In this document: positions 1 to 39,584 of the stretch, piece after piece
How positions within the stretch are numbered: position 1 is the stretch's first letter
How the letters are laid out: every line of letters begins with the position of its first letter
NCBI GenBank assembly: GCA_002685965.1
Contig: NYZE01000076.1
Coordinates: forward strand, 1 to 39,584
Source: Planctomycetota bacterium
Lineage (GTDB): Bacteria; Planctomycetota; UBA1135; GCA-002748355
Length of the DNA: 39,584 bases
Direction of reading: 5' to 3'
Made by a program: the position numbers and the translations under genes
The notes under the pieces: model-generated
Databases searched by the model: none
What the model was told of the DNA's origin: nothing
What the model saw: only the letters and a program-made list of their open reading frames with translations

Positions 1-83
1 CCGTACTCGAATGCTGGGGAGCCGTGCGGAGCGGAGCCATGCGTAGCTCAAGCGCAGCACGGCGGTGCGGGGGCGAGACCACG

Positions 84-2684
84 TCAGAGCCCGATGCGCG
101 ACTCGACACCGTTCGACAGCTCGCCGATGCCGAGCAAGGCGCCGCCGCTCTTGATGACGAAGCTCTGGCCGGTCAGGAGGAAGCCGACCAGGCTGCGGTC
201 GTTCGGGACTGGCAGGCTAGCGTTCCAGTCACCGGAGCCTCTGGTTGTTCCGGCGGGTAGCGCGAGGAGCCCGGTCAGTGCCGGTTGCAGCTTGCAGGCT
301 CCGAGCGAGACCGCAGCTGCCCTTCCCGCGTTGAGCAGGATGATGGTGGGTGCGCTCGCTGGCGCGGCGCGCGATGCCCACAGCCACGATTGGGCGATGA
401 CCGGCTCGCTCACGACGAGCTTGGGCGGGCCCTTGCCGCAGCCGGTGCCGACGCCGCGCGTGCCTGCCGTGTCGATCGTGTCGACGGTGTAGCCCCCACG
501 CCCGTGGGTGCCGACGACGAGTGTGTCGTCGTCCTTCCACAAGAGCTCCTCGACGGGCGAGGTGCGCATCGCCTTGAGCGAGCTCCGCCACCTGCGACCA
601 TCGTTGGTCGACCAGAGCAGGCCGAGGTCGGTCCCGACGAAGACGAGCCCGGGGATCTTGCGGTGCAGGGCGATCGAGGTGATCGGAGCGCTCGGCAACG
701 CAGTCGAGCCGCTACCAGTGATCTCCAGCCACGTCGTACCGCCGTCGAGAGTGCGCCAGAGGTTGTCGGAGTGGTAACCCATGAAGCCGACGTAGACACG
801 GTCGGCGTCGTGCTCGTCGATGGCGATGCGTCCGACCCAACGTGATGGCATCGCGGCGGTGTCGACGCGCTTCCATGTCGGCGACGCTGCTAGCGCGTTG
901 CGCGTCATCCAGACCTGGCCGTGGTTGTGGCCGACCCAGGCGACGTTGCTGTTGCTCTTGGCGACAGTGATCGCGCAGATGTTGCACGGAGGGTCGATCG
1001 CGAAGTGCGCGTTGCCGCCGTCAGCGAGTGGGCACGACAACGGACGCTTGACCTCGGTCCAGGTCGGTTGCGTCGGCGTTCGGACATCGTTGGTGCGCCA
1101 GAGGCTCGCACCTCCGAAATACATGCGCTTTGCATCGCTCGGATCGAGCACGAACGGCGGCATGAAGTTCGAGCCCTGGTCTCGAATGTTCGAGGAGGTG
1201 GCAATGGAGCTGAAGTTCGAGCCGCCGTTGCTGCTGCGATAGAGCCGAATCCAGTAGATCTCGGCATACATGTAGCGGGAGTCGGTCGGGTCGGCGGCGC
1301 AGTAGCCGCCGTCACCGCCGAGGACGCGGCGCCAGCCTTCCTTGTTGCCGGTGTAGAGCTGCGATCCGTTGTCCTGGCAACCGGCGACGACGTTGCCCGA
1401 CGGCGACATCGCCAGGCCGTAGAACTGGGTCAGACCGAGGTTGTTGTTGAGCTCCTGCCATGACGGGGTCGACGACGACCGGATGTTGGTCGAGCGGTAG
1501 ATGCCACCGTCGGTGCCATTGAACAGTGTCTGGTTCGTCGAACCGTTGTAGCCCGGGTGCTCGATCAGCGCGTGATGGTCGGCATGGGGACCGTTCATGC
1601 GCCCGTAGTTCAGGCCGCCGTTTGTGCTCCGGTACAGATAAACGCCACCCAGCACGAGCACGGATGGGTTGGTCGGGTCGACCCAGAGAATGTTGTTGTA
1701 ACGCGACCAGGTGTTGACGGTGGTCGTGCCCTGCCGGGAGTAGGTCTTGCCGCTATCGGTGGATCGGTAGGTGGCGATGCGGTTCGACTGGCTGACGGTT
1801 GCATACGTCGTCGTCGGGTTGCTGCGTGCGTAGGCAACTTCGACTCGCTGCTGGCTCGCTAGCCCCGTCGCGTTGCGCCAGGTCAGTCCGCTATCGGTGG
1901 AGTACATCGGATAGCCGTCGCGCGCGCCGGCTATCGCTTGCTTCGAATCGGTCGGGTGGAAGTCGATGTCCAGGACGGGGCCCGTGTGCCGTATCGACCA
2001 GGTCGTGCCGCCATCGGTGCTGCGGAAGATCCCGGTCCAGGTCGCGGCGAGTAGGACGTTGCTGTTGTTCGGGTCGACGACGAGTCGGTTCACGGCCTGG
2101 AAGTCCTTGTTCTCGGTGCTCTGCAGCACCGACCACGTCGTGCCCCCGTTGGTCGTGACGTGAATGCCGTTGCCGAGCGGTGCTGCCAGGTTGGACGAGC
2201 CAGTCGGGCTGTCGAAGAAGCCACCCTCGCCGGTGCCGGCCCAGAGCTTGTTCGCGTTCGTGGGATCGAGCACCAGGCACGAGGCTGCCATGAACGAACC
2301 GAAGCCGTCGAGCGGCGCCCACGACACACCGCCGTTGGTCGTCTTCCAGATGCCGCCCGACGCCGATCCGATCCACATCGTGTTCGTCTGCGTCGGGTGG
2401 ATGGCGATCGAGCGTATCCGGCCACCGACGTTGCCGGGGCCGATCCAGTTCCAGTTTGTCAGTACGTTCTTGGCGTTCGCCGGAGTCGCCGCGAGCAAGC
2501 GATCGCGTTGTGCGACCATGCGTCGGATCGCTCCATGGGGCGTGGTGCCGTCGGCATCCACGCGCTTCAGCCAACGAACGGTCGTGCCCTTGGGGTGTGT
2601 GGCTTCACTCTCCTCGACACCGGGGGTTGCGGTGTGGCAGGCAGGCAAGAGGCACAAGAGCAGCCAGGGGGCGAGTCGTGACAT
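84..2684 (-). CDS. Secreted lipoprotein with VPS10/sortilin-type BNR repeats and a C-terminal 'PVPND' domain
   Basis: Long ORF. The likely start is MSRLAPWLLLCLLPAC (signal peptide plus lipobox) at 2684, not the track start 2732. Repeated 'STDGGTTW/TTNGGVSW/RTLDGGTTW' BNR motifs. C-terminus LPVPNDRSLVGF...LSNGVESRIGL. Confidence 0.85.
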   Translation of the reverse strand: MSRLAPWLLLCLLPACHTATPGVEESEATHPKGTTVRWLKRVDADGTTPHGAIRRMVAQRDRLLAATPANAKNVLTNWNWIGPGNVGGRIRSIAIHPTQTNTMWIGSASGGIWKTTNGGVSWAPLDGFGSFMAASCLVLDPTNANKLWAGTGEGGFFDSPTGSSNLAAPLGNGIHVTTNGGTTWSVLQSTENKDFQAVNRLVVDPNNSNVLLAATWTGIFRSTDGGTTWSIRHTGPVLDIDFHPTDSKQAIAGARDGYPMYSTDSGLTWRNATGLASQQRVEVAYARSNPTTTYATVSQSNRIATYRSTDSGKTYSRQGTTTVNTWSRYNNILWVDPTNPSVLVLGGVYLYRSTNGGLNYGRMNGPHADHHALIEHPGYNGSTNQTLFNGTDGGIYRSTNIRSSSTPSWQELNNNLGLTQFYGLAMSPSGNVVAGCQDNGSQLYTGNKEGWRRVLGGDGGYCAADPTDSRYMYAEIYWIRLYRSSNGGSNFSSIATSSNIRDQGSNFMPPFVLDPSDAKRMYFGGASLWRTNDVRTPTQPTWTEVKRPLSCPLADGGNAHFAIDPPCNICAITVAKSNSNVAWVGHNHGQVWMTRNALAASPTWKRVDTAAMPSRWVGRIAIDEHDADRVYVGFMGYHSDNLWRTLDGGTTWLEITGSGSTALPSAPITSIALHRKIPGLVFVGTDLGLLWSTNDGRRWRSSLKAMRTSPVEELLWKDDDTLVVGTHGRGGYTVDTIDTAGTRGVGTGCGKGPPKLVVSEPVIAQSWLWASRAAPASAPTIILLNAGRAAAVSLGACKLQPALTGLLALPAGTTRGSGDWNASLPVPNDRSLVGFLLTGQSFVIKSGGALLGIGELSNGVESRIGL

Positions 2685-2781
2685 GGTTGCATTCTCCGAG
2701 CGGGTCCTACGACCACGATAGCAACTCAACACCGCGACGTGCGCATAGGCAGCCGTTGTGTCCCGAGTGCTTCCGGACGAG

Positions 2782-4515
2782 CTACTTCTTCTGTCCAGGA
2801 CGGATGACGTAGCTGTAGCTGCCGCCGCTCTCTTCGCCCAGGCGGCGGAGCTTCTTGGATAGGCCCCGCAGCAGTCTGCTCAGTTTGTAGCCGAAGCGGG
2901 CCTTGCGTCGGTCTGCGAACAGCGCGACGTGGATCGGGACAGGGCAGCTCGGTTGCGCAGAAAGCAGGACATCGACGAGCGTCTGCGGCGATTGGATGGT
3001 GCCGGCGGTGGGGGGTGACGTGCAGAGCCAATAGATGCTGTCGACGTCGGCGATGTTGGCCGTCTCGATCGGCTGCGCCGCGCGGATGTGTCGTAGCAGA
3101 GCCCCAGAGGGATTGCTCGGGCCGCGCGGGCGCTGTTCGCCTACGAGGTCCGCCAGGCGTTCTCGCGACTTGCTTGCCAGGGTCTTGCCGCGCTTGCTCC
3201 AGCACTCGACGAAGACTGTCGTCGTCGCGGGCAACTTGGCGAGGACGGTGCGTAGCTCCTCGGCGATGCGTTCGTGCACGGTCGTCTTTTCGGTGGTCGA
3301 ACCGTCCCTGTTGACGCCGGTGAATGGAGCCCCGGATGCCTCAGAACAGTCCACGATGATGCGGATCCGCTTGCCGAAGAGGGGCAGGCCGAAGAGGGTT
3401 GGCGTTCCTGCCGGGAACGGCGGCCGCGACGTCTCGCGTCCGCGGCGCAGCGCGTAGAGCCTGCGTCGTCCAGCGAGGAACTGCTTCCACTTTTCCGGTT
3501 CGTTTGCGCCGGCCGTGAAGCCGGTTCCGAGCTGGCCTCTCCTGTTGCGGCGACGCTCGGTTCCAGTGCCGTGCATGTCATTGAGCAGGCCCCAGATCCA
3601 CCAGCGGAGAGTTGCGTGCCCACCTGCTGTCTCCTGATGGGCGGCCAGGCAGTCGGGCAGCTCGCGCAGGATCTCGAGCGGTCGCGCGTTCCAGATGAAG
3701 CGGCACACGGCGACGCCCTCGACGAGCGGGCGTTGCAGGTCCTTCAGGGTCGCGACTGCATGCGCGATGATGCGGTCAACGTGTTCGTTGGGGTCGCGTT
3801 TGTCCGGGTCACCCAGCGCTGAGACGATGCCCCCGAGTGCGTGCCAAATCGCGCAGCGGACAGCAACCGACTTCTCGTTGTCGAGCAGCGGTACCAATCG
3901 CTTGAGGCTGAGTGACGCACCGATCGCTCTGATTGCCGCGAGGGCCGCGCCACGGACGCGAACTTCGTCCGATGCCAGTAGCTTCTCAACCGTCGCTCGA
4001 TGTTCGATGCCGCCACAGCGTGCGAGCACGGCGCAGGCGAAGTTGGCCGCGATTGGGTCGAAGTCCTCCTGTCCGAAACGGCCAAGCACGTCGACCGCGC
4101 GCGCGGCGTAGCGCGTACCGCTGCCCTTGGCGATCGTCGCGAGCACGGTGTGGCGCACGAGCCAGGGCTGGCGTTTGGCCGCGGCCCTGTTGCGAAGCTC
4201 GGCGACCGCGTCGTTGCCGATGCGGACGAGCCCGAGTTGCCACAACACGTCCGCGCCGTCATCGCCGACGGCTGCGGCGAGCCCCGAGCAGATGAACGAC
4301 AGCTCGGCTTCCGCGGTCCAGTGGAACTTGTCGCCGCGCGCCTTGACCAGTTCGACGATCTTCGCATTGCGCGGATCGAGGAAGCCAGGCCGATCGAGCG
4401 CTACCGGCGCTTGCAGGTTGACCTTGCCAGCGTTCCAGGCCTTCACGTAGCGGCGTCCGGTGTCGATCCAATCGACCTGCGGCAGAAGAACGGCGAGTAA
4501 GAAGGCCGCGAGCAT
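2782..4515 (-). CDS. HEAT-repeat protein with a degenerate VWA-like C-terminal domain
   Basis: Start MLAAFLLAVLLPQ at 4515 forms a TGATG overlap with the upstream M28 gene. HEAT-like helices (VRGAALAAIRAIGASLSLKRLVPLLDNEKSVAVRCAIWHALGG). C-terminal FGLPLFGKRIRIIVDCSEASG resembles FGIPVTGNRVLFIVDVSGSM of the 20754-22577 protein. Confidence 0.7.
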   Translation of the reverse strand: MLAAFLLAVLLPQVDWIDTGRRYVKAWNAGKVNLQAPVALDRPGFLDPRNAKIVELVKARGDKFHWTAEAELSFICSGLAAAVGDDGADVLWQLGLVRIGNDAVAELRNRAAAKRQPWLVRHTVLATIAKGSGTRYAARAVDVLGRFGQEDFDPIAANFACAVLARCGGIEHRATVEKLLASDEVRVRGAALAAIRAIGASLSLKRLVPLLDNEKSVAVRCAIWHALGGIVSALGDPDKRDPNEHVDRIIAHAVATLKDLQRPLVEGVAVCRFIWNARPLEILRELPDCLAAHQETAGGHATLRWWIWGLLNDMHGTGTERRRNRRGQLGTGFTAGANEPEKWKQFLAGRRRLYALRRGRETSRPPFPAGTPTLFGLPLFGKRIRIIVDCSEASGAPFTGVNRDGSTTEKTTVHERIAEELRTVLAKLPATTTVFVECWSKRGKTLASKSRERLADLVGEQRPRGPSNPSGALLRHIRAAQPIETANIADVDSIYWLCTSPPTAGTIQSPQTLVDVLLSAQPSCPVPIHVALFADRRKARFGYKLSRLLRGLSKKLRRLGEESGGSYSYVIRPGQKK

Positions 4516-5477
4516 CACCCCAGGAACCTGGCCTCGATCGCGGGCAGCGCTTGCCAAAGCACCCGTCCGACGATCGCCAGTGAGCGCCACGACACGATGT
4601 CCATCGTGTCCTTGTAGGTGTGCCACTCGTCGTTGTCTTCAAACTGGATCAGGTCGATCGACGGCAGCCCCGCGTTGAGGAATGGCACGTGGTCATCGTC
4701 GACGGACGTGTCCTTCTTGAAGAAGAACTTGCCGTATCCGAGCTTGGCGACCGCCGCTTCGATCGGCGGGAACAGGGCCTTCGTGGATGTTGCCTCGCGG
4801 TCGATCGCGAGCTTCTTGTGGCCGACCATGTCGAGCAGAACGAAGGCGCCGTAGTCGTGACCGCCCTTCGCTTTGCCAGGCAGGTGCTTCTTGACGAAGT
4901 GCTTGGAGCCGAACAGCGCGCGGTCGATGTTCCACTTGGCGGGCAGACTCTCTTCGCCGTCAAACCAGACGAACTCGAGCGTCGGCTTGTGCATCTTGAG
5001 GTGCACGAGGTCTTCGAGCATGGCAAGCATGAGCCCCGCGCCGGATCCGCCGTCGTTGGCACCCGTGAAAGCCTGCTCGTCTTCACCGGGCTCGTGGTCG
5101 AGTTCCACCTTGGTGTCGTAGTGCGTGCCGACCAGCAGGGTCTTGTCGCTACGACCCGGCAGCACGACGCGGATGTTCTCGAAGCGCAGCTTTTCCTTCT
5201 TGTCGTTCCAGGCCTCGCGGATCGGCTGGAGGCCGAGCGCCTTGATGTGCGCGCAGATGTAGTCCGCAGCGTTGGCGCGCGCCTGGCTTCCTGGTGTGCG
5301 CGGGCCGTATGCGACCAGCCGTGCAACGTGCTTGTAGGCACGCTTGCCGAGGTCCTTCTCGCCCGGCGGTTCGGCGATGGCTCGCGTGACCTGCTTTATT
5401 GGTTTGTCCTGACCGCCCCGCGGCACGACGCAGAATGCAAGCAGCGCGCAGGCGCAGTAGGCGGGCGGGCAGTTCAT
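4515..5477 (-). CDS. M28-family zinc peptidase / glutaminyl-cyclase-like
   Basis: Signal peptide; metal-ligand motifs THYDTK, GANDGGSG, WFDGEES, DDDHVPFLNAGLPSIDLIQFEDNDEWHTYKDT. Confidence 0.85.
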   Translation of the reverse strand: MNCPPAYCACALLAFCVVPRGGQDKPIKQVTRAIAEPPGEKDLGKRAYKHVARLVAYGPRTPGSQARANAADYICAHIKALGLQPIREAWNDKKEKLRFENIRVVLPGRSDKTLLVGTHYDTKVELDHEPGEDEQAFTGANDGGSGAGLMLAMLEDLVHLKMHKPTLEFVWFDGEESLPAKWNIDRALFGSKHFVKKHLPGKAKGGHDYGAFVLLDMVGHKKLAIDREATSTKALFPPIEAAVAKLGYGKFFFKKDTSVDDDHVPFLNAGLPSIDLIQFEDNDEWHTYKDTMDIVSWRSLAIVGRVLWQALPAIEARFLG

Positions 5478-6436
5478 TGCTTCTTGTAGAACTCAGCGGC
5501 GACGAGCGGCAGCGCCACGCTGACGACGTGCCCGACGATGGCGAGGCTTTCGGGGGAGATGAGGTCCATCGTGTCGTTGCCCGTATGCCACCAGGCGGTG
5601 ACGTCGCCGAACTGAATCAGGTCGATCGCCCTGACACCGTAGTTCAGGAACGGCACATGGTCGTCCGTCATGTGGTTCTTGTCTTGGAAGAACTTCGATC
5701 CGTAGGACAGTTGGTCTATCGCCTGCTGGAAGAGCTTGATCAGGACCTGGTTGGACGCGGTGTCCTGCGTGATCGCGAGGTCTTTGTGGCCGACCATGTC
5801 GAGCAGCACCATGCACGGCACGGCGTCCTTGAGGCTCCCGCCTTTGAAGCGCTTGACCAGTTGCTGGACACATCGCCTGGAACCGAACAGCGCCTTGTCG
5901 CTGTCCCATTCCCACGGGAGGCTCTCTTCGCCGTCGAACCAGGTCAGCAACAAGCGGCAGGGCAGCGGGTTGGCCTTGAAGTGCCGGGCCAACTCGATCA
6001 GCAGCCCAGAGCTCGAGCCGGCGTCGTTGGCGCCGACGAACAGCATCTCGGGGTTGGGGTTGCCGGGGACGTGGGTCCTCTTGGTGTCGTAGTGGCTGCC
6101 GAGGACCAGCAGGCGTTTCTCATCTGCGTTGGTGGCTGGGATCTCACACTCGATGTTGTGGAACTCGATCCCTGCGCCGTGCGGCTCGCTCTTGAACGAG
6201 TCGACCTTCGCGGTCAGGCCGAGTTTCTTCAGTTCGCCAAGGATGTAGTCACGGCAGGCTTTCAGTTCCATGGTTCCGGCTGGGCGTGGTCCGATGTCGA
6301 CCATGCCCTTGACCCAGGCGTAGGCACGGTTGCCGTCGATGGGGCTGGTCGGGCGGGCCTTGTCGCAGCCGTTCATCGGTAAGCAGAATGCTGCGATGGC
6401 GATCGCGGCAACGAGGAGGAGCATGACTCTCTTCAT
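5474..6436 (-). CDS. M28-family zinc peptidase / glutaminyl-cyclase-like (tandem paralogue)
   Basis: Start MKRVMLLLVAAIAIAAFCLPMNGC at 6436 (track start 6622 is too far upstream). Motifs SHYDTKR, GANDAGSSSG, WFDGEES, DDHVPFLNYGVRAIDLIQFGDVTAWWHTGNDT. ATGA overlap with the next gene. Confidence 0.85.
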   Translation of the reverse strand: MKRVMLLLVAAIAIAAFCLPMNGCDKARPTSPIDGNRAYAWVKGMVDIGPRPAGTMELKACRDYILGELKKLGLTAKVDSFKSEPHGAGIEFHNIECEIPATNADEKRLLVLGSHYDTKRTHVPGNPNPEMLFVGANDAGSSSGLLIELARHFKANPLPCRLLLTWFDGEESLPWEWDSDKALFGSRRCVQQLVKRFKGGSLKDAVPCMVLLDMVGHKDLAITQDTASNQVLIKLFQQAIDQLSYGSKFFQDKNHMTDDHVPFLNYGVRAIDLIQFGDVTAWWHTGNDTMDLISPESLAIVGHVVSVALPLVAAEFYKKQ

Positions 6437-6620
6437 TGGGAAATCGCGGCAATCCCGTTCGTCATGAGCGCGTTGCCGACGTTGGCGGCGGCCACGACCA
6501 CGTAGGCCTGGAAGTAGAACGGCAGGCCCTTGGGGCCCGGCAAGTTGGGAATCGGTAACTTGGCCAGGGTATTGCCGCTGGCGTCGGAGGCGAAACCGCT
6601 GGTCACGAAGAAGTCCTAAC
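6433..6620 (-). pseudogene. Decayed remnant carrying the C-terminal 'PIPN' domain
   Basis: Minus-strand reading LDVTGLSGCLMC*DFFVTSGFASDASGNTLAKLPIPNLPGPKGLPFYFQAYVVVAAANVGNALMTNGIAAISQ* contains an in-frame TAG. A possible earlier segment (ILLPASEIGAIGL) lies in another frame upstream. Confidence 0.6.
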
Positions 6621-6928
6621 ACATGAGGCAGCCGCTGAGCCCGGTGACGTCGAGGCCAGCGACAGCCCGATGGCGCCGATCTCGGACGCCGGCAGAAGGA
6701 TGGCGTGGCGGATCCTCATGTGGTTACTCTAGTTGTGTTGAGTGAGCCAGTCGGCCTTCCTCCTCTGTGGTTACTCACGCGCTTCATCCTGGTATTCGTA
6801 GGGTCGATGGAGAGCTTTGCGAGTTGGCATGGAGGCCTCGGTTCAAGTCCAGAACGGCAGTGGTCGAAGGGGGCTGAAGCGCTTTGCCTTGACCAAGATG
6901 TGTGCCACCGGCGCGGAGGAGGGCTGCC

Positions 6929-8959
<2,031 letters not shown>

Positions 8960-9147
8960 CCCCGCTGACCCAGGTGGCCAACCCACGCCCGGGTAGCCAT
9001 CACCGGGCCCCCTCGGTTCCTCGGGAGCTCTCGCGGGGTGGGGAATCCGTGGCGGGAGGGAGCCTGGTGGAAGAGCTCGGCGCGGGCCTCGCGCAGTCGA
9101 TCTCCGCCCGCAGCGGCCGTTGACCGCGTACGGGCGGACGCAACGGC

Positions 9148-10089
9148 TCAGTCTTGCCGTGCCTTCAGTTCCTTGAGGCGATTGTCGTACTTGCCGAAGG
9201 CGATCTTCTTGGACTCTTTGAGCGCCTGCTCCAGCGCCTTGGCATCACCGATCTTGTCGGCGTGCACCATGACCGCACGCCAGAAGGAACTCGCGTAGCG
9301 ACCGGTCGTGATGCGGTTCTGCTGCCACATCTCATAGAAGATCTGGCCGCGCTTCTTGGCTTTCCCACGATCGCGGATGATCGCGAGGATCTCCCAGCTG
9401 AGCATGTGCGAGTCGATGCGCTTCGCCTGCGCTTGGCTGCGAGGCGGCAGTGTCGCTAGGCGTTCCTGGGCGGCTTCGAGGTCGCTGATCTTCTGCAGAT
9501 CGAGATCAGCGATGAACAGGTCCACTTGCGCCGTCTTGTTGCCAGCCTTCGCCTTGTAGGCGAGCCTGTCATAGGTCTTCAGCGCGTCGGCCGTGTTGCT
9601 GAAGCTGGCGACCGAGCGCTGTGCCGGCTTCGCCAAGACTTCGCCCTCGGCATCGAGGAACGCGAGCGTCGGGAAGCCGCGGCCACCCTTCTCCCTCAAC
9701 AGGCGCGGGTACGGCTCGTCGTCACACCTCGACGTGTTGTGGAGGAATAGCACGGCCTTGCGTGCGAACTTCTTGAATCCCTTGTCGGAGAGTGCACCAC
9801 TCTCCAGTGCGTTGCAAGGGCCTCACGGCGCGTAGGAACGCGTGAAATACACGAAGAGCGGCACGTTGCGGCTCGCTGCCGACTTCCGTGCTTCGTCATA
9901 GTCGAACACCCAAGGGGCGGACTGGAAGACCTCTTTGGCCAGCTTCTCCGTGCGGAGCTTGGCGAGTTCCGCTTGGGACTTCTGAGGGCGTTGGGCGATG
10001 CTCCCCACGCGTTGCAAAGCGCGCTGTGCGAGCAGTTCCCCGGAGCCGCTGACAGCGATGCACAAAGCGGCGACAAAACGGATTCTCAT
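9148..10089 (-). CDS. Thioredoxin-fold selenoprotein candidate (UGPC active site); TGA at 9823-9825 read as Sec
   Basis: ORFs 9823-10089 and 9148-9753 are in the same frame and are separated by TGA at the first active-site Cys position: [43 protein letters not shown]...[15 protein letters not shown] (cis-Pro motif downstream). RBS AGGAG before ATG at 10089. Confidence 0.8.
9779..9820 (-). promoter_or_regulatory. Candidate bacterial SECIS element
   Basis: Immediately after TGA (minus strand): GG-CCCTTG-caacgcact-GGAGAGTG-GTG-CACTCTCC-ga-CAAGGG. Perfect 8-bp apical stem inside a perfect 6-bp lower stem; apical loop starts 26 nt after the UGA and begins with G. Confidence 0.75.
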
Positions 10090-10315
10090 GAGTTCTCCTG
10101 ATCGTGGACGTCGACAGGATAGCGCCTCGGTGGCCGGGGCGTGTCAGCTCCACGTTGCCCATTCTCGGCCTTGCCTGAAAGCTACCCCGCTGCTGTGGTT
10201 ACAAGCAGGCGCCGGCGACGCTAGAAGCCATCAAGTCGGCTGCGGTGGATCGTCGAAGAACACGACACAGCCAGTGGCAATCGAACCTGGCCGACTCATC
10301 CCCCGAGTTCTACTC

Positions 10316-11413
10316 ATGGTTCGCAAGATCGATAGAGACCACAGCCGCTTCCGCGAGATCGTGCGCGGTCGGATCAAGCAGGACCTGAAGAAGTTCGTCA
10401 GCTCCGGTGAACTGATCGGGCGCCAGGGCGGCAAGTACGTCTCGATCCCGATTCCGCAGGTCAACTTGCCGAAGTTCCGCTTCGGCAAGAACCCAAAGGG
10501 CGAGGTAGGGCAAGGCGAGGGTGGGGAAGGCGAAGGCATCGAGAAGGGCGATGGCAGCGGGGCGGCGGGCGAAGACTCCGGTCAGCACATCCTCGAAGTG
10601 GACGTGACGCTCGAAGAGCTCGCTGAGATCCTGGGCGAAGAGCTCGAGTTGCCAAACATCGAGCCGAAGGGCAAGAAGGTCATCTCGCAGGCCGGTGGCT
10701 CATGGCGCAGCATCCGCCGTGTCGGCCCGGAGAGCCTGCGACACTTCAAGCGCACGTACCAGGAAGCGCTCAAGCGTCAGATCGCTGCGGGGCTCTACGA
10801 TCCCGACAACCCCTCGATCATCCCCATGCGCGCCGACAAGCGTTACAAGTCGCGTAAGGATACTGTGCAGCCGCAGGCTAACGCCGTGATCGTCTACATG
10901 ATGGACGTGTCCGGATCGATGGGGCGCGAGCAGAAGGAGATCGTTCGCATCGAGGCGTTCTGGATCGACACGTGGCTGCGATCGCAGTACGAGAACATCG
11001 AAGTGAAATACATCGTGCACGACGCGGTTGCACACGTCGTCGACCAGCACACGTTCTTCCACCTGCGCGAATCCGGTGGCACCAAGATCAGCTCCGCCTA
11101 CGAGATTTGTCTGAAGATGATCCGCGACCACTACCCGAGCAGTGAGTGGAATGTCTATCCATTCCACTTCTCCGATGGCGACAACTGGTCGACGCGCGAC
11201 ACCGAGCATTGCATCAACTTGCTGCGCGATCAGATCCTGCCGATGTCGAACCAGTTCTGCTACGGGCAGGTCAAGAGCGCCTACGGATCGGGTCAGTTCA
11301 AGAAGGACCTCGATGCTGCAATGAGGGAGGATCCGTCCCTCGTAACGTCCGACATCCTTGACCGTGATGGCATCCTGCCTTCGATCAAGACCTTCCTCGG
11401 TAAGGGCATGTGA
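10316..11413 (+). CDS. yeaH: YeaH/DUF444 VWA-type stress protein
   Basis: [27 protein letters not shown] start; [39 protein letters not shown]. Lies between prkA and spoVR. Confidence 0.93.
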
Positions 11414-12939
11414 TGTCGATGACCACGCTCCCGCTCGTACTGCAAGACCATCAAGCAGAGATCAAGGAGTTGGCGTGCGCTTACGGCCTCGACGCGTACG
11501 AGACCATCTTCGAGATGGTCGACTACGACGAGATGAACATGATCGCCGCGTATGGCGGTTTCCCGACCCGCTATCCGCACTGGCGGTTCGGTATGGAATA
11601 CGAGCAGCTCTCCAAGAGCTACACGTACGGTCTGTCCAAGATCTACGAACTCGTGATCAACAATGACCCGTGCTACGCCTACTTGATGCGATCGAACAGC
11701 CTGACGGACCAGAAGCTCGTCATGGCGCACGTCTACGGCCACTGCGACTTCTTCAAGAACAACTATTGGTTCTCGAAGACGAACCGAAAGATGATGGATG
11801 TGATGGCCAACCACGGCACGCGCATCCGTGGTTACATGGATCGCTACGGGGTTGGCCTGGTCGAGGACTTCATCGACGCGATCCATTCGCTCGACAACCT
11901 GATCGATCCGCACAGTCGTTACATCGAGCGATCGCGCGCCGACCAGGGCGATTCGCAGAGCGATGGCGAAGTCCCGCGCATGCGCGCGAAGGACTACATG
12001 GATCGTTACATCAATCCACCCGCCTACCTCGAAGAGCAGAAGCAAAAGCTCGCCGCGGAAAACAAGCCGTCGCAGCACTTCCCGGCCGATCCAGCGCGCG
12101 ACGTCCTCGGCTTCCTGCTTGAGTGCGCGCCGCTAGAACGGTGGCAGCAGGACGTGCTCGCGATGCTGCGCGAAGAGGCCTACTACTTCGTGCCCCAGGC
12201 GATGACCAAGATCATGAACGAGGGCTGGGCGGTCTACTGGCACTCGACAATGATGTGCCGCCACCTGTGCGAGCCGGAAGAGATCATCACCTACTGCGAC
12301 CACCACTCCGGCACACTCGGTAGTCGTCCCGGCCAGATCAACCCGTACAAGCTCGGCGTCGAACTGTTCCGCGACATTGAGAACCGTTGGGACAAGGGCA
12401 AGTTTGGCATCGACTACCAGCGTCTCGAGGACGCCGACGAGCGTCGTCGCTTCGACCGCGGCGTCGGCCTCGGCCGCGAGAAGATCTTCGAAGTACGGCG
12501 CGACTACAACGACGTGACGTTCATCGATGACTACCTCAATGCCGAGTTCGCCGAAGACCAGAAGCTGTTCGTGTACGGCTTCAACGAGCGCACGGGTCAG
12601 TACGAGGTCGTCGACCGCGATTGGCGCAAGGTGAAGGAGCAGTTGCTGTGGTCGTTGACCAACTTCGGCCAGCCACGCATCAGCGTCGTCGATGCCAACT
12701 ACAAGAACCGTGGCGAACTCTACCTCTATCACGACTGGGGTGGCGTCGACCTGCAGTTACGGGAGGCGGCGCAGACCCTCAAGTCCGTCCACGCGATGTG
12801 GACCCGCCCGGTCCACGTCGAGACCCGCGAAGAGGGTCAGGGTCGGCTGCTCACCTATGACGGCGATGAGATCAAGTTTCGCGAGCTGACGCCATCGGAC
12901 GACGCGCTCGCCGTGGGGCAAGAACCCGACAAGGATTGA
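11410..12939 (+). CDS. spoVR: SpoVR-family protein
   Basis: [55 protein letters not shown] overlap with yeaH. Confidence 0.95.
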
Positions 12940-12947
12940 CGGACCCT

Positions 12948-12982
12948 CGTTGGTCAGCGCTGTCTGACACCGTTGACCAACG
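12948..12982. terminator. Inverted repeat between convergent genes, possible bidirectional terminator
   Basis: CGTTGGTCA ... TGACCAACG, perfect 9-bp arms, just after the spoVR stop and before the convergent HAD gene. Confidence 0.45.
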
Positions 12983-13030
12983 AAACGGTCAGGCGCCATG
13001 TCAGGACGGCAGGGTCGTCCGTGTCGACGG

Positions 13031-13613
13031 TCACCGCGTCAGGGAGACCTCGTACTTCGAGATCCTGCGAATGGCCGTGTCGAAGTTCGGCTCGCGGAAG
13101 TGTGCTCCGGCGATGTATTCGCCGTCGCGGCCAGCCTCGCCGGTGTTGATGACGATCGTGCCGAGGCCGGCGCGGGAGCCGGCGAGGACGTCACTCGAGG
13201 TGTCGCCGATGATCCACGAGCGGCGCAGATTCAGGTCGAACTCTTGCTCGGCCATCTTGAACATGCCGATGTTCGGCTTACGGAACACCGACTCCTTGCG
13301 CCAGCGTCCCTTGCCCTTCGGGTGGTAGAGGCAGGCGTAGAACTTCCGCAGCGGCAGCTGTTGCGCTTCGAAGGCCTGGAGCACGGCTTCCTGGAAGCGC
13401 TTGAAGTCTCGTTCGCGCAGGCGGCCATCGGCGACACCTGGTTGGTTGGTGGCGATGAAGATGTCCATGCGCCGTGAGTCGATCCGGTGCAGGGCTTCGA
13501 GCGCGCCCTCGTAGAAGCGCGGTCGGGCGTAGTCCTCCCGGTCGGTCCACGGTTGCACCAGAATGCCGTGCAGGTCAAAGAAGATGGCTTGCCGTATTCC
13601 GCCCTTTGCCACG
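13031..13613 (-). CDS. HAD-superfamily HisB/GmhB-like phosphatase homologue with altered DxD
   Basis: GTG start preceded by GGAGG. IFFDLHGILVQPW (motif I), ATNQPG (II), FRKPNIGMF (III), IIGDTSSDVLAG (IV). Confidence 0.8.
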
Positions 13614-13636
13614 TTCGTTCCTCCGAGCCCCGATGG

Positions 13637-13672
13637 GGTTGCTGCCTGGGTTGCTGCCTGGGTTACTGCTGG
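13637..13672. repeat. 12-nt tandem repeat GGGTTGCTGCCT, about 3 copies (last imperfect)
   Basis: gggttgctgcct gggttgctgcct gggttactgctg upstream of the HAD gene start. Confidence 0.75.
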
Positions 13673-13847
13673 GGTTCCAGCGCGGAGTCTCGATCGGCCC
13701 GATGGCGCGGACCCTTGAGGATCGGGGAAGATTTCCAGACTGCGGCCTGAGCCGGATAAGCTGGCCGTGGCCAAGCAAGCACGGCTGTCACATGGATACG
13801 ACCGAGGATTCAGGTGCGCTGCCTGCATGGGACCGCTGGTCCCATCG

Positions 13848-15140
13848 GTGAGCGAACGGGCGAGGACGTTCGACGGGATCTACGCGCACGCAACGCCCCG
13901 TGGAGTGGGCGCTCGTAGCGTCTTTCGCCTGTCCGGCGATCGGGTGCTGGATGTGGCCGGCGGGCTGGCGTGCTGTGATCTCGCGACCGAGCGTGCCGCA
14001 CGCGAGGGCGAGCTACAGCTGGGGGAAGGACGCGTCACCCTGCCGTGCAGCATGCTCGTGTTTCCTGCGCCGGCCTCCTACACGGGCGAGGACGTCGTCG
14101 AGTTGCACACGATCTCGTCGCCGGCGGTCGTCGAGCTCATCGCCGAGAGCCTCGAGGCGGCCGGGCTGCGCCCCGCGACGCCGGGTGAGTTCACCCGTCG
14201 CGCCTTCCAGAACGGCAAGCTCGAGCTCGACCAGGCCGAGGCTGTCATTGCCGTGATCGGCGCGCGCGATGCGACGAGCCTGCAGTGCGCCGAGGATCTA
14301 CTGCACACGAAGACATCGCGCACGAGCAGACACCGGCGCGCGCTGCTCGAGGTTTTGTCGGTGCTCGAGAGCGGCCTCGACTTCGAGAGTGGCGATACCG
14401 GCGAGGTAGATCCCTCCATGTGGCGGCCGCAGCTCGAACAGGTCTGCGCCGAGCTGGGCGACGCCGTCGGGCGCGAGTCGGCGAAGCCGTCAGGCTTGCC
14501 ATCCTTCCTGCTGCTTGGACCGCCCAACGCGGGCAAGACGAGCCTGTGGAACGCACTCGCGGACGGCGCCGGTTTCGGCATCGTCTCCGACGTGGCAGGC
14601 ACCACCCGCGATGTCCGCTGGGCCGCCTGTGACGGCGGTCGCTACCGTCTCGGCGACGCGCCGGGCCGCGCCCACGGCTGGGAGCGGGACGCTGCCGAGC
14701 AGGAGCTGAAGATCCTGCGCCAGGAGCTCGCGCTGGTGGACGGCTACTGCTGGGTCGAGTCGTGCTGCGCCACCCCGCGCGGCGCGCCGGAGGCCCTCGG
14801 CGCGCCCGCCCTCGTGGTTCAGAGCAAGAGAGACCTGGCCCTCTTCGAGGTCGATGGGCTCGGTTGCTCGGTCCGAACCGGCCACGGTATGGAAGCGCTG
14901 CGCGCCGAACTCGCCGCGCTCGGTGCCCGCAGCGCTTGGGCCGCCGAATGGGAGACCGGCATGCACGCCCGCCTCGCCGCCGCTCACGCCGCCGTCGTCC
15001 GCGCCCTTGATCGCAGCGAGCCCGAGTGCATCGCCGCCGACCTGCGCGAGTCGGTCGCCGCACTCGAGCCCATGGATGCGACGCGGGTGCCCGAGGAAGT
15101 GCTGGACCGGGTGTTCTCAGGCTTCTGCATCGGCAAATAA
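13848..15140 (+). CDS. mnmE: MnmE/TrmE-like tRNA modification GTPase, divergent
   Basis: YTGEDVVELH, ATPGEFTRRAFQNGKLELDQAEAV, GPPNAGKTSLWNAL, DVAGTTRDV, C-terminal FCIGK. Start uncertain (13767, 13827 or GTG 13848). Confidence 0.85.
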   Translation: MSERARTFDGIYAHATPRGVGARSVFRLSGDRVLDVAGGLACCDLATERAAREGELQLGEGRVTLPCSMLVFPAPASYTGEDVVELHTISSPAVVELIAESLEAAGLRPATPGEFTRRAFQNGKLELDQAEAVIAVIGARDATSLQCAEDLLHTKTSRTSRHRRALLEVLSVLESGLDFESGDTGEVDPSMWRPQLEQVCAELGDAVGRESAKPSGLPSFLLLGPPNAGKTSLWNALADGAGFGIVSDVAGTTRDVRWAACDGGRYRLGDAPGRAHGWERDAAEQELKILRQELALVDGYCWVESCCATPRGAPEALGAPALVVQSKRDLALFEVDGLGCSVRTGHGMEALRAELAALGARSAWAAEWETGMHARLAAAHAAVVRALDRSEPECIAADLRESVAALEPMDATRVPEEVLDRVFSGFCIGK

Positions 15141-15211
15141 GCCGGCGCACGCAGGTAGACCGGGACGTCTAGCTAACGTCGCAACTCGCTGAAACGCAGT
15201 CGCTTGGCTCC

Positions 15212-15256
15212 ATTTCCACTGCTATCATCCACAGCGCTTCCACAGGGTTTTCCACC
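15212..15256 (+). promoter_or_regulatory. Cluster of four DnaA-box-like TCCAC sites
   Basis: atTTCCACt, tcATCCACA, gcTTCCACA, ttTTCCACC with core spacings of 13, 11 and 12 nt. All are imperfect relative to TTATNCACA. Confidence 0.3.
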
Positions 15257-15363
15257 GTCAGGTTTTCAGGGAAAGCCCTCGGGAGCGCCGGTTGGGCGGC
15301 AGGCAGGGCGGAAAAGCGGCGGCCTTACCGGTGCGGCTTTCGCACACCCCGGGGTTTGACTGC

Positions 15364-15864
15364 ATGCGATGTCCCTACTGCAAGGCGGACAACGACCGCG
15401 TCGTAGACACGCGGTCTGCGGCCGATTCCTTTTCGATTCGTCGCCGCAGGCAGTGTGTTCCCTGTGGCCGTCGCTTCACGACCTACGAGAAGGTCGAAGC
15501 GGCATCGCTGTTCGTGATCAAGAAAGACGGCTTGCGGATCGCGTTCGATCGCGAAAAGATCTGCGACGGTTTGTTCCGAGCATGCCACAAGCGTCCCGTA
15601 TCCAAGGAGCAGGTCGAGTCGATCGTCGACCGTGTTGAGCGGCAGTGCGGTGAAGCATTCGATCGCGAGGTGCCGACGTCGATGATCGGCAATCTTGTGA
15701 TGCGTGAGTTGCGTAACCTCGACCAGGTTGCTTATGTGCGATTCGCGTCGGTGTATCGGGAGTTCAAGGACGTGTCGCAGTTTTTGGAGGAGCTGCGACC
15801 CATGCTTGAGAAGCACATGAAGCTCGAGGATGAAAATGGGGGGGAGGTCGGGCGGGCCCAATGA
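15364..15864 (+). CDS. nrdR: Transcriptional repressor NrdR
   Basis: MRCPYCKADNDRVVDTRSAADSFSIRRRRQCVPCGRRFTTYEKVE zinc ribbon followed by an ATP-cone. Confidence 0.95.
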   Translation: MRCPYCKADNDRVVDTRSAADSFSIRRRRQCVPCGRRFTTYEKVEAASLFVIKKDGLRIAFDREKICDGLFRACHKRPVSKEQVESIVDRVERQCGEAFDREVPTSMIGNLVMRELRNLDQVAYVRFASVYREFKDVSQFLEELRPMLEKHMKLEDENGGEVGRAQ

Positions 15865-18800
15865 GACTGAAGCGACTCACGCTACAAGGGTTCAAGTCGT
15901 TCGCTGACCGGACGGACTTCGATTTCGACGCCGGCTTGAGTGGCGTTGTCGGTCCGAACGGCTGCGGCAAGTCGAACGTCGTTGACGCGATGAAATGGGT
16001 GCTCGGCGACCAACGGCCGAGTAGTCAGCGCGGCAGCGAGATGATGGACGTTGTCTTCCATGGTGCCGAGGGGCGTCCCGCGATGGGGCACGCCGAGGTG
16101 CTCATGGTGCTGGAACACGACCCGAAATCGGATGGTGCGGGCGACGCCCGCGTCGAGACGACCGTCGGCCGACGACTGTTCCGGTCCGGCGAGAGCGAGT
16201 ATCTGCTCAACGACCGCGTCGTACGTCTCAAGGACGTGCGTGAGGCGATGCTCGATACGGGTCTCGGAGTCGGCGCTTACTCGGTCATGGAGCAGGGCAA
16301 GATCGACGCGGTCCTGTCGCAGAACCCGGACGAGCGTCGTTCGATTTTCGACGAGGCCGCCGGGATCAGTCGCTACAAGCTGCGCCGCAAGGAAGCACTG
16401 CACCGCCTCGACAAGACCGGGCTCAACCTCGCGCGGGTGCAAGACCTGCGCCAGGAGAAGGCGACCCGCGTTCGTTCGCTCAAGATCCAAGCGACGCGCG
16501 CGCGTAGCTACCGCGAGACGCGCGAGCGACTCATGGCGCTAGATGTCGCCGTTGCCTTCGTGGACTCGGGCGAGCTGCGCGTTCGTATCGACCAGCTCGA
16601 TGCGGATCTGGAACACGTGGAGCAGCGGGTCGAGTCGTTGACCGCCGACAAGGATCGTGCGCGCGCCGACCTCATCGAGGTCGAGACCCAAGCGCGGTCG
16701 CTGGGCGACCGCCAGGGCGAGTTGCGGGATAGTGCCGTCGCGCTGCGCGGCGAAGAGCGGAGTCGTCGCGAGGCTACGGAGCGGGGCGTGCAAGAGGTCG
16801 AGCGGCTCACCCAGGCCGGCGCTCGGGCGGCGGAAGAGCACGAGCGGGTCGGCGAATCGCTGAACGGCGCGGTTGCCGATCTTGAGGCACTGAAGCGGCA
16901 GCACGACGAGGTCGCGAAGTCGTTTCCGGCCACAGCAACGGTGCTGGAAGAGAAGACGCGCCAGGCACACGAAGCGCGGCGGCTGTTCCGTCAGACGCAT
17001 GAAGAGCGCGAGGACGTGCGTGGTCGGCTGCTCGAGGCGATGCAAGGGCGCACACGCGCGCGCAATCGCGTGCGCGACGAAGAACTCGCTGACCGTGGGT
17101 TCGTGGCGCGGCGTGAGCGGTTGCAGCGTCAGCGCGACGATCTCGGGGCGCGCCTCGCCACGAGTGTGACCGAAGGCGAGGCCGAGCGGGCCGACGTTGC
17201 CGCGCTGGGCCTTCGTGCAGCGCGCGTTGCCGACATGCAGCGCGACCATGCGACGCGAGTCGATGAGGGCGAACGCCAGCGCGACGAGCTCCTGCAACGC
17301 CGGCACGAGTTGGCCAGCGAGCGCTCTTCGATCGGCTCCCAGCTCAAGCTGCTCGATGAGCTGGAGACTTCGCACACGGGGCTCGATGAGGCCGCGCGTG
17401 AGCTCCTGGCCTCCGACCGCGTTGTCAGTCGACTGGTCGAACGCATCCGCTGCTCGCTCGAGGTTGGCCCCGCCGTCGAGGCCGTGCTCGGACAGCGAGT
17501 GCACGGGCTGCTCATCGAGGACTTCGATCGCATCGCCACGGCGTTGGATGAGCTGGCGGCGCGCAAGGGTGGCGGTCAGCTTGCGCTGATCGATGTCGGT
17601 CGCACGCCGGACGGCAACCCGCCGCCGGCAAGCGGAGCGCCGCCATCGGCCGCTGACGTCAAGCCGACGGGTCGGCCGTTGATGGACTACTTGCGCTGCC
17701 CCGAGCCGGTGCACGGGTTGTTACAGGACGCGCTGCGTGGCGTCGTGTTGGTGCCCGACCTGGGTGCGGCGCGCACGCTGCGCGCGACGGCCTATCCGCC
17801 GCGCGTGATCGTGACCCTGCGCGGCGAAGTTCTTGACGGGGCATGGGTCTCGGCCGGCGTCGTCGAACCCGCCGCCGGACTGTTGCAGCGTCGTAGCAAT
17901 CTCGAGCGTCTGCGCGCCAAGCAGATTGCAGTCGACGTGCGCATTCAGAAGGCGACCGGTCAGGCCGCTTCACTCGACTCGGTGCGCGAACGGCGACTCG
18001 TGCAGCGGGTTCGGCTCGAGCGTGCCCGGGACGCGTTGTCCGAGAAGTGCACAGGCCTGGAGCATCGCCTCAAGGCACGCGAGTCGCGGGAGCGCGAGCT
18101 GGCGACGGAGTGCGAGGACGTGCAGGCGGAGTTCGACGAACTGTCCGCGGAGCGCATCGGCTGCAAGGTGCGCATGATGGCGCCGCTGATCGACAGCTGG
18201 TTACTCGAGCGCAAGGAGGCCGGACTCGAAGTTCGGCAGCGCGATCTCAACACTCGTCTGACCGAGCGTGATCGGCAGGTGCACGACACGCAGGACATCC
18301 TGTCCTCTTTCCAGTCGAAGAAGGCCAGCCTCGAAGCCGAGCTCGAAGGGTTGGTCGAGCGACGCGATCTGCTGGCGAACAGCGTTGCCGAGCTGCGCAG
18401 TCGTCATCAGGGTCTCGCCGACGAGGTCGAGGCTGCCGCCAGCGAGCGCTCGACGCTGGAGACGCGCATCGCCGCGTGGGCCGCCGAGATCGCCGATCTG
18501 TCGTGTCGTGCGGCCTTCCTCGAGGACCTGAACGAGCAAGTTGCCGACAGCACGCGCGAGTTGGCGCGCGAAGTCGAGCAGCAGCACGAGAAAGCCGAAG
18601 CGGCGGACGAAGACCTGCTGCGCGCACGCGACGAGCGCTCGGAGGCGATGCTGGCGCAGCGCGAAGCGGCGGTGCACCTCGACGGCATCGACGTGCGGAT
18701 CGCTGAGACGTGGCAGCTGGAACTCAGTCGCTTGCGCGGTGAGATCAGCGGGCGTGGGTTGTGGGGTCATGGCGATGTGGAAGGGCCACCGCCTCCAGAA

Positions 18801-19682
18801 GGACCTGTGCGTGAGGTGCTGCTCGACGGTTGGATTCAGGGTCCGCCGCTGCCGCCTGACTACTGGAAGACCGAGGACGAGCTGCCTCGACTCTGGGAGT
18901 CCGAGGAGTTCGCGCGTGAATCGGCCGGGCAGGAGATCGAGCTGCTCAAGACCCGCATGGGGCGTATGGGTGCGGTCAACCCGCGCGCGGAGCACGAACT
19001 GCACGAGACGCAGGCGGAGTTCGTGCAACTGGAGCGCGACTGCATCGACCTCGAGGAGGCGCGCAAGCAGCTGATCGAGGCCATCAAGACCATCAACGCC
19101 GAATCGCGCATCCTGTTCGAGGAGACCTTCGAGGCAGCCCGTTGCAACTTCCAAGAGATCTTCCGCAAGCTGTTCCAGGGCGGTCGTGCCGATATGCAGT
19201 TGATCGAGTCGGACGATCCGCTTGACGCTGGCATCGACATCTTCGCGAGGCCGCCGGGCAAGGAGTTGCGGTCGATCCGGCTGTTGTCGGGCGGTGAGCG
19301 CAGCTTGACCGCGCTGGCGATCCTGTTTGCGGTGTTCCAGGTGCGTCCTTCGCCGTTCTGTATCCTCGACGAGGTCGATGCTGCGCTCGACGACGCGAAC
19401 GTCGAACGCTTCCTCCGTGTGCTCTCCGAGTTCGCGAAGGACACGCAGTTCATCGTCGTGACCCACCACAAGCGCACGATGGAGGAGTGCCGCGTGCTCT
19501 ACGGCGTCACGATGCCGCGCCGCGGCATCTCGACTCGTATGTCGGTCAGCCTCGAGCAGGTCGAGACTGGCGAGGTCGACGACGTGCTCGAGGTGAAGAG
19601 TGTCGGGCTTGGGCGTGCCGAGGCCGAGGGGCTTCGGGCTGGGCCTGGGCGCATCGTCGTGCCGAGCGCCGAGCCGGTGTAG
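15861..19682 (+). CDS. smc: Chromosome partition protein SMC
   Basis: LTLQGFKSFADRTDFDF..GVVGPNGCGKSNVVDAMKWVLGDQ; coiled coils and hinge; C-terminal LLSGGERSLTALAILFAVFQVRPSPFCILDEVDAALDDANVERF. ATGA overlap with nrdR. Confidence 0.97.
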   Translation: MRLKRLTLQGFKSFADRTDFDFDAGLSGVVGPNGCGKSNVVDAMKWVLGDQRPSSQRGSEMMDVVFHGAEGRPAMGHAEVLMVLEHDPKSDGAGDARVETTVGRRLFRSGESEYLLNDRVVRLKDVREAMLDTGLGVGAYSVMEQGKIDAVLSQNPDERRSIFDEAAGISRYKLRRKEALHRLDKTGLNLARVQDLRQEKATRVRSLKIQATRARSYRETRERLMALDVAVAFVDSGELRVRIDQLDADLEHVEQRVESLTADKDRARADLIEVETQARSLGDRQGELRDSAVALRGEERSRREATERGVQEVERLTQAGARAAEEHERVGESLNGAVADLEALKRQHDEVAKSFPATATVLEEKTRQAHEARRLFRQTHEEREDVRGRLLEAMQGRTRARNRVRDEELADRGFVARRERLQRQRDDLGARLATSVTEGEAERADVAALGLRAARVADMQRDHATRVDEGERQRDELLQRRHELASERSSIGSQLKLLDELETSHTGLDEAARELLASDRVVSRLVERIRCSLEVGPAVEAVLGQRVHGLLIEDFDRIATALDELAARKGGGQLALIDVGRTPDGNPPPASGAPPSAADVKPTGRPLMDYLRCPEPVHGLLQDALRGVVLVPDLGAARTLRATAYPPRVIVTLRGEVLDGAWVSAGVVEPAAGLLQRRSNLERLRAKQIAVDVRIQKATGQAASLDSVRERRLVQRVRLERARDALSEKCTGLEHRLKARESRERELATECEDVQAEFDELSAERIGCKVRMMAPLIDSWLLERKEAGLEVRQRDLNTRLTERDRQVHDTQDILSSFQSKKASLEAELEGLVERRDLLANSVAELRSRHQGLADEVEAAASERSTLETRIAAWAAEIADLSCRAAFLEDLNEQVADSTRELAREVEQQHEKAEAADEDLLRARDERSEAMLAQREAAVHLDGIDVRIAETWQLELSRLRGEISGRGLWGHGDVEGPPPPEGPVREVLLDGWIQGPPLPPDYWKTEDELPRLWESEEFARESAGQEIELLKTRMGRMGAVNPRAEHELHETQAEFVQLERDCIDLEEARKQLIEAIKTINAESRILFEETFEAARCNFQEIFRKLFQGGRADMQLIESDDPLDAGIDIFARPPGKELRSIRLLSGGERSLTALAILFAVFQVRPSPFCILDEVDAALDDANVERFLRVLSEFAKDTQFIVVTHHKRTMEECRVLYGVTMPRRGISTRMSVSLEQVETGEVDDVLEVKSVGLGRAEAEGLRAGPGRIVVPSAEPV

Positions 19683-19873
19683 CTCCAAGTGGGGTGAGCC
19701 CAAGGTAGGCCACAGATCTTTCGGGCCCTCCTTACCGCTGACCGCTTCGCTCAGGGCTGCGCTCCCTCGGTGGGGCCCTCGCTTTGCATTTGTCGGCTCG
19801 CCTTCTTCTGGAGGTGTCTGTCAGCGGAGCACATGACTGCAAGGCATACACACCATGCTCTTGGCTCGACCCA

Positions 19874-20704
19874 CTACGCCCGCACGAGTTCGGGCGTGTA
19901 TTCGGCGAGGCGGTCGGCCATGACTTCGAAGGCTTGCGGCGACGAGTCGACGAGGAGAAAGTCCCGGCCGAGCTTGGCGGCGGCTTCGCCGGTGGTGCCG
20001 CTGCCGGCGAAGAAGTCGAGCACGAGTTCGCCGGGATTGGTGTGGACCTTGAGGATGCGTTCGAGGATGGCGATCGGTTTCTGGGTCGCGTAGCCGGTCT
20101 TCTCCTTGCCGGTGGGGCTGACGATCGTGTGCCACCAGACGTCGGTCGGGGTCTTGCCGCGGGCGGCTTTCTCGGGGCCGACGAGGCCGGGCGCCATGTA
20201 GGGGATGCGTTCCATCTCGTCGTAGTGGAACGTGTAGTCGTTCGGGTCCTTGGCGTACCAGAGCAGGCTGTCGTGTTTGGCCGACCAGCGTCTCGTGCTG
20301 CGGCCGCCGTAGTCGTAGGCCCAGATGATCTCGTTCATGAAGCTCTGGCGGCCGAACAACTCGTCGAGCCAGACCTTGCAGTAGTGCACCTCGCGGTAAT
20401 CGATGTGCAGGTAGAGGCTTCCGGTGGGCTTCAGGACGCGGCGGGCCTGCTCGAGGCGAGGCTGGAGAAAGGCCTGATAGTCGTCGAAGCGGTCAGCGAA
20501 ACCGGACTCACTGACTGCGGTCGTCTTGTAGGTGTGGCCCTGGAAGCCCACCCGGTCACCGGAGGCGGCGCGCTCGGTCTTGACGCAGGTTCGCTGTTGC
20601 CTCTTGCCCGTGTGGAACGGGGGATCGATGTAGATGAAGTCGATCGAGCCGTCGTCGATCTGGCCGAGCACCGTGAGATTGTCGTCGAGAACGACCCTGC
20701 GCAT
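19874..20704 (-). CDS. Beta-class site-specific DNA methyltransferase
   Basis: FIYIDPPFHTGKRQ near the N-terminus and TQKPIAILERILKVHTNPGELVLDFFAGSGTTGEAAAKLGRDFLLVD near the C-terminus. Start MRRVVLDDNL at 20704. Confidence 0.9.
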   Translation of the reverse strand: MRRVVLDDNLTVLGQIDDGSIDFIYIDPPFHTGKRQQRTCVKTERAASGDRVGFQGHTYKTTAVSESGFADRFDDYQAFLQPRLEQARRVLKPTGSLYLHIDYREVHYCKVWLDELFGRQSFMNEIIWAYDYGGRSTRRWSAKHDSLLWYAKDPNDYTFHYDEMERIPYMAPGLVGPEKAARGKTPTDVWWHTIVSPTGKEKTGYATQKPIAILERILKVHTNPGELVLDFFAGSGTTGEAAAKLGRDFLLVDSSPQAFEVMADRLAEYTPELVRA

Positions 20705-20753
20705 GGATGGCGATGCTACCGATCCGAGGCCGAGCCGGTACGATCCAGACGCT

Positions 20754-22577
20754 ATGAAACGCACCCTTGCCTGCATGCTCGCCCTGGGGCCTGTCGCCGC
20801 GCTGGCCGACTCCGTTCCCGCCCAGAGGGGCCCGGTCGACCGGTCGTTCAAGCGTTGGTTCCGTGACTTCAAGGCGGGCAGGATCGAGCCCGGCGAGGTA
20901 GTCAAGAAGCGCAAGCACTACATCGACAAGTCGCTGCAACACAAGATCCCCATGAAGCGCCGCTACACGCGGCTCGACGAGGCGGACTTTCTGTTCGGGC
21001 TGCTCAAGGAGCGAGCCGACGCCCGGACCGCGAAGAAGCTGTTCGAGGTCGTTGCGGTGAGCCTAAAGAAGAAGGGCGGCAAGCTGTGGCAGCCGGCCGG
21101 CAAGTTGTCGATTATTCGCCAGTGTCTCCTCGACAAGTTGGTCGAAAACGGTTGCCCGCCGGAATTTCAGGAAGCGACCGTGGCGCGCATCGAGTTGGGG
21201 CTCAAGGAAGTGGCCGGTGCCCCCAAGGGTGAAGGCAACGGCGACGAAGAGGTCGCTGGTACGTTCACGCACTCCGAACCCGAGATTGCGGCGGCGCTGA
21301 TTCCACTGCTCGGTGTGTTCAATCAGCCGAAGCACCGCGTTCTGCTCGAGAAGCTGCTGCGCGTGAAGGAGCCCGGCATCGTCACGATGGCGGCGCATGC
21401 GTTTGCGGTCATGGGCTACGGCCCCGCCGTGGCGCCGGTCGCGCGTGTGCTGCACGGACAGAAGTTTCGCGACGAGATTGGTTGGTTGTCGCAGAGTCTG
21501 CAGCGTTTGATTCCCTGTGAGTCACCGAAGCCGGAGGAGAAGGATCTCAAGTACGCGATCAACCTCGTACTCGATCTGTTCGAGACGTGCGACGATTGGC
21601 GGTCGCGCCTCGCGCTCGTGCCGGTCACGCGGATGATTCGCTCGCGTGCTAGCGTGCCGGTGCTGATCTCGCTGCTCGAGAAGGCGAAGCAATCGGGCGA
21701 GAAAGCGGTGAAGATGAAGAAGGGCGTCTATTCGGGGACGCTGCTCGCTGCGGTCAACCAGGCGCTGGTCGACTTGACCGGCTTCTTTGCCGACTCCCGC
21801 AAGCCTGAAGACTGGCGCGCGTGGTGGGACTCGAACAAGGCCACCTTCAAGCTCGTAGAAGCCAAGAAGCAGATCGTCATCGAGGCGGGTGACAGCTTCG
21901 TCCGAGGGTTCTTCGGCATCCCGGTGACGGGTAACCGGGTGCTCTTCATCGTTGATGTCTCGGGCAGCATGATTTGGCCGATGCGGACCAAGGACTACGT
22001 GCCCGGACAGGTCGGTCGTGGCGCGAAGGGCTCCTACGAGAGCCGGTGGGACCGCGCCAAGAAGGAGTTGGCCAAGGCCATCGGCAGCATGGGCGCCGAC
22101 TCGAAGTTCAATGTGGTCTTCTTTGCTGGCCACGTCGACGTGTGGGAGAAGAAGCTCATTCCGGCGACCAAGAAGGGCAAGGCCTCGTTCATGAAGAAGC
22201 TGTCGCGGACCAATGCCGGTGGTGGCACCGCGGTCTACGACGCCATGGAGGCCGGGCTAGGCCTGTCAGCCGCTCCCAACAGGAAGGCCAAGCACCCCTT
22301 CGCTGACGAGGTCGACGAGGTCTTCGTGCTGAGCGACGGCGCGCCGTCGATGGGCAAGATCCTGCAGCCGACGCGCATCCTCAAGGTGGTCGAAGCGTGG
22401 AATCGCCGCGCGCAAGTGCGCGTGCACGCGGTTTACCTCGGCGACGAGAAGATCGACGCCGAGTTCACGCCGCCCGGCGCTCAGAAGCCACCCGAGGAAT
22501 GGTTGAAGCCCGAGGTGTTCATGCGACGCTTGGCCGAGCAAAACCAGGGCAGCTTCCAGGAGCCCGCGAAGGGCTGA
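20754..22577 (+). CDS. Secreted HEAT-like/VWA-domain protein
   Basis: Signal peptide MKRTLACMLALGPVAALADSVPAQ; intact MIDAS VDVSGSM with TNAGGGTAVYDAM and LSDGAPSMG. Confidence 0.85.
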   Translation: MKRTLACMLALGPVAALADSVPAQRGPVDRSFKRWFRDFKAGRIEPGEVVKKRKHYIDKSLQHKIPMKRRYTRLDEADFLFGLLKERADARTAKKLFEVVAVSLKKKGGKLWQPAGKLSIIRQCLLDKLVENGCPPEFQEATVARIELGLKEVAGAPKGEGNGDEEVAGTFTHSEPEIAAALIPLLGVFNQPKHRVLLEKLLRVKEPGIVTMAAHAFAVMGYGPAVAPVARVLHGQKFRDEIGWLSQSLQRLIPCESPKPEEKDLKYAINLVLDLFETCDDWRSRLALVPVTRMIRSRASVPVLISLLEKAKQSGEKAVKMKKGVYSGTLLAAVNQALVDLTGFFADSRKPEDWRAWWDSNKATFKLVEAKKQIVIEAGDSFVRGFFGIPVTGNRVLFIVDVSGSMIWPMRTKDYVPGQVGRGAKGSYESRWDRAKKELAKAIGSMGADSKFNVVFFAGHVDVWEKKLIPATKKGKASFMKKLSRTNAGGGTAVYDAMEAGLGLSAAPNRKAKHPFADEVDEVFVLSDGAPSMGKILQPTRILKVVEAWNRRAQVRVHAVYLGDEKIDAEFTPPGAQKPPEEWLKPEVFMRRLAEQNQGSFQEPAKG

Positions 22578-22649
22578 GAGCAACGCTCGTCCCTCCGGGC
22601 ACAGGCGTTGCGCCGGTGCCGACCGTGGCGAGGCAGCGCCCACCTCTTG

Positions 22650-23174
22650 CTAGCGGGCGCGGAAGCGGGTGGCGACTCGGTAGGGTTTGGAGCCCGTGGA
22701 GTAGCGCCAACGCATCGTGAGGTGGACCAAGCGCGCGAGCTTGAGGCGCGAGCTACAGGGAAACTTGGCGACGAGCGTCGCGCTGGTGTAGGCGGCGATG
22801 GTCGAGGGCGCCGGTTCGTAGCTCACTTGTTCGGGTACCCAGAGCAGGGGATTCGTCGTCGTGTAGCGATGTCCGTCGTCGTCGTGCAGCGTGAAGGATT
22901 TCATCGGGAACTCGATCGCGGATGCTGAGTCGTTGCGGACCGCGAAGGTCACGTGGAACGAATGATCGGGGATCTGGTCGTCCGTGTCCGCTTCGACGAA
23001 GCTCGCATCGACCTGCCACGTCACGTTTGCGGCGTGCCTCATCGGTGGTGCGTGACCGACGGCGGACAGACCGGGCCGGTCGGTGAGGTCCGCCAGCGTG
23101 ACGAGGGGTATTTCGCGAACTGACTGACACCCGCACGCGAGAAGGGAGACAAGGGCTGCCGCGATTCGCCGCAT
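22650..23174 (-). CDS. Hypothetical lipoprotein
   Basis: MRRIAAALVSLLACGCQSV lipobox start at 23174; beta-rich domain (HVTFAVRNDSASAIEFPMKSFTLHDDDGHRYTTTN). Confidence 0.65.
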   Translation of the reverse strand: MRRIAAALVSLLACGCQSVREIPLVTLADLTDRPGLSAVGHAPPMRHAANVTWQVDASFVEADTDDQIPDHSFHVTFAVRNDSASAIEFPMKSFTLHDDDGHRYTTTNPLLWVPEQVSYEPAPSTIAAYTSATLVAKFPCSSRLKLARLVHLTMRWRYSTGSKPYRVATRFRAR

Positions 23175-23254
23175 GGTGCGCCATTCTGCGGCAGAATGCC
23201 TGCCCATCCCATCCTGGACTGGTCACAGACCGTTGGCCGCGAGAAACTGCCTGG

Positions 23255-24832
23255 ATGAGATCTTCACGCTGGGTCCTGATCGCGCTGGTTCCGCTCGCGC
23301 TTTCCCAGCGCAAGAACTCGCTCACGGAGACGGACCCGAAGCTGGCGCTCGACGCTGCGCCCAAGGCGATCCAGACGATCACCGCTGTCGATCTCGAGCG
23401 CCACGCCAAGAAGCTCGCCTCCGAGGAGTTCCAGGGTCGCCTGACCGGCACGCCCGGTCAGGAGAAAGCAGCAAAGCTGTTTGCTGACCACTTCCGGCAG
23501 CTCAAGCTCAAGCCGCTCGGCGCCAGGAAGAGGAGCAAGGCCGGTCCATTCGCGCAGGGCTATCCGATCGAGCTCGATGGTTTCGGTGCCAAGACCGGCG
23601 TCTACGCCGCCACCGGAAAACGCATCGCCAAGCACGGCGCCTGGTTTGTGCGCTTCCGCAACAAGTCCAAGGTCGAGGTCAAGGGCAAGCTCGTGTTCTG
23701 TGGGGTGGGCGACACCGCAGTCGCCGCCAAAGCCTCAATCGCCGTGCTGCACTTCGACACGGAAGGCAGCCGCGACGGCCGCTACCTGATGGGCAAGCTG
23801 CGCAGCCTGGCGAGCAAGGCGGCCAAGTTCGGCGCCAAGGGCTGCGTCCTGGTCATGAAGGAAATGCCCAGTCCGTTGCTCGCGGCTTTCGGAAATTCGG
23901 GAGTGTCGTTTCCCGGTCGGCCGGCGGTCTCCAACCCCAAGGCGCGACGCGGTCGCGGCGGCAACATCTCCGCGAAGGTCCCGACCGTGCTCGTTTCCGG
24001 TAAGGACGCCGAGGGCGTTCTCTCCAGGATCGGGCTGTCGCCTGACATGGCTTACGACGCCGAGGAAGACCTCGCGGTTGGCAAGAAGTCCAAGTCGAAC
24101 GTCCGTCTCACGGCGATCCGCAAGAAGCAGAAGAAGAAGGCGCTCAACATATGCGCCTACATCGAGGGCCGTCACAAGAAGCTCAAGAGCGAAGCGATCG
24201 TGTTTTCGTGCCACATGGATCACCTCGGTCTCACCGCCGACGGCGGTTGCTTCAACGGCGCTGACGACAACGCATCCGGTTCGTCGACCGTGCTCGAGAT
24301 CGCCGAGGCATTCGCCAAGCTGAAGCCGAGCGAACGTCCGCAGCGAAGCGTCATCTTCCTCGCGGTCTCCGGCGAAGAGCTCGGACTCTGGGGCTCGGCT
24401 CACTTCGTGGACAACCCGACCTGGCCGATCAAGAAGATCATCGCCGACATCAACATGGACATGCTCGGCCGCAACACGGACAAGGTACCGAACGACACGG
24501 TCGCCCTGACGCCGACCTATCGCATCAACTACTACTCGACCTTGGCGCGCGAGACCGCGTGGCTCGGCAAGGCGTTCGGTCTGCAGATGGCGAACGGCGA
24601 TCGCTTCTTCCAACGCAGTGACCACTGGAACTTCGCCAAGAAAGGCCTTCCGGTGGTCTTCTTCTGCGACGACGAACACGCCGATTACCACATGCCGACC
24701 GACACCGCCGAGAAGCTCGACTATGCCAAGATGGAGAAGATCGCGCGGCTCGCCTTCCTGATCGGGTACCGCACCGCAAACGCCAAGGGCAAGCCGAAGA
24801 AGCTCGGTCGACGCAAGGACTGGTTCAAGTAG
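23255..24832 (+). CDS. M28-family aminopeptidase with PA-like domain
   Basis: FSCHMDHLGLTADGGCFNGADDNASGSSTVLEIA; VSGEELGLWGSAHF; INMDMLGRN; SDHWNFAKKGLPVVFF; DYHMPTDT. Confidence 0.9.
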   Translation: MRSSRWVLIALVPLALSQRKNSLTETDPKLALDAAPKAIQTITAVDLERHAKKLASEEFQGRLTGTPGQEKAAKLFADHFRQLKLKPLGARKRSKAGPFAQGYPIELDGFGAKTGVYAATGKRIAKHGAWFVRFRNKSKVEVKGKLVFCGVGDTAVAAKASIAVLHFDTEGSRDGRYLMGKLRSLASKAAKFGAKGCVLVMKEMPSPLLAAFGNSGVSFPGRPAVSNPKARRGRGGNISAKVPTVLVSGKDAEGVLSRIGLSPDMAYDAEEDLAVGKKSKSNVRLTAIRKKQKKKALNICAYIEGRHKKLKSEAIVFSCHMDHLGLTADGGCFNGADDNASGSSTVLEIAEAFAKLKPSERPQRSVIFLAVSGEELGLWGSAHFVDNPTWPIKKIIADINMDMLGRNTDKVPNDTVALTPTYRINYYSTLARETAWLGKAFGLQMANGDRFFQRSDHWNFAKKGLPVVFFCDDEHADYHMPTDTAEKLDYAKMEKIARLAFLIGYRTANAKGKPKKLGRRKDWFK

Positions 24833-24914
24833 GCGGGTGCGCTCCCAAGTCGAAGGCGTTCCCTGGCCGAAGATAGATGGATAGGCTCAACGCTTCTCTC
24901 CCCGAAGATCACAC

Positions 24915-25910
24915 ATGACTAGCCCCACACTGATCGAACACATCCGGCAGACCGAAGGTCATCACCCAGGTGCCACGGGTGAGTTGAGTCGCATCCTGGC
25001 GCGCCTCTCCTTGGCGGGGCGGATGATCGCGCAGCGCTTGCTCAACGCCGGTTTCCTCGGTGAGCACGGCGACACCGGTCAGATCAACGTGCAGGGCGAG
25101 GTCGTGCAGAAGCTCGACGAGTTGGCCGACAGCATCTTCGTGCGCGTGTTCGAGAGTCACCCCGGCGTCTGCGGCATCGGCTCGGAGGAACGCTCGAAGA
25201 TCCACGCCTACGACGACGAGGAATCGAAGAGCGGTCGCTACATGATTCTCTACGATCCTCTCGACGGCTCGGGGAACATCGACATCAACGGTAGCCTCGG
25301 CACGATCTTCTCGGTGCACCAGAGGGACGACATCAGGGGTGCCGTGGCCGAGGGTGACTTCCTCCAGCCCGGCAACGCGCAGATTGCGGCCGGCTACATT
25401 CTGTATGGCCCGGCGACAGTCTTCGTTTACACGGCCGGCGGTGAAGGCAGCGTCTACGGGTTCACGCTCGATCGTTCGATCGGCGAATTTTTCCTTACGC
25501 ATCCCGACATCCGCATGCCGGAGACCGGCGGCAGCTACAGCGTCAACGAATCCAACGAGCCCAAGTGGAACGATGACGTCAAGGAGCTCGTCGCATCCTA
25601 TCGCCAGGGACGTGCACCAGTCGGCGAGCGCGTCGCGCGCTACACGGGCGCCCTCGTCGCCGACTTCCACCGCACGTTGCTCAAGGGCGGCATCTTCATG
25701 TATCCCGGCCTCAGCGATCGGCCGCGTGGCAAGCTGCGCTACCTCTACGAGGCCGCGCCCCTGTCCATGGTCGCCGAGCGCGCCGGAGGCGCCTCGACTG
25801 ATGGCAAGATCCGGACCCTCGATTTGCAGCCGACCGAGTTACACGAACGCTGCCCCCTGTTCATTGGAAGCCGCGGCGACGTCGAGTACGCGACCTCGTC
25901 CTTAGAGTAA
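24915..25910 (+). CDS. fbp: Fructose-1,6-bisphosphatase class I
   Basis: YDPLDGSGNIDINGSLGTIFSV; YTGALVADFHRTLLKGGIFMYPG; GKLRYLYEAAPLSMVAERAGG. Confidence 0.96.
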   Translation: MTSPTLIEHIRQTEGHHPGATGELSRILARLSLAGRMIAQRLLNAGFLGEHGDTGQINVQGEVVQKLDELADSIFVRVFESHPGVCGIGSEERSKIHAYDDEESKSGRYMILYDPLDGSGNIDINGSLGTIFSVHQRDDIRGAVAEGDFLQPGNAQIAAGYILYGPATVFVYTAGGEGSVYGFTLDRSIGEFFLTHPDIRMPETGGSYSVNESNEPKWNDDVKELVASYRQGRAPVGERVARYTGALVADFHRTLLKGGIFMYPGLSDRPRGKLRYLYEAAPLSMVAERAGGASTDGKIRTLDLQPTELHERCPLFIGSRGDVEYATSSLE

Positions 25911-25948
25911 GCGGCAGGACATCGTAGACTGCTGACGGCTGCGACTAG

Positions 25949-26034
25949 GCGAGAGTGGCGGAACGGCAGACGCGGCGGACTTAAAATCCGCTCCCCGTTA
26001 GGGGGTCCGGGTTCGAATCCCGGCTCTCGCACCA
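25949..26034 (+). tRNA. tRNA-Leu (anticodon UAA), CCA encoded
   Basis: Acceptor GCGAGAG/CTCTCGC plus ACCA; anticodon stem GCGGA-cTTAAAA-TCCGC; long variable arm CTCCCCGTTAGGGGG; T-arm CCGGGTTCGAATCCCGG. Confidence 0.96.
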
Positions 26035-26072
26035 GCTCAGGTCTTGGAGTCGAGCGCTGGACGACACGCGGG

Positions 26073-26545
26073 CTAGTGACGATAGAGCGCGTCGAGGTCG
26101 CGGAAGTGGTTCATCCCGGCGGTCATGTCGGGATGATCGCGCACGCGCCTGGCCTCTTGGTGCGTTGCCCCGGCGATTGGCGTTCGCAGCATGGTGAAGC
26201 AGTCGGTGCGGTGGGGGGAGCCCCACTGCACCAGCTCTTGTGAACGACATTCCAGGCCGAGGTCTGTGCTGGCTTCGTGGATGATGTCAGCGGATACGCT
26301 GGCGTCTCGCCAGTGCGGATTCTCGATGGACACGGTGCCGTCGTCGATGACGAACGTGGCCAAGTTCGAATGGTGGAGGAATGCGTGCCCCCCCACGGGC
26401 CAGCACGCGCGCCAACTCTTGCAAGTAGCCTTGCATGACCTCGTGCTAGACGTGCACGAGCGAATCCAAACTGACCGCCAGGTCGACGCTGCGGTCCTCT
26501 ACGTCGGGAAGCGAGCGGGCACCGTTATCCGACGACCAGCGCCCG
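26073..26545 (-). pseudogene. Decayed SAM-dependent methyltransferase
   Basis: Minus strand: SSDNGARSLPDVEDRSVDLAVSLDSLVHV*HEVMQGYLQELARVLARGG(frameshift in 7-G tract)HAFLHHSNLATFVIDDG...NPHWRDASVSADIIHEASTDLGLECRSQELVQWG. One nonsense codon (TAG) and one frameshift. Confidence 0.7.
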
Positions 26546-26776
26546 CGAACTCCTCAGCCGAAGGACTCGACCGCGGTGGTGGGTGGATGGTCCCCGGCAA
26601 GTCGTCGCGGCCCTCGCGGGTCGCTTGCTTCGGGGCCAGTCGGCCATCGAAAACCCCTATGCTGATTGGTAGAATCTGACTGCTGGAACATCGGCCAGGC
26701 CCAACCGCCCCATGCGTGCGGATTGCGCCAGCTGTAAGAACCCGGCCCGGTGACACCGATGGACTTCCACGACCCG

Positions 26777-28354
26777 ATGCATCACTTCCGAAGAGCCCTG
26801 TTTCTGGTGTGCCTGATAGCCCTGGCCGCTTGCAGCGGTGATTGGTTCGTGACGAGCATCTTCGGCTCTGGTGGCGGCTCGCCGGTTGTCCCGCCGACGC
26901 CGAATGCCTTCAACGAAGTGACCACGGCGGCGGGGCTGAGATACCCTCCTCCCCAGCTGACGATCATGCCGATCGGGGCGGGCGCCGCCTGCGGCGACTA
27001 CGACGGCGACGGCTGGATCGACATCTTGGTGTTGCGCGGCCGCAACCTGCCGACGCTCTTGTTCCGTAACCGCGGCAACGGCACCTTCGAAGAAGTCGGT
27101 GCGAAGGCTGGCCTCGATATCACAGGCAACACGTGCGGGCCCTGCTTCGCGGACATCGACGGCGACGGCCATCTCGACCTTGTAGTCGGCGGTGTCGTCG
27201 ACACGCCATTCAGGATGTACCTGAACCTCGGAAACGGCACGTTCAAGGACATCACGGCGCAGTCCAAGATCGTTCTCAGCGGCCTCAGTTGCGGGTCTGC
27301 CTTCGGTGACTACGACCTGGACGGCGATCTTGACCTCTTCATCACCCGTTGGGAGCGCCAGCACCCGACGCGCAAGGCCGACGAATACCTCTGGCGCAAC
27401 AACGGCGATCTGACCTTCACCGACGTTAGCGTCGAGAGCCAGATCTCGAAGACGGTCCGTGTCAACGTCCTCCAGGGTGACGTGACCTTCACGCCTAATT
27501 TCGCCGACGTGAACAACGACGGCTGGCCCGACCTGCTCCTCGTCGCCGACTTCGTGTCGAGTCGCATCTACATCAACAAGAAGGACGGGACCTTCGAGGA
27601 CACGACGACTCCGAACATCAACGATGACAACGGCATGGGCGGCGCGGTTGCCGACTACGACAACGACGGCGACCTCGATTGGTTCGTGACGAGCATCTTC
27701 GATGATGATCCGAAGAAGTGGACCGGCAACCGCATGTATCGCAACAAGGGCGATGGCACTTTCGAGGATGTGACGACCCAAGCCGGTGTGCGCGAGGGTG
27801 GTTGGGGTTGGGCCTGCAGCTTCTCTGACTTCAACCAAGACGGCTACCTGGACATCGCGCATGTCAACGGCTGGCACGCTGACGTCCTGCCATTCGTGTT
27901 GGACCCATCGCGATTGTACATGTCGAACGGGGACGGCACGTTCACCGAGTCGGCCGAGCAGTTCGGGTTCCTCGACCAGGGCCAGGGCCGCGGCATGATG
28001 TGCTTGGACTACGACAACGACGGCGACCTGGACATCTTCGTCGAGAACCTCGATCAACCGTGGCGGCTGTTCCGTAACGACCTCGAAAAGGGCAACTACT
28101 TGATCGTGACGCTGCGCGCTCCGTCACCCAATACCGCGGCGGTCGGCGCACGCGTCCACATCAGTACTGGCGGCAAGAACCAGATGCGCGAGATCCACTG
28201 CGGCAGCAACTACATCTCGCAAGATCCGTCGAATGCACACTTTGGCCTCGGCACGGCAACGGTGATCGACTCCCTGACGGTGATCTGGCCGGACAGGACC
28301 GTCACGGTGAAGACCAACGTGGCCGTGAATCAACGGCTCGTGATCACCAAGTGA
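26777..28354 (+). CDS. FG-GAP/VCBS-repeat lipoprotein with ASPIC/UnbV-like C-terminal domain
   Basis: MHHFRRALFLVCLIALAACSG lipobox; DYDGDGWIDILV, DIDGDGHLDLVV and similar repeats; NYLIVTLRAPSPNTAAVGARVHISTGGKNQMREI C-terminal domain. Start may be 26759. Confidence 0.9.
   Translation: MHHFRRALFLVCLIALAACSGDWFVTSIFGSGGGSPVVPPTPNAFNEVTTAAGLRYPPPQLTIMPIGAGAACGDYDGDGWIDILVLRGRNLPTLLFRNRGNGTFEEVGAKAGLDITGNTCGPCFADIDGDGHLDLVVGGVVDTPFRMYLNLGNGTFKDITAQSKIVLSGLSCGSAFGDYDLDGDLDLFITRWERQHPTRKADEYLWRNNGDLTFTDVSVESQISKTVRVNVLQGDVTFTPNFADVNNDGWPDLLLVADFVSSRIYINKKDGTFEDTTTPNINDDNGMGGAVADYDNDGDLDWFVTSIFDDDPKKWTGNRMYRNKGDGTFEDVTTQAGVREGGWGWACSFSDFNQDGYLDIAHVNGWHADVLPFVLDPSRLYMSNGDGTFTESAEQFGFLDQGQGRGMMCLDYDNDGDLDIFVENLDQPWRLFRNDLEKGNYLIVTLRAPSPNTAAVGARVHISTGGKNQMREIHCGSNYISQDPSNAHFGLGTATVIDSLTVIWPDRTVTVKTNVAVNQRLVITK
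26840..26864 (+). repeat. 25-nt direct repeat copy 1
   Basis: gattggttcgtgacgagcatcttcg, identical to 27677-27701. Confidence 0.9.
27677..27701 (+). repeat. 25-nt direct repeat copy 2
   Basis: gattggttcgtgacgagcatcttcg, identical to 26840-26864. Confidence 0.9.
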
Positions 28355-28493
28355 CGGGCGCGGGCTTCCGCACCGGGCGGCGACGGGCACCCTAGCATCG
28401 CTTCTACCTCTGGAAGCTCGTGCAAGCAGGCCCCACTTCCCTGCGCGCCGCGCTAGAATGCCGCGCGAGACCATTCCTGACGGGAGTTTCTAC

Positions 28494-29837
28494 ATGAGAG
28501 TCGCAACGTTGCAGTCGCTCACTCTGGCGTTGGCCGGGTGCGTGGTTCTATTTAGCCCAAGAGGCGTCGCGCAAACGGACGTGGAGACGACCATTCGCTT
28601 TGCGCCACCGAAGCGGATCATGGCCGGTGATGTCTTTCTCGGTGAGAACCGACTCTATCCGTCGCCCGCCATGCACGATGTAAATGGCGACGGCCGGGCC
28701 GATATCGTGATTGGCGACCTGTTCGGCAAGGTGACGGTTGCCCCTCACACGGGCAAGCCGATGTCGTACGGGGCGGAGGAAGAGGTCAAGGACCGCGAAG
28801 GGGAGCAGCTCAAGTTCCACAACTGGTGATGCATCGGCATGGGTTCACAGTTTGTGGACTTCAATGCTGATGGCCACGTGGACTACCTGTCCGCGACCTT
28901 CGACGGCTCGCCGCACATCAGCTACGGCAGCAAGGGAGGCTTCAACGAACCGGTGCGCCTGAAGGATGCCCAGGGGCAACGGATCCTCATCTCGTCCTAC
29001 TGGGACTATGACGAGCGCGCGCACCTGAAGACCGACCGTGCGCTCAGCAAAGGCAATGCGCCAGCTGAGCGGTGCATCTCGGCGTTGGCCTTCGACTGGG
29101 ATGGTGACGGCGACAACGACTTGCTCCTCGGCAGCTACGAGAAGGGGCATCTCTACCGCCAGATGAACGAGGGCACGAACAAGGAGCCGAAGTTCACAGG
29201 CAAGAACCTCGCCGTGATGGCGGGCAAGCAGCCGTTCGCGCTGCCTGCCAAGATGACCACGCCCCGTCTTGTGGATTGGGACGGCGACGGCGACATGGAC
29301 CTCGTGGCTGGCAGCTTCGGTGACTCTTTTGGCCAGAGCAGCGTTGGCGGCGGCGTCTACCTCTCGCGCAACAACGGCGCGAAGGGCAAGCCGGCCTTTG
29401 GCAAGCTCGAGACGTTGATCGCGCCAAGCGCCAAGGGGATGACGGCGCCGACGCGTCCGGACGCGGGCCTGTATCCCGAGGTCGTCGACTACGACGGCGA
29501 TGGCGATCTCGATCTGGTGGTCGGCGGTTACTCCTTGTGGACGCCGAAGGGCCGCGAGCTCAACGCTAAGGAGAAGGCAAAGGTCACCGCGCTCAGGGCG
29601 CAACTGGCGGCGCTCACCGGTCGGCGTTCGAAGTTGTTGCGCAAGATCTCCGCGGAGGTCACCGAGGCAACGGTCGGCCTCGATCCCAAGAGCAAGGAGT
29701 GGCGGGCCAAGGTGAAGCCTATCCGGGCGAAGTACCGCCCGGTCGAGGAAGAAAGACTAGCCGTGTCGAAGCAGCTCAAGGCCTTGGTGCCCGGGCCGCA
29801 GCGCCGGTCCTTCGTCTGGTTGTACGAGCGGTTGTAG
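28494..29837 (+). CDS. FG-GAP/VCBS-repeat selenoprotein candidate; TGA at 28827-28829 read as Sec (W-U-C motif)
   Basis: ORFs 28458-28829 and 28839-29837 are in the same frame: ...EGEQLKFHNW-U-CIGMGSQFVDFNADGHVDYLSATFDGSPHISYGSKGGF... FG-GAP coding continues without a gap. RBS GGGAG before ATG 28494; signal peptide. Confidence 0.8.
28832..28872 (+). promoter_or_regulatory. Candidate bacterial SECIS element
   Basis: CATCGGCAT-gg-GTTCAC-agttt-GTGGAC-ttca-ATGCTGATG: 9-bp lower helix (one G-U), 6-bp upper helix (one G-U), 5-nt loop AGUUU starting 20 nt after the UGA with G at loop position 2. Confidence 0.7.
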
Positions 29838-29889
29838 TCAGTCGAAACGCGGGCGCCGGCGGACACGGGGCGAACCCCGACCATATCCT

Positions 29890-29907
29890 GCAGGCGGTGG
29901 CGCCTGC
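29890..29907 (+). terminator. Hairpin downstream of FG-GAP selenoprotein candidate
   Basis: GCAGGCG-GTGG-CGCCTGC 7-bp stem in the intergenic region; no T tract. Confidence 0.35.
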
Positions 29908-30067
29908 GGGCCCCACTTCATGGGCGCACTCGCGTAGCAGAACAACGGGCGCTTCGAAGTCGTCGATGGGGGACGTTTGAGCGGTCCCTTGGGCCGCTTC
30001 CCGTTCCCGCTCGGTCCGCTACACTACCGCTTGCTTTTCTCTGTCCTCTTCCCATGGGAATCCCCCT

Positions 30068-31366
30068 ATGCGTTCAGCATCTCTAGCCCTCGCCGGTGTC
30101 GTTCTGCTCTCAGCCGCTCTGACTGCCCAAGGCGACGCGCCGCCGGCCGATGTTGGTGGTTGCTGGCAGATCGTTGCCGAGTTCGATCCGACCAAGGCGA
30201 CGAACCCGTTTACCACGAGCAACCAGATCCACATGATCCCCGCAGATCGGCCTGGCAAGTTCTGGGTGGGGGTGACTTGCGCCGGCCTCCTTGCCGCGAA
30301 CGGCGGCAAGGGCGGGAGCGACATCCTGACTGGAGAGTGGTACGCACCGCTCGGCCCCAACCCAGCGCGGGTGGTGTGGGACAAAGGGAATGCGCACCCG
30401 AGCAATCCGATCAACACGCCGAACAATGAGTTCGGCTTCACGATGCTCGACAGCGGCACCGGTTTGCGTACCTACGCGGTGTGGGATGACATCACTGGCC
30501 GCAGTCTGGCGCTCGCCTACTACGACAACGCAGCGAAGGCCTGGCTGAAGATTCCCGTTAACACTCCGGCTGGCTACGTCGGCGACCCCTCCATCGGCAA
30601 CATCGACGGCAAGACGTGGCTCTTCTACATCCTCGGCATTAACATCGCCGCCATACCGATCACGCTGACCCCGACCAAGGGAACGGTCCCTTTGTCCCAA
30701 GCGGTCACCCTCATCACGGGCGTGGCGCAAGCACACTCACCGACGCCGATCGTCGACAACAACGGCAACGTCACGGGCTTCAGTCATCACGAGACGGGAA
30801 GTGGCGATAGCGATCACTACTTCTCGTTCGACCTGCTTTCGAGCACCGCGTCCGTCAAGCCGCTGACCTGGGACACCACACCTTGGTCCAACAACGGTGG
30901 CTTTGCGGGAGGGCGCATCTTCGACGCGCACTCCGGACCGCCGTCGACCGCTCAGGCATGCGCGGGCAACCCGGCTGGCTATCGGATCTACTCGCGTGAT
31001 GTCTACTTCTGCGCTGGCGGGCGGGCCCAGATCGGCAACACGATGCCGATCCACGCCTATGTAGCTCCCGGCTTCAAGGCTGGGATCACTTCGGTCTTCT
31101 TCATGGGCCTCGCCTACCTGACGCCTTGCGTGAAGATCACTCCATGGGGTTGCCTTGGCGTGAATCCCTCTTTCCTGTTGCCGCTTGGCGCCGGGGCCCA
31201 CAGTCCTCTCACCGGTCAGGCTTCGATCATCGCGCCGATCCCCAACGACGCCGGGCTCAAGGGCTTCACGTTGCCGATGATGTCGCTCGCGATCGACGCC
31301 AACCTGACCCGCACACCTCCGTTCTGGCTCAGTAACTCGGCAGCGTTCACGATCAGCCCGAACTGA
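30068..31366 (+). CDS. Secreted protein of unknown function with C-terminal 'PIPND' domain
   Basis: Signal peptide MRSASLALAGVVLLSAALTAQ; C-terminus GCLGVNPSFLLPLGAGAHSPLTGQASIIAPIPNDAGLKGFTLPMMSLAIDAN...LSNSAAFTISPN. Confidence 0.75.
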   Translation: MRSASLALAGVVLLSAALTAQGDAPPADVGGCWQIVAEFDPTKATNPFTTSNQIHMIPADRPGKFWVGVTCAGLLAANGGKGGSDILTGEWYAPLGPNPARVVWDKGNAHPSNPINTPNNEFGFTMLDSGTGLRTYAVWDDITGRSLALAYYDNAAKAWLKIPVNTPAGYVGDPSIGNIDGKTWLFYILGINIAAIPITLTPTKGTVPLSQAVTLITGVAQAHSPTPIVDNNGNVTGFSHHETGSGDSDHYFSFDLLSSTASVKPLTWDTTPWSNNGGFAGGRIFDAHSGPPSTAQACAGNPAGYRIYSRDVYFCAGGRAQIGNTMPIHAYVAPGFKAGITSVFFMGLAYLTPCVKITPWGCLGVNPSFLLPLGAGAHSPLTGQASIIAPIPNDAGLKGFTLPMMSLAIDANLTRTPPFWLSNSAAFTISPN

Positions 31367-31451
31367 TCAGGCTGGCTGGTATCGCCGTTTGCATCGCCGG
31401 CTTGCCCAGCGCGCAGACGGCGGTCACGCCAATCACGGAGAATCACGGAGA

Positions 31452-31477
31452 CCGAGCGTGCAAAGTTGCACGCTCGG
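31452..31477. terminator. Bidirectional terminator-like hairpin between convergent genes
   Basis: CCGAGCGTGCAA-AG-TTGCACGCTCGG, perfect 12-bp inverted repeat. Confidence 0.7.
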
Positions 31478-31585
31478 CTCATGCCTTCGGGAAGCGCGGC
31501 GTGGCTGCGTGGCGGCGGCAAACCCGAGACGTGGTCGTGCGATGTCTACGATTGCCTTGCTCTGCCGCGCCAGGGCCGAAGTGCG

Positions 31586-33457
31586 CTAGCGCTTGCCGCT
31601 CACCGGCACGGACAACTCGGCTCCCTTGATGGAGTTCTGCCCAACCCTCAAATCGACCTCGCCGCGGACATGCTTGCCGTCGACCTTGGTCGAAGCACAG
31701 AGGCCGTAGCGGAGTCCCCTATCGGGAATGAAGCGTGCGGTGAAGTGCCCCTTCGCGTCCGTGGTCGTCGGCAGTAACTGTCGGTTCAAGGAGCTGATGA
31801 CTCCTTGCAGCGAACTGCCGATGCTGCTCCACGACGTCGTTCTGATACGGATGTTGGCACCGGCGAGTGGGTTGCCATCGGCGTCAACGACGCTGCCAGC
31901 AACGGTGCTGAAGGGCAGCATGTCGATCGGCCCGCGCTCTGCCTTGGCGGCACCGACGTGGTAGTGGTTCTCGCCGTGCGCCACGATCACCGGTTCGGCT
32001 TTGTGGCTCAGTAACCGGCAGCGGCCACGACGGTCGGTGCACGTCGGTCGCAGCAGGGAGTCATCGAGATTGTGGAGATTCTTGGCCCACGGGCCAAGGG
32101 TCCACACGCTCACGAACTCGGCCGGACGCCCATCGGGTAGGCGCAGTCGGAGATCGACGACGCGCAGCTTGTCGAGGTCGATGTCGGTCGCGGTGGGGTC
32201 CTTCGTGATCTTGTGCAGGAGGAGGTGATCGACCGGAACCCAGATGACGCTGGATTGGGACAGCTTGCCAGCTTGCTCGCCGATCAGGCCCTCGAGCAAT
32301 GCTGGCGCCACCAGGAGCGCCAACTGCAGGTCCGAGGAGCGCTCGCAAATCCCGTGGATTGCGTAGCGGCCCTCGCTGTCGATGTCGGTCCACTCGTAGG
32401 TGTGGAAGTGGGACCAGCTCTTCTTGTTGATCGGCGTGGTGCCGGGCAGCTTGCAGAGGAGTCTCAGACCTGCTGCGCTTGCCCTGTCGATGCCGCGAAT
32501 GACGCCTCGTAGCGTGAAGCCTCGTTTCGCTTCCAGCACGAGTTCGTTGGTGCCAGCGCCCGCCTCCAACTCCTCGTCCTTCAGGGACCGCAACCCGCCC
32601 CCCCGTTTGTTGCTCAAGCCACCACGTACCATCGCGTAGCCTGGGGTGCGCGCCGTGAAGTTCAAGCGGTAGTAGCGCGAGCGTTTACCGTCTGACCGGA
32701 CCGGGCTCGGTACGAGCATCGTGCAAACGCCGTTCTCGTCAGTATGTGCTGTCGGAGGGTGCAGTGCTCGGTCGCGGTCGCGCGCCGTGCGAAGGTGGAC
32801 GGAGCCGCCGAACGTGACGCGAGCCTTCGCCAGCGGCTCCTTGGTCGCCGCATCGATGACACGTACCGGGACGCGCAATGGCGGCGGTAACGTGACACGG
32901 AGGTCGGCTTCGAGGTCTAGCTTCGTGCTGTAGATCGTTGCGTCGTCTTGTCTGAGCTCGATCCAGACCGGGGTGGCGACGCCGTCGACCGCGACAGCGC
33001 CCTCGGCGTCGAGTTCGATGGGGTGATGAACGCCGAGGGCGTCGACTGCGCGCAGAGTCACCTTGCAGACCTTCTGCCAGGCATCGAGGCCACTGACCTG
33101 CAGCTCCAGGCGATCGGGAGCGTCCTTGACTTCCACCAGACGCGCGACTCGCCCGGCCACGAGTTCGTGCACGACCGCGGTCACGCGCTTCTTGTCGCCG
33201 GGGAGCATCGCCCAGGCCGAGTAGGTGCGTCCGCGGATCAGCTTCGCGCGGAAGCGGCCCCGGTTTCCGGTCGTTGCCCGCGCAGTATCCGGCACTTGCG
33301 CGGCAAGAGTGAGGCTGTTGGCGGGGGAGTGGAGCACGACCTGGGCGCCGACCCACGGCTCGCCGGCAGTGCCGTTGACGCTACCGAGCAGTCGGTCACG
33401 CTGCTGCGCTGCGACGGACGTCGACACACACAGGATCAGCGCGAGCGATGCCTTCAT
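31586..33457 (-). CDS. Secreted multi-domain protein with carboxypeptidase-regulatory/Ig-like domains
   Basis: Start MKASLALILCVSTSVAAQQ at 33457 (the track ORF runs out of frame through the upstream gene). Motifs GSVNGTAGEPWVGAQVVL, VIDAATKEPLAKARVTFGG, GSVVDADGNPLAGANIRIRT. Confidence 0.75.
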   Translation of the reverse strand: MKASLALILCVSTSVAAQQRDRLLGSVNGTAGEPWVGAQVVLHSPANSLTLAAQVPDTARATTGNRGRFRAKLIRGRTYSAWAMLPGDKKRVTAVVHELVAGRVARLVEVKDAPDRLELQVSGLDAWQKVCKVTLRAVDALGVHHPIELDAEGAVAVDGVATPVWIELRQDDATIYSTKLDLEADLRVTLPPPLRVPVRVIDAATKEPLAKARVTFGGSVHLRTARDRDRALHPPTAHTDENGVCTMLVPSPVRSDGKRSRYYRLNFTARTPGYAMVRGGLSNKRGGGLRSLKDEELEAGAGTNELVLEAKRGFTLRGVIRGIDRASAAGLRLLCKLPGTTPINKKSWSHFHTYEWTDIDSEGRYAIHGICERSSDLQLALLVAPALLEGLIGEQAGKLSQSSVIWVPVDHLLLHKITKDPTATDIDLDKLRVVDLRLRLPDGRPAEFVSVWTLGPWAKNLHNLDDSLLRPTCTDRRGRCRLLSHKAEPVIVAHGENHYHVGAAKAERGPIDMLPFSTVAGSVVDADGNPLAGANIRIRTTSWSSIGSSLQGVISSLNRQLLPTTTDAKGHFTARFIPDRGLRYGLCASTKVDGKHVRGEVDLRVGQNSIKGAELSVPVSGKR

Positions 33458-34011
33458 CACGGAGCGAACATCATCGGGGCGCGCACCTCGGCGGCAGTGT
33501 CCGGGCTGACCAGCAGGGACACGAGTTCGAGCGCGAACTCGAACGTGACGCCCGGCCCTTGACCGGTGACCAGCTTGGGATCGACGCAGACCGGCACTTC
33601 CTCGTAGCTGCCAGCGTATGGTTCGACGCCATCGCGCACGGATGGATGCGAGGTCATGCGCTTGCCGCGACAAACACCAGCAGCTGCCAACACGGTAGGC
33701 GCAGCACAGATCGCGGCGATCCAGCGGTCTTCCTCCTCGAATCGACGCAGCAGGCCGATGACCCGCTGATCCTCGGCAAGGCGGCGCGCTCCTTCGGCGC
33801 CGCCGGGCAGCACGATCGCGTCTGCGTTCTCCTCGCCGCTCAGCACACCTTCGTGCCCGAGGAGGACGTCGTAGCTCGCGCGCACCAGTGCCTCGTCGAG
33901 TCCTCGCAAGGCGACCGTGGCGCCGGCGCGGCGCAGCACGTTGGTGATGATCACGGCTTCCATCTCCTCGACGCCTTGTGCGAGTGGGATCAGTATGCGG
34001 ATGTCGGTCAT
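33457..34011 (-). CDS. DJ-1/PfpI family protein
   Basis: ILIPLAQGVEEMEAVIITNVLRRAGATV; DAIVLPGGAEGARRL; AAICAAPTVLAAAG nucleophile elbow. TGATG overlap with the downstream gene. Confidence 0.93.
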   Translation of the reverse strand: MTDIRILIPLAQGVEEMEAVIITNVLRRAGATVALRGLDEALVRASYDVLLGHEGVLSGEENADAIVLPGGAEGARRLAEDQRVIGLLRRFEEEDRWIAAICAAPTVLAAAGVCRGKRMTSHPSVRDGVEPYAGSYEEVPVCVDPKLVTGQGPGVTFEFALELVSLLVSPDTAAEVRAPMMFAP

Positions 34012-34139
34012 GGATGTCCTCTGCCCTGAAGAAGACCCCGGTGGGGGCAGGAATCGTAGCCCTTTTCTGAGCCATTTTCGTCGGGGCGACCTCTTCTGCG
34101 TGTGATGGTCATCTCGGCGTTGGTTTGCTTACTCTGCCG

Positions 34140-35546
34140 CTACTTCTCCCTGACCGTTATCCGCCCCCGCAGCAGGCCCTCCTTCGATCGCCAAAGAGAC
34201 AGCAAGGGTGAACGTCTGCCGCGGGTTTGCATCAGGACCTGGCGCAGGTGCTTGGTGCCGCCTTCGATCGGGTAGTAGCTGTCCGATCTGTCGAACTCTT
34301 CGAGGAAGCCGAGCACGATGTCCTCTTGCTTGATGCCCAGCTCGGCCGCTGGTCCGTCGGGCTGGAGCGCGGCGACGCGCAGCATTTCAAAGCGGCCGCG
34401 GTGTCGGTAGTGCCGGCTCAGGGTTTCGGCGATCGTTCTTGTAAGGGCTCGGTTCGCATACGGATCGACGGGTTCGAGGCGCATGCCCGACAACTGATAG
34501 ACGGTGGCGTCGTCGCGGTCCCAGCCGTGCACGCGTCGCCACTTGGCCTTGCCGTTCGTCGACACGTAGAGCGACACGGCCTGGTTGGCGTTGTAGGTGA
34601 TCAGAGCCTTGGCGAAGTCTCGCTGCGTGGTGATCTTCTTCTTGCCGACTTGCAGGATGCGGTCACCGCGTCGGATGCTGGCCCGATCGCCAGGTCCGCC
34701 CTGGGTGACTGCGGCAACCACGACCTCGCCCTTGCTGTCGCGCAGTGTCAGCCCTGTCCAGACGCCGACTTCGGCGAAGTTCAACAGCTGTTGTTCGAAC
34801 ACCTGGCGAACGTGATTGACCGGGATCGCATAACCGATGTTCTGCGACTCGAGTTGCATCAGCGTGTTGATTCCGATCAGTTTCCCCGTGATGTCGAGCA
34901 GAGCGCCGCCCGAGTTCCCCGGGTTGATCGCGGCGTCCACCTGCAGAAGCTCCTTGAACACGATCGGCCGGCTCTCGTAGCGCGGTGTGACGTTCAGCGC
35001 GCGGTTGACGGCGGACAAAACTCCAGTCGTGACCGTGTTGGCCTGCCCGCGTGGGTTGCCGATCGCGATCACGGTCTCGCCCACCATGAGGGTGTCGGAG
35101 TTGCCCATCTCGATAGGGGAGAAGCGTGAGCGGGTCCCGTCCTTGTGCTGGATGACCAGAAGGGCCAGGTCGTTCTCGCGTGACTCGTTGAGCACCTTCG
35201 CTTGCAGCACCTGTCCGTCGCGAAGGGCGACGCGCACCTGGAACTGCCGAATCCGGTCGCGCAGATGAACCACGTGCCAGTTCGTGAGGATGAGGCCCTC
35301 TTCGCTGACGATGACGCCCGAGCCCTCGCCGTGCTTGCGAAAGCGTGGACCCTCCCGCGTCTGGATCAGGTCGCCGACCTGGATGTTGACGACGGATGGC
35401 CCGGCTTTCTTGACCGCACGTACAACCGGCGTGATGCGGATTGCGTCGACTTCTCGCGTGTGGGACTCGGCCTTGAGCCGACTGGTCTGTGCCGGAAGAG
35501 CCGTGCCCAAGAGCGCGGTGAGAAGCGGAATGTGGATGCCCTTCAT
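34140..35546 (-). CDS. HtrA/DegP-like S1C serine protease with PDZ domains
   Basis: GSGVIVSEEGLILTNWHVV (His), ENDLALLVI (Asp), AAINPGNSGGALLD (Ser); two PDZ-like regions. Confidence 0.9.
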   Translation of the reverse strand: MKGIHIPLLTALLGTALPAQTSRLKAESHTREVDAIRITPVVRAVKKAGPSVVNIQVGDLIQTREGPRFRKHGEGSGVIVSEEGLILTNWHVVHLRDRIRQFQVRVALRDGQVLQAKVLNESRENDLALLVIQHKDGTRSRFSPIEMGNSDTLMVGETVIAIGNPRGQANTVTTGVLSAVNRALNVTPRYESRPIVFKELLQVDAAINPGNSGGALLDITGKLIGINTLMQLESQNIGYAIPVNHVRQVFEQQLLNFAEVGVWTGLTLRDSKGEVVVAAVTQGGPGDRASIRRGDRILQVGKKKITTQRDFAKALITYNANQAVSLYVSTNGKAKWRRVHGWDRDDATVYQLSGMRLEPVDPYANRALTRTIAETLSRHYRHRGRFEMLRVAALQPDGPAAELGIKQEDIVLGFLEEFDRSDSYYPIEGGTKHLRQVLMQTRGRRSPLLSLWRSKEGLLRGRITVREK

Positions 35547-35716
35547 GTTCAGCGAGTGTCCGAGGACGGGAGCTGATACGAGTTTGGCGCGGAGTTACTC
35601 CTAAGTCTCCTGTGTAGGCGGTTGGCTTCGCGCAAGGGGCGTCGCCGAGGCCGTGGGGAGATCCCGCGGACTGCTCCTTTGACAGAACACTCGCCACGAT
35701 CTTCCGGGGCGTTCCA

Positions 35717-35731
35717 ACTACGTTCCGTAGT
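35717..35731. promoter_or_regulatory. Inverted repeat, possible operator, next to a TAGAAT -10-like element
   Basis: ACTACG-TTC-CGTAGT followed by agaatgg; upstream of the structured leader. Confidence 0.3.
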
Positions 35732-35746
35732 AGAATGGTGTTTTGT

Positions 35747-35857
35747 CGCGAGCAGAGGCTCGCGGACTGGGTGCGGTCGGCGGGCCGCGCCGTTTGCGCC
35801 AGGAGAGTGGCTCTCGGGTGCCCCCCCACGGCAGGGTGACTGTCACCGTCGGCAGTC
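35747..35857 (+). ncRNA. Candidate structured 5' leader upstream of glycosyltransferase
   Basis: Hairpins CGCGAGC-AGAG-GCTCGCG; CGGCG-ggccg-CGCCG; GAGAG-tgg-CTCTC; GGTGA-ctg-TCACC. The last three are enclosed by GACTG (35765-35769)/CAGTC (35853-35857). Confidence 0.3.
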
Positions 35858-35883
35858 TCGGGGCGGGGCCGGAAGGAGGCCGG

Positions 35884-36012
35884 ATGAGGGCCGTCGGGGC
35901 CGCGTTGTTGTTCTTGTTTTCGCCCCTGGCGCGCCCGCGTCAGACTGTCGCCCAGGGGGCCAGCTCGGCAGAGGACTTCCACCTCGAGGTGGGCCTCTCG
36001 AGCGCGGTGTAG
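35884..36012 (+). CDS. Small 42-aa ORF with signal-peptide-like N-terminus
   Basis: MRAVGAALLFLFSPLARPRQTVAQGASSAEDFHLEVGLSSAV preceded by a strong RBS (GGAAGGAGGCCGG); stop is 1 nt before the GT2 GTG start. Confidence 0.4.
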   Translation: MRAVGAALLFLFSPLARPRQTVAQGASSAEDFHLEVGLSSAV

Positions 36013-36013
36013 C

Positions 36014-36919
36014 GTGTATGGGGTGACGCCACGAGTCTCGATTGGGGTGCCGGTCTACAACGGGGAGAGCTATCTCGCCGAGGCCCTGGACTCGCTGCTT
36101 GCGCAGACATTCTCGGACTTCGAGATCGTCGTTTCCGACAACGCGTCCTCGGACGGAACCGAAGAACTCTGCCGGCGTTACGCCGCGGCCGACGGGCGCA
36201 TGCGCTACCTGCGCCAGGGGCGCAACGTCGGCGCGGCACGCAACTACAATGTCGTGTTCGAGGAGTCGCGTGGCGAACTCTTCAAGTGGGCCGCGCACGA
36301 CGACGTGATCGCGCCGACCTTTCTCGAGCGCACGGTCGAGGTCATGGAGCGCGAGACGGACGTTGTCGCGTGTTACCCGAAGACGCGCTACGTCGATGCT
36401 GCCGGTGCGTTGTTGCGTGATACGACCGAGCAGCTGTCCGTGGCGGACTCGTCAGTGCAGCGCCGCGTCGAACGACTGGTCGACCTTTCCATCGCCGGCG
36501 ACGACGTGTTCATGTCGATCTTCGGACTGTTCCGGAGTAGTGCGCTGCGACGAACGCAGCTGATCCGAGCGCAGTGCGCTTCCGACCAGCTGCTCCTGTT
36601 CGAGCTGGTCTTGCTCGGGCGGCTCGTCGAGGTGCCTGAACTCCTGTTCCTGCGACGCATGCACGACGGAGTCTCGATGGTGAAAAACGCGACGCCTCAC
36701 GCACAGCAGGCCTGGTTCGATCCGGATCAGAAGCGTCGCGTCGTCATGCCGATGTGGGAGCTGTGGGCGGTGCACCGTGAGGTGCTGCGGGCCAGTGACC
36801 TGTCCAGCTCGGACAAGCGGCGTTGTCGCTGGCACCTGTTTCGTCGCTTCGTGCGCAAGTGGCCGGCGCTCGGCGGCGAGATCAAGAAGGCGGCGTTTCA
36901 ACTGTTCGGGCGGCGATGA
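36014..36919 (+). CDS. Glycosyltransferase family 2
   Basis: VSIGVPVYNGESYLAEALDSLLAQTFSDFEIVVSDNASSDGTEELCRRY...NVGAARNYN; GTG start (36014 or 36023). Confidence 0.92.
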   Translation: MYGVTPRVSIGVPVYNGESYLAEALDSLLAQTFSDFEIVVSDNASSDGTEELCRRYAAADGRMRYLRQGRNVGAARNYNVVFEESRGELFKWAAHDDVIAPTFLERTVEVMERETDVVACYPKTRYVDAAGALLRDTTEQLSVADSSVQRRVERLVDLSIAGDDVFMSIFGLFRSSALRRTQLIRAQCASDQLLLFELVLLGRLVEVPELLFLRRMHDGVSMVKNATPHAQQAWFDPDQKRRVVMPMWELWAVHREVLRASDLSSSDKRRCRWHLFRRFVRKWPALGGEIKKAAFQLFGRR

Positions 36920-38388
36920 GCGAACAGCCTGAGATCGAAGAAGCGGAGGGGATGGAACCGGTTTCGATCGCGACCCGGTGGGGGACCATCGGTCATCTCG
37001 GCGCCCAAGGTGTGCGGCTGGTCGCCTTCTTCGTGCTGCTATCCATGATGGGGCGCGACGAGTTCGGCGTGTTCGAGGCGGCCCTGTTCGTGACCGGTCT
37101 CGCCGAGATGATTCGGCTCGCTGGCTTGCCGGAGTTTCTGATCCAGGCACGCGAGCTACCGGCGCGTCTGCTCGCCAGCGTGTTCTGGCTCAACCTCATC
37201 GTGGCGTTCGCCATGAGTGGGGTGCTTTGGTTGAGTGCTGGTCCGATCGCGGTCGCGCTCAACGAACCACGGGCAGCGAGCTTGATCAGCTGGCTCGGCT
37301 TGGCGTTTCCGGTCTTGGCGCTCACCCAGGTGCACGAGGCGTTACTGCGTCGGCAGCTGCGGTTCGGAGCCCTCGCGGCTGCGCAGATCGCGGGGCCCGT
37401 CGCCTACATGGTCGCCGCTGTGCCGCTGGCTGCCTACGGGTACGGTCCGACGGCCTTCATCTGGGGTACGCTGGCTGACGTTGGAGTTACGACGTTCGTC
37501 CTGTGGACGGTGTGTGAGTTCCGGCCCAAAGGCGGCTTCCGACTCGGGGATGCACGGAGCGCCTACGGCTTCAGCCTTGCCCTGACCGCTGCGGACATCG
37601 TGCACTGGGTGACGTCGATGTCCGACCGCGCCATCGTACTCCTTTTCTTCGGCACAAAGGCGCTCGGCGTCTATGGGACGGCCAGGCGATTGCTACTGCA
37701 GCTCGCCAAACCGCTGACGCTGATTTATGCGAAGGTCGGCTATCCTGCGCTGGTCGCGTGCGCGAACGATGCCGAGGCGTTGCGCTCGCGCTACCTGCGG
37801 GCGCTCGGTGGCGTTGCCTTGCTGACGTTCCCAGGCATGGCCGTGCTCGCGGTGTTGGCCGGCCCCTTCGTGGCTCTGCTCAACAACGCGGAATGGGATG
37901 GCACAGTGCCATTGATCCGGGTGTTCGCGCCGGTGACGGCGGTGTTGGTCGTCGCATCGACCGTGGGCGCCATCTACAAGGTGCGTGCGCGCACTGGCCT
38001 CCTGCTGCTGTGGAACCTCGGCTCGGGCACCTTGCTCCTTGGCTCCTATCTGTTCGGGGCCAAGTGGGGGCCCACCGGGATTGCCGTCACGAGTACCGCC
38101 GTTGTGCTGCTCTTGCTGTGGCCGGCGTTTGCGATCCCGTGCGGCTTGATCGGTCTGCGCGCTGGCCAGGCGTTGCGGGTCTTGGTCACTCCCCTGCTGA
38201 TCGGCGTCATCACGGGGGCGGCGGCGTTGGTGGCAGCCGCCAGCTGTGCCGCCTTCGAAGCCGGGTCGAAAACCGAGCTCGTGGCTGGCCTCGTCGTCGC
38301 AGCGCTGGCTTTCCCGCTGCTCGCGTTCAAGCTCCGACCGACCGGGCTCGAGGATCTCATTGCCGTCGTCGCGCGGCGAAGAACCTGA
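36916..38388 (+). CDS. Polysaccharide flippase (Wzx/MATE-like)
   Basis: ATGA overlap with GT2; multiple hydrophobic helices; GTIGHLGAQGVRLVAFFVLLSMMGRDEFGVFEAALFVTGLAEMIRLAGLPEFLIQ. Confidence 0.9.
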   Translation: MSEQPEIEEAEGMEPVSIATRWGTIGHLGAQGVRLVAFFVLLSMMGRDEFGVFEAALFVTGLAEMIRLAGLPEFLIQARELPARLLASVFWLNLIVAFAMSGVLWLSAGPIAVALNEPRAASLISWLGLAFPVLALTQVHEALLRRQLRFGALAAAQIAGPVAYMVAAVPLAAYGYGPTAFIWGTLADVGVTTFVLWTVCEFRPKGGFRLGDARSAYGFSLALTAADIVHWVTSMSDRAIVLLFFGTKALGVYGTARRLLLQLAKPLTLIYAKVGYPALVACANDAEALRSRYLRALGGVALLTFPGMAVLAVLAGPFVALLNNAEWDGTVPLIRVFAPVTAVLVVASTVGAIYKVRARTGLLLLWNLGSGTLLLGSYLFGAKWGPTGIAVTSTAVVLLLLWPAFAIPCGLIGLRAGQALRVLVTPLLIGVITGAAALVAAASCAAFEAGSKTELVAGLVVAALAFPLLAFKLRPTGLEDLIAVVARRRT

Positions 38389-38500
38389 CGCAGAGCAGTT
38401 GTGGATCATGTCCGGCGGGTGGGCGGCCTCCGGCAGTGAGTATTCGGTCTTGGGCGTGGATCCCAGGCTAGGATGCCGATCGCCGCACAGGGACCTCAAC

Positions 38501-39584
38501 ATGATTGCAAAGACTGTCTCTCTCCTTCTGCTCATTGCCTCGACCGTCGCCGGCCAGAAGGTCGACGATGTTCTGCTCACCTCGATGCGCTGGCGCCACA
38601 TCGGTCCGTTCCGGGGCGGTCGTTCGGCGGCATGCACCGGCGTTGTCGGTGATCGCAACACCTACTACTTCGGCGCGTGCGGCGGGGGTGTATGGAAGAC
38701 GACCGATGCCGGTCGCAGTTGGCGCAACGTGTCAGACGGTTTCTTCGGCGGCTCGATCGGTGCGGTGGCGGTCAGCGACAGCGACCCGAACGTCGTCTAC
38801 GCGGGCGGCGGCGAGGTCTCGGTGCGCGGCAACGTGTCGCACGGCGGCGGCGTGTGGAAGTCGACCGACGCGGGCAAGACCTGGGAGCACGTGGGGCTCT
38901 CGGACACACGCCACATCCCGCGAATTCGCATTCACCCGGACGATCCGGACACGGTATGGGTCGCGGCGCTCGGTCATTTGTTCGGGCCGAACGAGCAGCG
39001 CGGCGTGTTCCGTTCCAAGGACGGCGGCAAGACCTGGAAACGTGTGTTGTTTGCCAACGCGAACGCAGGCGCGTGTGACCTGTGCCTCGATCCGACCAAC
39101 GCGCGCGTGCTCTACGCCTCCACCTGGCGCGTGCGGCGTATGCCGCACGCGCTCGAGTCGGGCGGCGAGGGCTCGAAGCTGTGGAAGAGCACTGACAGCG
39201 GTGACACCTGGGACGAGCTGTCGGACAACTCCGGCATGCCCAAGGGCACGATCGGGATCATTGGCGTCGCGGTCGCGCCGTCGCGGCCGGAACGCGTCTG
39301 GGCCCAGGTCGAGAACGAGAACGGCGGGATCTTCCGCTCCGAGAACGGTGGTAAGACATGGAGCAAGGTCAACTCCGAGCGGATGCTGCGCCAGCGAGCT
39401 TGGTACTACACGCGCATTGCTGCTGACCCGAAGGACGCGGACGTGTTGTACGCGATGAACGTCAGCTTCTATCGCTCGAAGGACGCTGGGAAGTCGTTCA
39501 CGAAGCTCGGCACGCCGCACGGTGACAATCATGACATGTGGATCGATCCGCACGATCCTCTGCGCATGATCGAAGCCAACGACG
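38501..39584 (+). CDS. Partial sortilin/VPS10-type BNR-repeat secreted protein, runs off the window
   Basis: MIAKTVSLLLLIASTVAGQKVDDVLLTSMRWRHIGPFRGGRSAACTGVVGDRNTYYFGACGGGVWKTTDAGRSWRNV...; open to the window end, so absent from the ORF track. Confidence 0.9.
   Translation, partial: MIAKTVSLLLLIASTVAGQKVDDVLLTSMRWRHIGPFRGGRSAACTGVVGDRNTYYFGACGGGVWKTTDAGRSWRNVSDGFFGGSIGAVAVSDSDPNVVYAGGGEVSVRGNVSHGGGVWKSTDAGKTWEHVGLSDTRHIPRIRIHPDDPDTVWVAALGHLFGPNEQRGVFRSKDGGKTWKRVLFANANAGACDLCLDPTNARVLYASTWRVRRMPHALESGGEGSKLWKSTDSGDTWDELSDNSGMPKGTIGIIGVAVAPSRPERVWAQVENENGGIFRSENGGKTWSKVNSERMLRQRAWYYTRIAADPKDADVLYAMNVSFYRSKDAGKSFTKLGTPHGDNHDMWIDPHDPLRMIEAND

Follow-up and report, generated by a model that had tools for sequence, protein, structure and literature searches.

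A selenocysteine-cysteine motif in an apparently undescribed family of predicted secreted FG-GAP propeller proteins, mainly from Planctomycetota

Most of the characterised selenoproteins have thioredoxin-like folds (PMC13188914), and published search pipelines demand at least two cysteine homologues of a candidate family (PMC1088965; deep-Sep, PMC12013277). In the Caulobacter envelope, electrons pass from ScsB to TlpA and on to a peroxiredoxin (PMC5403849). The 119-family inventory of prokaryotic selenoproteins (PMC13188914, May 2026) contains no FG-GAP or propeller family, and deep-Sep (PMC12013277) reports no FG-GAP selenoprotein family. Within the literature outside subscription journals, no paper was found that links FG-GAP to selenocysteine or selenoproteins; a single paper mentions VCBS, and it is unrelated. 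Candidate selenoproteins of planctomycetes are tabulated in PMC4807772 (table S9). NCBIfam (June 2026) contains no family that matches the protein described below, and 44 members of its family gave generic or weak matches only. The widespread FG-GAP family with a selenocysteine-cysteine (Sec-Cys) pair is apparently undescribed, as the preliminary description of this DNA had suspected.

The gene lies in a 39,584-nt stretch of a Planctomycetota genome (contig NYZE01000076.1, assembly GCA_002685965.1), which as a whole is called the window here, and judging from its sequence and that of its relatives it almost certainly encodes a selenoprotein (Table 1). The open reading frames 28458-28829 and 28839-29837 belong to one frame, joined by a TGA with TGC directly behind it, exactly as first described; reading this TGA as a residue gives a single protein of 459 amino acids (counted from ATG 28458), which crosses the site as KFHNW-U-CIGMGSQFVDFNADGHVDYL and continues to the terminal stop TAG 29835-29837 with no further in-frame stop between the two. 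The FG-GAP repeats were said to run on both sides without another lesion; the read-through protein holds a single in-frame TGA, and in Pfam it matched PF13517 with 82 bits against a curated cut-off of 26.9 and nothing else. The likely start is ATG 28494 in preference to ATG 28458, because the former has a GGGAG motif upstream and a signal-peptide-like N-terminus downstream. This N-terminus is likely a signal peptide that directs secretion, and a lipoprotein (LAGC) is a possible alternative; the homologues open with similar hydrophobic N-termini, and residues 1-42 of the structure model have low pLDDT.

Table 1. Features of the predicted selenoprotein gene, in window coordinates
Feature	Position	Strand	Basis and remarks
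Putative Shine-Dalgarno GGGAG	28482..28486	+	Sequence reading; 7 nt 5' of ATG 28494
Predicted FG-GAP beta-propeller selenoprotein gene (Sec-Cys)	28494..29837	+	Pfam PF13517, frame analysis; alternative opening ATG 28458
Putative signal peptide MRVATLQSLTLALAGCVVLFSPRGVAQ	28494..28574	+	Sequence reading
Predicted FG-GAP propeller blades, residues about 45-361	28590..29540	+	PF13517, AF2 model, Foldseek
TGA as predicted selenocysteine, U124 counted from ATG 28458	28827..28829	+	TGH pattern scan; C/U alignment column 124
Cys codon TGC, C125, directly 3' of Sec	28830..28832	+	Invariant in family
Lower helix 28832-28840/28864-28872	28832..28872	+	Strong in window, poorly conserved in relatives
Conserved apical SECIS-type hairpin	28843..28859	+	Stem 28843-28848/28854-28859, loop AGUUU 28849-28853
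Predicted helical insertion, residues 370-443	29565..29786	+	AF2 model
C-terminal closing strand FVWLYER, conserved	29799..29825	+	Alignment (W454 nearly invariant); model strand 448-456

TGA is a working stop codon in the source genome, since it terminates nine of the 16 main open reading frames of the window, and the same fact could be held to favor a real stop at 28827-28829, left by a pseudogene or a sequencing error or serving a regulated short product. The relatives argue against this. In 60 related genomes, the top matches to the read-through protein all carry one TGA. Further homologues came from 84,980 species genomes, and more than 100 distinct genes from independent genomes keep the TGA at the same column, always with Cys next, and continue in the same frame through the same downstream domain to the same C-terminus. 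They belong to environmental bacteria, mainly Planctomycetota but also Lentisphaerota and Armatimonadota; one of them lies on the complete chromosome of the isolate Pla86 (L054). In several genomes the family has between two and four paralogues, in part arranged in tandem (L054/L229 in Pla86, L200 in G412, and L055); the two copies at L054 of Pla86 form such a tandem.

To avoid a bias toward TGA, we scanned 392 Planctomycetota genomes with a TGH pattern that accepts TGA, TGC or TGT at the site, and obtained 93 matches, which come from 75 genomes and have TGA in 92 cases and TGT in one; the reversed control pattern gave zero matches in the same 392 genomes. A profile search that is independent of the site codon (294 genomes, E <= 1e-40) returned 106 rows, of which 100 had the TGA, three were full-length without a stop, and three were partial and did not span the site. 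For the rows taken as loci, sequence inspection confirmed the TGA position; the tree contains 107 such Sec rows. The distant, long-branch member L080 was kept apart. All three full-length stop-free rows have Cys at the site, reading GCCIGFTPQMAD in G238 (L143) and YCCVGAQPRFVD in G284 (L241) and G232 (L242). The Cys/Sec interchange proposed for this column thus does occur, with Sec members exceeding Cys members by about 30 to 1. The genomes G284 and G232 each consist of a single contig, are 99-100% complete, and are absent from the SelB-positive set. In a quick tree the Cys forms branch from within Sec clades in two separate positions (G238 with G343, support 91; G284/G232 with G076, support 98), and therefore Cys replaced Sec at least twice.

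Downstream of the TGA, the preliminary description had drawn a two-helix hairpin. Such a hairpin exists in the window (MFE -21.9 kcal/mol, z = -2.66, equalled by 2 of 200 shuffled sequences), its loop starts 20 nt past the UGA, and G is at loop position 2. Across 49 relatives, 96.6% of the cells are paired in the apical stem and 69% in the 9-bp lower helix, so that only the apical stem and its loop stood as a conserved element and the lower helix was rejected as one. Of 104 distinct Sec sequences, 98 form all five inner apical pairs and 99 have AGUUN or AGGUN as the loop. The stem also covaries: column pair 21-29 is A-U in 78 of the 104 Sec sequences, G-C in 16, G-U in 7 and C-U in 3, with A-C in none; pair 20-30 changes from C-G to U-A in one member; and where the 3' Val codon GTG became Ala GCG, the 5' Pro codon CCA became CCG.

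The codons that build the hairpin (counts uncorrected for relatedness) are TCA in 14/14 Ser, CCA in 64/89 Pro and GTG in 88/88 Val, together with GGT in 42/43, ACT in 25/27 and AGT in 20/20 (likewise uncorrected), while elsewhere in the same genes these six codons account for 7%, 8%, 36%, 13%, 9% and 6%, respectively. Judged by codon usage, the hairpin forces codons that the family genes otherwise avoid, which is RNA-level selection. The three Cys homologues have all lost the intact apical hairpin: at pair 20-30 a C faces another C. An Rfam scan of the window found no SECIS match and only a tRNA-Leu. If the TGA were a real stop, one would not expect a covarying stem, rare codons forced by the hairpin, or Cys substitutions that go together with its loss, and we consider that explanation very improbable.

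The source genome has the machinery for selenocysteine, a check that the preliminary description had asked for: SelB scored 331.6 bits against a cut-off of 242, and SelA, SelD and a tRNA-Sec(UCA) with anticodon TCA are present. The selD gene has an in-frame TGA of its own and adjoins selA (G000:C2:6586-8915). Because 59 of 61 genomes within the order have SelB, a comparison there is uninformative, and co-occurrence was assessed at the phylum level, where SelB exceeded the cut-off in 68 of 75 motif genomes versus 167 of 317 motif-free ones (phylum sample, uncorrected for relatedness). The seven motif genomes without SelB are 64-89% complete, and among good genomes SelB was found in 42/42 with the motif versus 84/175 without it (again uncorrected for relatedness). 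A Trp often stands just before the site (NW-TGA), which might suggest that TGA is read as tryptophan, or as some other standard residue, through an alternative code or leaky read-through. However, many other genes end in TGA, each family gene has a single in-frame TGA, always at the one column, the residue that replaces it is Cys, and dedicated Sec machinery is present, so this reading is scarcely credible. From its conservation we infer that the UGA at 28827-28829 is almost certainly decoded as Sec, by SelB and tRNA-Sec(UCA) with the help of the hairpin that follows it; support for the insertion of Sec is as strong as sequence evidence allows.

AlphaFold2, run with 44 homologues, gave a model with pLDDT 90.6 and pTM 0.86, in which propeller strands are followed by inserted helices (370-443) and by a C-terminal strand (448-456) that closes the fold. 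The strand list of the model would correspond to about five blades. The best solved matches in Foldseek are CRTAC1 and the integrin alpha propellers, and because the TM-scores are low (0.34), this similarity indicates a fold type and not close kinship. Sequence profiles agree with the fold search, CRTAC1 being the best solved match by both. The protein is very probably a secreted propeller. The gene directly upstream, 26750-28354 (+), encodes a CRTAC1-type FG-GAP protein with a UnbV_ASPIC domain and without the U-C motif.

In the model, Sec124 and Cys125 occupy a loop before strand 131-133, at the entry to the second blade, where local quality is lower (block 121-130, pLDDT 79); from this position the pair may be placed on the functional face near the channel. 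The aligned members have the motif [WGY]-U-C-[ITV]-x-x-x-x-[QH]-x-[VA]-D-x-[ND]-x-D-G. Sec column 124 and the following Cys column are invariant among 44 aligned members; beyond these two columns, invariance is limited to Asp, Gly and Pro positions in the FG-GAP repeats.

A minority of the family members have redox domains fused or adjacent to them. Locus L158 (genome G067), 1985-4624 (+), carries a TlpA/redoxin domain with WUGPC, N-terminal to the UC propeller, in one secreted protein read in one frame with two Sec codons. A DsbD_N domain is fused after the propeller in L163, L180, L192 and L194 (genomes G236, G076, G341 and G030); all four score above the Pfam cut-off, and they fall in three parts of the tree. 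One of them (L194:2184-4412, minus strand, in G030) has two Sec codons in a single frame that runs from the FG-GAP(UC) part through DsbD_N into a bcp-type peroxiredoxin (TPGUT). The Cys-form gene of G284 and G232 overlaps by a few bases a following DsbD_N-like gene, whose assignment is weak (PF11412 with E 1e-4, below the cut-off, in L242; no Pfam match in L241) and whose domain aligns with the DsbD_N domain of G076. A thioredoxin-like UNPC gene lies upstream of the Lentisphaerales member (L053) and overlaps its start, and a TlpA-like UGPC gene lies directly downstream of the member in G011 (L013). The same queries found no redox-domain match in 56 control FG-GAP loci. Most members, including that of the window, have no adjoining redox gene, and an all-against-all neighbor comparison found no conserved gene neighborhood beyond close relatives. 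Weak TcdB_midN Pfam matches in two fusions were taken as FG-GAP cross-matches and not as toxins.

The window itself contains a second selenoprotein gene, 9148-10143 (-), with TGA at 9823-9825, which encodes a secreted thioredoxin_7-like protein with UGPC (PF13899). The hairpin after this TGA has -20 kcal/mol and z -2.25, and among the partner thioredoxin-like genes a post-UGA hairpin is clear only in this one. Its homologue at L053 overlaps the FG-GAP selenoprotein gene there. At the distant locus L080, a UC FG-GAP protein (2476-4035, +) also carries domains of the DUF1573-like and secretion-tail kinds; 2-3 kb downstream lies a frame (5320-6396, +) that is redoxin-like and contains UTIC.

According to these fusions to DsbD_N, TlpA-like and peroxiredoxin domains, Sec124-Cys125 is probably a vicinal redox pair, one of the two roles that the preliminary description had put forward. 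A different function would be a site for a soft metal such as Cu or Hg, with the secreted propeller serving in binding or sensing. Vicinal CU motifs do occur in the metal or organometal selenoproteins SaoL, HgcA and MbdU (inventory PMC13188914), and FG-GAP propellers are often binding scaffolds; however, the family alignment has no further invariant Cys, His or Met besides the pair, and the fusion partners are thiol-redox domains and not metal transporters, which makes a metal site unlikely. As a redox pair, Sec124 and Cys125 would most likely alternate between the selenol-thiol state and the selenenylsulfide. The electrons would probably come from the envelope reducing pathway, through either a TlpA-like thioredoxin or an N-terminal domain of the DsbD type, since relatives carry just these domains as fusions or in translationally coupled genes, and one of them runs on into a peroxiredoxin. 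The protein would act as a reductase or electron relay for an oxidised target outside the cytoplasm.

Envelope reducing chemistry is the most likely setting of the family, because of the DsbD_N, TlpA and peroxiredoxin fusions and neighbors and the Caulobacter ScsB-TlpA-peroxiredoxin precedent. The link to the DsbD/TlpA pathway in particular, seen in the gene arrangement of a minority of members, is somewhat favored, and we have good confidence in the reading as a whole, namely a Sec-Cys redox center in a secreted propeller that is fed by an envelope thiol-reducing pathway. Only tentatively might the family be a class of beta-propeller redox enzymes, found throughout Planctomycetota, whose Sec-Cys selenenylsulfide is the terminal reductase of the DsbD_N/TlpA envelope pathway and which nearly always use Sec, the Cys form being much less fit.

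The family would add a widespread selenoprotein on a fold that is not listed among selenoproteins, it gives a coherent reading to a large, formerly fragmented set of planctomycete genes, and its fusions connect selenium with envelope redox chemistry in a testable way.

With known bacterial selenoproteins (PMC13188914) the family has in common the in-frame UGA, the downstream hairpin whose small apical loop contains a G, a Cys beside or close to the Sec, the existence of Cys homologues, and the Sec machinery; the hairpin position and the G-bearing small apical loop also match the bacterial features given in PMC1088965. It differs from them in that the Sec forms greatly outnumber the Cys forms, and at this ratio pipelines that demand Cys homologues would tend to miss it. 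The FG-GAP repeats with Dx[DN]xDG loops (PF13517) are common to CRTAC1-ASPIC and integrin alpha, whereas the present protein lacks the UnbV_ASPIC domain of the CRTAC1/ASPIC-UnbV family (no PF07593 match) and has an extra helical arm and the invariant U-C. Compared with the DsbD/ScsB-TlpA-PprX pathway (PMC5403849), family members are linked by fusion or adjacency to the same domain types (DsbD_N, TlpA-like and peroxiredoxin), a Sec-Cys propeller is not among the known parts of that pathway, and several of the partner domains here are themselves selenoproteins.
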